From IMG/VR virus record IMGVR_UViG_3300030109_003951, positions 22,601 through 86,600 of that record: a stretch of 64,000 nt of DNA; one strand, 5' to 3'. Below are positions 1 to 64,000 of the stretch, piece after piece; positions within the stretch are counted from its first letter, which is position 1; each line of letters begins with the position of its first letter. The stretch is from a virus. Both the position numbers and the translations under genes were made by a program. Under the pieces are notes generated by a model that was given only the letters and a program-made list of their open reading frames with translations, was not told the origin of the DNA and searched no databases.

Positions 1-26
1 GAATGAGAGTATATGGTTTAATCTAA
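1..26 (+). CDS. 3' end of an upstream gene (partial)
   Basis: The only frame that stays open from the left edge and then closes just before the next gene reads to a TAA at 24-26. It looks like the last few codons of a gene that lies outside the window. The spacing and strand fit the late structural operon that follows. Too little is left to say what it encodes. Confidence 0.35.
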
Positions 27-36
27 GGTGGTTTAC

Positions 37-372
37 TTGGTTAAAGTTACCAACTATAGTGGGCGAAGATTCAGAACTAGAAATATGACTCTGATGCCAG
101 AAGAAACTAAATCCATAGATGTTGAAACAGGAATTCAACTTATGGGTTTATCTGGTGTTAAAGTTATTTTTGAGGCTGGCGACAACCTATCCAACATAAC
201 TGAGTACCGCTTAATAAAAGCAGCAAAGTTCGTAGGATTAACTGCTACATCTAAAGATGATGCAATCAAACAACTAGTACCTAAGAGAACAAGAACCAAG
301 CAATTAAAGTCAGTAGTGACCAAAGCAAAAGAAGCAGTATTACCTGCGGAAGAAGAAACTACTGAGGAATAA
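37..372 (+). CDS. small uncharacterised late-operon protein
   Basis: About 112 residues, first complete gene of the structural operon. I chose the TTG at 37 because an AAGGTGG ribosome binding site lies a few bases upstream; a GTG at 28 is the alternative. The N-terminal half is polar and predicted beta-rich; the C-terminal 40 residues are Lys/Glu-rich and end in a run of Glu and Thr. The family is not recognised. Position just ahead of connector and tail genes suggests a minor head or virion protein, which is inference from context only. Confidence 0.6.
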   Translation: MVKVTNYSGRRFRTRNMTLMPEETKSIDVETGIQLMGLSGVKVIFEAGDNLSNITEYRLIKAAKFVGLTATSKDDAIKQLVPKRTRTKQLKSVVTKAKEAVLPAEEETTEE

Positions 373-374
373 CT

Positions 375-668
375 TTGTCTTGGGAAGATATACTCAAAGT
401 AAGAGTTCCAGTAGGCAGAGCGCAAGGCTCTGATGAACGACCAGATATTACAATGGATGTATCTGAAAAAGTATTAGCGGGTGCTGATATTTTATATGCT
501 GTTGAGAAAGCAAACTTGAGAGATAAAACTGGTAAAGGTATAGGAGAAACACTTTTAGAAATGTTAGATTTTACATCTAAAGAAATGACTTTAGCCAATG
601 CATTATATCGTGATAAATCAGTACCAAGTCTTTATATTGACTATAAATTTCAAGAAATGTATGAATGA
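375..668 (+). CDS. small uncharacterised late-operon protein
   Basis: A 97-residue protein with a TTG start two bases after the previous stop, so translation is probably coupled. It is acidic and mostly helical, with no signal peptide, membrane segment or metal-binding cysteines. Family not recognised. Placement between two probable virion genes suggests a head or neck accessory role, by context alone. Confidence 0.6.
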   Translation: MSWEDILKVRVPVGRAQGSDERPDITMDVSEKVLAGADILYAVEKANLRDKTGKGIGETLLEMLDFTSKEMTLANALYRDKSVPSLYIDYKFQEMYE

Positions 669-717
669 CCGATATTATTAATAGACAGGTGTATTTTGGG
701 GTAAATGAGGAGATACT

Positions 718-993
718 ATGCCAGCATGTAGAAGTAGTGGAAAATTAACAGCAGATGCTTTAGTCGTGACTGGGAAAGTTAGGGTTGCTAGTCTTTTTGT
801 ACAAGAAACTGGCGGAAGCACAGCAGAGATTGCAATATATGATAATACTGCGGCAAGTGGTGATGAAATAGCAAGAGTAAAATTAAGTGCGGGTTTAGGC
901 CACGATGTTGATTTACATGGTGTTATGGTTACTAATGGTGTCTACTTTAAAAAAGTTAGTGGGGCTGCAACATGCTTCATTAATTATTACTAA
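718..993 (+). CDS. putative small beta-sandwich virion protein
   Basis: A 91-residue protein preceded by a GAGGAGA ribosome binding site. It is Gly/Ala/Thr/Val-rich and almost all predicted strand, with a central IYDNTAASGDEIARV stretch. Short proteins of this composition are common near the capsid and neck genes of marine tailed phages. A decoration or minor virion protein is the best guess. This rests on composition and position, not on a recognised family. Confidence 0.55.
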   Translation: MPACRSSGKLTADALVVTGKVRVASLFVQETGGSTAEIAIYDNTAASGDEIARVKLSAGLGHDVDLHGVMVTNGVYFKKVSGAATCFINYY

Positions 994-1004
994 GAGGCGT
1001 TAAG

Positions 1005-1391
1005 ATGGCAGCAATGGATAAAGACACAAGGCTTGTAATGACGATACTGTTCGTAGGGGCGGTATCTGGAACGAATGTATATTTTTATAGTGCGTATGGT
1101 TCAGAATTACCATTTACAAATTTTGCACACGCAGTACTATTTGGATTTTTAACTGTTGGAGGAATCATGGGACTAAAAGCATGTTTTGATTTAGCAGTTA
1201 ATGATAGAATGGAACTTTGGTTATTAGACCGTAAGATTAAAATTTACTGGGAAAAGAAACAAAGAGAAACTCAACAAAAACAAAAAATTAGAGAGTCGAT
1301 GAATACTTATGGTTCATATATTCCCCCACAAAAACAAACTACCCAAGATAATGAGGTTCCAAACACATTCCTAGCATCAATAGAGCAGTAG
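1005..1391 (+). CDS. two-pass membrane protein with basic cytoplasmic tail
   Basis: A 128-residue protein with two hydrophobic segments at about residues 9-31 and 38-60. A basic, Gln/Lys-rich helix and a Pro/Gln-rich tail follow. The second segment carries the GFLTVGGIMGLKA pattern of a membrane helix. It is the first of three consecutive genes with hydrophobic helices, ending in the GTPase. A membrane step in assembly or exit is possible, but no family is recognised. Confidence 0.65.
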   Translation: MAAMDKDTRLVMTILFVGAVSGTNVYFYSAYGSELPFTNFAHAVLFGFLTVGGIMGLKACFDLAVNDRMELWLLDRKIKIYWEKKQRETQQKQKIRESMNTYGSYIPPQKQTTQDNEVPNTFLASIEQ

Positions 1392-1400
1392 GTGTGTTAG

Positions 1401-1607
1401 ATGCCTTTTCTCCCATCAATTACTGGCAACGAACAAGTAGCCTATGATATGAGTAGAGCGCATTCTGCTGATTTATTTTTTATCAAGATGAGAGCATGGT
1501 TTTGGGGAGTAACTGCTAGTGTTGCTTGTTTCTTATTAGGTCATATGATTGGCGTACTTGGTATCAATCTATATGAAATGGTGTGGGGTTGGTTTGGTGG
1601 TCATTAA
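1401..1607 (+). CDS. single-pass membrane protein
   Basis: A 68-residue protein with a 30-residue polar N terminus and a strongly hydrophobic Trp-rich segment at about residues 33-58. Its stop codon overlaps the next start as TAATG, so it is translationally coupled to the GTPase. A holin-like role cannot be excluded because it is small and hydrophobic. The position between virion genes and the coupling to a GTPase make a membrane adaptor equally likely. Confidence 0.6.
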   Translation: MPFLPSITGNEQVAYDMSRAHSADLFFIKMRAWFWGVTASVACFLLGHMIGVLGINLYEMVWGWFGGH

Positions 1608-2272
1608 TGTCATTAATGGCTGGATTTGCCGTAGTCGCTGCTGATATTGCTTTAGGGATATATCATAAATTAAACACTATACCTTTTGGTGTATATGGTG
1701 CTACTAGAGTTGGTAAAACAACACTACACAATCAATTAAGAACAAGGGGCGAGGTTGCCGAAATTAAAAAAAGAACAGTGGGTTTACAACGGGCTACTAG
1801 AAAATCAGTTAAGATAGATGGCGATGCTAGAACTTTAAAAACTGCCGATATAGGTGGAGAGTCAAAGTATTGGGATTTATGGAAAAAAGATATGAAAGAT
1901 AGAAAAGTAGATTATATTATTTTTGTAATTGATGATAGGCACTTAGAACAAACTTACAATTTAGAAAATCAATTAGCATGGACTTATCTTGTAGATTTAG
2001 TTTGTGACGATTATTGGCACATAGGTAAAAAAAGAAAAAAGAAAAAAAAGTTTCCTAAAGCAGTTGGCTTGTGGGCAAACAAATATGATAAGTGGGGAAA
2101 GGAACATAATTACGAAGGGCCAATAGAAGAACACCCTATATTTCAGTCATTTAAGTATGGGATGCAGCGATTACATGATAAAGGAATACCCACTCACAAG
2201 TACATCGTGAGTGCAAAATCCGACCCAGAAATGGTATATCGTGGAGTAATGACAATGATAAAAGACTATTGA
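1607..2272 (+). CDS. membrane-anchored small Ras/Arf-like GTPase
   Basis: A P-loop GTPase of about 221 residues. Visible motifs are a hydrophobic N-terminal anchor (residues 1-20), G1 GATRVGKTT (31-39), G3 ADIGGE as the DxGG switch II, G4 ANKYD for guanine specificity and G5 VSAKS near the C terminus. A run of lysines lies between switch II and G4. I chose the ATG at 1607, which overlaps the preceding stop as TAATG; an in-frame GTG at 1583 is possible. The NKxD motif separates it from packaging or tail ATPases. Small GTPases of the Ras/Arf type are not a standard part of a tailed-virus late operon. The two preceding membrane proteins suggest action at the host membrane or a virion membrane interaction. 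The function is unknown. Confidence 0.85.
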   Translation: MSLMAGFAVVAADIALGIYHKLNTIPFGVYGATRVGKTTLHNQLRTRGEVAEIKKRTVGLQRATRKSVKIDGDARTLKTADIGGESKYWDLWKKDMKDRKVDYIIFVIDDRHLEQTYNLENQLAWTYLVDLVCDDYWHIGKKRKKKKKFPKAVGLWANKYDKWGKEHNYEGPIEEHPIFQSFKYGMQRLHDKGIPTHKYIVSAKSDPEMVYRGVMTMIKDY

Positions 2273-2273
2273 G

Positions 2274-2918
2274 ATGATAAAAATGATGCAAGGAAATTAT
2301 AATGGAGGGTTAATTGGTAATACACAACATAACCCATTTGACAAACCTAGTAAAATCGCAAGATTAGCAGGGCCGATGATGGAATATAAATTTGAAAATA
2401 CAGCCCCCAAAAAAAAGTTAAAAGAATTAAGAAAAGTTTTGTTACCAGAAAAAAGAAAATTTTTACTTTTGAAGTTTGGCTACAAGTATAACATCCGTAA
2501 TAGATGTTTAGTGTGTGGCTCATGGCATGAGTGGGAAGCATCTGACCCATTAAGGGCTGGTATCATATTATCAGAAGTAACTAAAGGAAGACCGCTCCAA
2601 GGAACTTATTGTCCTAGACATGCTAACATGTATAAACAATTTGAAATGCTTCAAGATGAAGTTTTGGCTGACAAACATGGCTTAGAATTTAAAAGATATA
2701 TCCCTAAACCGAGAATCCCGTTAATGTCACAAGGGCCAATGACTAACCTAAATCAAGCGCAAGTTTCAAGTCTGATAGCCGCAGGGTGGTTAATACAGCC
2801 GCCCAAAGGCACCAAGGAGATTCCGAAAGAACAATACGTTAGATTGATGTCGGAGATACAAGGCAAACTAAAACAAATAGAAAATTTAGTAGGAGTGATA
2901 GACAATGGTGAGGAGTAG
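2274..2918 (+). CDS. zinc-finger protein of the late operon
   Basis: A 214-residue basic protein starting one base after the GTPase stop. A Cys-x2-Cys pair (CLVCGSWHEWE) is followed about 40 residues later by YCPRHANMY, giving a plausible CCCH zinc site. The last 50 residues are helical. Family not recognised. Tight linkage to the GTPase suggests the two act together, which is inference. Confidence 0.6.
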   Translation: MIKMMQGNYNGGLIGNTQHNPFDKPSKIARLAGPMMEYKFENTAPKKKLKELRKVLLPEKRKFLLLKFGYKYNIRNRCLVCGSWHEWEASDPLRAGIILSEVTKGRPLQGTYCPRHANMYKQFEMLQDEVLADKHGLEFKRYIPKPRIPLMSQGPMTNLNQAQVSSLIAAGWLIQPPKGTKEIPKEQYVRLMSEIQGKLKQIENLVGVIDNGEE

Positions 2919-3594
2919 TACATTAAATACAGCGTTACAAGGTCAACAAACAAACACATTCAAAACAATGAATAATCTGTTAACATTACAAGATAATCAT
3001 GTTGAAGAATTTTTACAGTATCACGGTCATGAATTTTTCTTAGGTATAGAGAAGTTCTTAGAAGATATTGTAGAGAGAGTCATGAGTCAAATGTTATCTA
3101 AGTTAGAATTCAATGTAGATAATACCAGTGGCTCAATGAAATTAAATGAATATTGTCTAAAGGAATATGAACGAATTACACAAGAAAATATCGAACTAGA
3201 TATTCAAACCATTCTTGCTGCTTCTCTAAACATGGAAGTAGTTAATCAAAGAAGGTTAGCAAAAAACAGTTATTTAGAATCTCAAGGATTTAATCCTCAA
3301 AGCCCTGCTTCTCCAGCAGGACAAGGAATGCCAGCAAATCAAGGAATGATGCAAGGCCAGATACAAGGTCAACCAATGGGCGGTCAAATGAATCAACAAA
3401 TGGCTATGCAACAAAATAATCAATCTGGTTATCCTGTTCCGCCAGCAGGTTACGATAATTACGGCAATCCATACTGGGTAGACCCTAATAATGGACAAGT
3501 CACTTACACTGCCCCATCTAGTGGGTTAGGTATTGGTCGTGCGGCTATGCAAGGAATTGGTAAAGCGGCTGCATGGGCCAAGTGGTTAGCATGA
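2905..3594 (+). CDS. late protein with Gln/Met/Gly-rich linker
   Basis: A 229-residue protein overlapping the previous gene by 14 bases, with a ribosome binding site before the ATG. Residues 1-120 are helical. Residues about 130-175 are a low-complexity Gly/Gln/Met/Pro stretch. A YDNYGNPYWVDPNNGQ motif then precedes a hydrophobic, Gly/Ala-rich tail. No family recognised. The extended linker suggests a flexible virion or scaffolding component. Confidence 0.6.
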   Translation: MVRSSTLNTALQGQQTNTFKTMNNLLTLQDNHVEEFLQYHGHEFFLGIEKFLEDIVERVMSQMLSKLEFNVDNTSGSMKLNEYCLKEYERITQENIELDIQTILAASLNMEVVNQRRLAKNSYLESQGFNPQSPASPAGQGMPANQGMMQGQIQGQPMGGQMNQQMAMQQNNQSGYPVPPAGYDNYGNPYWVDPNNGQVTYTAPSSGLGIGRAAMQGIGKAAAWAKWLA

Positions 3595-4559
3595 GTATAA
3601 CAATAAACATCCCGTTCCCAGATAAAAAGGGGTTCGTTGAAAGTAAATTAAATGTAGATGATATTACAAATCATTTCTTAGATTGGCTTATTGGGTGTTA
3701 TGATGGTGGAGAAGAAATATGTGGTCTGTTACCATATTATATGTCAAACATTGAAGAAGTTTTTTCAGATAAAGAAAATACTAATTTAGATATGACTCAA
3801 GATTATTTTAAAAAGGCACTTGATGAATTAAGAAATACTAGAATTGATGAAGCAGTTCAAGAAAGAATAAATAATAAAAAATTAAATTTAGACCTTAATT
3901 TAGAAAATCCTAATTTAGAAAATTGGACTTTCCAAGATGTAGATAGTTACAAAGAAGAATTCGTAGGGGCAAAAGATGATGGTGGCCAAATTTTTAATGA
4001 ACATAGATTTGATAAATCTTTATGGTCTAATGTAGAATATACTAACTCTGATTCTAAATATGAAGATGGTATTTTTTCATACACTGCACAAGCAAAAAGT
4101 TCAACTAAAAATTTCTTAACAAAACAAATAGAAAACTCAAAATCTTATTCGAGAGTTAAGTGGGTAAGGACACAAGAAAAACCAGTTATACTAACTATGA
4201 AAAAATTATCTAAAGACTTTCTTAAAGATTTAGGTGAGGCCACACTAGATACTGATACCCTTGATGATGTGTTTAGAGGAATTAGTTGGTTTGAAAAAAT
4301 GGACGATAGTTTTTGGAAATCTAAAGCAGGGTTTAGGTCTAACTCAGATTATTTATTGAACCCTAATATTCTTCTTGAATATGATATAAAGATACCAATT
4401 ACTAAAAACTCAATAGGAAAACCCACAATTGTAGCAAAACCAATACAAGAAGTTTCTTTACAAGGCGAACAACGTAAAGGAGTAAAAGATGATTTGTGGC
4501 GACACCTAAAAGGTAAAATGAAAGTATTAGAAAGATATGTTACGGAGGCAACTACATGA
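3591..4559 (+). CDS. uncharacterised late-operon protein
   Basis: A 322-residue acidic and lysine-rich protein. The start is the ATG that overlaps the previous stop as ATGA. There are no membrane segments and no recognised catalytic motif. It lies directly before the head-tail connector and overlaps it by four bases, so a neck or head-completion role is a reasonable guess by position. Confidence 0.6.
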   Translation: MSITINIPFPDKKGFVESKLNVDDITNHFLDWLIGCYDGGEEICGLLPYYMSNIEEVFSDKENTNLDMTQDYFKKALDELRNTRIDEAVQERINNKKLNLDLNLENPNLENWTFQDVDSYKEEFVGAKDDGGQIFNEHRFDKSLWSNVEYTNSDSKYEDGIFSYTAQAKSSTKNFLTKQIENSKSYSRVKWVRTQEKPVILTMKKLSKDFLKDLGEATLDTDTLDDVFRGISWFEKMDDSFWKSKAGFRSNSDYLLNPNILLEYDIKIPITKNSIGKPTIVAKPIQEVSLQGEQRKGVKDDLWRHLKGKMKVLERYVTEATT

Positions 4560-5674
4560 AATATATATCACCATCAGATAGAACAGCAATAGCCCCTAAT
4601 TACACTAATGGGGATGGTTATTACACAACAGATACTCTCATAGCCTCGATGTTACAAATACCTGCCTTTAGTTCTTCTACTAACCCCACATCAGCAGAAG
4701 TGGGCACAATAATAAGAAATGTAGAAGATAGAATAGATAGCATCACAGGAACATCTTGGCGACCTATAATTTACAGAGACGAGTACCACAACTTTTCATT
4801 CACAAGTAATGTAGTTGCGATACCCACTGATTTTGTAGATTATGTTGGGTTTGTTCAGTTAGATAATCCACACATTCGTAAACTCATAAGATTAGAAATC
4901 TATCAAGGAAATAATTATTTAGATTTAGCATCTGCTACTGCCACAGTTAACTTTGATGATTTTACTGCTATTCAAAGTAATACCACACAAATCAATCTTA
5001 AATTGCCTAACAGTGGTTTAGTGTTTAATTTATTAGCAGGAACTACTGATTCTAGATTTGACTCAACTTATGGTAATCAAACTGCGGCAGAAGAACTTGT
5101 AGCATTAATCAATGAAACATTCCCTGCTAACACATCTACACTAACTGGTGCAACTCAAGCAAAAGCACAAACTGATAGTACAGGTGCTAAACAAGTATCA
5201 GACTTTTTCTATGCAACATTAGATTCTGAAAATAATAATAAAGTAATAATATCATCTTTATTGCCTAGTGATGATGGGGCTAATTGTTCAATTTATCTTA
5301 ATGGCAGTTCATCTACAACAACTGCTCATGGTATAACAGTTACAGGTTTTACAGATAAAGAACAGTTAGGTAGGTTAAGTAACTTCTGGACAATAGGGCA
5401 TGAAGGAAGAATCTTCTTTAGAAAACAATTCCCATATTCATTATCTAATTCAATAAGAGTAACTTATATCGCAGGTAATCAAAGAGTGCCAGCAAGTATT
5501 GCAGAAGCCGCTACAAAATTAGCGTGTTGTGAAATATTGCGTCATGATGATTCAACAGTGTTGATTGGCGAAAGTGGCAATCAAATTAGTCCTAGAGAAA
5601 AATATGATTTATTAACTTTAGAAGCAAATGAAACATTGAATGCATACAAGAGTACGGTGGTGTTGGTAGATTGA
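4556..5674 (+). CDS. head-tail connector (adaptor) protein
   Basis: A 372-residue protein. The N-terminal region IIRNVEDRIDSITGTSWRP and the C-terminal RVTYIAGNQRVPASIAEAATKL with a following helix resemble the helical gp6/gp15-type adaptors that sit under the portal. A Thr/Ser/Asn-rich beta insertion of roughly 200 residues separates the two helical parts, so the protein is far longer than the usual 100-150 residues. It joins the capsid portal to the tail. The next gene starts within its stop codon. The family call rests on pattern and position. Confidence 0.6.
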   Translation: MKYISPSDRTAIAPNYTNGDGYYTTDTLIASMLQIPAFSSSTNPTSAEVGTIIRNVEDRIDSITGTSWRPIIYRDEYHNFSFTSNVVAIPTDFVDYVGFVQLDNPHIRKLIRLEIYQGNNYLDLASATATVNFDDFTAIQSNTTQINLKLPNSGLVFNLLAGTTDSRFDSTYGNQTAAEELVALINETFPANTSTLTGATQAKAQTDSTGAKQVSDFFYATLDSENNNKVIISSLLPSDDGANCSIYLNGSSSTTTAHGITVTGFTDKEQLGRLSNFWTIGHEGRIFFRKQFPYSLSNSIRVTYIAGNQRVPASIAEAATKLACCEILRHDDSTVLIGESGNQISPREKYDLLTLEANETLNAYKSTVVLVD

Positions 5675-5826
5675 AGTCTTTGAAACAATACATGAAAGAT
5701 GTCCAAGATTTAGAGGCTATGTTTGCTGAGGCAGGTTTTGGCGCATTTGCTAGAAGATTAAGCCAAGAAGATATACTATCTGAGGCATTAGATTTATGGG
5801 CTAAAGATTTGAAGGAAGGTAAGTAA
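5671..5826 (+). CDS. 51-residue helical protein between neck genes
   Basis: A short open frame fills the gap between the connector and the next gene exactly. It starts at a TTG that overlaps the connector stop as TTGA and ends one base before the next ATG. The product is helical and charged, with FAEAGFGAFARRLSQEDI in the middle. Coupling at both ends supports it as a real gene. Function unknown. Confidence 0.6.
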   Translation: MKSLKQYMKDVQDLEAMFAEAGFGAFARRLSQEDILSEALDLWAKDLKEGK

Positions 5827-5827
5827 T

Positions 5828-6391
5828 ATGGATGAAGTGACTTATGTAGTTGAGTTGTTAAAAGGCACTAATATTGCCACTAGTCAATATGGTGGGACTA
5901 ATACATGGGCAGGTTCAATTTCTTCATTGTCTATACCTGCGGCACATCAAGTAACTCCAACAATCATAGACATTCGCAACATGACAAAAAATAAAGGTAG
6001 GGCTTACGATTTATCTACTGCGGCTTCTGGAGAATCTTCTTCTGACCTTATAGTAGTTTTTGAGGATTCTCAAACAATAACACATCCTACAGTAGCCTAT
6101 GATGTTAGGAATGAAACCTACACATTAACATTACATATTCGCACAATACAAGACGATAGGGGGGCAAGTGATGCAAATTTCGCTAGAGATAGATTAGAAA
6201 ATTTGTATAAAATTGTCCGTCATAGACTTGAAGCGAACCGTAAAGGAGCAAAGGTGACAGTTAGTGGTGACTCTAATTCTTTCGACCTTATATATTTAAG
6301 GGGTAGAACGGAGTCGAATGACCGAGCCAAAAGGCTGTTTGGGTACAAAGTTCAGATAGAATTACAAAAGTATGCAGTGGCCTTACCGTAA
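5828..6391 (+). CDS. putative tail-completion / neck protein
   Basis: A 187-residue protein located between the connector and the tail tube. This is where tail-terminator or tail-completion proteins are normally encoded. The core pattern alternates strands with a helix carrying FARDRLENLYKIVRHRLEANRKG, followed by two strands, which fits the alpha/beta tail-completion fold. The assignment is by gene order and predicted fold. Confidence 0.45.
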   Translation: MDEVTYVVELLKGTNIATSQYGGTNTWAGSISSLSIPAAHQVTPTIIDIRNMTKNKGRAYDLSTAASGESSSDLIVVFEDSQTITHPTVAYDVRNETYTLTLHIRTIQDDRGASDANFARDRLENLYKIVRHRLEANRKGAKVTVSGDSNSFDLIYLRGRTESNDRAKRLFGYKVQIELQKYAVALP

Positions 6392-6413
6392 GTAAGTAAG
6401 TAGGTGAAAAGAA

Positions 6414-8171
6414 ATGGTAACGAATAGTGAAGTATGGATGGGGTCTGGTGCATCAGTAACATTAGTCCCAGAGAGTGATTTATTTTTAGGATTTAAAGAT
6501 GGTGCATTTAGCAGTTCAACCACGTCCACAGATAAAACTAGAGGACAATATGAAATTGATTTAGCCAACCTTAAATCTCAATTTAATAACAGTGGAGATG
6601 CATTTACTGATAAATATTTGTTAACAGATAGTGTCTATAGCGGTTGTATTGCTGATTTTATTAAAGATGATGGAACTCTCGTACACAGTAGAGTTATTTC
6701 TGGTAACAGTTATAATAAACTTTATTTCAATGAAGAATACCATAGTGGAACTGGTGATAATACTTATATCATTATAAGAAAGTTTGGTGCGCCAGTTTTC
6801 GGCCCTAAAACAAATGATGCTGGTGGTCAAGCCCAACCTACATTGCTCGCAGATAATTGGTTAGGAATAGTAAACACTATTACTTTCCCTAATCCATCAG
6901 TAGAAGTATTACAAAAGAATCTTGCTCTTGGAGGAAGTAGAAATTTTACTCTTCAATTCAAGGGATTGGAAAATGCCGAAGGTGGAACTTTTGAAGTTAG
7001 TGCTAATCAAGGAACATGGTTGTATTATGCGTTAGGTAAATGTACTAATATAAATGCTACATTTACAGATGTTGATAATTATACTGATATGTTCACTACC
7101 ACAACTACCACTGGATTTTACTTAGATGATGGTTCTACTGGAAATAATTCTGGGATGTTAGAACAAGGCCCATTCTTTTACCGAAGCGTTGTTAATGTTT
7201 CATGTCCACCACCAATACCTTCTGATTTAGGGATAACTGCGGAAGCACATGTAGCAAGTGCAACCGCAACTTTAGAAAAGTTAACACATTCAACTGTTGG
7301 GGCAGATGGTGAAATAGATGATGCAATCACCTATACTTTTGGAGAAGCCAATGGTAGCGATTTACCTTCCTTCACATTAGAACATGTAATCAACAAAGGT
7401 TCACCTACACAATCAATGTTATCAGACGGTACAAATAAAAATTATTCTACTACTGCCAATGATGGAGAATCAAAAACATTAACAGTGAGTGATGAAGTTT
7501 TTACAAGAATAGCAACAGGTAATACAGTCAACACTTTAACTTTAATGGCTAATGAAGGTGAAGAACTTAAAATGAGCATGGATTTAATGACAAAGCAAAT
7601 TATAAAACCACAAGGTAATGATACATCTTCTGTCGCTGCGGCTTATTTGGCAAGAAGAGGAGTAACAGATGATAGAAGTTTAATCAACTTCGGTTCTGGT
7701 GCTGGAGGGGCAAATGCTAGTGTAGAAGAGTTCCTAAAACCATTCTTTTTCCATGATGGTAGTTTAAGTATATTTGGCCAACAATTTTTGAAAATATCAA
7801 ACTTTACATTAACAATAAATAATAACTTACAGGAAAAAAGATTTGTTGGTAATTACAAGAAAGGCTCAAAATCAATTTTACCAGCACAAAGAATGTATGA
7901 GATTACATTAAGTGGTTTAGTTACAGATTCATTATTGTTTGACCAATTATTGAATGATGCAGAAAATCCAAGTACAAGCGCACAAATGATTGAGTTAACA
8001 TTTACTAAAGAAAATGGTGAAAACATTACATTGAAATTTACAGATTATTTTGTTAGTGTGGCTAACTTCCCAATACCAGAAGATAACAGTCCTTTCATTG
8101 TAGATGCTACAATTATGCCAAGAACTTTGAATACATGTACAGTGAAAACACACTGGGTATTACAAGGGTGA
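6414..8171 (+). CDS. major tail tube protein
   Basis: A 585-residue, beta-rich, Asn/Thr/Gly-rich protein. The C-terminal part contains ISNFTLTINNNLQEKRFVG and ends with an ITLSG...IELTFTKENGENI...FPIPED pattern. This resembles tail tube subunits with a beta-barrel and inner loop. Following genes are the tail assembly chaperone and tape measure, which is the classical order. It is larger than usual and may carry an extra surface domain in its N-terminal 250 residues. Confidence 0.7.
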   Translation: MVTNSEVWMGSGASVTLVPESDLFLGFKDGAFSSSTTSTDKTRGQYEIDLANLKSQFNNSGDAFTDKYLLTDSVYSGCIADFIKDDGTLVHSRVISGNSYNKLYFNEEYHSGTGDNTYIIIRKFGAPVFGPKTNDAGGQAQPTLLADNWLGIVNTITFPNPSVEVLQKNLALGGSRNFTLQFKGLENAEGGTFEVSANQGTWLYYALGKCTNINATFTDVDNYTDMFTTTTTTGFYLDDGSTGNNSGMLEQGPFFYRSVVNVSCPPPIPSDLGITAEAHVASATATLEKLTHSTVGADGEIDDAITYTFGEANGSDLPSFTLEHVINKGSPTQSMLSDGTNKNYSTTANDGESKTLTVSDEVFTRIATGNTVNTLTLMANEGEELKMSMDLMTKQIIKPQGNDTSSVAAAYLARRGVTDDRSLINFGSGAGGANASVEEFLKPFFFHDGSLSIFGQQFLKISNFTLTINNNLQEKRFVGNYKKGSKSILPAQRMYEITLSGLVTDSLLFDQLLNDAENPSTSAQMIELTFTKENGENITLKFTDYFVSVANFPIPEDNSPFIVDATIMPRTLNTCTVKTHWVLQG

Positions 8172-8176
8172 TTTAG

Positions 8177-8317
8177 ATGGAAAAAACAATTAATTTAAAA
8201 TCTCATCGTAGAGAAGCAATTCCTAAATTAAGAGCATTAGAGGTTAAGAAAAACCCTCCTAAGCCAAAGAAACAACGCAAACCTAGAAAGAAAAAAGTGG
8301 TAGAGGAAGATGAGTGA
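8177..8317 (+). CDS. 46-residue basic protein
   Basis: A small ATG-start frame six bases after the tube gene, overlapping the following start by eight bases. The product is very basic, with a KKNPPKPKKQRKPRKKK stretch and an acidic end. Tight packing in the operon supports translation. The function is unknown; a nucleic-acid-binding or chaperone helper role is possible. Confidence 0.5.
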   Translation: MEKTINLKSHRREAIPKLRALEVKKNPPKPKKQRKPRKKKVVEEDE

Positions 8318-9095
8318 ATGGCAATCTGTGTTGAAATCTACTTCTATTGAAAAACAAACTTCTAATGAAGTAATGGATAAATTCGTAGAAAATTTAGGAA
8401 AAGTTATAGCAGATTACCAAAAAGAACAACAAACCAATCAATCCACAACAGCAACACAACCAACTCAACCAACTCAAGCACCCTCGGTTGCGGGTAGAGC
8501 AGATACTATAACTGTTGGAGGAAATAAACCAGCAAGTGGTTATAAAACTTATACTTCTGAAGAAATCCAAGCATTAAGAGGAGCAGGAGTTAGCACTAGC
8601 GAAATAAAACGATTAGATACTGCTAGAGCAAAAAATATGCAAAAACCACCATCATTAGCCGCACCAGCAGCAGGAGTGGCACCAACAAGCGTTGCGGGTA
8701 ATATAGCACCACAAAAACCACTTTCAGCAAGAACAACACCTCCAACATATACTGCTTCGCAAGCAAATATAGATAGAGCGATGCGCAGATTACCACCTTG
8801 GGCAGAGAAACTTAGAGAACGTCAAGCAACTGCTCAAGTGACTCAACAAGAAGGTCAACCTGCTACTTCTCAAGTGAGGCGGGACTCTTATGATAGAGGA
8901 GAAGACGACTCTAGAACAAGAGGACTTGGGCCAGCAAAGCCAGTTGGTGGTCAAGGTAGAGTTAAACGTACTCCAACACAAAAAGATAAAACTATGGCTC
9001 AACAAGGATTATCTCTAGCCCAGCAACGTGAGTTAGAAGTTGATACACTTCTAGGAGAAACACTACAGGATAGGAGAGAAAGACAACGAAAATAA
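8310..9095 (+). CDS. low-complexity Pro/Thr/Gln-rich tail-region protein
   Basis: A 261-residue protein. The first 40 residues form a helix. A long disordered Thr/Gln/Pro/Ala-rich region follows, and the C terminus is Arg/Gln/Glu-rich and helical. It is encoded between the tail tube and the tail assembly chaperone. No family is recognised. Disorder and position suggest an assembly factor or a tail-tube-associated protein. Confidence 0.55.
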   Translation: MSEWQSVLKSTSIEKQTSNEVMDKFVENLGKVIADYQKEQQTNQSTTATQPTQPTQAPSVAGRADTITVGGNKPASGYKTYTSEEIQALRGAGVSTSEIKRLDTARAKNMQKPPSLAAPAAGVAPTSVAGNIAPQKPLSARTTPPTYTASQANIDRAMRRLPPWAEKLRERQATAQVTQQEGQPATSQVRRDSYDRGEDDSRTRGLGPAKPVGGQGRVKRTPTQKDKTMAQQGLSLAQQRELEVDTLLGETLQDRRERQRK

Positions 9096-9138
9096 TATTC
9101 ACACCAAAACAATGTATGTAAGTAAAAAGGTGAAAAAA

Positions 9139-9507
9139 ATGAAAAAAGTAATAACAGATAAATCAGCATTATTTGCTGGTGGAGCAAGAGAGCATTATAT
9201 TCGAGTCGCTCCCGATTCGGATGAATACCTAAAAGTTTGGGTAAAACAACCAACATGGCTACAAGTAGAACAAGCAATGGCCTCTATTATGAAAATAGAT
9301 AATAGAACAGGAAACATGGATTTAGATTTAAATGCCATGTATAAATACATGCTTGAAAATTTTATTGAAAAAACTGAGCCGCAATTATCAGCAATTGATA
9401 TTATAAGATTAACACCTTATGTTGGAAACCAAATAAAAGAAATTCTTCCTAACCCAATGGATATGTCGGGGGATGAAGAAAAAAAAGGACTTTCCGAGAT
9501 GGTCTAA
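9139..9507 (+). CDS. tail assembly chaperone, short form (gpG-like)
   Basis: About 122 residues from the ATG at 9139, which has an AAGGTG ribosome binding site at the right distance; an ATG at 9112 is also in frame. The sequence YLKVWVKQPTWLQVEQAMAS with a following acidic helical region resembles the gpG class of tail assembly chaperones. It sits directly before the tape measure gene. A run of eight A at 9479-9486 near its 3' end is the likely -1 frameshift site that makes the longer GT-like form. Confidence 0.7.
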   Translation: MKKVITDKSALFAGGAREHYIRVAPDSDEYLKVWVKQPTWLQVEQAMASIMKIDNRTGNMDLDLNAMYKYMLENFIEKTEPQLSAIDIIRLTPYVGNQIKEILPNPMDMSGDEEKKGLSEMV

Positions 9508-9695
9508 AGGGTAAGCAGGTAGATATAAAATCCATGTCTAGGATTATGGTCTACATGTTGTCCCAAGCACTATCTATAAGTCCATTAGAAGTTTACAATT
9601 TACCAAGTGATTTATTCAAAGATATGTTAATAATATATGGAGAAGTGGAAAAGATTAAAAGTGAAGAAATGGAGAAGGCGTTGAGGAAGAAATGA
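9139..9695 (+). CDS. tail assembly chaperone, -1 frameshift form (gpGT-like)
   Basis: In the zero frame the codons at the slip site read A AAA AAA. A -1 slip there moves ribosomes into a frame that stays open from 9486 to the TGA at 9693-9695, which overlaps the tape measure start. It adds about 69 residues, including VYMLSQALSISPLEVYNLPS, to the 116 encoded before the slip. The extension has no good start codon and helix ratio of its own, so fusion is more likely than a separate gene. Frameshifted G/GT pairs ahead of the tape measure are conserved in long-tailed phages. Here the slip itself is predicted from sequence. Confidence 0.65.
9479..9487 (+). promoter_or_regulatory. programmed -1 ribosomal frameshift site
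   Basis: Eight consecutive A followed by GG give the in-frame slippery heptamer A AAA AAA. It lies seven codons before the stop of the short chaperone form. The -1 frame is open to the tape measure gene. No downstream pseudoknot was searched for. Confidence 0.6.
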
Positions 9696-10993
9696 GTTTT
9701 GTAGATTTTGAAAATACGGTTAAATCGCTTCGTGCTGAACTTCGAGGAGGTTCAGAAGACGCAGGAGGTTTTTTAAATAAACTTTCTGATAATAGGGCGA
9801 TTGCTGGTTTATCTCGTTTCGATAATAGTGTTGGTCAATTACTTTTTAAATTTAGAGGTCTTGTTGACACTTTTGCATCAGTCAAAGGTAGAATTGGAAG
9901 TGTAATCAATGCCTTCAATGTTTTTTCGAGTGCTAGTGCAAAAGAAAATAAAATAATCCAAGATAAACTTGGTGGTTATAAAAAATTAATACGTGATTTT
10001 AAAAATATAAAAAAAGCACATAAGGAAGGCACTGTTGGTGCGATGGAATATGCTGATGCTATTCAAGGGTTAAAAGATGCTGGAGTTTTAGATAGTAAAG
10101 GAAAACCTACGGGTGGTTTCTTTGGTAATTTAAAAGCATTCATTAAAACTGGATTAAAATTATTCAAGAACTTTTTGATATTTGGAAGTTTACTTGTTAT
10201 TGGGTTTGCTTTATTATTCCCAATACTAAAAGAAAATTTACCAAAAATAAAAGGTTTATTTGCAATAGTAAAAGAAAAATTCAATCAAGTTGTTGATACT
10301 CTCAGACCAGTGTTTGAGGCAATCAAAGTATTTTTCAAAGTGTTACTTGACCCTAACGCTACTTGGATAGAAAAGGTAGGTGCTTATGTTATTGTACTTG
10401 GTAAACTAGCAGAAGCGTTGATTAAATTAGCACTTGCTGCTTTAGCAGGTTTAGCCAAACTATTATTAGCAAGTGTAACAAAACTCTTAGTTCCAATGAT
10501 TGTTGAATTCTTTACAAATATACCTACCTTTTTAGGAAAATTTTATGAAGATTTTTTGAAACCAAAATTAGGCGAACTTCTAGAGGCTTTGAAGGGATTC
10601 GTAGATAAAAACAAAGGAAAAATTAAACAAGTAGGAGGAGGCGCACTTATTGGTGGAGCAGTAGGAGGTATAGTTGGCTCAATCGTCCCAATAATTGGAA
10701 CTGGTGCTGGTGCAGTAATAGGTGGTACTATTGGTGGAGCGATTGCTGCCAGAGCAGATGGTGGCCCAGTTATGGCTGGTAGACCTTACATGGTCGGAGA
10801 ACGAGGCCCAGAATTATTTATGCCAAACTCTAGTGGGATGATAATACCCAATGGTGCAGGAAATACAATCAATGTTCACGTTAATGGTAGAGTTGGTGCA
10901 AGTGACCACGAACTAAGAGACATTGCTAGAAGAGTAGGACAAATGGTTAGTAAAGAAATTAATAGAACTACTAGTTTTGGGGTGAGATTATGA
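9692..10993 (+). CDS. tail tape measure protein
   Basis: A 433-residue protein. Residues about 1-145 are helical. Hydrophobic helical segments follow at about 150-175 and 230-265. Gly-rich membrane-like stretches lie at about 310-355 (GGALIGGAVGGIVGSIV). The C-terminal ADGGPVMAGRPYMVGERGPE signature is typical of tape measure proteins. The frameshifted chaperone gene runs directly into it. At 433 residues the tail would be short for a long-tailed virus, if length scales as in known tape measures. Confidence 0.85.
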   Translation: MSFVDFENTVKSLRAELRGGSEDAGGFLNKLSDNRAIAGLSRFDNSVGQLLFKFRGLVDTFASVKGRIGSVINAFNVFSSASAKENKIIQDKLGGYKKLIRDFKNIKKAHKEGTVGAMEYADAIQGLKDAGVLDSKGKPTGGFFGNLKAFIKTGLKLFKNFLIFGSLLVIGFALLFPILKENLPKIKGLFAIVKEKFNQVVDTLRPVFEAIKVFFKVLLDPNATWIEKVGAYVIVLGKLAEALIKLALAALAGLAKLLLASVTKLLVPMIVEFFTNIPTFLGKFYEDFLKPKLGELLEALKGFVDKNKGKIKQVGGGALIGGAVGGIVGSIVPIIGTGAGAVIGGTIGGAIAARADGGPVMAGRPYMVGERGPELFMPNSSGMIIPNGAGNTINVHVNGRVGASDHELRDIARRVGQMVSKEINRTTSFGVRL

Positions 10994-11805
10994 GTACAGC
11001 AACACCAAGCGCAGGTCTAAGTGGCCACCATGTATTTTTACAGTTGGCCGCTAGAGAATCGGCTTTTGGTGGAGCAGTAGAAGCCATAGGTAGTGATATG
11101 CAAAACAGAATTGCACTTAAAGCAGATAACATTACAATATCTACTAGTAAAGTAGTTCCTTCTATGCCTATTCCATTTTCTGGTATTGTTACTGGTGAAT
11201 CAACTAATGTTGGTGTAGATTTAGGAATGTGTACAAAAACAATTAGTTTATCTGGGGTGATAACAGAACAAACTATCGTTAAGGCTTATCCATTAAATTC
11301 TATTGATACTGTTACTGCTTCATTAGCAACTGAATTAAATAGAAGTTCTACGCCAGAAAAAACTACATCTACAAATAATAATTTTGATGTTGTGACTGTT
11401 GACATGACAGCACATGAAGTCGCACAACTAATCCATTCTTATGTTGATTCTTCTATGGTTCAACGACAACAAAACCTTAATGAATTAATCATTTTGATTC
11501 CATCTTTTGTATCTAAATATTGGTTGTATCATAACGATACGATTGCAGCAGATGCTACTAGAAATGTCGATAGTGCTGTTATGGTTCCTTTTAGTTTTGC
11601 AGTTAGAGGTGAGGGAAAAGAGGGTGCTAGATTAGATAATTTTATGACCACAGGCACAACTGCTTTCCCAGACGAATTTTCATCTACTGGTAACTCTGCT
11701 GGTTTAACTGGTTTCATTAGAAATTTTTCTACTCCGTTTATAGGTGGACAACCACATGTAGAGTTCAGCATGGATTTTGAAGTGGCTTTTATTCCTATGG
11801 GGTGA
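10990..11805 (+). CDS. distal tail protein
   Basis: A 271-residue beta-rich protein overlapping the tape measure stop as ATGA. The segment TNVGVDLGMCTKTISLSG and the C-terminal VEFSMDFEVAFIPMG resemble tube-like or distal tail domains. Its place straight after the tape measure is where the distal tail protein is normally encoded. The exact family was not established. Confidence 0.5.
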   Translation: MSTATPSAGLSGHHVFLQLAARESAFGGAVEAIGSDMQNRIALKADNITISTSKVVPSMPIPFSGIVTGESTNVGVDLGMCTKTISLSGVITEQTIVKAYPLNSIDTVTASLATELNRSSTPEKTTSTNNNFDVVTVDMTAHEVAQLIHSYVDSSMVQRQQNLNELIILIPSFVSKYWLYHNDTIAADATRNVDSAVMVPFSFAVRGEGKEGARLDNFMTTGTTAFPDEFSSTGNSAGLTGFIRNFSTPFIGGQPHVEFSMDFEVAFIPMG

Positions 11806-11821
11806 TATTATTCCAATAAAC

Positions 11822-12997
11822 ATGTACGTTTCAAATAGGAAAGCATTAGTATTTCCTGTGATGTGCAACGGACATATAAAAATTCCAGAAGTTTCTGGAG
11901 AAGGGTTTGGATTATTTGGACATGAAGGTAGTTTTACAATTGAAACTATTATTACCCCATATGATGTAAATGGTTGGGGGTTTGATTTTGAATTACAATC
12001 TAGTGGTATTGCATCTCCTGTGGGCGATGCTGGTGTTTTGTCTAGTAGAAGAACGATGCCTTCTAATTGTGATGGTACACATACCAATTTTGAAGATTTT
12101 TTATACTCTCCTTCTCATGGTGGGACTGGTAACATACAAGTTGGTGGAGTAGATTTACGCTATCTTCAAGAGATGACATTATTTTATAATGGGAATGTTA
12201 GTTTGAGTTTAGTTAACAACACAAACCATAACACAAATCAGCCCGCAGAATATCAAGTTAAATTCCAAGTACACAATAATGGCACAACCAAATCTATAAC
12301 TTCAGACTCAGTGATAACTGCTGACCACACCCATACTGGAACTAAGACCACAAGAGCATATGCAACAACTGATTATAATGAAAATGTGTATGAAGGGGAT
12401 AATAAAATAAGATATAGAAAAGCAGGAACTACAGTAAACGGGGCTACATCAAGTGCTGCTAATTTTACTGCTACTACACAATATAGAGTTTACAAAGGTC
12501 AAAGATTATACACTTTGAGTGGGACTACGTTCACTTCTATTGGAACTGTAACTGGGATAAGTGGCACAACAATTACTATGAGTCAATCTAACTCTTTATC
12601 AGATACAGCAGTTCTTTATACTGATGCTTACAAAGAAGCATTTTACATGTTTAACTCATTTCATATAGCAGCAGTTTACAATGATATGACTAAAGTTATG
12701 ACATTATATGTCAATGGCAAAAAAGTAAAAAGAGACGTTATTAATGTTAGTGGTGTTTTTTCATTTCAACAGGCAGATAGTTATATTGGACAAGTTCCTG
12801 CGACTGGATTAGGTAATCTTAACAACACTATTGGCCCAACTGGTTATCAATTTGGGACACCCACACAATTTATGGGAGAATTACATGAGTTTGCTATATT
12901 GAATGATTCTAAAGAACATTTTGATGTTGTTGATACTTTGGCTCCTAGTATTAGAAGTGTATTATTATATTATAGATTTGAGGAGGCGAACTTGTAA
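11822..12997 (+). CDS. tail protein with concanavalin/LamG-like lectin domain
   Basis: About 391 residues from the ATG at 11822; a TTG at 11777 is an alternative. The C-terminal half carries a LamG-like pattern: FNSFHIAAVYNDMTKVMTLYVNGKKV, then SYIGQ, then FMGELHEFAILN and LLYYRFEEANL. These are typical strands of a carbohydrate-binding jelly roll. Together with the following tip and fibre genes it may contribute to receptor or glycan binding. Specificity cannot be read from sequence. Confidence 0.6.
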   Translation: MYVSNRKALVFPVMCNGHIKIPEVSGEGFGLFGHEGSFTIETIITPYDVNGWGFDFELQSSGIASPVGDAGVLSSRRTMPSNCDGTHTNFEDFLYSPSHGGTGNIQVGGVDLRYLQEMTLFYNGNVSLSLVNNTNHNTNQPAEYQVKFQVHNNGTTKSITSDSVITADHTHTGTKTTRAYATTDYNENVYEGDNKIRYRKAGTTVNGATSSAANFTATTQYRVYKGQRLYTLSGTTFTSIGTVTGISGTTITMSQSNSLSDTAVLYTDAYKEAFYMFNSFHIAAVYNDMTKVMTLYVNGKKVKRDVINVSGVFSFQQADSYIGQVPATGLGNLNNTIGPTGYQFGTPTQFMGELHEFAILNDSKEHFDVVDTLAPSIRSVLLYYRFEEANL

Positions 12998-15900
12998 TGG
13001 CTGGTGTAGGGTTATATCAATTGACTGTTATGAAAGAAGGCTCAACTCCTATGACAACTATAACAGGGTCTAATATTCAATTTTCTGTTCCTACAAACCC
13101 ATTATTAAAAGATAAAAATAGTTTTGCTGTATCTAGTTTTAAATTAGTTTGTTATGAGATTTATAATAGTGCCACTGCACCTACTGCTTCTGGTACATCG
13201 TCTAGTGCTAATGGTGTTTCTAATTCCGATGGTTCGTCAGATGCGACTTTATCTGGTTTAGTAAACAAAGCATATCCAACAGGTATTACTGGTGTGGCAA
13301 TAAACAATGGTGGTGGCTATAGCACTAGCAATGACACTTTTACTGTCGATGGTAGAGATGCAACTTTATATTTTTCAGAAGGCGATGAGGTTTTTGATGA
13401 TGGTGGAAATCTAATAGGAACAATCAACGCTGTTACTTCTACCTCCATTGAACTTAAAGCCAACGCATTAGTTGCTGTTTCAGATGATGAAGTTCTTAGA
13501 AGTAATGCTTCTGATAGTTTTGATGATTATTTATCAAACTTAGGAAGAACAAAACCGTACAGGCTTAGGGTGTTTGATGCGGAACGAGCAATAGGGCAAG
13601 AAATGTCTACTCTAAATACTAACATTGCAACTAATGATTTTTTTGTTGTAATTCATGCAGATAATGCTAACTTACACCATGTAGCCAAAATAACAAATGT
13701 GATAGCCTCTGATGGTGGAACACATGATTTTATTGAGTTTGACCCGCCAATGGCAGCAGATATTCCTATTAATACTAAATTTTCAATTTACAAAGGCCCA
13801 CTAAAAACAAGAACGGATGCTGTTGCAGTTGCTTATGGGTTATTAAATACTGAAACTAATTTCGATAGTAGCGGAGATGGTTCTGATGATATTACTGTAA
13901 ATAAACACATTGAATATACTTATGTGGCTGCCCCTAATTTTTACTTTTATAATGATAGGTTGAGAAAAGATGACCAATTAGACCATGACACTAAATATGC
14001 GATAAGAAGAACTATTCTCAAAAGTGATAATAGTGAAGACCATAGTGTTTCTATTTTTACTACTAAATCGGAATTTGGTAAATTTATATCTGATACAGGA
14101 GAATATAATCATCATGGTCTTTTAGTGGATAATCTTAGGACAGCAGATGAAGTAACTTTAACTGTTGCGGGTCAAACAATTACACAAGATAATGTTACAG
14201 CATATAGAAGATATGTTGACGATAATGATGGTGACGCAACTCCTTTTGGTTTATCTAGCAAAACAGTTTCTTATGACCCAGATACTACTGTTTGGGCAGA
14301 TTTTGCTCTTAATATATCTAGGGAAAGAAGTGGTAAAATTACTACTGCTTTTGGAGATGGGCCAAAACGATATTTGTATTATGATGATAGCGCAATCAAA
14401 AATGAAATTATCCCAAGAGTCATGGATGTTCAATTTTCAGATTCAATTACGGATGCGGGTTCATACGCTGAAATTAAAATAGCAGATACTCAAAACATAA
14501 TGGCAAAAAAAATAAAAATATATGACCCTATAGAATTAAAACAACTTGTAAGTAGAGGAGAAATAACTCATTTAGAAAATTCTAAATTATTTGGTACTAT
14601 TACTTCTCAATCTTCTGGTGATACGGTTTTGGTTTTTGACGGTTTAGAAGAAGGGCAAGATTTGAGAACTTTACTTGCATTTGGTAGTCTGTTTGAAACA
14701 ATTAGAATAAATTCACATCGTTATAGAATAAGTGCCATTGGTGCCCCTTCTAATGGCTCGCAACAAGTTACAATTTCACATCATAGAGCATCCGATGCTT
14801 CTAGTTTTTCTTCTGGAGGACTTCAAGAAAATTTAACTTCTGCCGTAGCGCATAGAAGAACTTGGTCAAAATTAACCTCTACTCTCATGGTAGATTTCAC
14901 AATAGATACTCAAATAAGTTATAATTCACTTCCTTTATCTGCTGATATAGTTATAGGGAGTGATACGCTTTCATATAATGGTGTAGCACTTACTGACTTT
15001 TCTGAATCTAGAATTAATGGTTTAGAATTGACATTACTGGGCAACAATAATTTTAGGGGACAAAGAGTAAAAGTAAAATATGGAGATGCTAAAAATGGCT
15101 ATGTTAAGTTGCAAGATTTTACTAGAAGTCATTATTCTACCTTATCTCAAGGCACAGGCTTAACTACTAATAACATGGTACAAGGTTATTTTCCTGTAGA
15201 TGTTATGACTAATATTGCAGGAGTTACAACGTATCAATCAGCAGTAAATTTAACAGATACTTCACTAAAAACTCCTAGTTTATTAGATTATTTTTCTGGT
15301 GGTTTTGTAGTAGAAAAAACAATATTCAAAGGTAAAGTAGAAACTTTAGAAGAAAAAACAGAATTTGGTGGAAGTCAAATTTTAAATATAACTGGTAGAA
15401 GTGATATTTCTAAATTGTTAAATCCTGTATTAAATAAAGGTTTTAAGTTTTCAGAGGACTGGGTTTATTCTACTTTATCTCCTTACCAAGAAATAACCGA
15501 CAGTACTAAGAATACAGCAGAAACAGTAGAAATAGGTGAAGTGGCTATTGATGCAAGTGCAAGTGGTATTCTCACTGGAGATATTATTTTTAATAGTAGT
15601 GGGAGATTCATGGGTGTTTGCGGAGATAGTGGAAGCACTTTTAAATTAGAAGACGGTAGTTTATCTTATTCTGGTAATAGTAAAGATATATTTAAGTCAA
15701 CATATAATTTATTAGATTCTAATATTACTGGTTCTAGTGCTTCTAGTAGTTCAAATCATATACTATTTGGTAAAGCAATAACTTCTAATCCCTTATTAAT
15801 TAATACACCTACACCATTGAAAGGGGTATCAGATAAGGGATTTTTCTTCACTGGTGGTAATAGGTTAACATTTAAAATTACTTCTGAGTTATTGGATTCT

Positions 15901-18900
15901 ACAGAAGGCTCAACTCTTATTGGTACTAGTTCTTCCTCAGATGGTAGGGCTAGAGGATATTTCTTAGATGAAATTAGAGATGTTGGAGATTTAGATATTG
16001 GTTTTTATGCAAAGGCAAGAGATGAAGGAATACACACAATAAATTCTTTATCACATTACACTGTTGTAAATATAGAAAGTGGAGAAGGTGAAGTGGCTAT
16101 TGAATTAGCCCCTAATTGTCCTGCCATTCTAGCAAGAGTAGATAGGAATGCAAACGATATAAGATTTGAAACTGTAACTGTAACCACTACACAAATAGAT
16201 GCTGCTAGTGATGATGATAGTTCTCAAACTTTTTTTGATGGTACTACTTATGCAGTAGGGCATAGAAACTCAATAACAGTAGATACTGGTAGTCCTAACG
16301 TCAATATTGGTGAAGGAAACCCTGTTTACAAAAGTGATGGAACATTCGTAGGTATTATTTGGAAAATTCTTGCCGTCACTGGGGCCACTACTCCAAGTGA
16401 ATGGCAAGTTCTTTTTTATTCGGCTCTACCAGTTAGTTTAACTGAAAATGAACAATTGTATGTTTGTAATACTAAATATACACATGGAATGTATTTTATA
16501 AATACTCAAGGATTAAATGATGGGGGTTTATTAATGCACGTCCATCCAAGTTTAGGTAACAGTAGAAAACCAATAAGATTTACTGGTAATTTTACAACTG
16601 CATATAAATCCATAACCCCGACAATAGAAAATAAGTCAACCAGTGACAGATATGGTGAGCCAATATATCGTTATATTGATTTACAAAGAGGTACAAAAGG
16701 CGGTCTTAGGAGAACTACTAATAATAGAGTAACAGGTCAAAAACATTTAGAGTATAAAGTGCAAAGTGGAAATATTCATGCTTATGCTCCAGCGTTTAAA
16801 GCAAAACAAGGAATAGTTGGGACTTTCCACCAACCTGTCCCCATCACAAAAGATAGTAAATCTGACGACTTTAATGGTGGTGGGATAGGCAGACCAGAAT
16901 CTAGAGGAGTTGGGCCAGCACATGGTAGTAATACATTAGACGAATCTATAAAAAATAAAGGGTATTCCCATTTTAGTAGAATTGCAAAAATAGCAGCCGT
17001 TTCTGGAAATGCTTGGGCAATAGATGCTGCTACAGGAACAGGCTTTGGTGACGGTGCGTCACATGGAGCAAGTGTAACAAATATTTACGGCAAAGTAGAT
17101 AATTGGAGATGGGGAAATCCTTTAGAAAAATTAAAAAATATAGTAGAAAGATTAGACCCTAAAACTATAAGTTATCATTTATTTTCCCCTTGTGATTTAT
17201 TTCCAGAATCCATGTCTAGACCAAATCATTTAGGATATGCTGCTAGAGATTTAACTGATTATAATTTAGTATTACACGATAGGGGGGCTTATAGAAGGTC
17301 TGATGTATTACATGAAAGTTATGCAGGTTCATTATCTTCACATGAAATGACAGACGAATCTTTTGAAACTGTACCAATTACTTCATCTTCTATTACTGGC
17401 GACCAAATTAAAAGATTTGGTTTGATGAGATTAATTGAATTAACATTTGATTGGCATTTTAATGTAATTGATGCTGAGAACCCTCCCGAAGATGATACTA
17501 GTATAGATGGTGATGATGAATACCAATTTTTCCCATCAAGGGCTATGAATACTTATACTCCTGCTGGTTCTTATAAAATCACAAGTTGGGATAGTATCAC
17601 AGTTGCTAATGTTCAAAAATATACTAGTGGTTCTTGGGGTACTCCTAATGAAGCGACTATTGATGCTGATTTTGCAAATCAAACTAATGAAGCGGGCGCA
17701 GGTATTCTTTATACTGAGACTGGGGATTTAATTGGGTATGTTGGTAGCAGTGGGTCAGCATCTTCCGCAGACGGCAAATTGACAATAACAGGAGGAGGAA
17801 GTCCTGTAACTCAATTTCCAACAGGTTCAGATTCATTATATACTGGGGTTGTTTTTCAATTTAGACATATAAAAACTAATATAAATCAAGGTAAATTTAG
17901 TAATGTTCTAAGAGGGGTAGGAGAAGCAGACTCTACTGTAGCCACAAGTACATCCAAATATCATCAATTAAAAGGTGCAGTATTTTCTGGAAGATATTTT
18001 GGTGGTGCAAATTATGATGACAATGCCAAAGATACCACTCTCAATTTTAGTACGGCTTCTGGTTCTATTGGGTTTGCTAAAACAGGAGATAACGCAACCA
18101 CAATACAATCTGAATTTGCTACAGGTAGTTTCACTGGAAATCCTGCTTCAACAGGCAGTGGGGTAATAACAAATATTAGTATAAACACATCTAATTTAGC
18201 AGTAGGAGATTATGTTTTTAGTAGTGAAGTTTCTGGAGCAATCGCTAGTATAGATGCTTCTGACGAAATTACTCTTGATGTTAATAACACTGGAACTACT
18301 GCTGGCCAAACAATTTTTTATGTTAGAGATGATAATTTAGCACTATTAAGATTGCCTCCAGTATTTGATAATATAAGTGGCACTTGGACTGGAAATCCGT
18401 TTTTGTTTGAAGACCCAGACAGTGTATATGCAACTCAAACTCATCATGCTCAAGGAGATATGTTTTTTACTTCTAGAGTTATGTATTATTTATCACAAGG
18501 TCTTCATATTTATAGGGGAACTAAAGCCGTTGTTCTTGATAGATTTAGTATTGAAGATACTACCTCTGAAACATTATCTAAAGGGATGGTTTTCCCTGTC
18601 TCTGATATGTTTTACAAACATTATCAAAGTGGTTCAAGCAACCAACACGTAGAACTTTTTTTAAAAATGTCTAGTAAGAAATTCCAGTCTAATGCTTCTG
18701 ATGCTACAGAATATCCCACTACTGGCCCATACATACAATTCGCTAACAAAAATTCTAATGGAGTAGTTAATACTAATGTTACAACTGAAAATGCTGCTAA
18801 TAATGTTGGGGATGGGGCGAAAGTTGTATTCAAACCTTTATTACATTTAAATCAAGGAGGGTATAGTAGCGATACTCCTGTACAAAATGAATTTTGTGTT

Positions 18901-20886
18901 ATTGATTTTGGTGAAGACGATGGTGATGATATTCTACCAAGTGGGTATTCTACTTCTGCAAACACTGGCTCTGTAGGAAAAATTACTATCACTTTAGATG
19001 GTTCTACAGGGGATGCTGATGAAAACAGTTGGCTATTGTTCTCTCCCAATTTAACTGGGTATTACTTAGTTTCAACAGAAGGTTATGACCAAGACGGGAA
19101 TAGAAATTCCAATGATAATGCTGCTTACCCTACTGGTACTTGGAGTAATGGCACTGCTAATGCTGATAACGCTCATTTACCTTTTTTGGCAAGTCCAGAA
19201 GGATTAATCCCAAAACATATAATGCATGTTATCAGTCATGAAATTGTATTAGGTAATGAGTCTGATGGAGATGCAGGAACAGCAGGTAACGATGGTACGC
19301 CATATAACACAACACAAAAACACATATTGATAGTAGATAATTTAAACACAAGTTCTACTTTTATTTCTAATTATTATATGATTATGAGGCCAGCAGAAAC
19401 TTGTATATATCCTAATACCCCTCATAATAAAATTGATTTATACAAGTGTAGTTCTAAATATACAAAACAAGCATACAGTGACGAAATGTATTCGACTACT
19501 GCTCACATAAATATTTGGAACGGAGAAAATGTTGGAGGATTTAAAAACCGAATCGGATTTAATGAGGCAGTTCAATCTATGTACGTTTTAGTAAATACTG
19601 ATTCAACATCTAGTGATATTCAATTAGTTCCTAGAGGTGTCGAAAACATCGCTAATACAGGCTCAACATATGGAACATCTAGCCCGACCTTTAATTATTA
19701 TTCTACACTGTTTGGAAAAGACAAAAGATTTGAAGACGGTATTTCTTATGACGTGTTGTTAAATGATGGCGATGTTAATGAAAGAAAACAAATGGGTGTA
19801 TCTGTTAGTGCTATTGCTAATGAGTTAAAATGTAGATTAAATTTCGGTTCTAAATTTTCTAATAAAATGGCAGGTATAGTTTCTGTTGGGGAAATATTTA
19901 CAGTAAAAACCCCATTACCCTCTAAAATAAGAAACCCAGTCAAAGCAAATATTGCATCTACAGTTACTATTGCATCTGAGGCAGAAGATATAGTTAAAAA
20001 TATAATGAAAACACATGATATTGATTTTACAGAAACGGCTTTAGAATATCCTTATTTCACAGGGCCAGAATTTAATGGCACTGATTTATATAATTCTATA
20101 AAATATTTATTAGACTTTAAAGATAAAAGGTTGATTGTAAAGCCTAGCGGTATTACTTTAAGACCAGATACTTCTGATTTAGATTATTCTCCAATAAGAA
20201 TATCAGAAAAAGATAGCACAGTTCAAGTAATAGATGTCCATAAAGAAGATTCACGTTACGATTTTTATAACGAAATAATAGTATATGGTAGAGATGTAAA
20301 ATCAATTAGAAGATTAAATAGAAGTGTAAAAGAGATAGGAAGAAAAACATTAGAACATGTGGACGAAACCATAGTTACTCAAACCGAGGCGGATTCTAAA
20401 GCATTAAAATTATTAAATTTACATAGTAAAAGTACTTTTAGGATAACTGTAAAAATACCAATAACTAATGTCGAATTACTTAGAGTTGGTGACATTATTA
20501 CTATGCATTTCCCGAATAAAAATATACCCAATGGGGAATATTTAATTTTTGAAATAAGATATAATAATATGGGTATTATGGAATTAGAAGTTGGCGCATA
20601 CAATAAAGGTTTAACAGATAGCATCGCTGAACTTATGGTCAAAAATAAAAAGACTCTTTCGTTCTTGAGGTCAACCAGATTTAAGGCTGTAGACGAAAGT
20701 TCTAACTTTTTTGATACTGTTAAAATTAGAGATATTAAGTTAACAGTTAGTAAAACTGGGGTGTTTGGAACCCCATTTACCATTGGATTTAATTATGCAG
20801 TTAATGTAGCGAGTAACAGCGTGGGATTCAACCCAAGTTTAGGTTCAGTTGGTACAGAGATAATTTTAGAGGAGGAACTAGTATGA
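12997..20886 (+). CDS. giant tail hub / tip protein
   Basis: A 2629-residue protein, the largest in the window. The N terminus is beta-rich. The long middle is rich in Ser, Thr, Asn, Gly and Asp, as in tail tip and fibre proteins. Near residues 2330-2550 a hub-like module is visible: LRPDTSDLDYSPIRI, IIVYGRD, LRVGDIITMHFPNKNIPNG and EVGAYNKGL. This resembles baseplate hub proteins that close the tube. Gene order after distal tail and lectin genes supports it. The start overlaps the previous stop as TAATG. No protease or peptidoglycan hydrolase motif was seen. Receptor binding and tail closure are the likely roles. Confidence 0.65.
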   Translation: MAGVGLYQLTVMKEGSTPMTTITGSNIQFSVPTNPLLKDKNSFAVSSFKLVCYEIYNSATAPTASGTSSSANGVSNSDGSSDATLSGLVNKAYPTGITGVAINNGGGYSTSNDTFTVDGRDATLYFSEGDEVFDDGGNLIGTINAVTSTSIELKANALVAVSDDEVLRSNASDSFDDYLSNLGRTKPYRLRVFDAERAIGQEMSTLNTNIATNDFFVVIHADNANLHHVAKITNVIASDGGTHDFIEFDPPMAADIPINTKFSIYKGPLKTRTDAVAVAYGLLNTETNFDSSGDGSDDITVNKHIEYTYVAAPNFYFYNDRLRKDDQLDHDTKYAIRRTILKSDNSEDHSVSIFTTKSEFGKFISDTGEYNHHGLLVDNLRTADEVTLTVAGQTITQDNVTAYRRYVDDNDGDATPFGLSSKTVSYDPDTTVWADFALNISRERSGKITTAFGDGPKRYLYYDDSAIKNEIIPRVMDVQFSDSITDAGSYAEIKIADTQNIMAKKIKIYDPIELKQLVSRGEITHLENSKLFGTITSQSSGDTVLVFDGLEEGQDLRTLLAFGSLFETIRINSHRYRISAIGAPSNGSQQVTISHHRASDASSFSSGGLQENLTSAVAHRRTWSKLTSTLMVDFTIDTQISYNSLPLSADIVIGSDTLSYNGVALTDFSESRINGLELTLLGNNNFRGQRVKVKYGDAKNGYVKLQDFTRSHYSTLSQGTGLTTNNMVQGYFPVDVMTNIAGVTTYQSAVNLTDTSLKTPSLLDYFSGGFVVEKTIFKGKVETLEEKTEFGGSQILNITGRSDISKLLNPVLNKGFKFSEDWVYSTLSPYQEITDSTKNTAETVEIGEVAIDASASGILTGDIIFNSSGRFMGVCGDSGSTFKLEDGSLSYSGNSKDIFKSTYNLLDSNITGSSASSSSNHILFGKAITSNPLLINTPTPLKGVSDKGFFFTGGNRLTFKITSELLDSTEGSTLIGTSSSSDGRARGYFLDEIRDVGDLDIGFYAKARDEGIHTINSLSHYTVVNIESGEGEVAIELAPNCPAILARVDRNANDIRFETVTVTTTQIDAASDDDSSQTFFDGTTYAVGHRNSITVDTGSPNVNIGEGNPVYKSDGTFVGIIWKILAVTGATTPSEWQVLFYSALPVSLTENEQLYVCNTKYTHGMYFINTQGLNDGGLLMHVHPSLGNSRKPIRFTGNFTTAYKSITPTIENKSTSDRYGEPIYRYIDLQRGTKGGLRRTTNNRVTGQKHLEYKVQSGNIHAYAPAFKAKQGIVGTFHQPVPITKDSKSDDFNGGGIGRPESRGVGPAHGSNTLDESIKNKGYSHFSRIAKIAAVSGNAWAIDAATGTGFGDGASHGASVTNIYGKVDNWRWGNPLEKLKNIVERLDPKTISYHLFSPCDLFPESMSRPNHLGYAARDLTDYNLVLHDRGAYRRSDVLHESYAGSLSSHEMTDESFETVPITSSSITGDQIKRFGLMRLIELTFDWHFNVIDAENPPEDDTSIDGDDEYQFFPSRAMNTYTPAGSYKITSWDSITVANVQKYTSGSWGTPNEATIDADFANQTNEAGAGILYTETGDLIGYVGSSGSASSADGKLTITGGGSPVTQFPTGSDSLYTGVVFQFRHIKTNINQGKFSNVLRGVGEADSTVATSTSKYHQLKGAVFSGRYFGGANYDDNAKDTTLNFSTASGSIGFAKTGDNATTIQSEFATGSFTGNPASTGSGVITNISINTSNLAVGDYVFSSEVSGAIASIDASDEITLDVNNTGTTAGQTIFYVRDDNLALLRLPPVFDNISGTWTGNPFLFEDPDSVYATQTHHAQGDMFFTSRVMYYLSQGLHIYRGTKAVVLDRFSIEDTTSETLSKGMVFPVSDMFYKHYQSGSSNQHVELFLKMSSKKFQSNASDATEYPTTGPYIQFANKNSNGVVNTNVTTENAANNVGDGAKVVFKPLLHLNQGGYSSDTPVQNEFCVIDFGEDDGDDILPSGYSTSANTGSVGKITITLDGSTGDADENSWLLFSPNLTGYYLVSTEGYDQDGNRNSNDNAAYPTGTWSNGTANADNAHLPFLASPEGLIPKHIMHVISHEIVLGNESDGDAGTAGNDGTPYNTTQKHILIVDNLNTSSTFISNYYMIMRPAETCIYPNTPHNKIDLYKCSSKYTKQAYSDEMYSTTAHINIWNGENVGGFKNRIGFNEAVQSMYVLVNTDSTSSDIQLVPRGVENIANTGSTYGTSSPTFNYYSTLFGKDKRFEDGISYDVLLNDGDVNERKQMGVSVSAIANELKCRLNFGSKFSNKMAGIVSVGEIFTVKTPLPSKIRNPVKANIASTVTIASEAEDIVKNIMKTHDIDFTETALEYPYFTGPEFNGTDLYNSIKYLLDFKDKRLIVKPSGITLRPDTSDLDYSPIRISEKDSTVQVIDVHKEDSRYDFYNEIIVYGRDVKSIRRLNRSVKEIGRKTLEHVDETIVTQTEADSKALKLLNLHSKSTFRITVKIPITNVELLRVGDIITMHFPNKNIPNGEYLIFEIRYNNMGIMELEVGAYNKGLTDSIAELMVKNKKTLSFLRSTRFKAVDESSNFFDTVKIRDIKLTVSKTGVFGTPFTIGFNYAVNVASNSVGFNPSLGSVGTEIILEEELV

Positions 20887-21302
20887 TAACAGAAGAGGCA
20901 AAGAAAAAAATTAATTTGTTTTTACAAAATTTTTTTACAACGGGTAATGTAGGAACTGGTAGCGATTCAACTAATCCGAATTCAAATAGTTTAGATGTCC
21001 CTATATTAGCATCTAATAGTAGTTTGACGGTTACAAATACTGGTGATACTAGCACAGATTTTAAAATGGTAGTTTTAGGTAGTCAATTGTCAGCAAGTGT
21101 TGTTAGAGAGTTTGGTATATTTGGTACGTTGCCCCAAGATGATGCATTTGATGAAATGTATGGTGGTACTTCTAATCCTGCAACTGATGGTAGTAATTAT
21201 GCATCAGAAACTACTATGTTATCTAGATTATCTTTTGAAGGTTTAGGCCCATTTAATAATTCAGATGAAATAACATTTACACTTTCAGTGGAGGTAGAAT
21301 AA
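20883..21302 (+). CDS. small tail or baseplate protein
   Basis: A 139-residue beta-rich protein coupled to the giant tail gene by an ATGA overlap and to the fibre gene by TAATG. An N-terminal helix (EEAKKKINLFLQNFF) is followed by strands and LSASVVREFGIFG. Proteins of this type link hub and fibre in several tailed viruses. That role is inferred from position. Confidence 0.5.
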   Translation: MITEEAKKKINLFLQNFFTTGNVGTGSDSTNPNSNSLDVPILASNSSLTVTNTGDTSTDFKMVVLGSQLSASVVREFGIFGTLPQDDAFDEMYGGTSNPATDGSNYASETTMLSRLSFEGLGPFNNSDEITFTLSVEVE

Positions 21303-23851
21303 TGACATTAATAGTTAACAATGACGGAGTAGGAATAAGCCAATTGGTAACACCAGCAAATACTGGTGACGAAACAGCAAGTTTACAAATTAGAGATGGG
21401 CTAGATTTCCCACACTCTGGGGTTTTCAAAGCATTGTATTCTGCGGCTACAGGAAATTACGCATTGAAAAATGGTGCGGCTGGAAGTATGGGATTCAATT
21501 TCACTTATGCTGGTGGAACATCCCCAACAGTAGCAGTTGCAGCAGGTAAAATATTTAGAGACGGGAAATATGTTTCAATAAGTGCTTTAAGCGCACACGC
21601 ATTAACTAGACCAAGTTCTGGTCACTTCTACCATCTAGTAGTAGTCAAAGCAGATAATTCAATGGATGTTAGGGAATCTTCTGCTAATGATGACATCCCA
21701 GAATTAACAGATGGAGATATTCCTATTGGTTTAGTTAAAGTTGCTCACGATGCTAATACTGCAACTGCAAGTTTACCAACACAGTTTTTTACATCACACA
21801 AAACAGACAATAATTTATCAGTAGGTTATGTAAATTCAAATGCATATACTCCGATAGGTGAACTAAGTGCTAGTGCAAGTGGTTTAGCGATTGATGGAAC
21901 AACTGCTACTATAGTTACTACTCCATTTATGTCATTAGGAAATGGTGCTACAAATGCGGGAGCATTAAGATTATTAGAAGATACAGATAATGGCGCACAT
22001 TATACTGGTTTTCAAGCACCTGCGGCAGTTACCGCAAATACACTTTATACTTTACCTGCCGATTATCCAGCAAGTAACAAGGTATTACAATCTACAGATG
22101 CGGGTATCTTAAGTTGGGAAACTATGTCTAGTGGAGCGGCTTTAACTGGTTCAACTGATAATACAATAGTAACTGTTACTGGTGCAAACGCTATTGCTGG
22201 TGAAGCCAATTTAACTTTTGATGGAACAGATTTAAAATTATTAAAAGATGCTAACAACGCAGATGTTTCATTAACTTTAGGTACATCTGACACTGAGGCA
22301 CTTAATCTACAAGTTCTTAACGGCAGTTCTAACAAAACAGCAGAGGAAATTAGAATTACTACAAAAACTGCATCGGGTACAGCAAATCATTCTAAAATAT
22401 CTGTTTACATAGATGAAGTAGAAATCTTAGATATTGATGACGGTGGTATAGATTTAGCATCGGGCAAAACATTTGCAATTGATGGAACTGATTTAGTATC
22501 AAGTCCTATTACTGCATTAAATAATGCAACCGCAAATGAACTTGTTACTGTTGGCTCTACTACAACTGAGTTAGATGCTGAATCCAATTTAACTTTTGAT
22601 GGTAAATCTATGGTGGTTAACACAGATACTTCGGGGGATGGTGCAGAAGATTTAGTAGGGCTTCACGTTGATTTTGATAGAACAGTTGCGGGTTCTGGAA
22701 CAGCCGCACATAACGATATTGGAATTAACTTAGATGTTAACTCTGCTAGTTTAGGAACATCATCTGTTATAGGTATGGACATTGATGTTGTTGGGGCGAC
22801 CAGTGGAACTTCGACAGCAACAGGTCTTACGGTTAATGTGGGTTCAGCAGATACGAATTATGCAGCACTTTTGAATGGTGGTAATGTTGGTATTGGGACT
22901 AGTACTCCTACTGCTCCTTTACATGTATTTACAACTAGTACTGCTGATACATTAAGATTAGAGGTAGATGATGATGGTACTGATACTGCACCCGATTTAG
23001 TTTTCAAAAGAACTAGTGCCGACCCTGCATCGGGAGATACACTTGGTAATATTATTTGGCAAGGTATGAATGATAATGGTAGTGGAACAATAGCAGAACA
23101 TGAATACGCAGATATGTATGCTAGAATAAATACCACTACTGCTGGTTCTGAATCGGGAGAACTATACTTTAGAACTCTTTTATCTGGTACTAGTAGAAGA
23201 AGATTGGATATGTCTTTGACAAAAACTGTAATAAATGAAGACGGTCAAAACATTGATACTAGAATCGAAAGTACTGGTGATATTAATTGTTTTGTTGTTG
23301 ATGCTGGTTTAGATAAAGTAGGAATTGGTCTTGCTACACCTAAAACAAAGTTAACAGTTGAGGGTGCTTTCACACTAAAAGAACAAGCAGATGCCGATGG
23401 TGATACTGCGGCTTACGGTCAATTATGGGTTCATGATGACACACCTAATACATTATATTTTACAAATGATGCAGGTAATGATATACTATTATCAGAAGAA
23501 GTTTTCATAATTTCTTTATCTGATGAAACTACAGACTTAACAACTGGAAATGGTAAAGCAAGTTTCAATATGCCTTTTGCTATGACACTAACTGGTGTAA
23601 AAGCAACTGTTAATACTGCACCAGTAGGCTCAACTATTACAGTAGATATAAATGAAGCAGGGTCAACAATACTTTCTACTAAATTAACAATAGATGCTAG
23701 TGAACTTACTTCTTCATCTGCTGCTGCTGCGCCAGTAATCAGTGATGCTTCTTTAGCGAATGATGCTTTGATAACTTTTGACATAGACCAAATAGGTTCT
23801 TCTACTGCTGGTAAAGGATTAAAGGTTACACTTTATGGATATAGGACATGA
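21302..23851 (+). CDS. tail fibre / receptor-binding protein
   Basis: An 849-residue, Ala/Thr/Gly/Asp-rich protein. The N-terminal 150 residues form a compact attachment region. The centre has repeats with LTFDGTDLKLLKDA, LTFDGKSMVVNTD and GNVGIGTSTPTAPLHV, which are typical of phage tail fibres. Residues 730-849 form a beta domain rather than an S74 peptidase, since no catalytic Ser-Lys pair is apparent. Likely trimeric and likely to contact the host cell surface. Confidence 0.7.
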   Translation: MTLIVNNDGVGISQLVTPANTGDETASLQIRDGLDFPHSGVFKALYSAATGNYALKNGAAGSMGFNFTYAGGTSPTVAVAAGKIFRDGKYVSISALSAHALTRPSSGHFYHLVVVKADNSMDVRESSANDDIPELTDGDIPIGLVKVAHDANTATASLPTQFFTSHKTDNNLSVGYVNSNAYTPIGELSASASGLAIDGTTATIVTTPFMSLGNGATNAGALRLLEDTDNGAHYTGFQAPAAVTANTLYTLPADYPASNKVLQSTDAGILSWETMSSGAALTGSTDNTIVTVTGANAIAGEANLTFDGTDLKLLKDANNADVSLTLGTSDTEALNLQVLNGSSNKTAEEIRITTKTASGTANHSKISVYIDEVEILDIDDGGIDLASGKTFAIDGTDLVSSPITALNNATANELVTVGSTTTELDAESNLTFDGKSMVVNTDTSGDGAEDLVGLHVDFDRTVAGSGTAAHNDIGINLDVNSASLGTSSVIGMDIDVVGATSGTSTATGLTVNVGSADTNYAALLNGGNVGIGTSTPTAPLHVFTTSTADTLRLEVDDDGTDTAPDLVFKRTSADPASGDTLGNIIWQGMNDNGSGTIAEHEYADMYARINTTTAGSESGELYFRTLLSGTSRRRLDMSLTKTVINEDGQNIDTRIESTGDINCFVVDAGLDKVGIGLATPKTKLTVEGAFTLKEQADADGDTAAYGQLWVHDDTPNTLYFTNDAGNDILLSEEVFIISLSDETTDLTTGNGKASFNMPFAMTLTGVKATVNTAPVGSTITVDINEAGSTILSTKLTIDASELTSSSAAAAPVISDASLANDALITFDIDQIGSSTAGKGLKVTLYGYRT

Positions 23852-24348
23852 TTGATATGGGTATTATTGTTATTAATTCTTATGCTTTTGGTGCTGCTTC
23901 TGCTACTGCTGGAATTACTGCATCTATAGTATCTGATGATGGGGATGGGGATTTACAAGGGGTTTCTAGTAATAATTTTAATGATGGTGAAGTTCTACAA
24001 GTACAATATTCTGGTAGTGGAGGAAGTTCCGTAGCATACACATTTGCTAGAGGTTCTTCAGTAATGGATGTAGGAACTTTAAGTGATGGTCCCGCAGGTG
24101 GTAGACAATCAATGCAAGTTATAGCATGGAAAGGTAATGCTAACCCTGCCAGTGGTAGTGATGTCACTTTATCGGGAACTGGTAGTAGCAATTCTAATGT
24201 TCATACAACTGTTGAAGAAACAGGAACTATTTATGTTATGATTAAAGCCAACTATGGTTCTGATTTTACATTAACTATATCCCAAAACGTAGATAGTGGA
24301 ACTGCTACCGCTTCTGATACTTCCATAACCGTTTTAGATAATACATGA
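23848..24348 (+). CDS. small fibre-associated beta-rich protein
   Basis: A 166-residue Gly/Ser/Asn-rich protein overlapping the fibre stop as ATGA. It is predicted all-beta with no cysteines. Position after the fibre gene suggests a fibre tip or fibre chaperone. No family recognised. Confidence 0.55.
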   Translation: MIDMGIIVINSYAFGAASATAGITASIVSDDGDGDLQGVSSNNFNDGEVLQVQYSGSGGSSVAYTFARGSSVMDVGTLSDGPAGGRQSMQVIAWKGNANPASGSDVTLSGTGSSNSNVHTTVEETGTIYVMIKANYGSDFTLTISQNVDSGTATASDTSITVLDNT

Positions 24349-24355
24349 GGTAAAC

Positions 24356-24475
24356 ATGTCAGAAAAATTATCTCTTACCGTTTTAGAAACATGTGGTTTA
24401 TTTTTGATAGGAATATCTATGATTTCTAGTTTTTTTCTATTCATGTATGTTGTAGTTGAAAAACTGAAAAAGTAA
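24356..24475 (+). CDS. 39-residue single-span membrane peptide
   Basis: The last plus-strand gene of the late operon, with GAGGT seven bases before the ATG. Residues 13-35 form one hydrophobic helix (GLFLIGISMISSFFLFMYVV), followed by a Lys-rich tail. Size and position fit a holin-like or other lysis peptide, but a minor membrane protein is equally possible. Confidence 0.5.
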   Translation: MSEKLSLTVLETCGLFLIGISMISSFFLFMYVVVEKLKK

Positions 24476-24532
24476 AAGTGCAATTTTACCCAAACATACC
24501 CCTTCTACCCCTACCTTTGCGTTGCCACTTTT

Positions 24533-24552
24533 TTTAGTTGTAACATGTTACA
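24533..24552. repeat. 14-bp perfect palindrome after late operon
   Basis: TGTAACATGTTACA at 24539-24552 is self-complementary and follows a T7 tract that could end late-operon transcripts. GTTACAAAAAT recurs at 24547 and 24589, 42 bases apart. The region lies between the convergent late and replication operons, so bidirectional termination or a protein binding site are both possible. Confidence 0.4.
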
Positions 24553-24631
24553 AAAATAAATTGTGTTCACTTTCATTTACAAATACACGTTACAAAAATT
24601 TAACAAAAGAATATTTTAAAAAAAATTAGTT

Positions 24632-24835
24632 TTATGTATTTTCAAACTTCTTCTCTATCTGGAACACTTCTGGTTTTGGCGGACTTCGAGGTTTGATGCT
24701 TACGATAGTTTTCGACTTGGAAGGCTTACTCACAATTAATCCAAAAATAAAAGTCCAAAAGTAAAAAGATAAAGTTAGCATCAAATCATACGACATGACG
24801 CAAGTAAGTTTAATCGAATTATATTTTTTTCCCAA
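24632..24835 (-). CDS. small membrane protein at 3' end of replication operon
   Basis: A 67-residue protein with TTG start at 24835, chosen because GGAGGG lies five bases upstream. One hydrophobic helix (about residues 17-38) precedes a basic Pro-rich tail with KPRSPPKPE. Family not recognised. It is the last minus-strand gene and points at the late operon. Confidence 0.45.
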   Translation of the reverse strand: MGKKYNSIKLTCVMSYDLMLTLSFYFWTFIFGLIVSKPSKSKTIVSIKPRSPPKPEVFQIEKKFENT

Positions 24836-24874
24836 AATCCCTCCGCCTAAGCATCATTGGGAGGGGGGAAATAG

Positions 24875-25015
24875 TTAAGCGTTATTCCAAAAGTAAGAAC
24901 ATTCACTACAGTTCCACAATTTTACATCTGGCCTATTTGATACATATTTTCCTATCAGTCTCAAAGGAATGATTGACTTTTTACAATTAGGACAGTATTG
25001 CCTAATTGAAGCCAT
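24875..25015 (-). CDS. 46-residue zinc-ribbon protein
   Basis: A short frame with two CxxC pairs: CPNC near residue 8 and CSEC near residue 38. They are spaced as in a zinc ribbon (MASIRQYCPNCKK... LWNCSECSYFWNNA). It lies between two other small genes on the same strand. Probably a small nucleic-acid-binding or adaptor protein. Confidence 0.6.
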   Translation of the reverse strand: MASIRQYCPNCKKSIIPLRLIGKYVSNRPDVKLWNCSECSYFWNNA

Positions 25016-25017
25016 CG

Positions 25018-25173
25018 TTACCGTCTTCCACCGTCTTTTTCTTGTTCCATTAATCTTGCCATATATTCTTCGATAGTTGCTTCATCAATATTGCTTGAGC
25101 CGAAGGCTGCGAAGAACAATATAGATATTACCACTAAGAAGAAAAACCAAGCCATTACTTCTGCTGTTTCCAT
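25018..25173 (-). CDS. 51-residue single-span membrane protein
   Basis: ATG at 25173 with GGAG eight bases upstream. Residues 8-27 (AWFFFLVVISILFFAAF) form one membrane helix, followed by an acidic helical tail. It ends two bases before the zinc-ribbon gene. Function unknown. Confidence 0.5.
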   Translation of the reverse strand: METAEVMAWFFFLVVISILFFAAFGSSNIDEATIEEYMARLMEQEKDGGRR

Positions 25174-25192
25174 TCTTTTTCATCTCCTTTTT

Positions 25193-25474
25193 TTAATCGT
25201 GGGGCATTGCTTCTAAATAATTTTTTAATTGTATTAATAATTTTGTTATTTCTTGATACTCTTTTTCTTGTTTTGTGTCATATTGTTTATATTCGCTGCT
25301 GCTTTTATCTCTCGTAAAATATCCCTTCGTTGCCTGTGACGAACCAAAACTAATAATCTCTCCACCCAACTCACCAATTGCATTTATTGCATCTCTTTTA
25401 CTTTTGATTTGTTTAACAATATCTTCTTTTTTAATTTCCTCATTACTAAATCCTGTTCCTGTAAAATTTTGCAT
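25193..25474 (-). CDS. uncharacterised replication-operon protein
   Basis: A 93-residue helical, charged protein whose ATG overlaps the exonuclease stop as TAATG. It carries a Lys/Glu-rich core and a GGEIISFGSSQATKG segment. Translational coupling suggests an accessory of the exonuclease, which is inference. Confidence 0.55.
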   Translation of the reverse strand: MQNFTGTGFSNEEIKKEDIVKQIKSKRDAINAIGELGGEIISFGSSQATKGYFTRDKSSSEYKQYDTKQEKEYQEITKLLIQLKNYLEAMPHD

Positions 25475-26061
25475 TACCAATCAACCCCGATTTCAATTAC
25501 GCTATCTTGCACTTGACTATAAGCCTTTACCATGTTTTCTTTACCATGCTTCCACAAATCATATACTAATTTAGTATCTTTTGCACAATAATCCATAACA
25601 GTGTCATATTCTCCAGATTTCCACAATGCTGGTGCTTGGACACTTTCTAAAGATTTTTTCTCTCCTAAATTATAGTGAACTAGATTTTCTAAATGGAATC
25701 TTTCTCCTTGAGTCTTATTCAAGATAGTGCTAGTATCAATATATCTTTTTTCTGTTAAGTATTTGTGAATGCAACCAATGTGTGTCGTTGGTGAATCTCT
25801 TAATACTGGTAAATCAAATCCACGAATGTTATGGCCCAATAAGAAACCACCTTTCTCAAAATGGTCATCTAAATCAAACTTTAATTGTCTAAGAGGAAAT
25901 ACCCCTTCTTTTTGAATATCATTTTCATCTGCGTAAGTTTTCATTGTTGTGCCATCATATGTGCAAACTGTAGAAACTACAAACATGTGAGTGTTGCCCC
26001 AACCACCTATTTCATTGGAAAGATTTTTTGTTTCCAAATCTAAGGCCATTACATTACTCAA
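25474..26061 (-). CDS. DEDD-type 3'-5' exonuclease (RNase H fold)
   Basis: A 195-residue exonuclease. Motif I is ALDLET with Asp8 and Glu10. Motif II is LLGHNIRGFDLPVL, with the NxxxFD pattern. Motif III is YCAKDTKLVYDL, giving Tyr-x3-Asp, so it belongs to the DEDDy class used for proofreading and DNA or RNA end trimming. It is a free-standing protein, while the viral polymerase also keeps exonuclease motifs. It may process replication or recombination ends. Located at the 3' end of the replication operon. Confidence 0.8.
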   Translation of the reverse strand: MSNVMALDLETKNLSNEIGGWGNTHMFVVSTVCTYDGTTMKTYADENDIQKEGVFPLRQLKFDLDDHFEKGGFLLGHNIRGFDLPVLRDSPTTHIGCIHKYLTEKRYIDTSTILNKTQGERFHLENLVHYNLGEKKSLESVQAPALWKSGEYDTVMDYCAKDTKLVYDLWKHGKENMVKAYSQVQDSVIEIGVDW

Positions 26062-26117
26062 TTAATACCACCTACTACAAGACGCTATTTCATAAATCGA
26101 AAGCCAAGTAGTAGTGT

Positions 26118-26348
26118 TCATTGTTTATCGCTCCAAAGATTTAGTAGTTCTTTTTTCTTCTCATCTTCTTTGCCTTCTGGTTCTTCTGGCTCAACTGCTC
26201 TTTTCATATAAGCACATAATTTTACACCAGCAACAGGTAACAAGGAACACAATTCCCAACCATCTGCACCATGAGTATTCAAGACCTCTTGAATAATTTT
26301 TGGCCCCTTCTCTATATCAAATACTATGAAATCGTATTCCCAATTCAT
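26118..26348 (-). CDS. DUF4177-like small protein
   Basis: A 76-residue protein with GGAGG upstream of its ATG at 26348. The N-terminal NWEYDFIVFD...LNTHGADGWELCSLLP pattern is the DUF4177 signature (WEY...LN..G..GWEL), with a charged Glu/Lys tail added. The domain's role is not known. It overlaps the helicase gene by four bases. Confidence 0.6.
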   Translation of the reverse strand: MNWEYDFIVFDIEKGPKIIQEVLNTHGADGWELCSLLPVAGVKLCAYMKRAVEPEEPEGKEDEKKKELLNLWSDKQ

Positions 26349-27934
26349 TCTTGTTTCCTCCATTTTATGTAGTAAGTACGTCCTACTTGTTTCTCCTCAA
26401 AGTATTCTGATACTTTATCTTTATTCCAATATCGCCATATTGTGACTGTTCCTTTACCCATTTGGGATGCAACCTTGTCTAAACATGTCTTTTTGTGGAC
26501 AAATCCTTCTGAGTCCTTAGAGCATGAATCAAATGCCTCTTTGAAACATTTTAATCTAATAGATTGTTCCAATAATACATTTGCCCCATCTCCCCTTATA
26601 CTATTTTGTAACCATTCTATCAAATAATCATAACATGGTTCTACAATTTTTCTTGCTTGATGCATATTTTTAGCAGTGACTATAAATTTACCTTGTGTTC
26701 TGTTAACTGATTCAATAGCACAAATCAAAGTAGAAAATATCATTTCATATTGTATTAGATTGATTTGGAATGACCTTGCAAGTTTTCTTATTTTAGGTGA
26801 GTGGTGAATAATTGCATTTTCCATTTGATTGTAAGATATTCTCAACACTTCCTTAGCATTAGGGTCAAAATTAAAAACTCTAGATTTAACCTTAACATCA
26901 TTATATCTTTTTTCTACTTCTTCATAGATTCTAACCATAGCCTTTGCGAATCTCTCACAATCTGGGAAACCATCGAATTCTTCCCCTAACCCATCAATGA
27001 ATGTATCTCTTTGTAAATAAAGCATGTCTTCATCTACTTCTCTAACATAAACTAATGCCCTTTGCAATGCACCACTGTTAAACAATATTTCTAAAAAATT
27101 GTTAGGAACATATGTCGTTGCGTACATTGAACGCTGACAATCACAAACTATTTCCTTGTCCCCTCCTGCCAATCTTTTACGAATGACATTAGAAGAACTT
27201 TCTAAACCATTCATGAATTTTTGAAGATATACTAACACGTTGTCATTGTTTGCTTTTTTCTTGAATATACCACTTGATTCAAATTCATCCCATTGTGCAA
27301 GACCGCTCCCTTCTAAACCACCTTGTATGAAAATTTGTCTGTTTATTCTTACGTCATTTGGGCCTAAGAAGTCGTTTGGTAAAGTGGGTACATCGTCAAA
27401 CATTTGTGTCAAATCTTCATCAGATAGGTCTTCTAGTTCCATGTTGTTATTATCTAACCAATTCATTACTCTTTGTCTAAGGGTGTTGTCAAATGAACCA
27501 TTAGTCCCGAAAGAACCTATCATTGCAGCATCAGTTGCTTCAACTATTTCAAACACATCGAATTTACTTGCTTCATCGTTATCTTCATTTTTAGTGTTAA
27601 GGTCTTCAAATACCATATCACAAACAGACTCTAACATTTTCCATATTGCGGTTTTACCAGTCCTTGCTGTTTGAAACCAAGCAAAATGAACTCTGGGGTC
27701 GATACGTTGTGCTTTTACTGGAATGGTATAGAAGTCTTTCAAAATTTGCCCAAGTATCATAAAGAAAGATATTGTAGCAGGAAATTCATTTTGAATAGAA
27801 AACTGACTTGCCGTTTCTACATAATCCTTTACCAACTTAGGTAATTCGTAATCTTGTCCTTCTGGCATGGGTATGTTTAAATTTGGAACCTCGTCCATAA
27901 AGTCTCTAAAGTCATCTTCAAATCCGTCAATCAT
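26345..27934 (-). CDS. P-loop replicative helicase-like ATPase
   Basis: A 529-residue protein. A helical N terminus is followed by Walker A TARTGKTAIWK near residue 90 and a Walker B-like LAQWDEFES near residue 225. An arginine-rich RKRLAGG...DCQRSMYATTYVPN stretch follows. The C-terminal 80 residues look like a winged helix (MGKGTVTIWRYWNKDKVSEYF). The arrangement resembles primase-associated DUF3987-type helicases. It is encoded next to the nuclease and primase, and no other replicative helicase is visible in the window, so it is the best candidate. Confidence 0.6.
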   Translation of the reverse strand: MIDGFEDDFRDFMDEVPNLNIPMPEGQDYELPKLVKDYVETASQFSIQNEFPATISFFMILGQILKDFYTIPVKAQRIDPRVHFAWFQTARTGKTAIWKMLESVCDMVFEDLNTKNEDNDEASKFDVFEIVEATDAAMIGSFGTNGSFDNTLRQRVMNWLDNNNMELEDLSDEDLTQMFDDVPTLPNDFLGPNDVRINRQIFIQGGLEGSGLAQWDEFESSGIFKKKANNDNVLVYLQKFMNGLESSSNVIRKRLAGGDKEIVCDCQRSMYATTYVPNNFLEILFNSGALQRALVYVREVDEDMLYLQRDTFIDGLGEEFDGFPDCERFAKAMVRIYEEVEKRYNDVKVKSRVFNFDPNAKEVLRISYNQMENAIIHHSPKIRKLARSFQINLIQYEMIFSTLICAIESVNRTQGKFIVTAKNMHQARKIVEPCYDYLIEWLQNSIRGDGANVLLEQSIRLKCFKEAFDSCSKDSEGFVHKKTCLDKVASQMGKGTVTIWRYWNKDKVSEYFEEKQVGRTYYIKWRKQE

Positions 27935-28626
27935 TGTCTCACCTTTTCTTCTGAATTTAATATATTTAATAGTCTTTCGGCAGTTACTTTGCCTATGCCT
28001 TTGATTTTAAGAATATCCGAAACTTCGTTTTCCCCTATCTCCATAATACAACCAAAATGTTCTAACAACAATCTTGCTTTTGGCCTAGTAAGACCTTTTA
28101 ACATTGCCAACATATCTACTCTGATGTCCTCTGTTGTTATCTTTTTAATTATTGTGGGTTCAATGACCGCTCTTTTATTTGGAGCCATTTTTATAATAGT
28201 CATTAATTCATCAATAACATTTACTTCGCTATCTTTCCAAATAACATCTACATCATAATCTAGCCTTATCCTACCAACTGCACCCATAAATTTTTGTTTT
28301 AACCAAATAGATTTTGAGCGGTAATCAGAACTACCTCCTGTACTGTGAGTCATGAATTTATCTACTGCTTCTAATACTGTCCCATGAATAACAACAAAAT
28401 TTCTTTGATAGTTTCTATCCATGTTATCTATTTGATTCCAAATTCTTTTGTTTAATACAGACTGCAAAAAATCTTGAGAAGATTTTATTTCAAAACAGAT
28501 GTCACCAAATACATAGTCGCCAACCTTTAATCTTTTTCTCTCAGTTAATATTCCCATCTTACCCGCTTTCTCTTGCACTACATTTGTAAAGGAAGATTTT
28601 TCTCTATCATCAATAATTAAAGCCAC
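27931..28626 (-). CDS. XPF/ERCC4-family structure-specific nuclease
   Basis: A 231-residue protein. The nuclease core shows IIDDREKSSF, then LKVGDYVFGDICFEIKSSQDF. This matches the GDxnERKx3D motif with Ile in place of Arg. The C-terminal 70 residues contain tandem helix-hairpin-helix motifs (MLKGLTRPKARLLLEHFG and ILKIKGIGKVTAERLL). Such nucleases cut 3' flaps, forks or Holliday-like junctions. Here it probably resolves replication or packaging intermediates. It overlaps the helicase start by four bases. Confidence 0.85.
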   Translation of the reverse strand: MALIIDDREKSSFTNVVQEKAGKMGILTERKRLKVGDYVFGDICFEIKSSQDFLQSVLNKRIWNQIDNMDRNYQRNFVVIHGTVLEAVDKFMTHSTGGSSDYRSKSIWLKQKFMGAVGRIRLDYDVDVIWKDSEVNVIDELMTIIKMAPNKRAVIEPTIIKKITTEDIRVDMLAMLKGLTRPKARLLLEHFGCIMEIGENEVSDILKIKGIGKVTAERLLNILNSEEKVRQ

Positions 28627-28862
28627 TAATCTTCCCTCCTAAATAAAGTGTGTTGTTTCGGTTTATGATAAATATATACTGGATTACTCCTAAGATATTT
28701 ACTCAACCTAACCGATTGAGGTACATATAGAGTTCCCTTTCTAACAATGAGGTCTTCTATAATACCTTTCAAACTTCTTTCTTTCCCGTCTTTCATAATT
28801 TCATCTACCCAGTCTTGCCAATAAGACCTTCTTTTTCTCTCTATCCTTGGTGCTTTTTTCAT
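28626..28862 (-). CDS. winged-helix-like small protein
   Basis: A 78-residue basic protein whose ATG overlaps the primase stop as ATGA. After an Arg/Lys-rich N terminus it shows RSLKGIIEDLI...YVPQSVRLSKYLRSNPVYI. This resembles the DNA-binding small proteins at 32489-32713 and 51957-52289. Likely DNA-binding. Confidence 0.5.
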   Translation of the reverse strand: MKKAPRIERKRRSYWQDWVDEIMKDGKERSLKGIIEDLIVRKGTLYVPQSVRLSKYLRSNPVYIYHKPKQHTLFRRED

Positions 28863-29869
28863 TCTGGAAACCTCCAACATTTTCCGATACAGTAACCTTC
28901 TGGTATTAATATTTCAGAACAACTGGGCGCATTATAACCCTTCTTCACAATACCTGTTACATATTTTCTAGTAAGGGTTTCATTCCAATCTAGCCAAATA
29001 TTTTGACCTAAACCCTCTATTGATTTTAATTCATTCATAATTTTTTCAATGACTACTGGTTGGTCTTCCATTGCTATTTTAGCAGTAGTTGACCCACCAC
29101 CCAATATAGTTCTCCACCAAGATATAAGATATACTCTTGCAGCATGAGAGGGATTTTGAACCATAATTGCGTTATATAAACAAGGCAATACTGATAGTTT
29201 TCCCAACTTTCTCACTTCCGCAATTTCCTTCGGTGCTGCCGATAGTACTTGAACTTCTGGCCAATTAACTAATTTTTCACCATAAGTTTTTCTTGTGTGA
29301 CTTTTAGATTTAGCCATGTCCATTGTGAATTTTTCTAACTGCTCTGTAGTCAATGGAATACAATATAGTTGAGATGCCATGTTCATAGTATTAACAATTC
29401 TTCTATGCCTTCCTATTTGAACACCACAATCATCTAAAGTTTCATACTTCCATTGTTTGAACCAAGATTGTATTTGTCTAATATCTGTCGCTCTTTCACC
29501 ATACACATGAATGTGAAATCCTCGACCACTAAACACAATGTCATGTTTAATGTTGTTATTTAGCAACACCCTAGCACAATGCAAAGTGTCTTTTCTAGCC
29601 TGTTCAAGTTGGTCATCATGAGCATCAAAATCTAAAAACACCCTATCTAATATGACAGTTCTTTGTATAGGAACACCTGTCGTCCTACCCCAAGTATCTA
29701 CCTTATCTGTAAATTGTTCATAGTCATATACATTAGTGTAACAATTTCTCCTGCCACTATTTATCTTTACCAAGTCTGCATATTCTTCTTTATTCCAAAC
29801 AACAATCCTTGGTGATTGCCCATCAGTAGAAAGATGTGACCCAAACCAAACTTCTCTAGGAAACCTCAT
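28859..29869 (-). CDS. fused archaeal primase (PriS-PriL)
   Basis: A 336-residue protein. The N-terminal half has the archaeo-eukaryotic primase motifs FLDFDAHD (catalytic DxD, near residues 80-82) and SGRGFHIHV (near 114-122). The C-terminal half looks like the iron-sulfur domain of the large subunit. It begins LPCLYNAIMVQNPSHAARVYL and ends with SCSEI, GYC and GKC, giving four cysteines for a 4Fe-4S cluster. Both subunits are thus compressed into one chain, roughly half the combined host length. It would make RNA or DNA primers for the viral polymerase. ATG at 29869 overlaps the stop of the preceding small gene. Confidence 0.85.
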   Translation of the reverse strand: MRFPREVWFGSHLSTDGQSPRIVVWNKEEYADLVKINSGRRNCYTNVYDYEQFTDKVDTWGRTTGVPIQRTVILDRVFLDFDAHDDQLEQARKDTLHCARVLLNNNIKHDIVFSGRGFHIHVYGERATDIRQIQSWFKQWKYETLDDCGVQIGRHRRIVNTMNMASQLYCIPLTTEQLEKFTMDMAKSKSHTRKTYGEKLVNWPEVQVLSAAPKEIAEVRKLGKLSVLPCLYNAIMVQNPSHAARVYLISWWRTILGGGSTTAKIAMEDQPVVIEKIMNELKSIEGLGQNIWLDWNETLTRKYVTGIVKKGYNAPSCSEILIPEGYCIGKCWRFPE

Positions 29870-30018
29870 CAAAACACCAAAACAAATATTGTGATAATTG
29901 TTGCGATGTTGACACCATTAACCATCATCAATATTCGATTACTGAATTGTAAAGTTTTATGGATTTCTTCCAACGTCTCATTTAACTTATCTTGTCCCTC
30001 TATTATTTTATCATACAT
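29869..30018 (-). CDS. 49-residue coiled-coil plus membrane-helix protein
   Basis: An ATG at 30018 opens a frame that ends in TGATG over the primase start. Residues 1-28 are amphipathic (DKIIEGQDKLNETLEEIHKT). Residues 31-49 are hydrophobic (VNGVNIATIITIFVLVF). A small membrane-anchored peptide within the replication operon. Function unknown. Confidence 0.5.
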   Translation of the reverse strand: MYDKIIEGQDKLNETLEEIHKTLQFSNRILMMVNGVNIATIITIFVLVF

Positions 30019-30019
30019 A

Positions 30020-30424
30020 TTATACCCTCTTTACTTTTACGTTACCGCCTCTTGTTTTTATCTCGCCTTCCTTTGGCGGCTCTGATTCCTTTATAGGTTC
30101 TTCTACTGGTTCTGGTGGTAGCGGTGGTATTTCTTCCACAACTGGAAACGACACATGGTCGCCAAAAGAAACAGTAGCCGACTCAAATTTATTTTGAAAT
30201 ACAACCATTATTTCCTTTGTTAACTGCCCTTTGACTAATGGTGGGAACACCATAGCAAAAGTTCCTTGTGGAATATTACATTCCCACACTAATTTTATTT
30301 TTTCAGTATTAGTCATTTCCATGTATAGTTCTTCTGCCAATTGGTTGGCGACCTCTTTTAATTTCAATAAGTCTGAAAACTTCCATTCTTGCTTTTCTAT
30401 TTTTTTTATTATTTTATCTTTCAT
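30020..30424 (-). CDS. uncharacterised protein with Pro/Glu-rich tail
   Basis: A 134-residue protein starting at an ATG that overlaps the nuclease stop as TAATG. Residues 1-45 are helical, 45-95 beta-rich, and the rest is a disordered Pro/Glu/Lys tail (IPPLPPEPVEEPIKE). Family not recognised. Coupling to the Cas4/RecB-like nuclease suggests a partner protein. Confidence 0.5.
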   Translation of the reverse strand: MKDKIIKKIEKQEWKFSDLLKLKEVANQLAEELYMEMTNTEKIKLVWECNIPQGTFAMVFPPLVKGQLTKEIMVVFQNKFESATVSFGDHVSFPVVEEIPPLPPEPVEEPIKESEPPKEGEIKTRGGNVKVKRV

Positions 30425-31284
30425 TACCAATCCTCCAATCCTGTTTCTCCTGCTGTTTCACATAGTCCTAAGAAAGAGCAGTGTTGACATTTTTTATAAT
30501 AAAAAGATGCTGGAAACTGATTGTTCTCATAAGCCCATATCAACTTAGCAAATCTTTTCTTTAGTGCTGTCGAAGAAGAATTTTTGACCTCCTCTAAATA
30601 GCAGTAATTACTTTCTGGATAATACCAACCCCATTTTGTTATAGGGCCAAATAAATTTTCTCCGTTTTCATCTACGGCTAATTCCATTAGCAATTTGTAA
30701 AAAGCCATCTCCCCTCTCATGTGACTGAGTTTAGTATCTTTCCAAAGTCCTGTTTTTAATTCCATAGGAAAGCAGTGACCGTCTTCGATAAAAACCCTAT
30801 CAATGATTCCTTGTAAATGTACAATGTAACTTCTTTTTAATTCGTATTTAGGGTCAGCATCAAAAGGAATAAGTAATTGTGCATCTAATCGTATTTCATT
30901 TTCAACGGGGATAAAAGAACTTAGTGCATCGTTTTCTTTAGATTGTAAAAACCTTTGAGTTTCAAAAGCAACTACATTGTCATAGACATCACCATAATCA
31001 TCTATAGGAAATAATGCTGTAAAATAATCATACAATTCATCTTCATTCATATTTTCTGCTTTCTTAATATCGAATTCATCCCATAAATTTTCATAAGCAT
31101 TGTGTACAGTAGAACCTTTAATCATTGCAGGAGAAGAATCTTGAGGCAACCTTTCTATGTATTGGTGTAGATATTGTCTATTACACCATTTAAAAGTGCT
31201 TAAAGACGATTTAGTAACCTTCAATATAGGTTTAGTGTCATCATCAAAATTTTCTGGGTTCCATTGGTATGTGTATTCTTGCAT
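30424..31284 (-). CDS. Cas4/RecB-like PD-(D/E)XK nuclease with iron-sulfur cysteines
   Basis: A 286-residue protein with GGAGG before the ATG at 31284. One cysteine lies in the N-terminal KWCNRQY. Three more lie near the C terminus in KKCQHCSFLGLC, the Cas4/AddB-type layout for a 4Fe-4S cluster. The catalytic core reads LQGIIDRVF...HCFPMELKTG, giving the D...ExK signature. The C-terminal ETGLEDW resembles a PCNA-interacting peptide. No CRISPR array is present, so end resection or recombination is more likely than spacer acquisition. Confidence 0.8.
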   Translation of the reverse strand: MQEYTYQWNPENFDDDTKPILKVTKSSLSTFKWCNRQYLHQYIERLPQDSSPAMIKGSTVHNAYENLWDEFDIKKAENMNEDELYDYFTALFPIDDYGDVYDNVVAFETQRFLQSKENDALSSFIPVENEIRLDAQLLIPFDADPKYELKRSYIVHLQGIIDRVFIEDGHCFPMELKTGLWKDTKLSHMRGEMAFYKLLMELAVDENGENLFGPITKWGWYYPESNYCYLEEVKNSSSTALKKRFAKLIWAYENNQFPASFYYKKCQHCSFLGLCETAGETGLEDW

Positions 31285-31451
31285 TATAATTCCTCCTTCC
31301 ATTCTTCAATTACTTGTTCTATTTTTGAAATTAAATTAATTATTTTTTTTTGATTGTTTGTTAAGACATTTACTTGTCCCTGTAAAGATTCTATTTTAAT
31401 TTGCATTCTAGTTACTTTTTTATCATCTCTAACTTCTTTCTTCCAAAACAT
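31284..31451 (-). CDS. 55-residue coiled-coil protein
   Basis: A frame from the ATG at 31451 to a TAA that overlaps the nuclease start as TAATG. The product is an almost uninterrupted helix with heptad leucine and isoleucine (IESLQGQVNVLTNNQKKI). It contains the ribosome binding site of the nuclease near its end. Function unknown. Confidence 0.5.
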   Translation of the reverse strand: MFWKKEVRDDKKVTRMQIKIESLQGQVNVLTNNQKKIINLISKIEQVIEEWKEEL

Positions 31452-32254
31452 CAAAACCAATCCTCCAATGTTTTTTGTTTAGGGTCAGCATAAATATGAT
31501 ACATATCCCAACCCATTGCTTTGTATATAGGTTCGGCTTTGTTTATACAGTAACCTGCGTAATATTCGTAATCTATTTCTATTTTACCTTCATCTAATAA
31601 AGGTAATAATTCATTTTTTTCTTTGACTGAAATATAAGTAGCAACTCTAGAAGTCCCATCATTTAATGGGATTGTCTTAGGGCCAGATAATATGTTACAT
31701 TTGATTGTGATAAAAGAATCAGTTATGGGGTCGGACGAGTTCAAGTGTGTGTTATAATAAACTGCACCAGCAACTCCACCCGCTAATGTTGCATAATCAT
31801 TAATAGATTTCCTAAGCCTTGACCTCTTAAGAAAACTATCCATTTCTATTTTACCTTTCTTAATATTTTGATATGCTTGTTTTAAATACTTAGTAACTTC
31901 TTTTTCAGTTTTACCATTAGCCCACATTTTTAAAACCATCTCTTGTATAATTTTTGCAATGTGTATTTCAGTAGATTTCTTTACTGCAAATCCTGTAACT
32001 ACAAATTCTGGTTCATCTAAATGTTCACCATCTTTCCAAGATATAAAACCAGCATTACGGTTTTTAGTAATACCTATACCGAGAGAAGAATAAAACTTTT
32101 CAAACTCTAAAGTTACAGGGTGTTGGTCTAACCCAAGTATATTAGGAAATATTTCCCTAACCTGTTGATTAAGATAATTACACGTATCTTTAGCATGGTC
32201 TATCGACTCAACAGGACAAAACAAAGAATCAGTATGAGCGTATATTACTTTCAT
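31451..32254 (-). CDS. polB: family B DNA polymerase, C-terminal part (motif C, thumb, PIP box)
   Basis: A 267-residue protein beginning VIYAHTDSLF within its first ten residues. This is motif C of family B polymerases, with His at the first Asp of the usual DTD and the catalytic second Asp kept. The rest is thumb-like. It ends in QKTLEDWF, a canonical PCNA-interacting peptide. The N-terminal two-thirds of the enzyme is encoded at 32713-34353, two small genes upstream. The two chains must associate to make an active polymerase. ATG overlaps the preceding stop as ATGA, with GGAG upstream. Confidence 0.85.
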   Translation of the reverse strand: MKVIYAHTDSLFCPVESIDHAKDTCNYLNQQVREIFPNILGLDQHPVTLEFEKFYSSLGIGITKNRNAGFISWKDGEHLDEPEFVVTGFAVKKSTEIHIAKIIQEMVLKMWANGKTEKEVTKYLKQAYQNIKKGKIEMDSFLKRSRLRKSINDYATLAGGVAGAVYYNTHLNSSDPITDSFITIKCNILSGPKTIPLNDGTSRVATYISVKEKNELLPLLDEGKIEIDYEYYAGYCINKAEPIYKAMGWDMYHIYADPKQKTLEDWF

Positions 32255-32496
32255 AAATTCAACTCCTTCCAGCATTTTTTATGATATTTTCTAGATGCCC
32301 AATCCTTGTGTGGTGCGCCTCCTCTACGGGCGAAACCAATGGGTTGTAATGCCCCACGACAATGTAAACAATAACCATGTGGAACCCACTCATAATCACA
32401 TTCTACACACACAACTAATCCCTTACCTTTTATTACTGTTTTATAAGCCTCAGTTCCTTTACATCTTCTACATATGTGTGTGGCCTCGTCACTCAT
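32251..32496 (-). CDS. multi-cysteine zinc protein inside the split polymerase locus
   Basis: An 81-residue protein with CRRC, CVEC and CLHC pairs and a terminal KYHKKCWKEL, enough for two zinc sites. ATG at 32496 overlaps the preceding stop. The C-terminal CxxC...HKKCW pattern resembles the small protein at 47411-47581. It lies between the two halves of the polymerase. Possibly a DNA-binding or polymerase accessory factor. Confidence 0.6.
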   Translation of the reverse strand: MSDEATHICRRCKGTEAYKTVIKGKGLVVCVECDYEWVPHGYCLHCRGALQPIGFARRGGAPHKDWASRKYHKKCWKELNL

Positions 32497-32713
32497 CCCA
32501 AACCCTCCATCTTGCAGGATAATCATATTTATTTAATCTGACAAATTCTTTGTGTCTTTTTAGAATGTTACTCAATCCTTGAATTGTAGGGCATGTCCTA
32601 AAATGCCTATCAACATAAATATCATAAATTTCTCTGGTGGTCATTTCACCATCACCTAATATATTTATTGCTTGTTGAATAATTCTCTGATATTTATTTT
32701 TTGCACTGGGCAT
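32489..32713 (-). CDS. winged-helix protein inside the split polymerase locus
   Basis: A 74-residue protein with EMTTREIYDIYVDRHF followed by PTIQGLSNILKRHKEF and a terminal ARWRVW strand. This reads as a compact winged-helix DNA-binding domain. Its start overlaps the stop of the polymerase N-terminal gene. It is similar in layout to the proteins at 28626-28862 and 51957-52289. Confidence 0.6.
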   Translation of the reverse strand: MPSAKNKYQRIIQQAINILGDGEMTTREIYDIYVDRHFRTCPTIQGLSNILKRHKEFVRLNKYDYPARWRVWDE

Positions 32714-34353
32714 TATAATCCCTCCGCAACTTTAGCAGCATGTCTGATTGCTTCTCTAGCACTAGCAGTGATGCTGTTCGCTAAATCTGGGTCATACCAA
32801 CCAAACTTAGGAAACGCAGTTACCCCATAGAAACTCGCCATGAGTCTCTTTACAGCCATTTGATTGTTAAACCATTTTTGATGTTCTTCCTTAGTGTCTG
32901 CTTTTTTCATTTTAGACTTGTATTCATCTCTAAGTTGTTTAAGATTAAGAACAGACCTTGGTAATAAACCAAGTTTGTCTGTTTTGTAATATCGCATGTT
33001 CTTTTTAATTACAGGGCTAAAGTCCTGTGGTGTTGCCAAATTACAAGCAAACTCTGTAGGTGTGCGAGACTTAGTTTCCCAACTAATATTCCTAGCCATC
33101 ATCATAGAAGGATATAGTTGTGCAAAATCAAAAGCCGCAACATTACTATGCCTACCATGCGTTTTGTTTACTTCTGGGTCAAATATCATGGCCCCAGTAA
33201 CTTCTACTCTCTCAGCATCTTTATTACCTGTCGGCACTTTCCAATCAGCATGTCTCATGAAGTAAATGCCTCCCATGTGAGAAGCATAAAAACACGCACT
33301 AAATGGTGCAACTAGTAATCTTTGTAATGCTAATATAGATTCTGATATTGCATTATCTTCATCTATGCGTTTTAGTAAAGCAACATCTTGAATATTATAA
33401 TCTAAATAATTTTGAGTATCTTCTAACCAAGCCCTTCTAAAGAATTCGTTTTTGTCTGTGAATTTAGAATCTTTCTTTTTACCTTCCCCGAATAAAAGAT
33501 TACCAACAAAATCTAAAGCAGTAGATGGAAGTGTGCCACGTTGAGCATCGTTCCATTGTCTTTCAAATGCATGGTCTAAGTTTAAACACAATCTACCATA
33601 GATAGGTTGAGATATAGGTGATATTTGATTCCATGCCTTTTTGTTGGGTTTGACCAACCCTATAGGAGATAGTCTACTAATATCAATATTATTTTCTTCT
33701 AACCTTTCAAACAACTTAGGAATATCTGCTTGTAATCCAAACCATGCAATCAACATGTCTGGGTCTTGTTCTTCCATATCAGAAACGAAAGCCTCAAGCA
33801 TATCTTCTTCTGAATTAAAATGATATTCCGCAGCATCGACTACAATCATATCTAGTTTAGCATCTTTGGGAGTCCAATAGTATAAGTTTATGCAATCTGC
33901 ATAATTATCGTAAACTGCAATAGTTGTTATCGCCCCATCATATTTACCTGTGTTCATCCATTCCATATCCCAATACCACTTACGTAAATCATACTCTGGT
34001 ATTTCAGTCATTTTATCAATACAATAACGATGTGTAAAATTAACATCTGCTTCATACGTTTTGTCAAAGTATTTTCTAGCGGTTCTAATATCATTATATT
34101 TAGTAACCATAACTTTAGTCAAAGGTTGGTTTTCCAAATTAACATGGCTAGTTCTTTCATAAATAAACTCTTGAGGTAGTTTCATCTTTCTACCTTGAGA
34201 ATTAGTAACACTGATGTTATATGCTTGCGGCATTCTTTCGTCAGAACCAACATAAAAATACGGTCTAAAATCAGTGACTTCTTTTTCTAATCTATTACCA
34301 TTTTCATCACGCCATCTAAGATAAATAGTGTTATCTTTATGTGTGATAATCAT
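32713..34353 (-). CDS. polB: family B DNA polymerase, N-terminal part (exonuclease, motifs A and B)
   Basis: About 546 residues from the ATG at 34353; a TTG at 34362 is possible. Exonuclease motif I is WYWDMEW near residue 130. Motif II is degenerate (WFGLQADIP, Asp kept, Asn lost). Motif III is YNIQDVALL. Polymerase motif A is DFAQLYPSMM and motif B is KRLMASFYGVT, with Ala where Asn is usual. The chain stops at KVAEGL, just before motif C, which is encoded separately at 31451-32254. The break point is like that of the two-gene PolB of Methanothermobacter. No intein residues are visible at the edges. Confidence 0.9.
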   Translation of the reverse strand: MIITHKDNTIYLRWRDENGNRLEKEVTDFRPYFYVGSDERMPQAYNISVTNSQGRKMKLPQEFIYERTSHVNLENQPLTKVMVTKYNDIRTARKYFDKTYEADVNFTHRYCIDKMTEIPEYDLRKWYWDMEWMNTGKYDGAITTIAVYDNYADCINLYYWTPKDAKLDMIVVDAAEYHFNSEEDMLEAFVSDMEEQDPDMLIAWFGLQADIPKLFERLEENNIDISRLSPIGLVKPNKKAWNQISPISQPIYGRLCLNLDHAFERQWNDAQRGTLPSTALDFVGNLLFGEGKKKDSKFTDKNEFFRRAWLEDTQNYLDYNIQDVALLKRIDEDNAISESILALQRLLVAPFSACFYASHMGGIYFMRHADWKVPTGNKDAERVEVTGAMIFDPEVNKTHGRHSNVAAFDFAQLYPSMMMARNISWETKSRTPTEFACNLATPQDFSPVIKKNMRYYKTDKLGLLPRSVLNLKQLRDEYKSKMKKADTKEEHQKWFNNQMAVKRLMASFYGVTAFPKFGWYDPDLANSITASAREAIRHAAKVAEGL

Positions 34354-34358
34354 GTGTC

Positions 34359-35114
34359 TCAACTCATGTACGGTGCTACAACAATAGCAGCGAAATCTGT
34401 GCTTGCAAATAACGGCATGTCATCATGTAATCTCAAATTGATTCTATTATTCCATTCGTTTTCACTTTGAAATAAAACATGAATAGGTGCTGCAAAAGGA
34501 ACAGTAGCAGCATTACCACTATGTTCTCTCATTTGTAATTCGTTAGATATTTTTCTTTGGCCTTTAGATGCCTGTAAATATAGTCTTTCATTGGGGTGAA
34601 AGTTCAAAACATAATTAGATGCTCCCACTGTGTCACAAGCCTTAATAGATTGAGTTAAACTATCGACATCTAAATTTACTGTTAAGTCATATTTAGTTGA
34701 ACCGAATGTAAAGTCTGGCCCAAAACCCTCATCAATCCAATTAATCAACTTAGGGCTAAACCTATCAATAGCCGATTCATTTTCATGATGTGCAACTAAA
34801 GGAACTGTTGCAGAATCACTATCTTGTAATATTGTCAAAACACTACCAACCTCAAACTCAACTTCTCCAGAAAAGGTTTTCAACATCGGTAATATTTCTA
34901 AATCTAAAACAAACTGAACATCTTCTGCGTTGTCTAAAACTATCTTATATGCTACAGCGACAGAGTTTGCCCTATTAGCACTAAGTAAATATAAATTGTT
35001 ATCTTCAATTTTACAAGTTATTTGAGAAGACAACTCACCATTTTTATCGCCCCATTTACCTTTCATGGTACAATACTTGATTCCCTTTAGAAAACTATCC
35101 ATGTTTATTATCAT
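34359..35114 (-). CDS. sliding clamp (PCNA-like)
   Basis: A 251-residue protein with GGAGGGG upstream of the ATG at 35114. Length and the alternating strand pattern fit a PCNA monomer. Visible features include FLKGIKYCTMKG at the N terminus and LRLHDDMPLFASTDFAAIVVAPYM at the C terminus, the position of the conserved last strands. It would tether the polymerase and other PIP-box proteins of this virus to DNA. It lies directly upstream of the polymerase gene. Confidence 0.75.
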   Translation of the reverse strand: MIINMDSFLKGIKYCTMKGKWGDKNGELSSQITCKIEDNNLYLLSANRANSVAVAYKIVLDNAEDVQFVLDLEILPMLKTFSGEVEFEVGSVLTILQDSDSATVPLVAHHENESAIDRFSPKLINWIDEGFGPDFTFGSTKYDLTVNLDVDSLTQSIKACDTVGASNYVLNFHPNERLYLQASKGQRKISNELQMREHSGNAATVPFAAPIHVLFQSENEWNNRINLRLHDDMPLFASTDFAAIVVAPYMS

Positions 35115-35947
35115 ATAGTCCCCTCCTTCAATGGCGGGATTCCTTCCCACTTAACTTCATTCTTTTGATGGTCAACTGCTAAAACTTTGAATGTTTTACC
35201 AACACTTAATGTATTAGATTTAGATGAAAGTATTTCTGCTGAATATTCTACACTGTTTAATTTTTTAGTTTTAGTCATCCTAATTTCGTGGCTAAATCTA
35301 GCAGGAGTGCTTTTATGCCAATCTGCTTCTTTACCAACTGGATTAGGATTGTTTATTCCTTCATATACATCTTTCATGTGTGTAATGAAAAACACATCAC
35401 ATTCTAAAGCATCAACCTTGTCTAATAATAAATTATAATGTCTGTTTCTTTTACCGTACAAAATAGGTAGAAACTTAAAGTCTGTTTCTTTTTTACCTTT
35501 AGTTAAAGTATCAAAACATCTGACTAACCATTTATCTACACCATCAAATACAAATTTGTATTTATCACCGAAGTCACCATTCTTAACTCTACGAACAAAA
35601 GCCTCAGCCAACTTTTCACTTTGAGCAAAATTTGGCGAGCCATCTTCATTAAAGCAATGGGGGTCAAACACAATTATGTGGTCACTAGAATCCCAGTTGT
35701 TTCTCCACGTAGGTTCACAACCATTATCCCAATCTAATGCTATTACTTTCCAACCATCTTTAATTTCTTGTTCTGTCAAACAATCCAAGGCTACACCAGA
35801 CTTTCCAGACTTAGGCTCACCGTGAATTCCAACTCTCAGAAAAGACCTGTTTCTTTTATTCATAGCCTTTAATCTTCTATCTATTTCATCACATTGTTTT
35901 TTAAATTCTTCTTCAGAATTAGTTCCTAATTTAAACGCACTTTGCAT
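35111..35947 (-). CDS. RecA/RadA-like (Sak4-type) ATPase
   Basis: About 278 residues from the ATG at 35947, which has AGGAGA upstream; an upstream GTG at 36004 is possible. Walker A is GEPKSGKSG and Walker B is KFVFDGVDKW. The chain lacks the long N-terminal domain of host RadA and resembles short phage annealase-type or Sak4 ATPases. A role in recombination or replication restart is likely. Coupled to PCNA by an ATGA overlap. Confidence 0.7.
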   Translation of the reverse strand: MQSAFKLGTNSEEEFKKQCDEIDRRLKAMNKRNRSFLRVGIHGEPKSGKSGVALDCLTEQEIKDGWKVIALDWDNGCEPTWRNNWDSSDHIIVFDPHCFNEDGSPNFAQSEKLAEAFVRRVKNGDFGDKYKFVFDGVDKWLVRCFDTLTKGKKETDFKFLPILYGKRNRHYNLLLDKVDALECDVFFITHMKDVYEGINNPNPVGKEADWHKSTPARFSHEIRMTKTKKLNSVEYSAEILSSKSNTLSVGKTFKVLAVDHQKNEVKWEGIPPLKEGTI

Positions 35948-36007
35948 ATTTATTTCTCCTGTAATTTTTGTCGAAGGAAACAAGTTCATGGGGTCGTAAT
36001 CCACTAT

Positions 36008-36020
36008 TTCCGAAACGGAA
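36008..36020. repeat. 13-bp dyad upstream of RecA-like gene
   Basis: TTCCGAAACGGAA is a perfect inverted repeat with a 3-base centre. It lies in the only sizeable gap between the SSB-like and RecA-like genes, so an operator or a weak hairpin is possible. Confidence 0.3.
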
Positions 36021-36053
36021 GTGTTTTCTTGTTATTCACGGATAAACCTTCTA

Positions 36054-36085
36054 TCAAAGGGGTTGCGAGGGTGCCCCCCTTTTGA
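36054..36085 (-). terminator. G-C-rich hairpin between SSB and RecA-like genes
   Basis: TCAAAGGGG at 36054-36062 can pair with CCCCTTTTGA at 36076-36085 with one bulge. It lies directly after the SSB-like stop on the transcribed strand. There is no T tract on the downstream side, so it may be a processing or attenuation site rather than a strong terminator. Confidence 0.35.
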
Positions 36086-36092
36086 CTTTAAA

Positions 36093-37406
36093 TCACCACC
36101 AGTCATCATCAGTGCTTTCTACACTGACTACAATAGGTTCTCCCTTTCTTTCTTGTACTAATAATCCATAAACATTAATTGTTACTGGGTTGACAATAGT
36201 TTCACCTGTATCTTCATCAATAGTTTCTCTTTGTGATGTTCTACCAATAATTAAGATTTGACTGCCTACACCAAAGTCTAAATCAATGTGAGGCGGTAGC
36301 CAACAAACTGTGTCTTCATATTGATTAACATCATAATTATAATTGTCTAAAGATGCAAGCCAAATAGTTCTGTTACCAACTTTGTTTGGAGATGGTTGCA
36401 TATTTGTAACCATACCATCAGTGATAACCAATCTTTCAGCATAAGGTCTTGTTAAAGAATTATTATGATACATGTCTATATTCACTAAGTTTGTAGTCAT
36501 ACCACCCATACAATTTTGAATAAGTTCCATAACATTTGGAGTTACTGCAATTTTATCATCATGTTCATCTGGTAATTGGCTATTAATCATTAAAGAATCT
36601 AATGACCTAACTGTACCATAAACAACATTTCTTTCTTCATTCCAAACACCTGTAAAGTATAATGGTTCATACAACGGAACTTTTTCTGCAAATTCTGTTG
36701 CTACTAAACTACCACCTTTGTCTCTAAGTTGAACTGGCCAATATTTAGGGCTTTCATCATTTGGCCCTTGACCAATAAAGTGTGCTTTACGTGTATTGTC
36801 AGTTAATGGTAATGGTTTACAATATGATGGGTTTTTATCACCATTTTGGAATTTTTCTGTTAAATCAATTGGTGTAGCCCAACCAAGTTCAAATTCCCAA
36901 GATGCATCTTTAATTCTATTGAACCAATTCTCATCTAATGGTTTACCAGCAATCGTAGTGTTACGAACTGTTTCTTCACCATTTGCAATGTAACTGTTTT
37001 GATAACCTGCTTCTGTTTTAGTAGTAAGTGAAATACCATATGGTCTACTATTAACTTCTATACCATTACGATAAACACCTTCTAAATCATGCTCACAAGC
37101 AGCCTTAATCATATCTCTAGGATATTGCATGTTATTACGAACATCTTCCATACCTACAAATACACCAAAACCTCTTTTGATAAAAGAGCCACCTGTGTTT
37201 GAAACATTAACTGTGTTTCTTTGCATTGCCCTTCTACGCCCAGATACCCAATTTCTAAACAAGGCTCTTATTTGCAAAGAGTCTGTCTCTTTATTGAAAT
37301 TGTGTTTTTGCACTATCTCTTCTATTTTTTCTGTCACCGCACTAGCATCCATTTCAAACATTCGTGCTGTATTCTCTATCTCTTCTATATCGTTTTCCCA
37401 ATACAT
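36093..37406 (-). CDS. single-strand DNA-binding protein candidate (RPA/SSB-like)
   Basis: A 437-residue beta-rich protein. The N-terminal 50 residues are helical. The central region alternates strands as expected for OB folds (VPLYEPLYFTGVWNEERNVVYGTVRSL and DFGVGSQILIIGRTSQRE). The C terminus ends in an acidic aromatic tip, STDDDWW. Such tips are typical of viral and bacterial SSBs that recruit replication partners. Position between the clamp loader and the RecA-like ATPase supports the role. No zinc finger was seen. The family was assigned by features, not by a close match. Confidence 0.55.
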   Translation of the reverse strand: MYWENDIEEIENTARMFEMDASAVTEKIEEIVQKHNFNKETDSLQIRALFRNWVSGRRRAMQRNTVNVSNTGGSFIKRGFGVFVGMEDVRNNMQYPRDMIKAACEHDLEGVYRNGIEVNSRPYGISLTTKTEAGYQNSYIANGEETVRNTTIAGKPLDENWFNRIKDASWEFELGWATPIDLTEKFQNGDKNPSYCKPLPLTDNTRKAHFIGQGPNDESPKYWPVQLRDKGGSLVATEFAEKVPLYEPLYFTGVWNEERNVVYGTVRSLDSLMINSQLPDEHDDKIAVTPNVMELIQNCMGGMTTNLVNIDMYHNNSLTRPYAERLVITDGMVTNMQPSPNKVGNRTIWLASLDNYNYDVNQYEDTVCWLPPHIDLDFGVGSQILIIGRTSQRETIDEDTGETIVNPVTINVYGLLVQERKGEPIVVSVESTDDDWW

Positions 37407-37418
37407 ATTTTTTCCTCC

Positions 37419-38339
37419 TTATATTTTTATTGATGCTACTAACCAAGACAACAAAACTCTTGGTGTCATGTTAGTGCTTCTCCATTCTGCTTCACCTATG
37501 GCTCGCAAGAAAATGAATTTCTTATTGTAATCAATCTCATCTCTCATCACAACTTCATGTAAACCAGAGCAAATCTCTTGTAGAGATTGACCTTCTCTAT
37601 TCATGTCCGATAATAGTTCTAACGCATCAATCCTATTACCGTCAATTATCTTGTGTACTACTTCTGAATATCCTTTCAGACTTTGAACAACTTGAACCCC
37701 TAAAGGTCTACCAGAAATCAAAGCCGCTTGCAATTCAGTCAACACCCTACGGACATCCCCATTGTACGCACTTATAAAGTGGAACAAAACTTTTTCCTCA
37801 ATGTTTGGAATTTGCTCGTTTTTCAAACATCGCATAACTAAGTCAAAAATTCTCTGGTCAGTTAATCTTTGGAAAAAGTAGTTAGCACATCTTGATTGAA
37901 TCGGGTGAATAATTTTGTTTCTGTCATTACAGGTAATAATAAATCTAACATTGTTAGAGTATCTTTCCATGACTCTCTTCAATGCATTCTGAGCATCTGT
38001 TGTCATACCATCCATTTCATCTAAATGTATAATCTTAAAAGGAACATCACCAATCTTCATAGTTTGTGCAAACTCTCTTATTTGAGTTCTAACAACTTCT
38101 AACTTTCTATCGTCACTAGCGTTGATTTCTAAAAAGTTATCCATGTATTCCCCTAACAACTCTTTTCCTAACACCATCGCTGCTGCTGTTTTACCAACAC
38201 CTGCTGGCCCAAACAACAAAAGGTGTGGCATGTCTTTATGCTCAATCCACCCTTCGGCATCTAGTCTAAAACTATCTTGTCCTATGATGTCTCCTAATCT
38301 TTCTGGTCTGTATTTTTCTGCCCATAATTCACTTCTCAT
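37419..38339 (-). CDS. rfcS: clamp loader small subunit (RFC-S)
   Basis: A 306-residue AAA+ ATPase. LWAEKYRPERLGDIIGQ at the N terminus, Walker A GPAGVGKTA near residues 44-52, Walker B IIHLDEMDGMT, sensor 1 FIITCNDRNKI and the SRC arginine finger are all present. The C-terminal 100 residues form the collar domain. It loads PCNA at primer ends. The neighbouring gene encodes a second ATPase that could be the large-subunit partner. Their genes overlap by four bases. Confidence 0.92.
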   Translation of the reverse strand: MRSELWAEKYRPERLGDIIGQDSFRLDAEGWIEHKDMPHLLLFGPAGVGKTAAAMVLGKELLGEYMDNFLEINASDDRKLEVVRTQIREFAQTMKIGDVPFKIIHLDEMDGMTTDAQNALKRVMERYSNNVRFIITCNDRNKIIHPIQSRCANYFFQRLTDQRIFDLVMRCLKNEQIPNIEEKVLFHFISAYNGDVRRVLTELQAALISGRPLGVQVVQSLKGYSEVVHKIIDGNRIDALELLSDMNREGQSLQEICSGLHEVVMRDEIDYNKKFIFLRAIGEAEWRSTNMTPRVLLSWLVASIKI

Positions 38340-39172
38340 ATATAATCCTCCAATGTTTTCTTGCTTTTCTTTCGTATTTTCTTTCTAGTAATTGGCTTTT
38401 CACCAATCCCTAATAATCTATATTCTTGATTGTTTAATCTTTTTTGAGTGTAATATTTGAATTCCTCTGACCCTTTTACAATATCCATTAGTAAATGCCA
38501 TTCATTAGTTTTGAACCCTAGCCTTCTTAGTATTCTACGTCTTTCTTTATCTTGGGCAAACTTAGGGAATCTTAACATTCCCGCATGTCCACCATCAAAA
38601 GCATAAGCCAACATTTCATAAAAGTAAGGATATTTCCATCTCCGCTTAACTTTAGCATCCACAAATAATAATCTATTAAAGTGAACATGGTCAGATAATG
38701 CATTCATGAGAAACACATCTGGTGGTCGATTGCTCTTTAAGATTCTGGCAACTTCATCTCTATCACGATTTTTTAAGAACAACTTTACCATCTCGAAAAC
38801 ATCAACCTTTGGATTTAATGCTGGCACACTTCTAGGTGCAATATCTGCAAAAGGTAAATGCACCGTAGCACCAGCCAATTTTATTCTACATAATTTTTTG
38901 ATTGCTGCTGGTATTGATTTTTTATCAACAGAAGTTAAAACAACTTTGGCTTTTGCTTTACGCAAATGTTCAACTATCTCGTCTGTGTTGGCTTTATAGT
39001 GAACATCCTCAATTAACAATTGTAAATCTTTAGGCACTCCTCCCTCAAACTCATTAGCAAAAAATACCAACGGGTCATCTAACAAAGAAAGAGCCATTGT
39101 CGTTTTACCAGTAGATGGTTTACCAACCACAATAATTGGTTGTTCTTTTTTTGACATGCTGGCCCAACTCAT
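38336..39172 (-). CDS. P-loop ATPase, candidate clamp-loader large subunit with PIP box
   Basis: A 278-residue protein. Walker A is VVGKPSTGKTTMA near residue 17. No clear Walker B Asp-Glu pair or arginine finger is visible. The C-terminal half (LKSNRPPDVFLMNAL, KRRWKYPYFYEMLAYAF) resembles a collar domain. It ends in RKKSKKTLEDYI, like the PIP box that ends archaeal RFC-L. It overlaps the RFC-S gene and probably works with it. It is only about half the size of a typical RFC-L. Confidence 0.55.
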   Translation of the reverse strand: MSWASMSKKEQPIIVVGKPSTGKTTMALSLLDDPLVFFANEFEGGVPKDLQLLIEDVHYKANTDEIVEHLRKAKAKVVLTSVDKKSIPAAIKKLCRIKLAGATVHLPFADIAPRSVPALNPKVDVFEMVKLFLKNRDRDEVARILKSNRPPDVFLMNALSDHVHFNRLLFVDAKVKRRWKYPYFYEMLAYAFDGGHAGMLRFPKFAQDKERRRILRRLGFKTNEWHLLMDIVKGSEEFKYYTQKRLNNQEYRLLGIGEKPITRKKIRKKSKKTLEDYI

Positions 39173-39570
39173 TTATTTCCCTCCTTCAAGTCTATGATGT
39201 CCTGTATTCCATCTTGATTCAAATGTTCACCAAATTCTACTATTTCTAAAGCCTGTAAGAAATTGTCCCACTGACCTAAAGCATCTGGAATAACAGGAAT
39301 TAAATCACCTAACTTTAACAACGATTCAAGTTTTCTAACAGACAATATTGGTTGCTTTCTAGTTTTACTTTCATGTAATCTTAGATTACTTTCTATTTGA
39401 TATTGTAAAAATGTTCTTTGCAACGCCTCAATAAATTCAAGATTCTTCGCTCGAAAATGAACGGCTAACCTCACAGCAAAACCTACATCCCTACTTTCTT
39501 GACGTTGGACAGTGATTTCAGTTTTAGCCAATGATAATAATATCCCTTGTAATTGCTCTTTAGTAAACAT
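39169..39570 (-). CDS. LAGLIDADG-like DNA-binding protein, catalytic motif lost
   Basis: A 133-residue protein. After LQGILLSLAKTEIT, which matches the LAGLIDADG helix position without its acidic residue, come FAVRLAVHFRAKNLEFIEAL, then LSVRKLESLLKL. It closes with FLQALEIVEFGEHLNQDGIQDI. This order is typical of single-motif LAGLIDADG homing endonucleases. Loss of the catalytic Asp suggests it no longer cuts DNA. It overlaps the clamp-loader gene, so it is settled within the operon rather than inserted in a gene. Confidence 0.55.
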   Translation of the reverse strand: MFTKEQLQGILLSLAKTEITVQRQESRDVGFAVRLAVHFRAKNLEFIEALQRTFLQYQIESNLRLHESKTRKQPILSVRKLESLLKLGDLIPVIPDALGQWDNFLQALEIVEFGEHLNQDGIQDIIDLKEGNK

Positions 39571-39574
39571 AGTA

Positions 39575-41005
39575 TCATCTCACATAACTTATAACATCTT
39601 CAAGTGTGCTAATATCTGCAACTGGTTTATCATATCTTATTGCTACCATTCTAGGAAATCTTAGTGTCCAACCATATTCTGTTTTGGTGATTAAATCTGC
39701 ACACACAGATAATACAATTCTTGGTAAAAATTCATATGTACCATTATGGAATTTGATAACAGTTCTTTTTAATTTGTTAGTTATTAACTTGCGTTCTTCA
39801 TTACTAAACCCAACACCAACTGAACCTACATTGGCAAAACCACCTTCATCTTTAACAGAAATATCAAATGAAGTAAAGACAGATTGGTGTTTTCCTTTGC
39901 CATGTCTAGCAGAAGTAATCACAACATCCAAGTCTATCTTAGCAGGTTTGAATTTTAACCATGACCTTTTTGCAGGTTCGTATATTCCGTTAGCATCTTT
40001 TAACATGATTCCTTCAAAACCATCAGAAATCGCTTGAGCATAAAATAAATTTTTGTGCTTTTCAAATGAATTATAATCTGGGAAGTTCGTATATTTTATT
40101 GACCTGTATTCTTCTGGGACAATATCTTCTATAAATTTTAATCTCTCACGCAACGGTGTATTTTCAAAAAGATAATCAAACACTGCTAACTTCACAGGAC
40201 ATTTTTCTATAGCCTGTTTTATATCATTAGAATGTATTCTAGAATTTATATTTTTGAGAGGGGCTGGTTTACCTTTCTCTACTGGATAAATCTCACCGTC
40301 TAAAATATAATTACCGTTGTCCCAATTCTTTATTATGTCAACAACATCTGGAAACTTTTTAGTTATGTCTTTACCTATCCTATTGAATAATAATACGATG
40401 TCACCTTGCCTATGTATTTGTACTCTAACCCCATTATACTTGTATTCCATAATCAAGGGCCAAGTATCTGGTATTCCCTTGAGAGGTTTTGCTAACTGTG
40501 GTGGGACGGCAACACCCACTTGAAATTTTATTTTAAGTTCTCCAAACATTTTTCTCACAACACCATCATCTATTCCATTTCTAGGTTTTCGCAACCAGTA
40601 ACGAATAAACCATTTGATTTCATTATTCTTCATTTTATGAAAAGCCTCTTTAATTAAAACAAACGCATTAGATTCTGTTTTGCTACAATCTAATTCTAAA
40701 AGGTGTTTTATTTGTTTTACCGTATAATCTGATTCATTACTATTTTCAACATACCATTTTATGCCTTCACCAATATCACCATGTATTTTTATTTGTTGAG
40801 ATATATCATCTTCCAACACTTCATAAATTTTAGCAAGCCAAACAATTGCTTTTTTCTCTCCCATAAAATTAGCATCTAAATTAAGGCCGAGTATTTCTTT
40901 GGCCTCATTTGTCAAATTAGATGTTTTAACTATACCTTCTTTTTCATTGAGAGATTTTCTATTTTGAATTGCTTCGCACATTCTGGCGAAATCAGACCAG
41001 AGCAA
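39575..41005 (-). CDS. lig: ATP-dependent DNA ligase
   Basis: A 476-residue ligase. The N-terminal helical DNA-binding domain is shortened. Motif I is EYKYNGVRVQ with the nucleotide-accepting Lys189. The usual KxDG reads KYNG, with Asn in place of Asp. Motif III is VFDYLFEN, motif IV EGIMLKD and motif V SWLKFKP. The C-terminal OB domain runs to RFPRMVAIRYDKP. It would seal Okazaki fragments. TTG start at 41005 with AGGTGA five bases upstream. Overlapped by the small coiled-coil gene. Confidence 0.92.
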   Translation of the reverse strand: MLWSDFARMCEAIQNRKSLNEKEGIVKTSNLTNEAKEILGLNLDANFMGEKKAIVWLAKIYEVLEDDISQQIKIHGDIGEGIKWYVENSNESDYTVKQIKHLLELDCSKTESNAFVLIKEAFHKMKNNEIKWFIRYWLRKPRNGIDDGVVRKMFGELKIKFQVGVAVPPQLAKPLKGIPDTWPLIMEYKYNGVRVQIHRQGDIVLLFNRIGKDITKKFPDVVDIIKNWDNGNYILDGEIYPVEKGKPAPLKNINSRIHSNDIKQAIEKCPVKLAVFDYLFENTPLRERLKFIEDIVPEEYRSIKYTNFPDYNSFEKHKNLFYAQAISDGFEGIMLKDANGIYEPAKRSWLKFKPAKIDLDVVITSARHGKGKHQSVFTSFDISVKDEGGFANVGSVGVGFSNEERKLITNKLKRTVIKFHNGTYEFLPRIVLSVCADLITKTEYGWTLRFPRMVAIRYDKPVADISTLEDVISYVR

Positions 41006-41009
41006 AAAA

Positions 41010-41174
41010 TCACCTAAATTTAAATTCGGGTTCTCCTGTTAAATCACTAAGGACTTTCACCATAGCATCCAAATCATAATCATATTTTTTCTTTAACCAA
41101 TCAAACCTTTCTTCCAACTCTTGCACTCTTGATTCTAGTTCTTTCATTTTATCTATTTCTTCTTCATCTTCCAT
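41010..41174 (-). CDS. 54-residue coiled-coil protein
   Basis: A frame with AGGAGG before the ATG at 41174, ending after the ligase's ribosome binding site. It is Glu/Lys-rich with KELESRVQELEERFDWLKK, a clear coiled coil. The short overlap with its neighbour is like that of the other operon genes. Function unknown. Confidence 0.5.
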   Translation of the reverse strand: MEDEEEIDKMKELESRVQELEERFDWLKKKYDYDLDAMVKVLSDLTGEPEFKFR

Positions 41175-41176
41175 TT

Positions 41177-41377
41177 TTATTCCTCCTCTAATAAGTCTGG
41201 GAATAAAGTTATAAGTTGTTCTGCAACCATACTCATCCCTAAAAACACACCCACTTGAAATTCTTTTGTTCCCATATTAGTATCAGTGATTAAATCTTCA
41301 ACTTCACCATATAGAGTTTCTACTTGGTCCCTAAACTGTTGTATTCTTACTAATATTAATTTAATTCCTAAATCCAT
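41177..41377 (-). CDS. small helical protein
   Basis: About 66 residues from the ATG at 41377, placed six bases after a GGTG ribosome binding site. It is helical and acidic, with FQVGVFLGMSMVAEQLITLFPDLL near the C terminus. It overlaps the PC4-like gene by 17 bases. Family not recognised. Confidence 0.45.
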   Translation of the reverse strand: MDLGIKLILVRIQQFRDQVETLYGEVEDLITDTNMGTKEFQVGVFLGMSMVAEQLITLFPDLLEEE

Positions 41378-41585
41378 TTTCATCACCTTCTATTCTTTTC
41401 AGCACTCCCATCAATTGTTTAAACTCATCACGATTACATCTAAACCCTTTGAGTCCTGCTTTCATTTGTCCTGCCTTATCTCTATAAAACCAACGAACAT
41501 CAATTACTTCTATTTTTTGATATTCTCCTACACTAACTCTTATTTCGTTATCTGTATCTCTTGGTATTTCTCCTACTGTTTTCAT
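41361..41585 (-). CDS. PC4-like transcription coactivator / ssDNA-binding protein
   Basis: A 74-residue protein with ATGA overlap at its start. IRVSVGEYQKIEVIDVRWFYR, then LKGFRCNRDEF and an LMGVL helix, follow the PC4 fold. That is a four-strand sheet carrying the R-W/Y motif and a helix for dimerisation. PC4 proteins bind single-stranded DNA and modulate transcription. With the viral TFB in the same block it could help redirect RNA polymerase or support replication. Confidence 0.6.
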   Translation of the reverse strand: MKTVGEIPRDTDNEIRVSVGEYQKIEVIDVRWFYRDKAGQMKAGLKGFRCNRDEFKQLMGVLKRIEGDENGFRN

Positions 41586-41983
41586 ATTTCCATTCCTCCA
41601 CAAAATTTTGTCAACTCTTGATAATTCGTAAAATACTGTGGTGGTGCATATTCATCTATTCTGTTAGCAATCCAACAGGCACCTCCTATACTACTTATCT
41701 GAACTATCTCATATTGACCATCATTAATTTTAATTACTTCTTTTGTATTTATCTGTGGTGTCATTCCATACTTTTTAGTTATCTCTTGAGCAATCGTTTG
41801 TAAATTATCCACAACATACTTTACGATGTGCGCTCTTTGAATAGGAACTTTAGCATCTACAGTAATTGATAATTTACCAGACCATTCACAGGCTATACAT
41901 TTGTTACCATCACATATAGGACACTTTACTTCTGCTCCCACTGGTGCGGGAAACTTGACAGATATTACTTTCTTAGAATCCAT
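41582..41983 (-). CDS. zinc-binding protein next to GroEL
   Basis: A 133-residue protein from the ATG at 41983. CPICDGNKCIACEWSG gives a CxxC...CxxC zinc knuckle close to the N terminus. The remaining alpha/beta part (IVKYVVDNLQTIAQEITKKYG) has no recognised family. It overlaps the GroEL stop by 11 bases. Role unknown. Confidence 0.5.
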   Translation of the reverse strand: MDSKKVISVKFPAPVGAEVKCPICDGNKCIACEWSGKLSITVDAKVPIQRAHIVKYVVDNLQTIAQEITKKYGMTPQINTKEVIKINDGQYEIVQISSIGGACWIANRIDEYAPPQYFTNYQELTKFCGGMEI

Positions 41984-43499
41984 CTCGTTCCTTCTCCGCA
42001 ATAATTACTTCTGTTGATAATATTAAATTTGCAATAGATGCTGCTACTCTCAATGAATTCATAGTAACCAAAACTGGGTCAACAATACCATGTTGTAAAT
42101 CTAAAAAGTCTTTAATCATTCTTTTGTTTTTAGCATCATAACCATAACCGTCAACAATATTTCTTTCATACTGACCATTGATTTTTTGACCTGCATTTCT
42201 AGCAATAATTTTCATAGGGTCTGATAATGCTTTTTTCAATGCTTCACATTTGATGTCACACTCTATAGTAGCAAGATTCAACATAAATCCTCCACCAGCA
42301 ATGATACCATCCTGTAATGCTGCTCTACTTGCATTTAATGCATCATCTAATCTTTCTTTTCTTTCGGTGATTTCTGTTTCTGTCATACCACCTACTTTTA
42401 TTACGGCCACCCCACCAGTTAATCTACCAAGTCTTGTTCTGAGTTTGTCCTTTTCCCAATCCTCTTTTACTTGTTCTAACATAGCATTAAGGTCGCCTAT
42501 TCTCTTTTGATATATTTCTTCGTTTGGCGGTTTACCAATTAAAACAGTACTGTATCTATTTACTACTGCTCTATCTAAAGTCCCTAAATCATCCTTTTTG
42601 ATTTTTCTTAAATCCATATCTAATGTGGACAAGTATGGGTTAGCCCCACAAATAGCAGCCATGTCTCTTAATAGTTCAACTTGTGTCGGCCCCCAATCTG
42701 GCGCACGAACCACACAACAATCTATTCTTTTTTGGACTATGTTTAACAAGATATTAGATAACGCACTACCTTCCATTTCTTTACATATAACAAGAAGTGG
42801 TTGTGAATTAGCATCTGCTATTTTTAATGCTGGTAATATATCTTCAAACTTTTTAATTTCTTTATCCGTTAATAATACTAAAGGATTTTTTAAAATCGCT
42901 TCCCCTGTAGAATCATCATTAATCATAAGATGAGATAAATACCCTTTGTCTATTTCTAATCCTTCTGTCATATTATATGTTGTTTGGTTTGTATCTGATT
43001 TTTCAACAGTGATTACACCATCTTTACCTATTTGTTTGAACACGTCATGAATAAGTTGACCTAACTCAGAATCATTGTTAGCAGCAATAGTAGCCACATT
43101 AGTAACATCTTCTAAATTACAAACACTCTTTTTATTGTATAAGAACTCACATACCTTTTCAATATCCTTTTCTAATAATTCGGTAAAATCTGAAACACGA
43201 CTATAATCATAATTTTGAACAATAGAATTAGCCAACACTGTTGCAGTTGTCGTACCGTCACCAGATTTAGATTGAGCGTTTTCTGCTGCCCCTAAAATTA
43301 AATCAATACCCATTTGTTCATAAGGGTCTTCTGACCAAACCTTCCTTGCAATAGTAACACCATCATTAATCACAATAGTTCTCCCATTACGTTTTAGTGC
43401 AACGGTTCTTGCTGCTGGCCCTAGTGTCGGGGCAACTGCTGTGTGTACTTTGTGTAAACCAGTTTTGAAAACCTCTCTTGCTTCGTCACCAATCAACAT
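41973..43499 (-). CDS. groEL: group I chaperonin (GroEL/Hsp60)
   Basis: A 508-residue bacterial-type chaperonin. VAPTLGPAARTVAL and GDGTTTATVLA carry the ATP-binding and catalytic Asp. GRLTGGVAVIKVGGMTE and DGIIAGGGFMLNLA are group I signatures, and DPVLVTMNSLRVAASIANLIL marks the C-terminal equatorial part. It lacks the Gly-Gly-Met tail and is about 40 residues shorter than E. coli GroEL. The co-chaperonin is the gene upstream. A virus of an archaeon carrying a group I chaperonin points to gene capture from bacteria. It probably folds virion proteins. Overlaps GroES by seven bases. Confidence 0.93.
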   Translation of the reverse strand: MLIGDEAREVFKTGLHKVHTAVAPTLGPAARTVALKRNGRTIVINDGVTIARKVWSEDPYEQMGIDLILGAAENAQSKSGDGTTTATVLANSIVQNYDYSRVSDFTELLEKDIEKVCEFLYNKKSVCNLEDVTNVATIAANNDSELGQLIHDVFKQIGKDGVITVEKSDTNQTTYNMTEGLEIDKGYLSHLMINDDSTGEAILKNPLVLLTDKEIKKFEDILPALKIADANSQPLLVICKEMEGSALSNILLNIVQKRIDCCVVRAPDWGPTQVELLRDMAAICGANPYLSTLDMDLRKIKKDDLGTLDRAVVNRYSTVLIGKPPNEEIYQKRIGDLNAMLEQVKEDWEKDKLRTRLGRLTGGVAVIKVGGMTETEITERKERLDDALNASRAALQDGIIAGGGFMLNLATIECDIKCEALKKALSDPMKIIARNAGQKINGQYERNIVDGYGYDAKNKRMIKDFLDLQHGIVDPVLVTMNSLRVAASIANLILSTEVIIAEKERDGF

Positions 43500-43852
43500 A
43501 AAGTATCACCGCCTACTTCTATTGTTCTAACTAAAGGTATAACACAAAAAACATCTGTGTCTCTTACACATTTTAAACCTTGAACGTCAATTGCATTTCT
43601 AGGACTAAAATAACATTCTGCCCCAATAAAGGGATTTTCTGTTGAACCCTGTATGAACACTTCCTCTGGTGGAGTTTTCCACATCTCACCATTTTCATGC
43701 AAGGCCGTCATTATACCTTCTGCTATGTCTTTCACGAAACAACAATCTGCACCATAAGAAACTATTTTCCCACGATTGCCTTCTTCTACGAGAATGCCAC
43801 TTTCTTCTTGTTGTTCTACTTCTATCAATACCCATTTACCTACTGCTTTCAT
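43493..43852 (-). CDS. groES: co-chaperonin (GroES-like)
   Basis: A 119-residue protein. MKAVGKWVLIEVE, GILVEEGNRGKIVSYG and a C-terminal CVIPLVR strand resemble GroES strands. The middle region (residues about 50-85) may hold an extended mobile loop with ALHENGEMWKTPPEEVFIQG. It is about 20 residues longer than GroES. Adjacent position before GroEL supports the assignment. It would cap the viral chaperonin. Confidence 0.75.
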   Translation of the reverse strand: MKAVGKWVLIEVEQQEESGILVEEGNRGKIVSYGADCCFVKDIAEGIMTALHENGEMWKTPPEEVFIQGSTENPFIGAECYFSPRNAIDVQGLKCVRDTDVFCVIPLVRTIEVGGDTLC

Positions 43853-43964
43853 TTTTATCTCTCCTTTTTTCTAAACATTCTTGACTACAATATATTCTGC
43901 CATTTGTGTCTGGGACTCTTTCTTCCCCCCACAATATAGGATGGCGACACTCAAAACATTTCAT
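43836..43964 (-). CDS. 42-residue zinc-finger protein
   Basis: A frame from the ATG at 43964 with MKCFECRHPILWGEE then RIYCSQECLEKRR. A CxxC and a CxxxC pair suggest a treble-clef zinc finger. It overlaps the GroES start by 17 bases. Probably translated, since similar small zinc proteins fill other gaps in this operon. Confidence 0.55.
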   Translation of the reverse strand: MKCFECRHPILWGEERVPDTNGRIYCSQECLEKRRDKNESSR

Positions 43965-44185
43965 TCTCCAGTGTCCTCCAGTGGGATGATGCCAATCACC
44001 CCATCTTCTTTAAGAGAATGATACATTCTAGCCGCAACGATGAATGCCTCTCCTGCATTTTTTGTCCAGAAGGTAGTTCTAGAAAATTCATCACTTGCCC
44101 AATCGACTTGATGGTTTTCTACTTCATCAACAGTGGCCACTGCTATTTTCCAATGACCATCTACCTTCTTAACAAAGATGAACAT
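43961..44185 (-). CDS. uncharacterised protein beside JAMM protease
   Basis: A 74-residue alpha/beta protein from the ATG at 44185, overlapping the JAMM stop as TAATG. FIFVKKVDGHWKIAVATVDEV is followed by AGEAFIVAARMYHSL and IIPLED. It is not a clear ubiquitin-like fold, since it lacks the Gly-Gly end. Coupling to the JAMM gene makes it a candidate substrate or partner. Confidence 0.5.
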   Translation of the reverse strand: MFIFVKKVDGHWKIAVATVDEVENHQVDWASDEFSRTTFWTKNAGEAFIVAARMYHSLKEDGVIGIIPLEDTGE

Positions 44186-44715
44186 TATTCTTCCTCCCAA
44201 ACACCTGCTACAGTTGCCCCTTTATTAATTGGAACAAAAATTTCAAAGTGGGTATCGGTTTTTCCTTTAATCCAAGTCATCCGTTCTGCCCCACCTAATA
44301 CAATCGCTGAATCCATAATTGGCTCATAGGTATTGATTGTATTCCAATCCGTTCCACTAAAGTAAGCCTTACCAAATGGGTGAGTGTGAATCCAACATTT
44401 GATGGGCATTTTCATACCAGTAACTTCTTCATTATCGTGGAACCAAACAAATGAGCCAGTCCCGAAAGTAATGAATAATTTATTATTGCTGTCTATTACT
44501 ACTTGCACTTCTCTGTCACAATCAAATGCAGTTTTACTCATGTGCCATATAGAATCTAAAACATCTTGACCCGCTTTAGTATGTCTAAGATAATGAGTTA
44601 TTTCTTCTCTAAGATATTTATTTACATAACCCCAATCTAAGAATCGTTGCCATGCACTTTCTATTTCTTGTTTCCATTCTTGGTTAACTACCGTGTCTTC
44701 TAAATTCAAAACCAC
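44185..44715 (-). CDS. JAMM/MPN+ metalloprotease
   Basis: A 176-residue protein. The JAMM signature is complete: His110-Thr-His112-Pro, then Ser120-x2-Asp123 (HTHPFGKAYFSGTDW). An upstream Glu is available for catalysis. These zinc enzymes remove ubiquitin-like proteins from targets or trim their C termini. The E1-like gene lies directly upstream and overlaps it. The ubiquitin-like gene is 3 kb upstream in the same block and ends GGY, so trimming of that Tyr is a natural substrate. TTG at 44709 is an alternative start. Confidence 0.85.
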   Translation of the reverse strand: MVLNLEDTVVNQEWKQEIESAWQRFLDWGYVNKYLREEITHYLRHTKAGQDVLDSIWHMSKTAFDCDREVQVVIDSNNKLFITFGTGSFVWFHDNEEVTGMKMPIKCWIHTHPFGKAYFSGTDWNTINTYEPIMDSAIVLGGAERMTWIKGKTDTHFEIFVPINKGATVAGVWEEE

Positions 44716-45257
44716 ACCACCATTTCATTGTCAACGTGGTCTTTACTAAACCACCGTTGAATCCACTGTGCGCCTAATCCAGCCACAACATAATGCATGC
44801 AGTTGATTCCTTTTGCTTTGCCATCCCAATCATTTCCTTGACAAGAAAAGTTACCATCTGGCCCTGCCAACAATTCATCGTATTTTTCAACTGGTGTTTT
44901 ATATGAGACAAGAATACTTCCTCTACCCTGTGCCCTTAAATCTAACCAAGGTTTATCATAACCATACAACAATCTTCTTGCTGTTAAATTATCAACACAA
45001 CACACAATCAAATCATATCCTTTGAGTTGACTTTTGGTTAATACAGCAAAAGGTTCACCTTTTACTTTGTTATACTTGGCCATTACATTTGCCTTTTTCA
45101 TTCCTACTTCACCTATCTTAAAGTTTTGATATGTGATATTTTTTTCTTCTACTGTGTCTGGGTCATATACTGTAATATCATATGTTCCTATCTTACTAAG
45201 AATAGGAATCAAGTTACTACCGATACCACCTGCACCAATTATCATTACCTTCTTCAT
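44706..45257 (-). CDS. E1/ThiF-like adenylating enzyme
   Basis: A 183-residue protein, short for the family. The Rossmann loop GAGGIGSN lies at residues 8-15. DPDTVEEKNITYQNF at 32-46 matches DxDxVexsNLnRQ, but the conserved Arg is Tyr43. Then come VGMKKANVMAKY and VDNLTARRLL (Asp89-Asn90, Arg94). Candidate catalytic cysteines are Cys139 and Cys153. It would adenylate the C-terminal Gly of a ubiquitin-like protein. Coupled to the JAMM gene by overlap. It could serve sulfur transfer or protein conjugation; the sequence does not decide. Confidence 0.82.
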   Translation of the reverse strand: MKKVMIIGAGGIGSNLIPILSKIGTYDITVYDPDTVEEKNITYQNFKIGEVGMKKANVMAKYNKVKGEPFAVLTKSQLKGYDLIVCCVDNLTARRLLYGYDKPWLDLRAQGRGSILVSYKTPVEKYDELLAGPDGNFSCQGNDWDGKAKGINCMHYVVAGLGAQWIQRWFSKDHVDNEMVVWF

Positions 45258-45258
45258 T

Positions 45259-46140
45259 TTACCATGCTCCTTCTATTAATTGTTCTATTGTTATTTTTTC
45301 TACCATTTGCTTATTTAATCTGATTGCGTTTAATATATCACTGTAACCATAAGATACAGTTGCTTTACTTTTGTTGTTCTTCAATGCCATAGCCAGTGAT
45401 TCCATTGAAACTTTATTTCTACCAGTTTCCCCTCTTATTTGTAGAGTTAACCATATAACTCCTGCCATGAATCTTTTTCTTTTAGTATCTAGTAAGTCAC
45501 CTAAGTTATTTGCTAATGCATAGTAAACCCTTCTAACATCGTTAGCGAAAGCAAAAGATAAATCTAATTCGTGCCTAACTTTATCTATATCTGCCTCTGG
45601 GTTATATTGATATAAAACATGTGATTTACCGAAATGGTTCGCAACCTTTTTGGCCATGCGAATAATTCTCTTTTTGGGGACTTCTGTTATCTTAGAGAGG
45701 GTGCCCACATCTACTCGTATGTTGTTATCCTTTAACGTAAAGTAAGATAATCCTGCACATCTTTCTATGATTGAGTTTCCACGAAATACATGATTTTTTT
45801 GTAGACTATTATAATTTGTTTTAAATTCTAATCTTATGTCTGGGCTACTAGTGAACTCACTTAGAATCATCCAACCTTCATTGATTGCATCGAAGTTTCT
45901 ATTTTTACGATAATTAATAACTGCTCTATTACCCACAAAAGTTCTATTGTTGTTTGACTGGTCTGAGCCTAATCCATAATATTCGTCTTTATTGTGCATT
46001 ACTTCCCCATCATATGTAATCGCCATTACAGTTTCTTCAAGGTTTTCTACTTGGATATAACCACATACATCACAAACCCATTCACCAAGTCTGTCATCAA
46101 AGGTCATCCCTGCATACTTACATTCTTCACAACTTCGCAT
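45259..46140 (-). CDS. tfb: transcription initiation factor TFB (TFIIB-like)
   Basis: A 293-residue protein from the ATG at 46140. The N-terminal zinc ribbon is CEECKYAGMTFDDRLGEW then CDVCGY. A B-reader-like segment follows. Two cyclin-like repeats can be traced: residues about 110-190 (IIERCAGLSYFTLKDNNIRV, PKKRIIRMAKKVANHFG) and 190-290 (FMAGVIWLTLQIRGE). TFB recruits RNA polymerase to TATA-bound TBP. No viral TBP is visible, so it would use the host's. A viral TFB could select the repeated promoters in the 56-63.5 kb region. Confidence 0.85.
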   Translation of the reverse strand: MRSCEECKYAGMTFDDRLGEWVCDVCGYIQVENLEETVMAITYDGEVMHNKDEYYGLGSDQSNNNRTFVGNRAVINYRKNRNFDAINEGWMILSEFTSSPDIRLEFKTNYNSLQKNHVFRGNSIIERCAGLSYFTLKDNNIRVDVGTLSKITEVPKKRIIRMAKKVANHFGKSHVLYQYNPEADIDKVRHELDLSFAFANDVRRVYYALANNLGDLLDTKRKRFMAGVIWLTLQIRGETGRNKVSMESLAMALKNNKSKATVSYGYSDILNAIRLNKQMVEKITIEQLIEGAW

Positions 46141-47411
46141 TACTCTTCCTCCCATACATTTTCATAAGAATCAAAATCTTCTATCATCAACGGTGTCCTA
46201 CCAGATAACTTATTATCCATAGTGCTAATTATTTTTCTAGATTCTGAATCGTTCAAACATAACATAGCCCTAGCATAAACTTGGTCGCCTATAGAACTGC
46301 CACCCATTAGATTATCAATACAAACATTTACACCCCCATACTTAGAATAAAAATTATCATTTAATTTTTTTGTTCTGAGGGCTTCGGGGCTTTCTGGATT
46401 TTGAAGATGTGTAATCATAACAGTAGATACATCTTGTAAGTTACCTTCGTTCTTATTTTTTATTTCACCGAATATAAACCAATACGCTTCCTTTCCTTTT
46501 ACAATTACTTTAAGTTGGGAGCCATGTCTTCTAACTCTAATGTCATCAAACTTCTCTAAACTTCTAACCAACTCTAGGGATTTGTCCACGACAATTTTAT
46601 CTTTCCTGTTGTGTAATAAAAATTGAATCATTGTATTAAGTTGTGATTCTGAGGGATAGTCACCTATTGTATATTTCCAAAGATAGTTTGGGCTTATACC
46701 CCACCACTTACTTCTTCTGTTTTTTCTTTCACCATTGTAAATTTTGATAAAGGCCAACATATCTTTTTCTGACATTTCGCCCCATACATTATCACTTATT
46801 TCCAAAGCATATCTTTTACTGGATATTTTTTGAACATTAAGGAGAACCTTTTCTCTCCTGTGATAAGGTCTTGTTTCGTAAATGTCTTCTAAGGTTTCCA
46901 TGTCCAAACCAACTATTTTTTTAACATAGGTTACGTGATTAAAATAATATTCTATTCTCTCTTCAATTGCTCTTTTGATTAAATTTGGCGTTTCCATATA
47001 CTTATTGAAAAACAAATAAACATCACTACTATCTCTTTTAGAAGTGCCAGCGTACATTGCTGTTTTAGCAATAGTAACCAAAGCATCTTTCTTAGTCATA
47101 ATTTTGCCCATGAGTTTGAATCGACAATCATCCTTTTGTAAAACAAAGGGAAATCCATTGATGTAAAAAGTAACAACATAAGATACAGGGGCATTTGAAT
47201 ACCAATCACCATTAGGTAAATTTTTTTCCAACACCGTACAAAAGTTTTCAATCAAAGGGTCAACTTTAGAATATCTATCCACACTAGTTTCCCAACGGGA
47301 TTCTCTCATGTGACCTTGATACTTTAAACCGTTTCTCTCATCATCGTGTGGATAAGAGTTTACTTCATTGGTTTGTATCTGTATATCTATTTCTACTCCT
47401 CTTACTTCCAT
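46140..47411 (-). CDS. large uncharacterised protein between TFB and Ubl genes
   Basis: A 423-residue alpha/beta protein. It overlaps TFB by one base and starts with TAATG over the upstream gene. There is no membrane segment or recognised catalytic motif. The C terminus is acidic (DSYENVWEEE). It sits inside the block that carries the ubiquitin-like set, so a role as ligase or target is open. Not a recognisable E2 or E3. Confidence 0.5.
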   Translation of the reverse strand: MEVRGVEIDIQIQTNEVNSYPHDDERNGLKYQGHMRESRWETSVDRYSKVDPLIENFCTVLEKNLPNGDWYSNAPVSYVVTFYINGFPFVLQKDDCRFKLMGKIMTKKDALVTIAKTAMYAGTSKRDSSDVYLFFNKYMETPNLIKRAIEERIEYYFNHVTYVKKIVGLDMETLEDIYETRPYHRREKVLLNVQKISSKRYALEISDNVWGEMSEKDMLAFIKIYNGERKNRRSKWWGISPNYLWKYTIGDYPSESQLNTMIQFLLHNRKDKIVVDKSLELVRSLEKFDDIRVRRHGSQLKVIVKGKEAYWFIFGEIKNKNEGNLQDVSTVMITHLQNPESPEALRTKKLNDNFYSKYGGVNVCIDNLMGGSSIGDQVYARAMLCLNDSESRKIISTMDNKLSGRTPLMIEDFDSYENVWEEE

Positions 47412-47581
47412 TATTTAGCACCATATGTTTTCGATTTGTAATTCTTTAAACACTTATCATGGAATCCTTTTCTTGCCTCTAAAGGATGCGTTAACTGTCC
47501 CCCGCATATCCTACATTTAGTTGCAATAACCTTGTCTGTTGAGCGTCTGCTCGTAACATACTCTGGGTCAAAGTCATCCAT
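47411..47581 (-). CDS. 56-residue zinc-knuckle protein
   Basis: ATG at 47581, with AAAGGTGA upstream. CRICGGQLTHPLEARKGFHDKCLKNY gives a CxxC...H...C zinc site like the C-terminal part of the protein at 32251-32496. Its stop overlaps the following gene. Function unknown, probably nucleic-acid-binding. Confidence 0.55.
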   Translation of the reverse strand: MDDFDPEYVTSRRSTDKVIATKCRICGGQLTHPLEARKGFHDKCLKNYKSKTYGAK

Positions 47582-47595
47582 AAATATCACCTTTT

Positions 47596-47681
47596 AGGTA
47601 GGAAGAGAGCAAGACACGCACCGACAGAATTAACGTCACGACAAGACTGAAACATCTCTCTATTACTGTGTCAACCTACCT
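47596..47681 (-). ncRNA. inverted-repeat-bounded intergenic element, possible structured RNA
   Basis: AGGTAGG at 47596-47602 is the exact reverse complement of CCTACCT at 47675-47681. Inside, AGAGAG and CTCTCT can extend the stem. The 86-base element fills the gap upstream of the zinc-knuckle gene. It lacks a T-loop sequence and so is not a tRNA. A leader structure, processing site or small RNA are all possible. Confidence 0.3.
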
Positions 47682-47694
47682 CAATGTTTTGAGT

Positions 47695-47895
47695 TTAATA
47701 TCCCCCTACTAATGACGGCATCAAGTCAACAGTCTCTACTCCATCCCAATCATAATCTGAAAGGTTTTGTCTGCTGACGATTGTTCCATCAACGCAAACC
47801 CAATGTGTTGGGTAGTCACTGATGTAATCAATTATTTCTTCTGATGTCACCTCAATAGGTGTGTGTCCACTTGCATTTAATATTCTAAGTTGCAT
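47695..47895 (-). CDS. ubiquitin-like (ThiS/MoaD/SAMP-type) beta-grasp protein ending GGY
   Basis: A 66-residue protein with GAGGAGA before the ATG at 47895. The strand-helix-strand order fits a beta-grasp fold: MQLRILNASG, then TPIEVTSEEIIDYISD, then HWVCVDGTIVSRQNL, then VETVDLMPSLVGGY. VDG-x-IVSRQ and a final Pro-x3-Gly-Gly are as in ThiS and MoaD. A single Tyr follows the Gly-Gly, so the protein would need trimming before activation. An E1-like enzyme and a JAMM protease lie about 3 kb downstream in the same block. The viral Ubl could be conjugated to proteins or could carry sulfur. Confidence 0.7.
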   Translation of the reverse strand: MQLRILNASGHTPIEVTSEEIIDYISDYPTHWVCVDGTIVSRQNLSDYDWDGVETVDLMPSLVGGY

Positions 47896-47896
47896 A

Positions 47897-48151
47897 TTAT
47901 ATCTCCTCTGTGTTGTTGGTACTGCCACTAGTATATAAAGTGGAACGTTCATTTAACCTTGAGAATGCTATTCCTAGAGTCTTTTCATAGTGCAGAACTA
48001 ATTTACTTAAGTTCTCAACTTGTGCATTACCCTCTAATACCATCTGTGTTAATTTTTGGTTGTTCTGTACAGCAGTCTCTAATTGCGTAGTAGCAGTTAG
48101 TAACTTCTGGCTCGTCTCTTGTAATTGTTTTTCCATTTCTTTTTTGTTCAT
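47897..48151 (-). CDS. coiled-coil protein
   Basis: An 84-residue protein whose ATG overlaps the HNH stop as ATGA. It is a long helix with heptads (LQETSQKLLTATTQLETAVQ), then a short Ser/Thr-rich tail. It contains the ribosome binding site of the ubiquitin-like gene. It may be a structural or adaptor partner. Family not recognised. Confidence 0.5.
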   Translation of the reverse strand: MNKKEMEKQLQETSQKLLTATTQLETAVQNNQKLTQMVLEGNAQVENLSKLVLHYEKTLGIAFSRLNERSTLYTSGSTNNTEEI

Positions 48152-48933
48152 GTTTTCACTCTCCATCTTTTTCCTTTCCATAATGAGCCTTTACTTAGAT
48201 TATCTTTAGCCCATAATGGTTGTAAGTTAGTATAATGAAATGCTATTCTTTGTTCTTCTATTTTACTTAAATCAAAGGAACTCAAAGGAATGATGTGGTC
48301 TATATGCCAACCTGTTCTTGACCAATTATCCCAAGTCATCCCTTCTTCCCATAGACTCTCTATATGTTTTTTAAGAACTGGTATATCTACTCCCACTAAT
48401 TTAATTGCTGATTCGGATTTTTTAACCCTTGATTTCCTAAGTAACCTACCTAAACTATTTCTTAAACTTACTCTTAATTTATGTTCGGGATTATTATGAT
48501 ACCTTTCATTAATTTTTTTATTGAGTTTTTCTTTATGTTTTTCACGATAGTTTTTATCCCATCCACTTTTTTGTTTTTTATATAATGTGGTTTTTTGCTT
48601 AGGCACTCTCCATGTATTATGAGCGCATGGTTTACAATAACTTTTTTTATTATAGAAAACTTTTCCACTATTATCATTTGGAAAATCATCAAGGATTTTT
48701 ATTGTGTCACAAATTCTACATCTTCGTTTTCCTATTTTTTGGAGTTGATGAAGTTCTTCTCTATAGGCCATTTCTTTTTTATATTTTTTATAATGTTCCT
48801 CACCTTTCGATTTGGCTTTATGCTCACTTCGACAACTCTTACATTCACCTCGCCTACTACCATACTTATCACCCACCAAATCAAAATTTTCTATGGGAAA
48901 AGTTTCCTTACATATCCTACAATTCTTTTTCAT
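48148..48933 (-). CDS. HNH endonuclease with zinc motifs
   Basis: A 261-residue protein. Two N-terminal CxxC...CxxC modules (CRICKETFP...CKSC and CRICDTIKI...CKPC) precede a Lys-rich linker. The HNH core follows: WHIDHIIPLSSFD then FHYTNLQPLWAKDNLSKG. Free-standing HNH genes of this type are common mobile elements in viruses. It overlaps both neighbours, so it is integrated in the operon. Roles as a homing enzyme or genome processing nuclease are both open. Confidence 0.85.
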   Translation of the reverse strand: MKKNCRICKETFPIENFDLVGDKYGSRRGECKSCRSEHKAKSKGEEHYKKYKKEMAYREELHQLQKIGKRRCRICDTIKILDDFPNDNSGKVFYNKKSYCKPCAHNTWRVPKQKTTLYKKQKSGWDKNYREKHKEKLNKKINERYHNNPEHKLRVSLRNSLGRLLRKSRVKKSESAIKLVGVDIPVLKKHIESLWEEGMTWDNWSRTGWHIDHIIPLSSFDLSKIEEQRIAFHYTNLQPLWAKDNLSKGSLWKGKRWRVKT

Positions 48934-49193
48934 TGCTCATCAAACTCTTTCATCCTTAATTGTTCTTCTAAATACCCATTGAGTATGCTATCTATCTGAG
49001 CAAACATTTGCTTGTTAGCCCCTGCGATAGATTTGCGCTTTAGACTCAACCATATCTTGTGATGTAGATTAATCATGATTACCACTGTCATTTCATGCTC
49101 ATGTTGCTTGATGATAACTGGTGGCATATCCACATCTTCTATCAATCTAAATTCTACTATGTCACTTGATTCATCATTAAGTTCAAATCTCAT
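48930..49193 (-). CDS. uncharacterised protein
   Basis: An 87-residue protein. The N-terminal half is beta-rich (VEFRLIEDVDMPPVIIKQ), the C-terminal half helical. The stop overlaps the HNH start as ATGA. Family not recognised. Confidence 0.5.
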   Translation of the reverse strand: MRFELNDESSDIVEFRLIEDVDMPPVIIKQHEHEMTVVIMINLHHKIWLSLKRKSIAGANKQMFAQIDSILNGYLEEQLRMKEFDEQ

Positions 49194-49279
49194 TCCTCAA
49201 TCACCTCACTATCACACATTGAACAAAACCAATCTTGATTCATTGGGAAACTTGGGTGGCAAACACACAAATATCTCAT
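49190..49279 (-). CDS. 29-residue cysteine-rich mini-protein
   Basis: A frame with CVCHPS and CSMCD, enough for a zinc site, from the ATG at 49279. It overlaps genes on both sides by four bases, which supports translation despite its size. Confidence 0.4.
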   Translation of the reverse strand: MRYLCVCHPSFPMNQDWFCSMCDSEVIEE

Positions 49280-49692
49280 TTTTTCACCTTGTATTTTTGA
49301 TTTCTACATTCAGCAGAACAGTATTTAATTTTAGGATTCCTTGTCTTTGGTGTAAACATTTTGTTACACGCTGGACATAGTTTCTGTTGAATAGGATTCT
49401 TATCTTTCCATTCGTTTCTTCTTGCTAAATCATACTCTTGTTTTTTTGACAACGCATTACCAGTTTTTCTTTTAGCAACAACATAATCTCTTTTAGCATA
49501 ATCTTTTTGTCTGAGGTATCTTCTCTTTTTCAAACATGCATCACAAAATCTTTTTTGCGGTTTGTATGGAAATACATCATCACACATTTCACACAATGTT
49601 AATTCTTTGTTCTCTATTTTACGATAGAGTTCATCTTCGTATTCCTCTACCTTCTTTACTAGTTTTTCATCTATCTCTATCATTTCTATCAC
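49276..49692 (-). CDS. double zinc-finger protein
   Basis: A 138-residue protein with GTG start at 49692 overlapping the previous stop; ATG at 49683 is possible. CEMCDDVFPYKPQKRFCDAC and CPACNKMFTPKTRNPK then YCSAEC form two zinc fingers separated by a very basic helix. The second finger type is often seen in HNH-associated and mobile-element proteins. Likely nucleic-acid-binding. Confidence 0.6.
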   Translation of the reverse strand: MIEMIEIDEKLVKKVEEYEDELYRKIENKELTLCEMCDDVFPYKPQKRFCDACLKKRRYLRQKDYAKRDYVVAKRKTGNALSKKQEYDLARRNEWKDKNPIQQKLCPACNKMFTPKTRNPKIKYCSAECRNQKYKVKK

Positions 49693-49907
49693 TCTAACGG
49701 GTGTTTAATATTTTTATCCCCTAACACCCAACGTAAGGATTTAATTACTCCTTCCAATGCTTTGAATTGTCGCATGTGGAATATTCGTTCTTTCTTAGGT
49801 AACTCCTTGCTCATCTCCACTGAATGAAAGTTTTGCTTCCTCTCAGCCTTGTCGAGCATTGCCTCTATCTGCTCCCAACTTCTATCATAAGTAAAATGCC
49901 CATTCAT
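49689..49907 (-). CDS. small helical protein
   Basis: A 72-residue helical, charged protein (QIEAMLDKAERKQNF, MRQFKALEGVIKSLRW). Overlaps both neighbours by four bases. Family not recognised. Confidence 0.5.
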   Translation of the reverse strand: MNGHFTYDRSWEQIEAMLDKAERKQNFHSVEMSKELPKKERIFHMRQFKALEGVIKSLRWVLGDKNIKHPLE

Positions 49908-50029
49908 TTCAATAACCTCAATCCACCCATTTTCTTTGGGGAAGATTTTGCCAACCTTGTAGGTTTAACTAATCTGTTTGTAGGTCTATCATATTTCATT
50001 ACTTCTCTCTTGTATTTTCTCTTTACCAT
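49904..50029 (-). CDS. 41-residue basic protein
   Basis: A short, very basic frame (VKRKYKREVMKY, RLVKPTRLAKSSPKK) from the ATG at 50029 with its stop overlapping the next start. Probably nucleic-acid-binding if translated. Confidence 0.45.
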   Translation of the reverse strand: MVKRKYKREVMKYDRPTNRLVKPTRLAKSSPKKMGGLRLLK

Positions 50030-50031
50030 TC

Positions 50032-50256
50032 TTATCTCTCCTCGAATATTATAACACATGGAACTGGCAATCCTTTCTTCCTAGAAGATTCTGATTGCAT
50101 CAATATTCCTCTATGCCTTTTTGTTCCTTTTAAGCCATCATCTAGCACCTTTAACATGTCTTGTACTGTCTTACCCGCATCTGGGAAAAACTGAACGCAT
50201 TGCCTACCTTTTAGTTCGTGTATTTTCATACGACCTAATCCTGTAAAATCAATCAT
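50032..50256 (-). CDS. small uncharacterised protein
   Basis: A 74-residue alpha/beta protein with FFPDAGKTVQDMLKVLDDGL and a terminal PVPCVIIFEE strand. It overlaps the upstream gene by eight bases. The GKT is not in a P-loop context. Family not recognised. Confidence 0.5.
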   Translation of the reverse strand: MIDFTGLGRMKIHELKGRQCVQFFPDAGKTVQDMLKVLDDGLKGTKRHRGILMQSESSRKKGLPVPCVIIFEER

Positions 50257-50461
50257 TCAAAAACGCCTCCCACATATCTTTTTTCATGTCTGGCCACATT
50301 TTATTAAACTCACTCATTTCTTTGCTATATGATTTTAATATAAGTGTTGATTCGCCATTTTCTATTTTATAAAGATTATAATTAGTACTAAGGTGGTTCG
50401 GGATGGTAATACCATAATAGTAGTTTCCTTTATGAGAATACACGTCATTTGATTCAATCAT
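50249..50461 (-). CDS. small uncharacterised protein
   Basis: A 70-residue Tyr/Asn-rich protein, beta at the N terminus and helical at the C terminus (FNKMWPDMKKDMWEAFL). Start overlaps the previous stop as ATGA. Family not recognised. Confidence 0.5.
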   Translation of the reverse strand: MIESNDVYSHKGNYYYGITIPNHLSTNYNLYKIENGESTLILKSYSKEMSEFNKMWPDMKKDMWEAFLND

Positions 50462-50754
50462 TCTTCTTCACCTCTCAATGGGCAAACCCACATACCCTCA
50501 TCATCATCATAAATCTCAATCTCATTATGACATTCACAGCGAATCTTTCTCCATCGTTTTGTGTCGTGATTCCATTCCAGATTGTAGTAATTCTGGAAGC
50601 AACAAGCACACCACCATTCATCGGATTTATTTGGATATTCAAACAAGGTGTCTCTGTCGTCATCTTCACATTCACACATCACACATACGAGAGGTCTATG
50701 ACCAACTCCCAACCATCTCTCAAACGCATCGGATTTGAAATATAGTGGATTCAT
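50458..50754 (-). CDS. multi-cysteine zinc protein
   Basis: A 98-residue protein from the ATG at 50754. CVMCEC, CACC and CECH plus WVCPL give enough ligands for two zinc ions. Acidic overall with many Trp. Role unknown; a small adaptor is plausible. Confidence 0.55.
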   Translation of the reverse strand: MNPLYFKSDAFERWLGVGHRPLVCVMCECEDDDRDTLFEYPNKSDEWWCACCFQNYYNLEWNHDTKRWRKIRCECHNEIEIYDDDEGMWVCPLRGEEE

Positions 50755-50834
50755 TCTTCTTCCACCTCTATACAATCTAACCACTTATCACAACTCATAA
50801 TTGGTCGCAATTTCCCTAAACAATTACACTTCAT
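50751..50834 (-). CDS. 27-residue cysteine-containing mini-protein
   Basis: ATG at 50834, with MKCNCLGKL then MSCDKWLDC. It overlaps both neighbours by four bases. Very short, so translation is uncertain. Confidence 0.3.
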   Translation of the reverse strand: MKCNCLGKLRPIMSCDKWLDCIEVEEE

Positions 50835-50932
50835 TCTTGTTCACATCCTTGACTACAAACTGTTGAACCATAATAACATAGTTCGTTACAACCACTTACT
50901 TCACATTCTACTACATGTAAATTTTTACCCAT
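50831..50932 (-). CDS. 33-residue cysteine-rich mini-protein
   Basis: ATG at 50932, with VECEVSGCNELCYYG and VCSQGCEQ. The five cysteines suggest a zinc finger. Start and stop overlap neighbours, consistent with the tight packing of this operon. Confidence 0.4.
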   Translation of the reverse strand: MGKNLHVVECEVSGCNELCYYGSTVCSQGCEQE

Positions 50933-51183
50933 TAGGCCACCCCCATATATGTTGCAACTGGTAAGACTATACTCACTACCAATCCAACTACTTTCAACAT
51001 TGGATAAATTGAATCTGGCACACCCTCATAATCGCACTTTAATATAAAATCAAATGCTTCTTGATATGCTGTACAATAGTCAGTATTTCTTCCACTTCCA
51101 CTTCTTCCTAATGGCCCGTTTACTGATACCGACCAGCACCATTGACCATCTATATTATTCATTTTAATTTTACTGTTTGTCAT
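50932..51183 (-). CDS. small protein with C-terminal membrane helix
   Basis: An 83-residue protein. The soluble part includes WCWSVSVNGPLGRSGSGRN and an AYQEAFDFILK helix. The C terminus (MLKVVGLVVSIVLPVATYMGVA) is hydrophobic and probably membrane-inserted. Family not recognised. Confidence 0.5.
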   Translation of the reverse strand: MTNSKIKMNNIDGQWCWSVSVNGPLGRSGSGRNTDYCTAYQEAFDFILKCDYEGVPDSIYPMLKVVGLVVSIVLPVATYMGVA

Positions 51184-51320
51184 TTTAATTTCCTCCTAAT
51201 TTGTTTAGGTGTTTGAAGAACACCCTTTACATAAATTAAATCATTCACAGATAATTTACAGTGAGTGCAATTTTTTAAATTGTGCGAATAGCACCATCTT
51301 GCATCAAACCATTGTGTCAT
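51180..51320 (-). CDS. 46-residue zinc-ligand protein
   Basis: From the ATG at 51320: WCYSHNLKNCTHCKLS gives a Cys/His cluster, followed by a basic tail. Overlaps the previous gene by 17 bases. Role unknown. Confidence 0.45.
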   Translation of the reverse strand: MTQWFDARWCYSHNLKNCTHCKLSVNDLIYVKGVLQTPKQIRRKLK

Positions 51321-51816
51321 TCTCAAACCCCCAATCAATATTGTTAACTTTTTCTTGAAGATTGTATTCAAAATCAATTACTTCCATTTCTGTTTTGAAA
51401 AGAGAGTCATCGAATCCAGAACAATGAGCATTGTTATCATACCATCCCGACCCCTCGCCAACACATTCTTCTAAAACCCAATAACCAGCATGGCGTAAAC
51501 CATCTGTATTGAAAAGAGAAACATCAAGTGTTGCTCCCTTTCCACTACCGTATTCATCTTTACAAAATACATCATAAAGTAAACTTTCGGCCTTACCCAT
51601 ATTATCATAAATTTCACGTAATATTTTTGGCGTGTATTCCATATTATTCTCATATCGTGAATCAATTGTTTCAAAAATTGGCTCACCATTTTCATCGTAT
51701 TTCCCATCTGTATTATATGTTTCTTCAAATATATCCATACCTGTACCTTCACATAAAATCACAAGTCTATCATATATACAATCCACTTGTTTTTTTCCAA
51801 ATCTAACTTTCATCAT
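51304..51816 (-). CDS. uncharacterised acidic protein
   Basis: About 170 residues from the ATG pair at 51816. It is acidic and rich in Asp, Glu, Tyr and Asn. The C-terminal half includes GYWVLEECVGEGSGWYDNNAHCSG. A TATATA box at 51855-51860 lies upstream. Family not recognised. Confidence 0.5.
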   Translation of the reverse strand: MMKVRFGKKQVDCIYDRLVILCEGTGMDIFEETYNTDGKYDENGEPIFETIDSRYENNMEYTPKILREIYDNMGKAESLLYDVFCKDEYGSGKGATLDVSLFNTDGLRHAGYWVLEECVGEGSGWYDNNAHCSGFDDSLFKTEMEVIDFEYNLQEKVNNIDWGFENDTMV

Positions 51817-51853
51817 TGTTCCCTCGCATATTGTTAACGAGAATACATCCCAT

Positions 51854-51861
51854 ATATAAGC
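51854..51861 (-). promoter_or_regulatory. TATA box of the 51.8 kb gene
   Basis: TATATA about 26 bases upstream of the predicted start site near 51831, with the start codon about 15 bases further and GAGGG in the leader. Confidence 0.4.
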
Positions 51862-51956
51862 ATTGTTCCTCACTAGAAAAAACAATCCAAGTTTGGCCCC
51901 AACATATTTACTTGCACAAATTTTCTATAGAACGTGTTATATCGGTAAAGTAAGCA

Positions 51957-52289
51957 TTAAGCGACTTGTTCAAAATTTAAACAAGACATATCTAAACTCC
52001 ACTTCATTACTCTATTGCACCTACTCCCTATATATGCAACGGTTGTCTTCTCTGTTGACTTGAACAAATCATAACCACGCAAGATATTTCCCAGTTGATT
52101 AGAGGTGGGAATATGGGTGGATGTGTCTGCAATCTTATCTCTTATACCATTCACTGTCAACCCTTCTTTTTCTTTCCAAAGTGCCTTAATCATTTTCCCT
52201 TTTATTCTGGAAGCGTTCTTTTTGGATTCGTATTGTATTCTCCATTTTCCTTCTTTATCAGTGATGTGGAAGGAATAGGTTTTTTGCAT
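51957..52289 (-). CDS. winged-helix DNA-binding protein
   Basis: A 110-residue protein. After a beta-hairpin start it shows IKALWKEKEGLTVNGIRDKI then IPTSNQLGNILRGYDLFKS and a terminal strand. This is a winged-helix layout shared with the proteins at 28626-28862 and 32489-32713. It is the first minus-strand gene of the block, reads from a predicted leaderless promoter and faces a divergent promoter. A regulator of that divergent region is plausible. Confidence 0.6.
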   Translation of the reverse strand: MQKTYSFHITDKEGKWRIQYESKKNASRIKGKMIKALWKEKEGLTVNGIRDKIADTSTHIPTSNQLGNILRGYDLFKSTEKTTVAYIGSRCNRVMKWSLDMSCLNFEQVA

Positions 52290-52307
52290 GTAAGGTTCGC
52301 TGGCAAA

Positions 52308-52320
52308 TCATACATAAATA
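52308..52320 (-). promoter_or_regulatory. TATA box for leaderless winged-helix gene
   Basis: TATTTATG on the minus strand is centred about 26 bases before the ATG at 52289, the spacing of a leaderless archaeal promoter. Confidence 0.5.
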
Positions 52321-52357
52321 ACTAATGGATGTTTTCACACACAATCCTACCTACTAG

Positions 52358-52365
52358 TTTATTTT
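52358..52365 (+). promoter_or_regulatory. TATA box for leaderless plus-strand operon
   Basis: TTTATTTT centred about 26 bases before the ATG at 52387. With the opposing box at 52308-52320 it forms a compact divergent control region of about 98 bases. Confidence 0.5.
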
Positions 52366-52386
52366 CTACACCGACTTGCGCTGGTC

Positions 52387-52563
52387 ATGTCAACACTATT
52401 TATAGCGGGAGCAACAGCAATAATTCTACTGTCTTTGACTTGGTATTTCTTATTGAATATCATAACTTTTGAAATAGGTGAGATACCATTCAATGAAGTA
52501 GAGAAAGAACAACTGAATAATGATTTTAAAGGAGGATTAAGGAATGTTGGGAGGGATAATTAA
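52387..52563 (+). CDS. 58-residue single-span membrane protein
   Basis: First gene of a four-gene plus-strand operon, leaderless by the promoter spacing. Residues 4-28 (LFIAGATAIILLSLTWYFLL) form one membrane helix, followed by an acidic tail. It overlaps the next gene by 20 bases. Function unknown. Confidence 0.55.
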   Translation: MSTLFIAGATAIILLSLTWYFLLNIITFEIGEIPFNEVEKEQLNNDFKGGLRNVGRDN

Positions 52564-52825
52564 ATCCTTTCTTAGACTCATGGGATGGGTTTATGTTTTC
52601 ATAGAACAATTCGTATCTTATCCAAATGATGGTAACATTTTAGGTCTAGACATTGATGAAGATTTCCAAAAGATGTCACGTAAGGAACTATGTGCTTACA
52701 TAGATTCAGTCAATGATAAAAACAAATCTAATGTTACCTTTTGGGATTTAGACTCTACAACTAAAATAAGATACGGTTGTCAAATAGCACGTCTAAATGG
52801 ATTGGTAAAAGATGGACGTAAATAA
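52544..52825 (+). CDS. uncharacterised small protein
   Basis: A 93-residue protein with AGGAGG upstream. The first 25 residues are moderately hydrophobic (IIKSFLRLMGWVYVFIEQF). The rest is soluble with DEDFQKMSRKELCAYIDSV. Overlaps both neighbours. Possibly membrane-associated. Confidence 0.55.
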   Translation: MLGGIIKSFLRLMGWVYVFIEQFVSYPNDGNILGLDIDEDFQKMSRKELCAYIDSVNDKNKSNVTFWDLDSTTKIRYGCQIARLNGLVKDGRK

Positions 52826-53006
52826 TATCCCACACATTGACGGCCCCAGAATGTCTGATGTATGTGAGCAAGTGAAAGGTTGCCTCAACGGAGACATATT
52901 CAAATTTGGCCCAATCGTAGCAGGTATTCTAATTGCAGCAGAAGTTTTGTTTTGGGTATCGCTATCAACATTAATTGTAAAGAGAGTGAAGAAATGGAAA
53001 AAATAA
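52812..53006 (+). CDS. single-span membrane protein
   Basis: A 64-residue protein. Residues about 34-57 (IVAGILIAAEVLFWVSLSTLIV) form a membrane helix, followed by a Lys-rich end. Two cysteines lie in the exposed N terminus. Overlaps the lyase gene by 13 bases, so the two are co-translated. Confidence 0.55.
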   Translation: MDVNNIPHIDGPRMSDVCEQVKGCLNGDIFKFGPIVAGILIAAEVLFWVSLSTLIVKRVKKWKK

Positions 53007-53839
53007 CTATTTACGAAGTTGGCCCTAGAGATGGTTTACAAGGAATCAAATCTGTAATCCCTCTAGAAGACAAAGTAACTATGGTTAATTTATTATACAA
53101 TGCTGGTCTGAAAAATATAGAAGTTGGAAGTTTTGTACATCCGAAGAAAGTTCCTAACATGGCTAACAGTGATGTACTCTATAGAAAAGTTTCGCACCTC
53201 GATTGTAATCTAGGAGTTCTTGTACCTAATGAAAAAGGACTCCAACGTGCAATTTCAGTAGGTGCTAAAAAATTCAATGTATGTCTTTCTCCTTCTGAAA
53301 CATTCAATAAAAATAACTTTGGCATAAGCCTAGAACAACTCTTTTCACAATACAGAAGTATGCTCTATGGCATCCCTAAAGATGATATTCGTGTCTATGT
53401 TTCTAATGCATTCGGTTGTCCAGTCGAAGGAAAGTTTGACCCAGAACATCTCAAGCGTACATTACAATCTTCTGCAATATTAGGCTCAACAGTTGTCCTA
53501 TCTGATACATCTGGCCTAGCCAATAAAGAATCCATTTCAGAACTTTCGCCCCTAATAAAAAACATAGGAACTACATGGGCTATTCATTTCCACCACAATG
53601 AAAAATCTGAACCCATCTTAGATAATGTCCAACATGCCTATGACTTGGGCATCAGACAATTTGATTCAAGTATTGGTGGTTTAGGTGGCTGTCCTTTTGC
53701 TAAAGATTCTGGTGCTAATCTAGCCACAGAAGACTTGGTAACTTGGGCCATTGACAATAATATCCCAATAGACCCGATTAACAATTTATCCCAAGTTAGT
53801 TTATTTGTAAATAAATTCAAATCTAATTACACATCATAG
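52994..53839 (+). CDS. HMG-CoA lyase-like enzyme
   Basis: A 281-residue TIM-barrel enzyme from the ATG at 52994. It carries EVGPRDGLQG (Arg12, Asp13), then VGSFVHPKKVPNMAN. The metal-binding His pair is IHFHHNE. The class signature GGLGGCPFAKDSG...NLATEDLV contains the active-site Cys. These residues match HMG-CoA lyase rather than isopropylmalate or homocitrate synthases. The reaction splits HMG-CoA to acetyl-CoA and acetoacetate. HMG-CoA is also the precursor of archaeal isoprenoid lipids, so the enzyme might divert host lipid synthesis or feed energy metabolism. Both are inference. It ends convergent with and overlapping the next gene. Confidence 0.85.
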   Translation: MEKITIYEVGPRDGLQGIKSVIPLEDKVTMVNLLYNAGLKNIEVGSFVHPKKVPNMANSDVLYRKVSHLDCNLGVLVPNEKGLQRAISVGAKKFNVCLSPSETFNKNNFGISLEQLFSQYRSMLYGIPKDDIRVYVSNAFGCPVEGKFDPEHLKRTLQSSAILGSTVVLSDTSGLANKESISELSPLIKNIGTTWAIHFHHNEKSEPILDNVQHAYDLGIRQFDSSIGGLGGCPFAKDSGANLATEDLVTWAIDNNIPIDPINNLSQVSLFVNKFKSNYTS

Positions 53840-54167
53840 GTGAATCATCTTTATTTAAATCTCTTTTCATATTCATTAAATGTTGTTTTCTTTCTAACTC
53901 ATGCATTTCTTCCATTTCTTCTATTTCTTCAACAGGCATTAAATATGTTTTTGGTATTATAGTTTTAATATTTATTATGCCCATTCTTGGAATACAAGTG
54001 ATTTCTTTTTCTCCAGTATCTACAGCCCAAAAATCATTAAATAATCCACCAGCAGTTACTATATTTCCTTCAACTGTTTTTGTTTCTTTTAATCCTGTTC
54101 TATATTCAATTTTCACATTTTTTATTATAGTGTACTTACTATATGTCTCCATAATATATCCCATCAT
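53823..54167 (-). CDS. uncharacterised small protein
   Basis: About 114 residues from the ATG at 54167; ATGs at 54164 and 54152 are alternatives. It is beta-rich in the first 70 residues and highly acidic, then basic helical (EEIEEMEEMHELERKQ). Its 3' end overlaps the lyase gene tail by 17 bases. Family not recognised. Confidence 0.5.
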   Translation of the reverse strand: MMGYIMETYSKYTIIKNVKIEYRTGLKETKTVEGNIVTAGGLFNDFWAVDTGEKEITCIPRMGIINIKTIIPKTYLMPVEEIEEMEEMHELERKQHLMNMKRDLNKDDSPMMCN

Positions 54168-54368
54168 CTTTTCATACTTAAGGTAGGTATGTGATGTGAA
54201 CACAATTTAATGACCCTGTGACAATATACAATTTTCGCCACTTCCAAAAAACACCCTTCCTAAATACACTCCCCGAATTTTAAATAAAAGCCCCTCTTCC
54301 AATATATTTGTGGGATAGGGCATTGTCTCTTGCATTATACCTTCTTATGTCTTATCTCACTCCTTAAT

Positions 54369-54589
54369 ACATTTCATGTGAAATGTAAATGAAATGTAAA
54401 AAACGCTGTACTGCTCTTCATATTTCATATTTCATGAAAAATGGGAAATATAGGGGGTGCCCCCTAACTACCCCCCTATTATTCACCTGTACACATGAGT
54501 GAAATGTATGTAATATGAAATGTATATAATCCTATACAACGTTTTTAATTAAATATTATATGAAATATATATGAAATGTATGAAATGTA
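54369..54589. repeat. TGAAATGTA iterons
   Basis: Nine-base direct repeats listed under the origin region. The first is part of ACATTTCA-TG-TGAAATGT, an inverted repeat with eight-base arms. Spacing is irregular (9 to 102 bases), with the last two in tandem. Confidence 0.6.
54451..54466. repeat. G-C-rich inverted repeat in origin region
   Basis: TAGGGGG and CCCCCTA separated by two bases, standing out in the AT-rich surroundings. Confidence 0.45.
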
Positions 54590-54795
54590 TTTTTTGCCCC
54601 TTGATATAATATATAATATATAATATAATATAACTATACTAATATTATCTATTAATATAATATACAACACTACTTTCGACCCCTCGAATGGTAGGCTAAA
54701 ATAATAACAATATATTGTTCGTATTAGGAGAGAGGAACTATAGGTTTAGTTTGGTTAAATGCGTTTAAGCATTGGTACTCTCGGAAAATTTCCTA

Positions 54796-54820
54796 GCATA
54801 TGGTTAAGTCTTTGGAACCC
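54796..54820 (-). promoter_or_regulatory. half copy of the palindromic operator
   Basis: GCATATGGTTAAGTCTTTGG followed by AACCC matches the right half of the six full operators. The left half is absent. No TATA box lies at the usual distance. It may be a remnant or a single-site binding element at the edge of the origin. Confidence 0.5.
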
Positions 54821-54836
54821 TATAAAAAACGGTATA

Positions 54837-55094
54837 TTACCAAAAGTCAACCTCTCCGCTTTCGTCCATATACATTTTTAAATCATCCTCGTACCATATC
54901 AAGTCCCAACTATAACCACCGTAGGCTATCTCTTTAGTATAACCTTCAAGCCCTTCCTCGGCATTATCCCTTAATTCTTTAGCGTGTTCTATTGCTTCTT
55001 TCTCTGTGCCTGTGAATTTTTCTAATATATCCCAAGAAGGGCAAGGTAAACCACTTTTACAATAAAACGATAAGAGAATTGTGTATTCTGTCAT
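54837..55094 (-). CDS. uncharacterised small acidic protein
   Basis: An 85-residue acidic protein. KEAIEHAKELRDNAEEGLEG is helical and the flanks are beta (YTILLSFYCKSG, YSWDLIWYEDD). Family not recognised. Last gene of the operon that begins at 56340. Confidence 0.5.
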   Translation of the reverse strand: MTEYTILLSFYCKSGLPCPSWDILEKFTGTEKEAIEHAKELRDNAEEGLEGYTKEIAYGGYSWDLIWYEDDLKMYMDESGEVDFW

Positions 55095-55098
55095 AATA

Positions 55099-55467
55099 TC
55101 ACCACCCGTTTGATAAAAACCATTTTAAAAGTTTTAAAAGTTCTATTTCTTCACTATTCATTAAAGAAGATATATTATCAGTAGTTATTTTTAAATTACC
55201 TGCTAGTGTCCTCCTACCCTCAAAAACTGTGCATTTATTACTTAATATCACCATAGTATAACTCACGGGTGAAGGGTTCCATTCTTGCAACCTTTTAGCC
55301 AAATAATTAGGCCGAATATCTAAATTAAAATTTATATCATCTATTCCTCCCCAAAAATCTGTTTTTGGGATTTCTAAAATTTCATCTATTTTGTTTATTA
55401 TCTCTTGTCTCATGTTTCTCAATCCTATATATTTCTCAAGTCTATTTTTCTTGTAACATGTTACCAA
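55099..55467 (-). CDS. uncharacterised small protein
   Basis: A 122-residue protein if the TTG at 55467 is used; the ATG at 55413 gives 104 residues. INKIDEILEIPKTDFWGG is followed by strands and a helical end (LLKLLKWFLSNGW). Family not recognised. Confidence 0.5.
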   Translation of the reverse strand: MVTCYKKNRLEKYIGLRNMRQEIINKIDEILEIPKTDFWGGIDDINFNLDIRPNYLAKRLQEWNPSPVSYTMVILSNKCTVFEGRRTLAGNLKITTDNISSLMNSEEIELLKLLKWFLSNGW

Positions 55468-55790
55468 TCTTGAACGATAAACCCACCGTCTTCATATTTC
55501 ATTGTCTCATGGTTTAATTTGTGTATTTCAATTACTTGGGTATATTCTCTAACTTCTTCTAAATCTTCAAAATTCTTATTATATGCTTGGTTTAGTTCTT
55601 CTAAATTTTCATACTCTGTGAATTCACAACAAATAGCGATAGGGTCAAATTCTATTTGTTCGCCTATGTCATTCTCAAGTTGTTCAAAGTATTCAAAGAG
55701 TGCAAGTCTCCCGTAATAACTAAAATTGTTTTCTCTGTTTATTTTTACAAATGTGTCAACAAATGTACTTTCTGTTACTGTTTCTATCAT
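55461..55790 (-). CDS. small acidic phage-type protein
   Basis: A 109-residue protein whose ATG overlaps the upstream stop as TAATG. FSYYGRLALFEYFEQLENDI then FDPIAICCEFTEYENLEE is a pattern I have seen in small acidic proteins of phages and plasmids of no known function. Strong negative charge could mimic DNA, but this is speculation. Confidence 0.5.
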   Translation of the reverse strand: MIETVTESTFVDTFVKINRENNFSYYGRLALFEYFEQLENDIGEQIEFDPIAICCEFTEYENLEELNQAYNKNFEDLEEVREYTQVIEIHKLNHETMKYEDGGFIVQDW

Positions 55791-55975
55791 TATTGCCACA
55801 CCCCTTGTTCAAATTCTCCGCAGTCATCACAGTCACCATCATAAGAAGTATTTTTTTTAGTTGCCATAGGATAAGCACAAGCGCACTTATCACATACGTT
55901 CAATACTTCGGTGTCTATTACTATTTCATTTCCGTTTACGTCTATATCTGTTTCTTCTATTGTTATTATTTTCAT
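55790..55975 (-). CDS. zinc-ligand small protein
   Basis: A 61-residue protein with CDKCACAYP and CDDCGEF, two CxxC pairs for one zinc. Very acidic N terminus. Stop overlaps the next start. Confidence 0.55.
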   Translation of the reverse strand: MKIITIEETDIDVNGNEIVIDTEVLNVCDKCACAYPMATKKNTSYDGDCDDCGEFEQGVWQ

Positions 55976-55989
55976 TTTTCATCATCTCC

Positions 55990-56314
55990 TTAAATTTGAA
56001 ATCCCCAATCGTTAAAATTCATAGGTCTTGCTAATTCCCAGTTGTTCTCTAATAAATTCCTAAATGTATTACTTAATTGGTTCTCAAAAATATTACAATA
56101 ATTAGAATCTAAATGGTATCTAGGGTTTCTAGGTGCATATCTATAATGGTACATTTCAAAAGCATCTCTTAAATCTAGTAAATCTCTAGTACTTGGATTA
56201 TCTAAATTTTCTAACCCTGTTTGTAATACCATCATTAAATCATTCGGTCTTGTGTTTCTATTTGTTAGTATATTGTATATACTACTTATTACTTGTTCGT
56301 TATTCATTTTTATC
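55990..56314 (-). CDS. first gene of a palindrome-led operon
   Basis: About 107 residues from the ATG near 56314, or 116 from a TTG at 56340 that coincides with the predicted transcription start. Helical, with VISSIYNILTNRNTRPNDL and YCNIFENQLSNTFRNLLEN. Family not recognised. Confidence 0.5.
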
Positions 56315-56360
56315 ATCTCGTTGTCTGCGTCTCCGCCCAAACTGTCCTATATGGTGTCCC

Positions 56361-56449
56361 CTTATAATAACTGTCATTATTCCTCTGTATATAGTATAGG
56401 GTAGCCAAAGTCTACTACCATATGGGAAGTAACATCTTTGGGTCGACCC
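56361..56449 (-). promoter_or_regulatory. palindromic operator and promoter, copy 1
   Basis: On the transcribed strand the order is palindrome (GGG...CAAAG...CATATG...CTTTG...CCC, centre 56419-56424), then GGAATAATGA, then a TTATAATA-type TATA box at 56361-56370. The predicted start site is near 56340. One of six copies with this layout. Confidence 0.7.
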
Positions 56450-56513
56450 CGTTGAGAAATTATCAATATTTGATATGAGATAACCTCAAGAGTTCATTCT
56501 TAATAATTTCACC

Positions 56514-56858
56514 TTACCCTATTTCATACATTGATAAATTCCAAGCATTTCCTAATTCGTAATAGTAGCCATAACTCTTAATTAAATTAATGAACTCATC
56601 TTCTAAGGTTTCATATCTTTTACTATCACAGGCGTAGTTTAATACTTCATATAGTGGGCCTTCAAATGACATACTAATAGTTTCATCATTAGCATAATCA
56701 AAATAATCTGAGCCTTTAATATCTTCAATTATCTTTTTATTTTTAGAACTGTCATACCAACAAAAACATTTGTTGTTGAAATATATTCTCACACAAGAAG
56801 TTAATCTGTTTTTCTTTAACCAAGATTCAATTTTCCTAACCATTTCTACTTTTTTCAT
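56514..56858 (-). CDS. uncharacterised small protein
   Basis: About 114 residues from the ATG at 56858. Basic at the N terminus, Tyr/Asp/Asn-rich in the middle (GSDYFDYANDETISMSFEG). Several cysteines without a CxxC. Overlaps the upstream gene. Family not recognised. Confidence 0.5.
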   Translation of the reverse strand: MKKVEMVRKIESWLKKNRLTSCVRIYFNNKCFCWYDSSKNKKIIEDIKGSDYFDYANDETISMSFEGPLYEVLNYACDSKRYETLEDEFINLIKSYGYYYELGNAWNLSMYEIG

Positions 56859-56863
56859 TTTAA

Positions 56864-57202
56864 TCACCTTATCCTCATTGAACTCATTAAAATTTCCATC
56901 TTGTCCTTTTTACTTATTCCAATTTCTTCATTTCTTTTGATTACTGATTCTTCAATCGCTTTGTTCATGGCTGTCATATCTAACTTACCATTTTCATCTT
57001 TGTAAGCATTAAAGTAAGCATAATACCAAGGTGCTTGTAGAGGGTCATTTCCTCTCATCGTTCTATATCCTCTCATGTTTTCAACTACCATACAAACAAT
57101 TACTCCATGTTCATCTGCTTCATGTAGATTGACATAACACATTCTGTTTCCATATCTATCTTTTAATACTGCATCTTTTCTCGCTTCCGCTTCTGTCGTC
57201 AT
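56864..57202 (-). CDS. uncharacterised small protein, leaderless
   Basis: A 112-residue protein starting at the predicted transcription start of operator copy 2. GVIVCMVVENMRGYRTMRG and QAPWYYAYFNAYKDENGK stand out. Family not recognised. Confidence 0.5.
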   Translation of the reverse strand: MTTEAEARKDAVLKDRYGNRMCYVNLHEADEHGVIVCMVVENMRGYRTMRGNDPLQAPWYYAYFNAYKDENGKLDMTAMNKAIEESVIKRNEEIGISKKDKMEILMSSMRIR

Positions 57203-57221
57203 ATACCCTCCTGTCTTTTCC

Positions 57222-57320
57222 CCTTAATAAAGGTTGTCATTATTCCACACTATACATGTGGGGCCGTGTTCACTCCCGCTCCAAAGATATGCTCAACCAT
57301 ATGGTGTGGTCTTTGCTACC
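57222..57320 (-). promoter_or_regulatory. palindromic operator and promoter, copy 2
   Basis: Dyad with CATATG at 57297-57302, arms CAAAG and CTTTG, then GGAATAATGA and a TTATTAAGG-type box. The ATG at 57202 is about 26 bases from the box centre. Confidence 0.7.
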
Positions 57321-57372
57321 CTAAAAAGAACTGATAACCCCACCAGTTACTCATTCCACCAATATCTAGGTA

Positions 57373-57507
57373 TCATTCTTGCATCACCCCTGTGCTATAC
57401 AAGAGCGTTTCTATTTTACCAAGCACTTCATCATCGTCAATAATATACCTTTGATACTTTTTCCAAACCACCCTTAGATTCTTCACAAGTCTGTCTGTGT
57501 CAATCAT
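57373..57507 (-). CDS. 44-residue protein
   Basis: ATG at 57507, with VKNLRVVWKKYQRYII then an acidic stretch. Overlaps the upstream gene by four bases. Function unknown. Confidence 0.4.
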   Translation of the reverse strand: MIDTDRLVKNLRVVWKKYQRYIIDDDEVLGKIETLLYSTGVMQE

Positions 57508-57893
57508 TCTTCTTCACCTTCCCATTCTCCATTCTTTCGTAAATGTTCTCTCGCCCTCAACATCAATTCCTCATCAACATGAAGTCCATCGGGCAACTGT
57601 TGATGAAGGGCGATGCAAAGAACGATTCGTTCGTAAATCTGCAACCGCTTGACTTCTTCTCGTAACTCTTTGACTATTTTGGGTGCTAAGTCCCAATAAG
57701 CAAGAGGCTCTTCATATCCTTCAAAAATTAATAACAATAAATCAGTGAACCACTTATGCGACTCTATTCTATCATTACGTATTACATCTGAAACGGTGTG
57801 GTTATCTGTTACCAAATTTGTGATTTCACAATTATAACTTATAACTAACTCTTCATCAGAAATCTTTGGATTAAGTGCATCTAAGGGGTGCAT
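57504..57893 (-). CDS. uncharacterised helical protein
   Basis: A 129-residue protein. The C-terminal part (IVKELREEVKRLQIYERIVL and ELMLRAREHLRKN) is helical; the rest is acidic. Its first codon overlaps the last base of the previous stop. Family not recognised. Confidence 0.5.
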   Translation of the reverse strand: MHPLDALNPKISDEELVISYNCEITNLVTDNHTVSDVIRNDRIESHKWFTDLLLLIFEGYEEPLAYWDLAPKIVKELREEVKRLQIYERIVLCIALHQQLPDGLHVDEELMLRAREHLRKNGEWEGEEE

Positions 57894-58108
57894 TATTCTT
57901 CCTCCTCACTGAAATGCCAATTATATTGCCAATGTGGTGCTTGTGCTTCTTGTCTAGCATACTCCATCAAGTTACCAATGAAATCCCTAACTAATTTCTT
58001 GTGTACTGTCACCGTAAAAGACTGATTCCAAAAACCAATCTCCTCATGATTACTGCTACCACTAGGACATCCTGCTTCTATCTGTATTGTTACCATATCT
58101 TTACTCAT
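57893..58108 (-). CDS. small uncharacterised protein
   Basis: A 71-residue protein with a beta N terminus (VTIQIEAGCPSG) and a helical end (LVRDFIGNLMEYARQEAQ). Overlaps neighbours. Family not recognised. Confidence 0.5.
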   Translation of the reverse strand: MSKDMVTIQIEAGCPSGSSNHEEIGFWNQSFTVTVHKKLVRDFIGNLMEYARQEAQAPHWQYNWHFSEEEE

Positions 58109-58221
58109 GCTATCACCTCATCTAAGATAGTTCCACACTTAGGACAATTGATTTCATATATTCTTATTACTTCACATAACCCATTGGAGTTAATGTAATC
58201 TTCACAACATTGGTAACTCAT
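58105..58221 (-). CDS. 38-residue zinc-binding mini-protein
   Basis: ATG at 58221, with YQCCEDY and NCPKCGTIL, a zinc ribbon half. Stop overlaps the next start as ATGA. Confidence 0.45.
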   Translation of the reverse strand: MSYQCCEDYINSNGLCEVIRIYEINCPKCGTILDEVIA

Positions 58222-58331
58222 TCTTTCAACCCCTTCTTATTAATTTCTTCTTTATTATTTTCATAATGTTTTCTAGCCTTGAATTTACTCAAGTATCTAC
58301 TTCTTGCCGCTTTTCTTTTTACATGATTCAT
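58218..58331 (-). CDS. 37-residue basic protein
   Basis: ATG at 58331. KRKAARSRYLSKFKARKHY is strongly basic and helical. Overlaps both neighbours by four bases. Probably binds nucleic acid if made. Confidence 0.4.
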   Translation of the reverse strand: MNHVKRKAARSRYLSKFKARKHYENNKEEINKKGLKE

Positions 58332-58870
58332 TCTTTCACCTCCTTCGGGTAGCCAAATACTGGAACTCCTTTCACTAACTTACCATCCCATGTTCTCACT
58401 TTAGGTTTGAAACTTGCTGTGCTTATCTTACAGTGGTTCTTATACCAGTCTTGAAGATTCCTTCTCATAGTTCTAACTTCTTTTTCTGCATATTCTTGAG
58501 CAGTAACAGCACTCAAGTTTTTACCCTTAGCCATAACTGACAATATCTTACTAGACTTGTATGCTGTTATACTAACATTGTGTATTTCTTCACAGATAGT
58601 TTGAATGTTTGCTTCTACATCATAAGGAAGTTCACCCATTTTACCTCTACCTACTGGGTTGTCAATTCCATAACTAGATAGTGAGGAACAAGTCCCTACT
58701 ATACCAGCCCAATAGGATTCAAAATTATCCATATCACTTTTTACACTTTTTACCAAAGCCCTCAATGGAGTCTTGATATGTGCTGGTAGTTTCTTTTCAG
58801 TCTTGATAAACATCTCAATTAACTGAACCTTCTTTTCGTTCTTAGTCATCTCCGCATTATTCCCTGCCAT
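58328..58870 (-). CDS. uncharacterised helical protein, leaderless
   Basis: A 180-residue protein that is mostly helical with many Lys and Glu. The ATG coincides with the predicted transcription start of operator copy 3. Family not recognised. Confidence 0.55.
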   Translation of the reverse strand: MAGNNAEMTKNEKKVQLIEMFIKTEKKLPAHIKTPLRALVKSVKSDMDNFESYWAGIVGTCSSLSSYGIDNPVGRGKMGELPYDVEANIQTICEEIHNVSITAYKSSKILSVMAKGKNLSAVTAQEYAEKEVRTMRRNLQDWYKNHCKISTASFKPKVRTWDGKLVKGVPVFGYPKEVKE

Positions 58871-58890
58871 ATTAGTGACACGGTCATAGG

Positions 58891-58966
58891 TTGTATATAT
58901 AGTTAGTCATTATTCCTTACTATGGGGTTGCAAAGACTACACCATATGGTAGTGTCTTTGTTACCC
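58891..58966 (-). promoter_or_regulatory. palindromic operator and promoter, copy 3 (best dyad)
   Basis: The cleanest copy: GGGG, CAAAGAC, ACCATATGGT, GTCTTTG and CCC are arranged symmetrically from 58924 to 58966. Then come GGAATAATGA and TATATA. Box centre to ATG at 58870 is about 26 bases. Confidence 0.75.
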
Positions 58967-59103
58967 TATAAAAAAAGAGAGGGGAAGGAAGATGAGGCCC
59001 GTCTAGGGAACCACCCCTATAAACCCCATTCACGACAGACAACAAATTACCTAACCGAAAATAATTAAAGTTTCTTCCTATTACTGTGATAACCCCATGA
59101 CTC

Positions 59104-59286
59104 TTATTTTATTACTAAATCCTCCCTGTTCCTTTTATTTTTGAAATGTTCTAAGGCTTGTTCGTAAGCATTATCACTCATAAAATATCTAACTAAGTGA
59201 TGACCAAACATATTCATTACCCCACTCATTTGTGTAGTGTAGAATTCATCCCACATATCTAATGTAATTGTGTAAGGTTTTTGCAT
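59104..59286 (-). CDS. small uncharacterised protein
   Basis: A 60-residue protein from the ATG at 59286, which overlaps the upstream stop as TAATG. Helical with VMNMFGHHLVRYFMSDNAYEQ. Family not recognised. Confidence 0.5.
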   Translation of the reverse strand: MQKPYTITLDMWDEFYTTQMSGVMNMFGHHLVRYFMSDNAYEQALEHFKNKRNREDLVIK

Positions 59287-59906
59287 TACCATTCCTCCTT
59301 TGTTTTACTTAACTTCCATTCATCTTCTTTTTCATCCCATACTAGATACAATGGTGTGTTGTTACTATTATGATATATTGGCTTATATTGAAGTTCACCA
59401 TTCATATTGAATACATCTGCTATTTCATTAACCATAGTTTTTACAAAGTCATCATAGTAATATGTTTCCCCAGATAAGTAAATCCCAATGAAACTTTTAA
59501 TCATATCAATTTGTTTTTTCTTATCTTCCCATGTTTGTCTATATGGTCTTTTGATATTGTCATAACCTCTTACTGCTTCATCAAATAATGATTCTTTCAT
59601 TCTGTGTGCAAACGCCTCATCTTTTTCATTACCAACATTAGAACTCCATTCTGCATCAGCCATCTTTTGCACAAATTCTGTTGTGAAAGGAGAATCCCCT
59701 TTACCATACATACTCCATACTAGATTGAATCTATCTGTGGCTACATCAACTGATATTCCATATCTTTCGTCTTCATTCTTTTTTACTCTACCAATTCCAG
59801 CACTCATAGCAATCATTCCCATATTAAATGATGCTAAGAACTTCCTTTCATCTTCAGTAAATATTTCTGCTTTATCTTCATCTTTTATTCCTACTATTAA
59901 TGGCAT
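59286..59906 (-). CDS. uncharacterised protein
   Basis: A 206-residue protein. The N terminus is hydrophobic and beta (MPLIVGIKDEDKAEIF) and the rest mixed. LYLVWDEKEDEWKLSKT ends the chain. Located directly after the 99-residue gene. Family not recognised. Confidence 0.5.
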   Translation of the reverse strand: MPLIVGIKDEDKAEIFTEDERKFLASFNMGMIAMSAGIGRVKKNEDERYGISVDVATDRFNLVWSMYGKGDSPFTTEFVQKMADAEWSSNVGNEKDEAFAHRMKESLFDEAVRGYDNIKRPYRQTWEDKKKQIDMIKSFIGIYLSGETYYYDDFVKTMVNEIADVFNMNGELQYKPIYHNSNNTPLYLVWDEKEDEWKLSKTKEEW

Positions 59907-60206
59907 TTATTGCACCTCCAAATCTACAGTTTTGAATTTTTCGCCATCATCTGATGTATGAATGGTTGTTTGTTTTGATACTTTCTCATCATGTTCTGTG
60001 AAAATACTACATTCACCTTTTAATTTGAAAATACTAATATTTGGTTTAGTTAGTTTTCCATTATATCTTTTGTGCATTTTAATATAAATCGAAGTTTCAC
60101 CCATTCTAACTGTTACTGTATGTATTTCACTTCCAGAATCGTGAAAACTTGTTTGTTCTGTTATCGTTCCTAGTTCTTGTGTTGTTGCCATCTTTGTTAC
60201 TGCCAT
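59907..60206 (-). CDS. uncharacterised beta-rich protein, leaderless
   Basis: A 99-residue protein. The ATG is at the predicted transcription start of operator copy 4. It is mostly strands (IHTVTVRMGETSIYIKMHKR). Family not recognised. Confidence 0.5.
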   Translation of the reverse strand: MAVTKMATTQELGTITEQTSFHDSGSEIHTVTVRMGETSIYIKMHKRYNGKLTKPNISIFKLKGECSIFTEHDEKVSKQTTIHTSDDGEKFKTVDLEVQ

Positions 60207-60228
60207 ATACCCTCCTAGCAGTTCCCCC

Positions 60229-60304
60229 TTATAATACTTATCATTATTCCTTTCTATGGGGTTTACAAAGTTAATACCATATGGTGTGAGTCTTTGGGCA
60301 CCCC
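60229..60304 (-). promoter_or_regulatory. palindromic operator and promoter, copy 4
   Basis: CATATG at 60278-60283 with CAAAG and CTTTG arms. Then come GGAATAATGA and a TTATAA box at 60229-60236, about 26 bases from the ATG at 60206. Confidence 0.7.
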
Positions 60305-60359
60305 AAAAAAAAAGGCGTTCTAGAGGGCAGAGCGGCCCGTTTTTAAGCGGCCCTGCCCC
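60305..60359 (-). terminator. hairpin and T-tract terminator after DUF932 gene
   Basis: On the minus strand, GGGCAG and CTGCCC with GGCC/GGCC inside form a stem with a short loop. After a short spacer a run of nine T follows. It lies between the DUF932 gene and operator copy 4. Confidence 0.55.
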
Positions 60360-60409
60360 AAGAACAATTTTACGATTTCATATCGTCTTAGGTTATTTCT
60401 GTGGTACTA

Positions 60410-61402
60410 TTAGCATACTTCTAAGCATCTTGCTACTGCTCTTTCTCTTTTCCTTCTACCATCATTAAAAATTGCATTTTCTCTACCTTCGGGCTTCAAT
60501 TCACCAGTTGTTGAGTTCAATGTTCTTTGGTGGTCAATGAAGTAAGTATAAGCATTGTAAACAGCCCAAACAGTTCCCCTCATATTATCAACATTGTTAG
60601 ATTCATGGTCTAAATTTTCAATAATTTTGTTTCTCATGTTTTCATGTTTTCCCGAATATTTTAGAACTTTTTCACCATCATCATTATTGTACATTCCCAT
60701 TTTTGAACCAATTAAATAATCAATTAAATCAATTGATTTTTCTCTATCAATTGTAGTATCTAACATTTGATTGTATGATACTTCATAACTTTGGATAGAT
60801 TTTCTAACAGTTTCTAAAACACCATCAACAGTTGAAAATAATTTGTTATTAATTCCACTTGTATGACTTAGTTTAATTTGTGCTTCTCTTGAAAACATTG
60901 GCATTTGATTTTGGCAAAACATTCTGATACTTGTAAAAGTAATTTTTAAACTACCGCTACCATCATGAGAGTTTTGAAAAACCATGTAAACTTGAGCAGG
61001 GTCTTCTTGACCTACCATTACACTATATTCTTGGGGTAATACTGCTACACAAAACATTGAAGCCCCGTTTTTTCTGCTTCCAATTCTTTCAATAGTTGCA
61101 CCAGCATGACCACAGATTTCAATAATTGTGTTTGCTACTGTTTGATTTTGAACAATCCCATAACCTTTTGATAATCCATTACCTAAAACTTGGTCATTAT
61201 CAGTTCTAACAGTATACATATTACCTGCTATTCCATTCATTAGTTTACCATCTTCGGTTTTACATTGTCTTAATTCAACAGTAAAATTTAACCCTGCTTT
61301 ATCAAGTGCTTCATCGGGTGTCATAACACCTCTTGCTTCATTCCCTACATTTAGGAGGTTAGCCCCTCCTCTAGCGTTGTCCGTCAATACTATACCTGAC
61401 AT
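60410..61402 (-). CDS. DUF932 family phage/plasmid protein
   Basis: A 330-residue protein. The pattern NGLSKGYGIVQNQTVANTI with the preceding GNMYTVRTDN, and later SHDGSGSLKITFTSIRMFCQNQMP, matches the DUF932 family common in phages and plasmids. Its role is unknown. It is the largest protein of the region. The ATG coincides with the predicted start of operator copy 5. Confidence 0.75.
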   Translation of the reverse strand: MSGIVLTDNARGGANLLNVGNEARGVMTPDEALDKAGLNFTVELRQCKTEDGKLMNGIAGNMYTVRTDNDQVLGNGLSKGYGIVQNQTVANTIIEICGHAGATIERIGSRKNGASMFCVAVLPQEYSVMVGQEDPAQVYMVFQNSHDGSGSLKITFTSIRMFCQNQMPMFSREAQIKLSHTSGINNKLFSTVDGVLETVRKSIQSYEVSYNQMLDTTIDREKSIDLIDYLIGSKMGMYNNDDGEKVLKYSGKHENMRNKIIENLDHESNNVDNMRGTVWAVYNAYTYFIDHQRTLNSTTGELKPEGRENAIFNDGRRKRERAVARCLEVC

Positions 61403-61420
61403 GAGGTGTCCTCATCTTTA

Positions 61421-61506
61421 TAGTATATATACTTATCATTATTCCACACTATATATTTGAGCGGGGTGACAAAGGCCACACCATATGGTAGCATCTTTGT
61501 GACCCC
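61421..61506 (-). promoter_or_regulatory. palindromic operator and promoter, copy 5
   Basis: CATATG at 61482-61487 between CAAAG- and CTTTG-type arms, with GGGG and CCCC at the ends. GGAATAATGA and a TATATA box follow, about 26 bases from the ATG. Confidence 0.7.
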
Positions 61507-61601
61507 AAAAAGAAATGAGGCATAGGGGCTATGACGAAAAAAACTTCACATAAGAAATAAATGGCATCCCTGCCAACCCCTATCACCTCACTTCAAAGAA
61601 T

Positions 61602-61712
61602 CTATGCTGTCACCTCAACCTTATACCTTTTACAATCTTTATTGACACATACAGGCATCATAGTCCATAGGTATAACATATGTTCTCCACAATCTGAACA
61701 TGGATTACTCAT
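61602..61712 (-). CDS. 36-residue zinc-ribbon mini-protein
   Basis: ATG at 61712: NPCSDCGEHM then VCVNKDCKR, a four-cysteine zinc site. Overlaps the previous gene as ATGA. Confidence 0.5.
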   Translation of the reverse strand: MSNPCSDCGEHMLYLWTMMPVCVNKDCKRYKVEVTA

Positions 61713-61894
61713 GGTATCTCCTCATCTTTCTCATAAGTGGTTTGTTCTTCAAAATACTTTTCTTTAAGATAAGTCTCTATTCTCAAACGCTCCGATACTA
61801 TATTTCCAAGATAACCTATCATTTGACATAATTCTTTATCTGGCAATTCATGTATCAATTTCAAGATTTCTATTTGTTCTTTGGAGTATGTCAT
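61709..61894 (-). CDS. small helical protein
   Basis: A 61-residue protein from the ATG at 61894, which overlaps the upstream stop. Helical and charged (EQIEILKLIHELPDKELC). Family not recognised. Confidence 0.5.
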   Translation of the reverse strand: MTYSKEQIEILKLIHELPDKELCQMIGYLGNIVSERLRIETYLKEKYFEEQTTYEKDEEIP

Positions 61895-62178
61895 GCTGTC
61901 ACCCCACCACATTTCTCTTTCCATACTTTATATCCTAACTCTGTCATGTGTGCTGTGAAAGCCCCATCATAAGGAATACTTCCCATTACATCACCTGTCC
62001 CATCACCACTGTAGTAGCAAATGATTAATCCTTTATCCCTTAGACTTTCAATCACTCTAGCCTCATGGGGTTTGCCCCAACCCTTACTTGTTTCAATATA
62101 GGAATATCCATGTCCGTATTCATGAATCTGTCTTCCTACCCAATCTAAACTAAATATTTGTTGTTTACCTAATCTCAT
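61891..62178 (-). CDS. possible winged-helix small protein
   Basis: A 95-residue protein with HEARVIESLRDKGLIICYYSG and a hairpin rich in Gly, suggestive of a winged helix. The N terminus is RLGKQQIFSLDWVGRQIHEYG. Assignment tentative. Confidence 0.4.
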   Translation of the reverse strand: MRLGKQQIFSLDWVGRQIHEYGHGYSYIETSKGWGKPHEARVIESLRDKGLIICYYSGDGTGDVMGSIPYDGAFTAHMTELGYKVWKEKCGGVTA

Positions 62179-62264
62179 TCTTCCTCATCCCCCTTTTTAC
62201 AACATGGCAATAATTTATATTTACATAATGCACTATAACATCCGAATTTCAACCTTTCTTTCAT
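62175..62264 (-). CDS. 29-residue cysteine mini-protein
   Basis: ATG at 62264, with GCYSALCKYKLLPCCKKG. Overlaps both neighbours by four bases. Very short. Confidence 0.35.
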   Translation of the reverse strand: MKERLKFGCYSALCKYKLLPCCKKGDEEE

Positions 62265-62419
62265 TGTTCTTCATCCTCCCATACAATACAGTCCTCGTAT
62301 TCCCCAACAAGTAACTTCATGTTGAGTTGTATCTCACCCTTCACACCGTCATCACGGACAACTATGAAGTAGAACTCATCTCCTATCCATTGCTCCACTT
62401 TTTCAACATCATAATTCAT
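62261..62419 (-). CDS. 52-residue acidic protein
   Basis: ATG at 62419. Acidic beta-type sequence (DEFYFIVVRDDGVKGEIQL). Coupled at both ends by ATGA overlaps. Function unknown. Confidence 0.45.
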   Translation of the reverse strand: MNYDVEKVEQWIGDEFYFIVVRDDGVKGEIQLNMKLLVGEYEDCIVWEDEEQ

Positions 62420-62577
62420 TCTTCATCATCCTCCACAATCTCTTCAACTTCTATATCATAAACATGGAGTAAATCCATCTGTTCATATTTCCACCCAATT
62501 GCTTCTGCTTCTGCTTCATTTGCCGCCTCAACAACTTTATGAAAATGAACAACAGTAATCACATCATATTCTGGCAT
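62416..62577 (-). CDS. 53-residue acidic protein
   Basis: ATG at 62577. MPEYDVITVVHFHKVVEAAN then an acidic tail with many Glu. Coupled to the next gene by ATGA. Function unknown. Confidence 0.45.
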   Translation of the reverse strand: MPEYDVITVVHFHKVVEAANEAEAEAIGWKYEQMDLLHVYDIEVEEIVEDDEE

Positions 62578-62578
62578 A

Positions 62579-62803
62579 TCACTCAACCTCCTCTACTTCA
62601 GTAACATAACATTCATTTATCATTGCCCATATACAATTAATATCTTCACAAAAGTAATGGTCATATGCATCATGATATAATACTGGATGTTTTAAATCCA
62701 AGATATTGCAACCACAAAATGTACAATTCAAATCTTCTCTGACTTCTTCTTCAGTTGATATACCCCCACCAGTAGTTGAGGACACCTCATATCTTTTACT
62801 CAT
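62579..62803 (-). CDS. small zinc-binding protein
   Basis: A 74-residue acidic protein with CTFCGCN and FCEDINC, a four-cysteine site. Overlaps the previous gene by four bases. Function unknown. Confidence 0.55.
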   Translation of the reverse strand: MSKRYEVSSTTGGGISTEEEVREDLNCTFCGCNILDLKHPVLYHDAYDHYFCEDINCIWAMINECYVTEVEEVE

Positions 62804-63150
62804 TCTTCACCATCTCCGTTTTTTAGTTTGTTTCTGTTCATTGCCCATAATTCTTCTTGCATTTTATTTAATTCTTGCCGATTATTTTCTATGGAATCTT
62901 CACGAAATGCACACCAAGCCTTATCATCAACCCACTTACTATAATCAGTAGGTGTAGGTGTACCTAACCATTTTCTGAACATTGCATACCAACATAACAG
63001 CCTTTCTTTTTCATTTCTTTGTTTTAATAATTCTTTGTCTAGTATATACAAAGGGTTAACCCCAAGTATTGTTTCCCAAGTATCATCACTTGTAACTTTA
63101 GCACTTTCTTGCATTGCATTTACTATTTCCCAATTAGTAAATCTTCTCAT
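62800..63150 (-). CDS. uncharacterised helical protein
   Basis: A 116-residue helical, Trp-rich protein (WYAMFRKWLGTPTPTDYSKW, ENNRQELNKMQEELW). Coupled by ATGA to its neighbour. Family not recognised. Confidence 0.5.
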   Translation of the reverse strand: MRRFTNWEIVNAMQESAKVTSDDTWETILGVNPLYILDKELLKQRNEKERLLCWYAMFRKWLGTPTPTDYSKWVDDKAWCAFREDSIENNRQELNKMQEELWAMNRNKLKNGDGEE

Positions 63151-63479
63151 TCAATCACCTCAGTTATTTCATTTACAGCCCTGTACAACATGTCAAGGAA
63201 ATCACTTTCACCATCACTTAAATCCCAAACTCCACCATGAACACTTGCTTGAAATTGTTGGCGTTCATCTTTGTCCTTAATTCTTCTTATCTCCACCATA
63301 AGTTTCCTAGCCCCTTCTGATAAAAATGATTTCACAAAGGATTCATTTTCAGAGATGTGGTTTAATGGGTCTACCATTTTATCCACAACACTTTGATGTT
63401 TGTCTGTATTGTCTTTCATTACTTTTAACATAGATTTTACTACTATGTCTATTTCTTCTGCCATAACTTGTTTCGTCAT
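63147..63479 (-). CDS. uncharacterised protein, leaderless
   Basis: A 110-residue helical protein. I chose the ATG at 63479 (MTKQVMAEEID) because longer in-frame starts would lie upstream of, or within, the TATA box at 63502-63509. Contains KDERQQFQASVHGGVWDLSD. Family not recognised. Confidence 0.55.
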   Translation of the reverse strand: MTKQVMAEEIDIVVKSMLKVMKDNTDKHQSVVDKMVDPLNHISENESFVKSFLSEGARKLMVEIRRIKDKDERQQFQASVHGGVWDLSDGESDFLDMLYRAVNEITEVIE

Positions 63480-63500
63480 GTACATCCCATTATTCCCTAC

Positions 63501-63570
63501 CTTATAATACCTTTCATTGTTCACCACTATAGGGTTGACAAAGTCACAACCATATGGGCCTTTGCTTCCA
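63501..63570 (-). promoter_or_regulatory. palindromic operator and promoter, copy 6 (diverged)
   Basis: CATATG at 63551-63556, left arm AGGGTTGACAAAG intact, right arm shortened to CCTTTGCTTCC. The spacer motif reads TCATTGTTC on the plus strand rather than TCATTATTCC. TTATAATA box at 63502-63509. Confidence 0.6.
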
Positions 63571-64000
63571 AATTTTTTTTTAAAACCCTTTTTACATCAA
63601 ACTTTTTTTTAAACATTTTTTGTTATTTTTTTTAAAAAACAATTGTTGCGAGTCGATTCTTGATGCCTATGCCCGACCCCATTCTTTTGTGGGGATTTTT
63701 ATCAAAAGATTCTCATCATGCTGGCTTTTGTGGGGATTTTTTTCAAAAGGAATAATGACATGTGATAACCTCAGCACAAACTTGACATGGCCCCACAGGA
63801 AGTTGACAACCCCCCACGCCAAAAATTCCGACAAGAGATTTTATGCTAAGATGTTATGTTGAAAATTTGTTGATTAATTCTTATGTCGCTGGAAATAGAA
63901 TAAAAGGTCTTAAAAAAATTTTGCAAGCGACAAAAAAATTTGACCCCATTTTTTGAAAAGCGATGGATAACATATTGTCCGCCCCAAACTATAAGACCAA
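63571..64000. other. non-coding right end with T-tracts and repeats
   Basis: No gene is supported. T and A homopolymer runs fill 63573-63645. Two 25-base copies of a CTTTTG...CAAAAG element follow at 63684-63708 and 63725-63749, with one mismatch. GGAATAATGACA at 63749-63760 repeats the promoter spacer motif in the opposite orientation. TGTCGCT and AGCGACA (63884-63890, 63926-63932) form an inverted repeat. Confidence 0.5.
63684..63749. repeat. two imperfect 25-base direct repeats, each with inverted ends
   Basis: Period 41 bases. Each begins CTTTTGTGGGGATTTTT and ends TCAAAAG, so each can also form a short hairpin. Confidence 0.6.

Follow-up and report, generated by a model that had tools for sequence, protein, structure and literature searches.

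The window analyzed here is a 64,000-base stretch of DNA taken from an 86.6-kb virus record (bases 22601-86600). Upstream lie genes for TerL (phrog_38, 2.5e-54; L163:10868-12304), a portal protein (phrog_18178, 7.9e-53), and the major capsid protein (phrog_24667, 1.3e-21). The record also encodes a GroEL-type chaperonin and an HMGL-like lyase, and its replication genes are on the opposite strand, all of which fit the description of the Aoguangviridae, a family of the order Magrovirales that the ICTV recognizes as tailed viruses of marine archaea (PMC10768690). The assignment of Poseidoniales as hosts comes from the magrovirus literature. The haloarchaeal Druskaviridae have a distant relative of this capsid protein, a kinship already published for magroviruses. 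Elsewhere in the window, on the minus strand (44185-45257), a ThiF/E1-like protein (1.3e-17) and an overlapping protein, which has no Pfam match but by its HTHP...S..D stretch could be taken by eye for a JAMM/MPN protease, are a possible viral ubiquitin-like activation/deconjugation pair.

A cassette of six plus-strand genes sits after the major capsid protein gene and before the head-tail adaptor gene. The original prediction had set its GTPase in a tailed-virus structural operon, and the genes around it, with capsid and portal upstream and the head-tail adaptor downstream, agree. The first cassette gene (718-993) encodes a small beta-rich protein with a weak match to phrog_28102, which is putatively capsid decoration-like. 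It is followed by genes for two small membrane proteins. One (1005-1391) has about two transmembrane helices and a charged tail, and its family (alignment of 159 rows) shares DTRLVMTILFVG and LLDRKI; the other (1401-1607) has a single transmembrane helix, seen as a hydrophobic segment after a conserved RAHSAD. The gene for the latter is found at all 162 GTPase loci and adjoins the GTPase gene in 153 of them. Here, the last base of its stop codon is also the first of the GTPase start (TAATG), and the GTPase gene (1607-2272) ends one base before the next gene (2274-2918). According to the alignment and an AlphaFold2 model (pLDDT 81, pTM 0.58), that gene encodes a zinc-ribbon protein with C-terminal helices, in which four invariant residues (C78, C81, C113, and H116) point to a zinc site; the model has no fold match in the PDB. 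The last gene (2905-3594) overlaps the zinc protein gene by 14 bases and encodes a helical, Q-rich protein with an N-terminal helical block, a linker rich in Q and G, and a C-terminal block that is conserved (PPxGxDxYG[RN]PYWxDPxxGQ). By eye, this last stretch (PPxGxDxYGRPYWIDPQTGQMSYEPP) looks like a WW domain in which Tyr replaces both Trp; it has no Pfam match.

The gene at 1607-2272 (+) is a confirmed open reading frame of 221 amino acids, and it encodes a complete, single-domain small GTPase from the Ras superfamily, Arf/Rag-like in type. The four GTPase motifs that had been read from the DNA occur in its translation in the order claimed: GATRVGKTT (residues 31-39), ADIGGE (80-85), ANKYD (157-161), and VSAKS (201-205), and the spacing of their cores is as expected. 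These cores are the G1/P-loop GATRVGKT (residues 31-38; 1697-1720), the G3/switch II DIGGE (81-85; 1847-1861), the G4 NKYD (158-161; 2078-2089), and the G5 SAKS (202-205; 2210-2221), which opens a nearly invariant C-terminal block, SAKSDPEMVYRG. In an alignment of 60 diverse relatives, G31, G36, K37, T38, T57, D81, G83, G84, N158, K159, D161, S202, A203, and K204 do not vary in any member, and every Ras superfamily pattern is present: G1 GxxxxGK[ST], the G2 Thr, G3 DxxG, G4 NKxD, and G5 SAK. One position does vary. Within G3, the residue equivalent to Ras Q61 and Arf Q71 is Glu in 40 of the 60 members and Gln in 20, and the substitution of Glu for the catalytic Gln in two thirds of the family may result in slow or partner-dependent hydrolysis.

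Could the protein be a P-loop ATPase instead? The P-loop taken alone would suit a packaging ATPase, a KaiC-like protein, or a dynein-type protein, but we consider such an identity highly improbable. The original prediction had named placement in a packaging-ATPase family, or loss of NKxD from close relatives, as grounds for abandoning a GTPase; what we find is that the N, K, and D are present in all 60 relatives, SAK is likewise invariant, the predicted fold is of the Arf/Ras type, and TerL, the packaging ATPase, is encoded by a separate gene.

Family placement draws on both profile and structure comparisons. Three Pfam families match the protein above their curated cut-offs, MMR_HSR1 (8.7e-7), Arf (3.4e-5), and Ras (1.2e-4), with Arf (PF00025) scoring 23.8 bits against a gathering threshold of 22.3 in a partial match; the NCBIfam small_GTP model also matches (9.4e-6), yet below its own cut-off. 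Among the 60 members, matches were to MMR_HSR1 (54), Roc (44), Arf (23), SRPRB (22), and Ras (19), where the Arf and SRPRB counts were taken at E ≤ 0.01. The AlphaFold2 model, built with 60 sequences (pLDDT 77.5, pTM 0.76), shows a helix at residues 2-22 followed by a single G domain with a beta2-beta3 hairpin, and Foldseek matches it to the PDB at E 3.5e-7. The structure prediction that had been proposed as a check thus returns Arf GTPases as the best match: in VIA-align, ARF1 (Z 15.4), ARL1 (15.3), and ARF6 (15.0) lead, followed by LokiRagO (14.9) and Gerdarchaeal ArfR1 (14.5), with Rab proteins mostly at about 13.7. Z differences of less than 1 are ties, so “Arf/Rag-like” is the limit of the assignment. 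With the Pfam matches and the invariant G1-G5 motifs, the claim of a Ras/Arf-like GTPase holds, and its position near the Arf family appears likely from the structure and profile comparisons.

The resemblance to Arf/Arl proteins (ARF1, ARL1, ARL6, and the Asgard GerdArfR1, 8oum) extends beyond their rank as the best structural matches (Z 14.5-15.4). Both have an N-terminal helix, a T-V-G in switch I, and a D-[VI]-G-G-[QE] in switch II. However, identity is 14-23% among the matches listed, and the viral protein often has Glu for the catalytic Gln, a basic insert ahead of NKxD, and the unique C-terminal block. It also has Ser2 in place of the myristoylated Gly2: residue 2 is Ser in the window protein and in at least 90% of alignment rows. 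SRP receptor beta (SRPRB, PF09439), an Arf-related GTPase with an N-terminal membrane helix, is another relative to consider, matched by 22 of the 60 members at E ≤ 0.01. However, the window protein scores 17.1 bits against a gathering threshold of 25, and it has no SR-alpha or SRP context.

The original prediction also described a hydrophobic N-terminal anchor. A hydrophobic helix is indeed present in the model and the hydropathy profile at residues 2-22 (1610-1672), with conserved G6, F7, and E13, but its service as a true anchor is less certain. Its mean Kyte-Doolittle value is 1.29 over 19 residues (family range, 0.83-1.66) and its hydrophobic moment is low, at about 0.20. This modest hydropathy, together with the conserved Glu13, makes the anchor reading plausible but borderline. 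The helix could span the membrane and pair with a helix of a partner; it could bind membranes through an amphipathic surface, as Arf and ArvA do; or it could pack against the G domain.

How widespread is this GTPase? A motif scan confirmed relatives on 357 IMG/VR contigs, and the best 80, all at least 60% identical, were kept. We used the capsid protein rather than the GTPase as bait in two surveys, which avoids counting just what had been searched for. With the window capsid, the GTPase, both membrane proteins, the zinc protein, and the beta-rich protein were present in 55 of 55 contigs reaching at least 3.5 kb beyond the capsid gene. The last cassette gene was present in 54; the exception is a contig that stops just 5 kb beyond the capsid gene and in which the GTPase is shifted to 3.5 kb. 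With a divergent capsid, all six cassette genes were found in each of the 42 contigs long enough to show them. Each bait draws its own nearest 80, so that the surveys cover part of the magrovirus clades, and they may share contigs. Coupling of the GTPase to two membrane proteins and a zinc protein had been predicted, and this four-gene set is kept in essentially all magrovirus-like contigs examined. One contig with the cassette, IMGVR_UViG_3300021958_000021 (L040/L270), is 184,733 bases long, about twice the size of known magroviruses; it is either a concatemer or misassembly or a larger relative.

The location is as constant as the content. Wherever a GTPase locus had enough upstream sequence (131/131), the capsid gene lay 1.3-3.5 kb ahead of the GTPase. 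Pairwise distances for the two proteins are correlated (Mantel r 0.715 at 116 loci, with 0 of 500 permutations as high), the pattern expected of a vertically inherited core gene. Altogether, the magrovirus-type tailed viruses of marine archaea have in this GTPase a fixed core gene that is inherited vertically. To our knowledge, no small GTPase had previously been recognized as a core gene of tailed viruses. Our literature search, outside the main genome papers on magroviruses (Philosof 2017, Zhou 2023, Prabhu 2025), found no GTPase linked to magroviruses, Poseidoniales, or Marine Group II viruses.

The cassette is specific to the magrovirus side of the capsid kinship. HCTV-1 and HVTV-1, both Druskaviridae, retain the major tail protein and the head-tail adaptor (profile matches of 1.6e-19 and 2e-17), but no cassette gene finds a match in them, and all six are absent from three IMG/VR Druskaviridae genomes. 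The cassette is thus a magrovirus feature at a conserved place. In HCTV-1, the gap between capsid and adaptor holds short genes, and gp116, directly before the adaptor, begins with a hydrophobic stretch by eye.

Other searches for counterparts returned little. The GTPase had no counterpart in PHROGs or INPHARED, with no tblastn hit at E 0.01 in 50,697 phage records. A scan of about 85,000 species genomes for a close cellular homolog found only two viral contigs in one metagenome-assembled genome. That genome is labeled Maricaulis sp. IN14, a bacterium, and the magrovirus contigs in it (L082 and L083; NZMJ01000101.1 and NZMJ01000024.1) are probably misbinned. BFVD matches at E < 0.001 with a named organism were all to giant eukaryotic viruses. 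Giant-virus Rab proteins have prenylated C-termini. Like the protein described here, the Rab/Ras proteins that account for nearly all BFVD matches (e.g., mimivirus Rab, PDB 5xc5) are virus-encoded small GTPases; however, they belong to eukaryotic viruses, are host-like Rab proteins, and are found outside any capsid/neck operon. The giant viruses nevertheless offer a precedent for a captured cellular GTPase that disturbs host GTPase signaling, division, or vesicle traffic, in which case the late-operon place would be accidental. This seems quite improbable to us, as the GTPase keeps one position and one set of partners throughout and the species genomes contained no close cellular homolog.

A GTPase gene fixed beside genes for two membrane proteins and a zinc protein suggests a GTP-controlled membrane step late in infection. 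Action at the membrane is suggested by the two membrane proteins encoded next to it, by its hydrophobic helix, and by its likeness to ArvA and Arf. Its constant location between capsid and neck genes favors morphogenesis as the step that takes place there, though a position in the structural operon does not prove an assembly role. We therefore tentatively favor a model, short of confidence, in which the GTPase is a switch in virion morphogenesis at a membrane site, with particle release as a continuation. The protein would cycle between GDP and GTP forms at the cytoplasmic side of the host cell membrane, tethered there by the two membrane proteins and perhaps by its own N-terminal helix. Its GTP form would recruit or release the zinc protein and the 2905-3594 protein, which in turn would connect to the capsid or neck. 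The step would most likely be one in which heads dock or mature ahead of tail joining.

An ArvA-like role in release is the main rival to morphogenesis. ArvA (OapA, HVO_3014), the euryarchaeal vesiculating GTPase of Haloferax volcanii, is the closest cellular analogue and functional precedent: its knock-out strongly lowers vesicle numbers and its over-expression raises them, it is filed under PF01926 with Arf as its closest HHsearch hit, and it has an N-terminal amphipathic helix and a Zn-ribbon protein in its operon (PMC10927574). By this description, the two are alike as small single-domain GTPases with PF01926/Arf affinity, an N-terminal helix, and a zinc-protein gene in the operon, and ArvA has a membrane role. 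However, the viral gene is inside a capsid/neck operon, where it is accompanied by an unrelated zinc protein and two membrane proteins. OapB/ArvB (PF09846) and OapC/ArvC (PF09845) were both found in the H. volcanii control and are absent from the 86.6-kb record, so we do not file the viral protein as ArvA. We also considered the viral zinc protein as ArvC/OapC and rejected it, as it has no Pfam OapC match and no PDB fold match. An egress or vesiculation machine of the ArvA or Arf/Sar1 type, in which the helix and membrane proteins curve or open the membrane and particles exit by budding or lysis, would draw on the driving role of ArvA in Haloferax vesicle formation, with a Zn-ribbon protein in its operon (PMC10927574), and on the shared Pfam pattern, N-terminal helix, and downstream zinc protein. 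Still, we regard it as rather unlikely: OapB and OapC are missing, the hydrophobic moment of the helix is small, and the cassette sits among head and neck genes rather than in a separate lysis block.

Many late-operon proteins in these viruses share a further feature. A short N-terminal tag, M-[STN]-W-x-[DEN]-[IV]-[LI]-K (MSWxDILK), opens dozens of otherwise unrelated proteins. It occurs within the first 40 residues of 131 of the 1,266 plus-strand ORFs of capsid-anchored loci, against 1 of 5,715 internal 40-residue segments, and the sequences that follow it fall into 63 groups by BLAST. Tagged plus-strand ORFs occur at L163:21, 327, 649, 948, 1861, 5106, 5614, and 16186 and at window 375-668. 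Genes inserted within the cassettes of relatives also bear the tag or a variant (L017 5448-5994, L021 6660-7200, and L066 6657-6895). Another insert, an ORF at 5701-5991 of L040 between the single-helix membrane protein and the GTPase, has GSVGKKDNPKDIDLLF and, ahead of it, a tag-like WFSILK start by eye; it looks like a minimal nucleotidyltransferase. The tag is possibly a sorting or capsid-packaging signal, and it may resemble the capsid-targeting sequences of T4 internal proteins. Two tagged products, a CCA-adding/poly(A) polymerase-type enzyme (L163:5614-6855; PolyA_pol, 6.9e-16) and a HAD domain of RNA-repair proteins (L163:5106-5609; 2.4e-12), are possible RNA-repair cargo.

The tagged late proteins suggest that virions may carry cargo, and the cassette adjoins the head-tail adaptor genes and is strictly co-inherited with the capsid gene. 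Could the cassette proteins themselves act at entry? The membrane proteins, GTPase, and zinc protein would then be packaged in or on the virion near the neck and would form or trigger a membrane channel at DNA ejection. We judge this unlikely, since the cassette proteins lack the N-terminal tag of the putative cargo and a GTP switch would be an unusual ejection device.

Morphogenesis at a membrane site thus remains the reading that we prefer, with the tentativeness stated above. We entertain, a little more doubtfully, a broader proposal: that five or six magrovirus genes form a dedicated, lineage-old Arf-like GTPase machine, which would remodel or mark the archaeal membrane in an obligatory step of particle assembly or release. 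This would be a tailed-virus system under the control of a Ras-superfamily switch, and it would not depend on host vesiculation proteins. Magroviruses count among the ocean's most abundant viruses, and we know of none in culture. A GTPase fixed among the capsid and neck genes provides a concrete handle on how these viruses assemble at the membrane or exit through it, and it would bear on the spread of Arf-like membrane switches before and outside eukaryotes.

What the first reader, a model, noticed from the sequence alone, without database searches (positions are those of the whole stretch)
31451..34353. Family B polymerase split between motifs B and C, with two small DNA-binding genes in the gap
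Seen: exonuclease plus motifs A and B end at 32713, and motif C (YAHTDS) starts the chain at 32254. A winged-helix gene and a zinc gene lie between. The break is like that of the two-chain PolB of Methanothermobacter and lies next to a known intein site. The first Asp of motif C is His, and motif B has Ala for Asn. Inference: the two chains reassemble, and the inserted genes may be relics of a mobile element or polymerase partners.
Basis: partly seen in the sequence, partly recalled or inferred. Interest (0 to 1): 0.75.

Follow-up and report, generated by a model that had tools for sequence, protein, structure and literature searches.

The report
Two-piece DNA polymerase of marine archaeal viruses
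A large group of viruses of ocean archaea makes its DNA-copying enzyme as two proteins broken at one tight turn beside the active site, and the gap between the two genes fills with fast-changing small genes that sometimes include homing nucleases; the two-gene state was already labelled in a taxonomy figure, but its single origin and the gene-collecting gap look new.

Summary
polB-N (exonuclease, motifs A and B) ends at 32713. polB-C begins at 32254 with MKVIYAHTDS (motif C). Two small coupled genes lie between. No intact PolB exists in the 86.6 kb record.

It is not an assembly error or a local accident. In 105 non-redundant related viral loci PolB is broken at exactly this point, in the 3-residue turn between the helix after motif B and the motif C strand; 34 loci of a sister clade are intact. 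The broken genes form one clade (bootstrap 100), so the break arose once. Both halves are under strong purifying selection (dN/dS 0.05 and 0.03), and the motif A and motif C aspartates now lie on different chains, so the enzyme almost certainly works as a heterodimer.

His for the first Asp of motif C predates the break (intact relatives share it). Ala for Asn in motif B marks the broken clade (104/105).

The inserted genes are not required subunits: the gap runs from -4 to 1766 nt with 59 gene arrangements, two viruses have no insert, and near-identical viruses differ. In some relatives HNH, GIY-YIG or endonuclease-VII-like genes occupy it.

ICTV's Aoguangviridae map already labels PolB-NTD/CTD. 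New variant of a known kind.

The parts
32713..34353 (-). polB-N: N-terminal domain, 3'-5' exonuclease, palm with motif A, fingers with motif B (ORF open to TTG at 34362)
   Evidence: PF00136 E 1.3e-21, PF03104 E 6.9e-6; dN/dS 0.053
33961..33969 (-). exo I D-x-E (D132, E134)
   Evidence: invariant in alignment A2
33106..33129 (-). motif A DFAQLYPS (metal-binding D412)
   Evidence: invariant D412 in A2
32824..32850 (-). motif B KRLMASFYG, with Ala at the usual Asn
   Evidence: 34/34 intact N; 104/105 broken A, 1 S
32711..32715 (-). TAATG: stop of polB-N overlaps start of the next gene; also the break in the polymerase chain
   Evidence: ATGA- or TAATG-type overlap in 86 of 105 loci
32489..32713 (-). 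gap gene 1, 74 aa, winged-helix-like by pattern
   Evidence: dN/dS 0.21; Pfam only sub-threshold
32251..32496 (-). gap gene 2, 81 aa, Cys-rich zinc-ribbon-like
   Evidence: dN/dS 0.12; zf-C3HC4_3 E 0.003, below cut-off
32251..32254 (-). ATGA: start of polB-C overlaps stop of gap gene 2
31451..32254 (-). polB-C: motif C strand of the palm, KNR motif, thumb; 267 aa
   Evidence: dN/dS 0.033; AF2 pLDDT 92; aligns with residues 534-757 of archaeal PolB, Z about 15-16
32225..32242 (-). motif C YAHTDS (second Asp kept, first Asp is His)
34359..35114 (-). sliding clamp gene directly upstream of polB-N
   Evidence: family profile finds only sliding clamps at E<=0.001, best 1.2e-6
30424..31302 (-). PD-(D/E)XK nuclease downstream of polB-C, the other flanking core gene
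   Evidence: PF12705 E 3.2e-18

Best explanation
This is a replicative family B DNA polymerase of a magrovirus (tailed virus of Poseidoniales archaea), made as two polypeptides that assemble into one enzyme. The larger chain brings the exonuclease, motif A and the fingers; the smaller brings the motif C strand and the thumb. The active site forms only when they meet, since the two metal-binding aspartates are on different chains. The break arose once in an ancestor, in the turn just before motif C, with no net loss of residues; a one-base deletion that makes an overlapping stop and start (TAATG or ATGA) is enough to make the bare form still seen in two viruses. The new gene boundary then became a landing site for small genes, among them free-standing homing-type endonucleases. 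The window's two gap genes are passengers or accessory viral genes read from the same transcript, not required subunits. Shown: break point, single origin, selection, residue conservation, gap turnover, nucleases in the gap. Inferred: reassembly, activity, frameshift origin, homing as the driver of insertion.
For: Same break in 105 non-redundant loci, 34 intact in a sister clade. Broken loci are one clade in a 96-row tree (SH-aLRT 100) and in a 30-row mixture-model tree (bootstrap 100, SH-aLRT 99), rooted on intact halovirus PolB. Intact genes always have 20 residues between ITASAR and HTD; broken ones have 13-15 before the stop in most loci plus 6 after the start. In the intact model L069 the break is the turn 561-563 between helix 537-560 and strand 564-569. 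Exo, motif A, K/R of motif B, TDS and KNR are kept in both halves. dN/dS window versus L003: N 0.053, C 0.033. polB-C folds with confidence and matches motif C strand plus thumb of PolB structures. No intact PolB in 19 split-type records; one full-length gene in 9 intact-type records. Bare splits L062 (TTATAATGAAAGT) and L113 (GAATGAAAGT). Gap: 276 ORFs, 53 families, 59 arrangements. L128 versus L132: N-chain proteins identical, but L132 has an added HNH gene. Junction control: clamp to polB-N median -8 nt, polB-N to polB-C 458 nt, polB-C to nuclease 10 nt. Precedent: 43A and 43B of Aeromonas phage 25 co-purify and polymerise (PMC2988022).
Against: No biochemistry and no two-chain model could be run. 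Motif B Asn to Ala and motif C Asp to His could lower activity. The tree root rests on very divergent halovirus sequences. Bare splits lie inside the clade, so they may be secondary losses of the insert, and the first event could have been an insertion rather than a frameshift.
Confidence: 0.85

Rival explanations
1. The gap genes are functional partners of the polymerase (zinc and DNA-binding subunits) and the break exists so that they are made in step with it.
For: They are translationally coupled and under purifying selection in the window pair. Half of the filled gaps carry at least one gene with two CxxC motifs (51 of 102).
Against: 59 arrangements and 53 families; two loci without any gene; 10 of 18 pairs with 98% or more identical polB-N differ in ORF arrangement, some through ORF calling. 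Cys-rich genes are also common at the clamp to polB-N junction of the same clade (12 of 21).
Confidence: 0.08
2. The break was made by a homing endonuclease or intein that inserted next to motif C and was later lost or replaced.
For: HNH, GIY-YIG (PF13455 E 6.6e-14) and endonuclease-VII-like genes sit in the gap of some relatives, in the first position after polB-N in the cases looked at. The intact clade has a conserved HNH gene just after polB (27 of 34 downstream genes found; PF01844 E 5e-4), and halovirus polB has HNH or LAGLIDADG genes just upstream.
Against: No intein residue on either side; nucleases are a small minority of gap genes; L132's HNH is a late arrival (L128 lacks it). A bare -1 frameshift explains the L062 and L113 junctions without any insert.
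Confidence: 0.35
3. The halves do not reassemble: polymerase function is lost, polB-N serves as an exonuclease or DNA-binding protein, and the host polymerase copies the genome.
For: Altered motif B and motif C residues.
Against: Both halves keep all metal-binding residues and low dN/dS. [quoted passage not shown] The virus encodes a clamp, a clamp loader subunit and a ligase.
Confidence: 0.06
4. Assembly error or population chimera.
For: The data are metagenomic contigs.
Against: The same break is in contigs of many independent samples, with conserved coupled junctions.
Confidence: 0.01

Closest known systems
PolB-NTD/PolB-CTD of Aoguangviridae (Poseidoniales virus YSH_150918, order Magrovirales; PMC10768690)
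   Same: Virus of the same order, also with clamp, RFC small subunit, chaperonin and HMG-CoA-lyase genes; PolB is drawn as N- and C-terminal genes in the figure legend.
   Different: In the text I could read, the break is a figure label only: no account of site, origin, extent or gap contents. The record itself was not held.
gp43A/gp43B of Aeromonas phages 25 and 44RR (T4-like)
   Same: Viral family B polymerase in two chains; a GIY-YIG endonuclease gene lies in the gap of phage 25; the chains co-purify and are active.
   Different: That break is between motifs A and B (43A ends at 498 aa, after DLTSLYPS). Here it is between B and C, fixed in a whole clade and filled with many unrelated small genes.
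Split PolB of Methanothermobacter thermautotrophicus
   Same: Family B polymerase encoded by two polypeptides (PMC7776575).
   Different: Cellular. From memory the two genes are unlinked and the chains are 586 and 223 aa, which would put the break after motif C; not tested here.
Trans-spliced PolB of Nanoarchaeum equitans (from memory)
   Same: Break near motif C (pol-c intein site).
   Different: That one carries split-intein halves and is spliced to one chain; here neither chain has any extra domain.
Split NrdA of phage Aeh1 (mobE) and split topoisomerase of T4 (mobA)
   Same: Endonuclease genes inside conserved replication genes, products reassemble (PMC2988022).
   Different: Other enzymes; single insert rather than a changing gene cassette.

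Membership tests
Family B DNA polymerase | DNA_pol_B and exonuclease domains in order | tested here: met
   PF03104 and PF00136 35-200 in N, PF00136 222-379 in C
Family B DNA polymerase | Metal-binding residues of exo I and motifs A and C | tested here: met
   D132/E134, D412 and the second Asp of TDS kept; the first Asp of motif C is His in split and intact alike
Family B DNA polymerase | Fold | tested here: met
   polB-C model Z about 15-16 to archaeal PolB; intact homologue L069 matches KOD and RB69 polymerases; polB-N itself was not modelled
Family B DNA polymerase | Polymerase activity | not testable with these tools
   needs protein
Two-chain split polymerase (as phage 25 gp43A/B) | Two genes that together cover one polymerase, no intact copy | tested here: met
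Two-chain split polymerase (as phage 25 gp43A/B) | Same break site as phage 25 | tested here: not met
   between motifs A and B there, between B and C here
Two-chain split polymerase (as phage 25 gp43A/B) | Chains bind and polymerise | not testable with these tools
   two-chain models and assays not available
Split-intein (trans-spliced) PolB | Intein halves at the break | tested here: not met
   N chains end at the helix after motif B, C chains start about 6 residues before HTD; no intein-sized extension
Inactivated archaeal PolB2 group | Exo motifs lost together with one motif C Asp | tested here: not met
   exo I and exo III kept in most rows; features of B2 from PMC7544198
Magrovirus (Magrovirales) | Replication gene set with own clamp, RFC, ligase, PolB, plus chaperonin and HMG-CoA lyase | tested here: met
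   reference genome not held, so family-level placement is untested
Methanothermobacter split PolB | Same break site | not tested
   its sequence was not fetched

The most novel reading that the evidence does not exclude
The broken polB is a standing gene-capture site: free-standing homing endonucleases cut at the polB-N/polB-C junction and drag in small genes, and the gap also lets the two polymerase halves be exchanged between viruses, so the replicase became a modular two-part enzyme because its broken state pays for a mobile element.
Probability: 0.25. Interest if true: 0.7.

Novelty: new variant of a known kind. Interest (0 to 1): 0.5.

Why it matters
Split replicative polymerases are rare and known mostly as single cases. 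Here one is fixed across a large, common group of marine viruses, with intact sisters, bare-split forms and a wide range of filled gaps all available for comparison. That makes it possible to test directly how a central enzyme is broken, kept working in two parts, and turned into an insertion site. It also gives a natural split point, a 3-residue turn between motifs B and C, for designing two-part polymerases.

Tried and rejected
Assembly error: rejected by recurrence. Second intact polymerase: none in the record or in 18 related records; in that search three records gave one match instead of two (two read across a short gap, one with the C half below the search's sensitivity). Intein: none. 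Decay signalled by His in motif C: rejected, present in all intact relatives. Host origin: a scan of 84,980 genomes with the polB-N alignment found one contig only, also split, binned with a Maricaulis MAG and probably viral. Other small-gene hot spots: checked by junction control; in the broken clade only the polB-N/polB-C junction is regularly filled. Shared pool: only 12 of 53 gap families have a same-strand homologue outside the gap in the flanks. Strict 5' addition of new gap genes: not supported, differences fall at the 5' end, 3' end and middle. Free exchange of N and C halves: only one strong case, L036. Philosof 2017, Zhou 2023 and Prabhu 2025 were not held, so an earlier text description cannot be excluded.

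Full report
What is there. The window is 22601-86600 of an 86.6 kb virus record. On the minus strand a sliding clamp gene, polB-N, two small genes, polB-C, a 58-aa ORF and a PD-(D/E)XK nuclease follow each other with overlapping or near-overlapping ends. polB-N carries exo I, motif A (DFAQLYPS) and motif B (KRLMASFYG) and stops at 32713; polB-C starts at 32254, six residues before HTD of motif C. Pfam DNA_pol_B matches N at profile 35-200 and C at 222-379, so nothing large is missing. The three junctions are TAATG, an 8-nt overlap and ATGA. The record also holds chaperonin, ATP-dependent ligase, RFC small subunit and an HMGL-like lyase, the gene set of magroviruses.

How common it is. Searches of viral contigs gave 269 loci. 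A profile classification found 152 split and 71 intact loci; after removing redundancy, 105 split and 34 intact. In the split loci the N chain ends after ITASAREAI..AAFKV.EL or a close variant and the C chain starts M-K-V-V-Y-[GA]-H-T-D-S or nearly so. Intact proteins of about 800-826 aa always have 20 residues between ITASAR and HTD; split ones have 13-15 in most loci plus 6. In the model of an intact relative the break falls in the turn 561-563 between helix 537-560 and strand 564-569.

One origin. With halovirus PolBs (HF1, HVTV-1, HGTV-1) as outgroup, split loci form one clade and intact ones its sister, in a 96-row quick tree and in a 30-row mixture-model tree with bootstrap. The outgroup branches are long, so the root is less sure than the two groups themselves. 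Motif B Asn is kept in 34/34 intact loci and replaced by Ala in 104 of 105 split ones (Ser in one); the first Asp of motif C is His in all 139, whereas HF1 and HVTV-1 have Asp. So the His came before the break and the Ala came with it.

Function. Window versus its 95% relative L003: dN/dS 0.053 for N, 0.033 for C, 0.21 and 0.12 for the two gap genes. Other close pairs give similar low values for both halves in most cases. Catalytic residues are invariant or nearly so on both chains. The window's polB-C alone is predicted with pLDDT 92 and aligns with residues 534-757 of archaeal PolB at Z about 15-16. Eighteen further split-type records of 67-103 kb hold no full-length PolB outside the two halves; nine intact-type records hold one full-length gene. 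A working two-chain enzyme is the only reading that fits these facts well, and phage 25 gives a biochemical precedent.

The gap. It is -1 nt in L062 (GAATTATAATGAAAGTA), -4 in L113 and up to 1766 nt elsewhere; where filled, small same-strand ORFs cover it almost fully (median 97%). There are 53 families and 59 arrangements. Most families are unknown; some are Cys-rich (62 of 266 short genes with two CxxC), one is MazG-like, and there are HNH (L132, L134), GIY-YIG (L262) and endonuclease-VII-like (L123) genes. L128 and L132 have identical polB-N proteins, yet L132 has an HNH gene added after the polB-N stop. Among pairs with 98% or more identical polB-N, 8 of 18 share the same arrangement, although some differences come from ORF calling.

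Junction control. In the split clade the clamp gene abuts polB-N (median -8 nt; 12% over 150) and the nuclease nearly abuts polB-C (median 10; 26% over 150), while 95% of polB-N/polB-C junctions exceed 150 nt (median 458). In the intact clade the small genes lie between clamp and polB (median 1476 nt) and an HNH gene usually follows polB. A few families are shared between the two positions, among them MazG and the FSYxRTWEQI family. So the slot for small genes in this operon moved from before polB to inside it.

Origin of the break. Intact junctions read GARYTNGGNTAYGARGTN or close to it; bare split ones are one base shorter and give TAATG or ATGA. A -1 frameshift with restart is the simplest route, but bare forms are nested in the tree, so an insertion first and loss later is possible. 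The frequent endonuclease neighbours of polB in intact relatives and haloviruses keep a homing origin open.

Known or new. Split PolB is known from Methanothermobacter, from Aeromonas phages 25 and 44RR (break between motifs A and B, checked here for phage 25) and, as a label, from the magrovirus family Aoguangviridae. New here, as far as the held papers show, are the single origin, the exact turn, the linked motif B change, the bare forms, and the gap as a fast-turnover gene site. Three key papers on magroviruses could not be read.

Noticed in passing
L036 (contig IMGVR_UViG_3300038520_001576): Recombinant polB: clamp region, polB-N and gap 98-100% identical to L034, polB-C and downstream mostly 88-99% to L039 and L046, with the switch at the start of polB-C. 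Could be real exchange of halves or an assembly chimera.
   Followed up: partly
Intact clade loci such as L067, downstream of polB: A conserved HNH endonuclease gene directly follows intact polB (27 of 34 downstream genes found).
   Followed up: partly
Intact clade loci, between clamp and polB (e.g. L067, L168): An IMP dehydrogenase/GMP reductase-like gene (PF00478) sits between the clamp and polB in many intact magrovirus-like genomes.
   Followed up: no
window 44185-45257 (-): A ThiF/E1-like gene (PF00899 E 1.3e-17) overlaps a gene with a JAMM-like HTHP..SxxD pattern, resembling E1-JAB pairs of prokaryotic ubiquitin-like systems.
   Followed up: no
window 48148-48933 (-): A 261-aa protein with paired CxxC motifs and an HIDHIIPLS...NLQPLW pattern, probably a free-standing HNH nuclease; no Pfam hit at E 0.001.
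   Followed up: no
L277 (NZMJ01000151.1): The only hit in bacterial and archaeal genomes is a split magrovirus-type polB in a contig binned with a Maricaulis MAG, probably a mis-binned virus.
   Followed up: partly

Follow-up and report, generated by a model that had tools for sequence, protein, structure and literature searches.

A putative ubiquitin-like modification set encoded by a tailed virus, probably of marine archaea, with homologues in an archaeal order

The 64,000-nucleotide window analysed here, which is part of an 86.6-kb virus record, carries minus-strand genes for a small ubiquitin-like protein (Ubl), an E1-like activating enzyme and a JAMM metalloprotease (Table 1). The original prediction from this DNA had all three genes on one strand with the E1 and JAMM frames overlapping; open reading frames of the window agree in strand and coordinates, and the overlap is 10 bases. 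The set sits at 44-48 kb within a replication-side, opposite-strand cluster, apart from the tail tube gene at 6414-8171 (+). We assign the window to what is probably a tailed virus of marine archaea. Numerous contigs of marine origin share the Ubl, E1 and JAMM genes and probably represent magroviruses, which are viruses of Poseidoniales.

Table 1. Features of the locus and the evidence on which each assignment rests
Feature	Position	Strand	Basis
Ubl, beta-grasp modifier precursor, 66 aa, ends PSLVGG-Y	47695..47895	(-)	AF2 model, Foldseek, GG invariance
Terminal Tyr codon after Gly-Gly, predicted removed	47698..47700	(-)	Tail length 0-9 in relatives
423-aa protein with one invariant Cys (C364, ..GPICIDN..GDQ..R..ND..T)	46140..47411	(-)	Co-inheritance; candidate fourth component
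298-aa TFIIB-like protein (zinc-ribbon/HTH), immediately upstream of E1	45259..46155	(-)	NCBIfam TFIIB 1.1e-4, below cut-off
E1-like activating enzyme (ThiF/MoeB superfamily), 183 aa	44706..45257	(-)	Pfam ThiF, PDB profile matches, invariant columns
JAMM/MPN+ metalloprotease, 176 aa; E69, H110, H112, S120, D123	44185..44715	(-)	AMSH-LP profile match, motif

The view that the 66-residue protein is a beta-grasp protein ending in GGY was borne out by structure prediction and conservation. Its AlphaFold (AF2) model (pLDDT 83.8) has the element order b-b-a-b-b-b, and Foldseek returned ubiquitin as the top matches (best E 1.3e-3, prob 1.00), with MoaD and ThiS also matched. The C-terminal Gly-Gly is kept in all 80 distinct Ubls, as [ILV][IVL]GG. 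A variable tail of 1-9 residues follows it in 65/80, most often of two residues (47/80), and in the other 15 the Gly-Gly is the end of the protein. Judged from the alignment, an invariant Gly-Gly with a variable tail is the pattern of a processed modifier precursor. An 85-aa version of the reading frame (47695-47952) was rejected as a wrong start, because the 66-aa version has its ATG right behind the stop codon of the preceding gene and relatives align from its residue 1 onward. Among 74 viral Ubl bodies, 68 have no lysine after residue 5, where the lysine frequency of the E1 would predict this for about 2%, so marks of a single Ubl would be more likely than chains. Sulfur carriers may likewise be lysine-poor, and low lysine therefore does not separate conjugation from sulfur chemistry. 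Searches of Pfam, PHROGs, NCBIfam and PDB sequences placed the Ubl in no accepted family, and its similarity to ThiS and SAMP families stayed below curated cut-offs. Matches to PinA (Pfam Inhibitor_I24) in 15/59 members (best 1.4e-4) were scattered and weak, and we judged them to be at chance level.

Assignment of the second gene to the E1 enzymes on the basis of GAGGIGSN and VDN..R held up, with a Pfam ThiF match of 1.3e-17 that exceeds the curated cut-off. The protein has the features of the E1/ThiF superfamily, namely GxGGxG, the Asp/Lys/Asp residues of the ATP site and a ThiF domain, and its profile matches Cap2, UBA5, MoeB and ThiF in the PDB. Scores against equivalog models for ThiF (46.7 of 275 bits) and MoeB (21.1 of 377 bits) fall below cut-off. 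Invariant residues comprise GxGGIGS, D32, D34, K39, N40, Y43, K55, D89, R94, D106, R108 and S138-C139-Q140; the nucleotide-binding and Asp/Lys signature and S-C-Q are kept in 37/37 phage and virus E1s. Because the S-C-Q falls in the range of positions where E1s carry their catalytic cysteine, Cys139 may bind the Ubl in a thioester. Loss of the usual Arg, also noted at the outset, is general: Tyr43 replaces the Arg of the (N/S)LxRQ motif in all 37, and the host E1s inspected here have His at this position (..NLGHQ../..LVHQ..).

The protease, predicted from HTHP...S..D, contains the complete JAMM motif (E69...H110-T-H112-x7-S120-x2-D123). Among 47 relatives, the two His, the Ser and the Asp are kept in every one and E69 in 45. 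Its match to Pfam Prok-JAB is sub-threshold (0.0045), and in the PDB its profile comes closest to AMSH-family deubiquitinases (AMSH-LP, 4e-4). The proposal that this enzyme both matures and recycles the Ubl was supported insofar as it presumes a processed C terminus. Maturation as the sole job was ruled out, because magroviruses always keep the JAMM gene although 15/80 Ubls already end at Gly-Gly.

Counting only distinct relatives with sufficient flanking DNA, the Ubl gene accompanies the E1 gene in 73/73 and the JAMM gene does so in 92/92, and in most of the viruses the three are separate genes several kb apart. All three are under purifying selection (dN/dS 0.09-0.15, window versus nearest relative). 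A beta-grasp fold, Gly-Gly conservation and co-occurrence were the points on which the original prediction had staked itself beforehand, and it survived on each. Collectively, the fold, the invariant catalytic residues, the co-occurrence and the host homologues described below support its core, a Ubl with a processed C terminus encoded together with its own E1 and JAMM enzymes. The trio stands, but the conserved set is wider than three genes: genes for the 423-aa and TFIIB-like proteins lie immediately upstream of the E1 gene in all magrovirus loci with sequence there, and in many relatives the TFIIB-like frame runs 4-19 bases past the E1 start.

The 423-aa protein is possibly a transfer factor. 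Its Cys364 is kept in 60/60 sequences, and its C-terminal motif recurs (hhalign 1e-4 to 1e-3) both in proteins beside Ubl/E1/JAMM genes of other phages and in a domain attached C-terminally to a host Ubl. Over residues 270-404, its AF2 model has the order a-bbbb-Cys364-a-a. A UBC/E2 fold received no support from Pfam or Foldseek and no clear support from hhalign. Foldseek against the PDB gave E values of 0.065 at best, in a low-scoring list that includes 6gvw_C, 4nf9 and 8ppr_K, which we take to contain E2-like UEV or RWD folds. Alignment to UBE2D2 by hhalign scored E 0.013 against 0.039 for the best shuffle and set Cys364 opposite the catalytic Cys. As this score is too near the best shuffle and the Foldseek scores are low, we do not claim E2 identity.

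Homologues of the three proteins were found in one archaeal order, which probably contains the hosts of these viruses. Of 116 genomes, 54 have the Ubl gene, 55 the E1 gene and 55 the JAMM gene; all three are present in 48 (about 40%) and none in 56, with Fisher p of 4e-20 to 5e-28 for the association. The Ubls of this order constitute an overlooked ubiquitin-like family outside Pfam coverage. They often form tandem arrays of two to four with Gly-Gly at each junction, and one polypeptide reads Ubl-GG-Ubl-GG-E1 with an overlapping JAMM gene. Some Ubls are fused to E1 and some E1s to JAMM. Release of single Ubls from such arrays calls for a protease; HvJAMM1 of Haloferax is known to cleave a linear Ubl fusion precisely behind the final Gly (PMC4443979). 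One host Ubl homologue matches the ThiS model at 1.3e-6, and the C terminus of a host tri-Ubl resembles SAMP1 (0.0023). A canonical E2 (PF00179) occurs in only 1/116 genomes. Mapped onto an RpoB tree, the host system is found in nearly all members of one clade and only here and there in the other, with at least 11 changes. Incompleteness of metagenome-assembled genomes accounts for part of this patchiness. Housekeeping genes surround the host genes at the loci examined. In the E1 tree, viral and host sequences split into two clades (SH-aLRT 99 and 97), and recent capture of the viral E1 from a host was rejected on that basis.

From the fold, catalytic signatures, Gly-Gly conservation, co-inheritance and host homologues computed here, we infer, with somewhat better than even confidence, a self-contained and reversible Ubl-modification system encoded by a tailed virus of marine Poseidoniales that is probably a magrovirus. 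The Ubl would be synthesised with a few variable residues behind its Gly-Gly, a single Tyr in the window, and the JAMM enzyme would trim them off to expose the Gly-Gly. The E1 would then adenylate the Gly-Gly, perhaps holding the Ubl on Cys139, and pass it to target proteins either directly or with the help of the 423-aa protein through Cys364. Stripping of the Ubl from its targets by the JAMM enzyme would reverse conjugation. During infection, the likeliest targets are proteins of the host or the virus. Counting against this reading are Tyr43 in place of Arg, a cassette in which no E2 is recognisable, the rarity of canonical E2 in the host order, a 423-aa protein that searches did not confirm as E2-like, and sub-cut-off Ubl similarity to ThiS and SAMP families. 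A bolder version, which we entertain only tentatively, gives magroviruses a complete conjugation pathway, in which the 423-aa protein would act through Cys364 as the pathway's own transfer enzyme and belong to an unrecognised E2-type family. This pathway would be sister to the polyubiquitin-like system of Poseidoniales, with two diverged codes opposed in one cell.

The same proteins could instead act mainly on the host's Ubl system, with the JAMM enzyme stripping host Ubl from viral proteins and the viral Ubl and E1 out-competing their host counterparts, as counter-defence or subversion. A homologous trio in the presumed host order, distributed patchily as defence genes are, fits such a role, as do the interference of bacterial Ubl systems with phage particles and the many deSAMPylases of archaeal Borg elements (PMC12660748). 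The separate E1 clades argue against recent capture for mimicry, pure removal would not need the Ubl and E1 that the virus retains, and the housekeeping surroundings of the host genes and the share of genome incompleteness in their patchiness also weigh against it. We regard this role as unlikely. Sulfur chemistry is a less probable alternative, in which the E1 would turn the Ubl into a thiocarboxylate for tRNA thiolation or a cofactor and the JAMM enzyme would only mature the precursor. It draws on ThiS and MoaD as Foldseek neighbours, the ThiS match of a host homologue, the likeness of the E1 to ThiF/MoeB and the description of Ubl, E1 and JAB operons tied to sulfur metabolism (Iyer 2006, PMC1779556). 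Against it, the same paper notes that JAB genes never occur in thiamine and molybdenum-cofactor operons, and JAMM is kept even where the Ubl already ends at Gly-Gly. Rhodanese (PF00581), the sulfur-donor partner looked for, also has 0 matches in the 86.6-kb record, although the record may be a fragment and a host enzyme could serve.

Very improbable, in our estimate, is an E1 rendered catalytically dead by Tyr43, with a Ubl acting non-covalently as scaffold or inhibitor beside an unrelated JAMM protease. The uniform replacement of Arg and the several-kb spacing of the genes in most viruses are compatible with it. All other catalytic positions, the Gly-Gly and the S-C-Q are nonetheless invariant, and in the host homologues Ubl-E1 and E1-JAMM fusions occur.

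Sets of E1, Ubl and JAMM are known in archaea and bacteria, and parts of such sets in phages. Within the literature searched, no report of a viral trio was found, and magrovirus papers outside that search may carry 'ThiF'-type annotation. Here all close relatives for which sufficient sequence exists have the full trio, across an apparently abundant group of ocean viruses. Polyubiquitin-type tandem arrays have until now been associated mainly with eukaryotes, and the related archaeal genomes contain tandem Ubl arrays built like polyubiquitin genes. Conjugation, if true, would offer a virus-host pair in which to study archaeal ubiquitin-like signalling and its viral use or subversion, along with a compact chemistry that is E2-less or employs a new E2.

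Several known systems resemble the set in part. The PRTRC cassette (Iyer type 6d: ParB, Ubl protein C, E2-like B, JAB protein A and ThiF) is likewise a set on mobile DNA in which Ubl, JAB and E1 accompany further conserved proteins, and the window E1 has its best NCBIfam match in PRTRC_ThiF (3.1e-14). Membership was rejected on cut-offs (52.9 of 144.75 bits); the window Ubl, JAMM and 423-aa proteins match none of PRTRC C, A and B, and hhalign did not relate the 423-aa protein to PRTRC_B or F. Bil, CBASS Cap2/Cap3 and 6A-MBL share the E1 plus JAMM logic and weak E1 similarity, but these are host defences whereas the window set is viral. We saw no E2 domain in its E1 and no CD-NTase or metallo-beta-lactamase partner. 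The E2-E1 fusion of type II CBASS is absent, the 183-aa enzyme matching PADLOC E1-E2 models over their E1 portion alone. Compared with Bil, Ubl, E1 and JAMM are present and an E2 is not recognisable; PADLOC 2.0.0, which may lack Bil, gave no Bil match.

Among mobile elements, crAss-like phages (Steigviridae) are tailed and carry an E1 (26-31% identical) adjoining a JAB-motif gene, but their proteins are larger, the JAB is of HSHN type and the E1s form a separate branch; no homologous Ubl was detected in them. Phage-encoded Ubl plus JAB has been known since Iyer 2006 (PMC1779556) from lambdoid TAPI/TAPK tail assembly (Ubl and JAB-NlpC). That cluster has no described E1, and a lambdoid-type tail role was rejected on location, the window genes lying on the opposite strand from the tail tube gene and outside the tail module. 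Borg archaeal elements are extrachromosomal and bear Ubl-pathway genes, including deSAMPylases and one SAMP; in the portions of PMC12660748 that treat them, it is the proteases that have proliferated, the E1 discussed belongs to the host and there is no mention of a Ubl-E1-JAMM set. Haloferax sampylation (SAMP/UbaA/HvJAMM1) has the same composition, an E2-less set consisting of a Gly-Gly-ending beta-grasp Ubl, one E1 and a JAMM enzyme. The window Ubl and E1 score far below the curated cut-offs of SAMP and UbaA models (E1 versus NF047750, 30.6 bits, cut-off 450), and the window JAMM does not match desampylase model NF041370, which an outgroup phage JAMM matches at 2e-8, below cut-off. Unlike the Haloferax system, the window set is viral, has a short E1 with Tyr for Arg and a tailed Ubl precursor, and is linked to genes for the 423-aa and TFB-like proteins.

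The original prediction of a viral ubiquitin-like modification set was borne out in its gene content. All three genes, encoding a ubiquitin-like protein (Ubl), an E1-like enzyme and a JAMM protease, lie on the minus strand where predicted. The start codon of the Ubl is the ATG at 47895; it immediately follows the upstream gene's stop codon, and the alignment of Ubl relatives begins at the same residue. The E1 matched Pfam ThiF above cut-off (1.3e-17), and its profile matched Cap2, UBA5, MoeB and ThiF in PDB. The JAMM scored under the Pfam cut-off (0.0045) but has a complete E...HxHx7SxxD signature, and a profile of 47 relatives retrieved AMSH-like deubiquitinases first (4e-4). The proposed beta-grasp fold of the Ubl agrees with an AlphaFold2 model from 59 sequences (pLDDT 83.8; element order b-b-a-b-b-b). 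In a Foldseek search of PDB with this model, ubiquitins were the best matches (E 1.3e-3, probability 1.00), MoaD and ThiS were also listed, and the top of the list was mostly ubiquitin-like beta-grasp proteins; the modest E-values are expected for a protein of only 66 residues. Because no Pfam family covers the Ubl, its family is undescribed in the libraries searched.

Related contigs were gathered by scanning IMG/VR with E1 and Ubl alignments. Among magrovirus-type loci (99 distinct E1s), the Ubl was present in 73/73 with at least 8 kb upstream of the E1 and the JAMM in 92/92 with at least 2.5 kb downstream. Co-occurrence of the three genes is complete in loci with that much flank. The C-terminal GG, also expected to be conserved, occurs as [ILV][IVL]GG in all 80 distinct Ubls, followed by a tail of varied sequence with 0 (n=15), 1 (n=14), 2 (n=47) or 3–9 (n=4) residues. 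Invariant GG with a short variable tail is the pattern of a ubiquitin-type precursor. Lysine is lacking past residue 5 in 68 of 74 Ubl bodies, where about 2% would be expected from the lysine frequency of the E1. Invariant E1 residues (37/37) are GxGGIGS, D32, D34, K39, N40, Y43, K55, D89, R94, D106, R108 and S138-C139-Q140. Between the window and its nearest relative, dN/dS is 0.09–0.15 for Ubl, E1 and JAMM.

The window, bases 22601-86600 of an 86.6-kb virus record, carries a structural half on the plus strand, whose tail tube gave matches to Pfam Phage_tube_2 and to the haloarchaeal viruses HCTV-5, HVTV-1 and HHTV-2, and a replication half on the minus strand, with clamp-loader ATPase, ATP-dependent ligase, split family-B polymerase and Cpn60 chaperonin adjoined by a small co-chaperonin-like ORF. 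This content matches the ICTV traits of Magrovirales, an order of tailed viruses that infect marine Poseidoniales (PMC10768690; PMC12999244). Since the collections searched hold no named member of that order, we infer membership from gene content. Magrovirus-type E1 and JAMM genes also occur on three MAG contigs labelled Maricaulis or Altibacter (L093, L094, L095), which look like mis-binned virus contigs.

Features of the viral and probable host loci
Feature	Position	Remark
Ubl	47695-47895	window, minus strand
E1	44706-45257	window, minus strand
JAMM	44185-44715	window, minus strand
423-aa protein	46140-47411	window, minus strand
TFIIB-like protein	45259-46155	window, minus strand
Split family-B DNA polymerase (two ORFs)	31451-32275 and 32713-34362	window; like ICTV magrovirus description
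Small conserved zinc-finger proteins (CxxC...HxxxC types)	47411-47590 and 43836-43964	window, around cassette; the former in 97 loci
Host Ubl joined via GG to 285-aa domain with invariant-Cys motif of viral 423-aa protein	L233:4759-5841	
Tandem Ubl arrays, GG-joined	L214 (4 repeats), L212 (3), L209 (3), L207 (2)	genomes of the presumed Poseidoniales order
Host fusions Ubl-Ubl-E1	L232:5539-6780, L235:5789-7063	
Host fusions E1-JAMM	L239:5643-6932, L250:3629-4861, L251:6196-7404	
Host Ubl with GG lost	L203:1492-1710	

The two genes immediately upstream of the E1, which encode a TFIIB-like zinc-ribbon protein and a protein of 423 aa, are retained in all magrovirus loci that include that stretch; the small zinc-finger proteins around the cassette are possible adaptors. 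A single cysteine, C364, is invariant in the 423-aa family (60/60). By hhalign (1e-4 to 1e-3; shuffles 0.04 or worse), the C-terminal motif of this family is shared with large proteins adjoining the Ubl/E1/JAMM genes of phages L064, L065 and L066, and with a domain that directly follows a host Ubl in a fusion protein. The predicted structure near C364 runs helix, four strands, Cys, helices, the order found in E2 enzymes. Because Foldseek, Pfam and hhalign gave no confirmation of this identity, we offer a putative E2 role as a hypothesis.

An E1-JAMM pair of the viral type was found on a marine euryarchaeal MAG contig (L108). Among 116 genomes of its order, which probably includes the virus hosts and is presumably Poseidoniales on grounds that include the marine MAG and virus biology, Ubl was present in 54, JAMM in 55, E1 in 55, all three in 48 and none in 56; across the phylum, Ubl occurred in 28/243 genomes, all within the 116. 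Host Ubls are single or come in tandem arrays of 2, 3 or 4 units, in which each junction carries GG and the last unit ends in a short tail (GGRAC, GGMC or GGMASEVC), a polyubiquitin-like arrangement. Two of the arrays examined adjoin a small zinc-ribbon gene resembling RNA polymerase subunit P. Elsewhere Ubl-GG-Ubl-GG-E1 forms a single polypeptide followed by an overlapping JAMM gene, or E1 is fused to JAMM. A linked protease would be a natural means to release tandem units; Haloferax HvJAMM1 cleaves a linear Ubl fusion exactly after the last Gly (PMC4443979). A host tri-Ubl scored under cut-off with the ThiS (1.3e-6) and SAMP1 (0.0023) models. A few host Ubls end in IVAGRA, IVAGRV or IVFG (L203, L271, L220), with E1 and JAMM present. 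Mapping the host system on an RpoB tree requires at least 11 changes: nearly all genomes of one clade have it, and its distribution in the other clade is patchy. Part of this pattern reflects MAG incompleteness. The E1 tree separates a viral (SH-aLRT 99) from a host clade (97), which rules out recent theft from the host; these sequences point to an old divergence.

The viral set most likely mediates reversible attachment of the Ubl to proteins. JAMM would trim the tail to expose GG, E1 would activate it, possibly through Cys139, and attachment by E1, with or without help from the 423-aa protein, would be reversed by JAMM. The prediction that JAMM may both mature and recycle the Ubl stands as the most likely reading; maturation cannot be its sole task since magrovirus Ubls already ending in GG are still accompanied by JAMM. 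Sulfur transfer instead of conjugation is less likely, because the 86.6-kb record encodes no rhodanese and classic sulfur-carrier operons are without JAB genes (Iyer 2006, PMC1779556). During infection, the set may serve to tag host proteins, tag viral proteins or interfere with the homologous host system.

Related E1s are carried by three other large phage contigs (96–158 kb): Ubl, JAMM and E1 are adjacent in L065; in L064 the E1 is accompanied by a Ubl whose last residues are GG, and no JAMM was found nearby; L066 has JAMM and E1. In crAss-like phages L011 and L012, an E1 annotated as thiamine biosynthesis adjoins a JAB-motif gene, with no Ubl recognized at these genes. Membership in SAMP/UbaA, PRTRC, ThiF/MoeB, CBASS and lambdoid TAPI/TAPK systems was rejected on curated cut-offs or architecture. 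The papers searched contained no report of this viral Ubl/E1/JAMM set; the nearest idea among them is that of Borg elements with deSAMPylases (PMC12660748). The viral set belongs to the broad E1/Ubl/JAMM kind, of which it is a new form.
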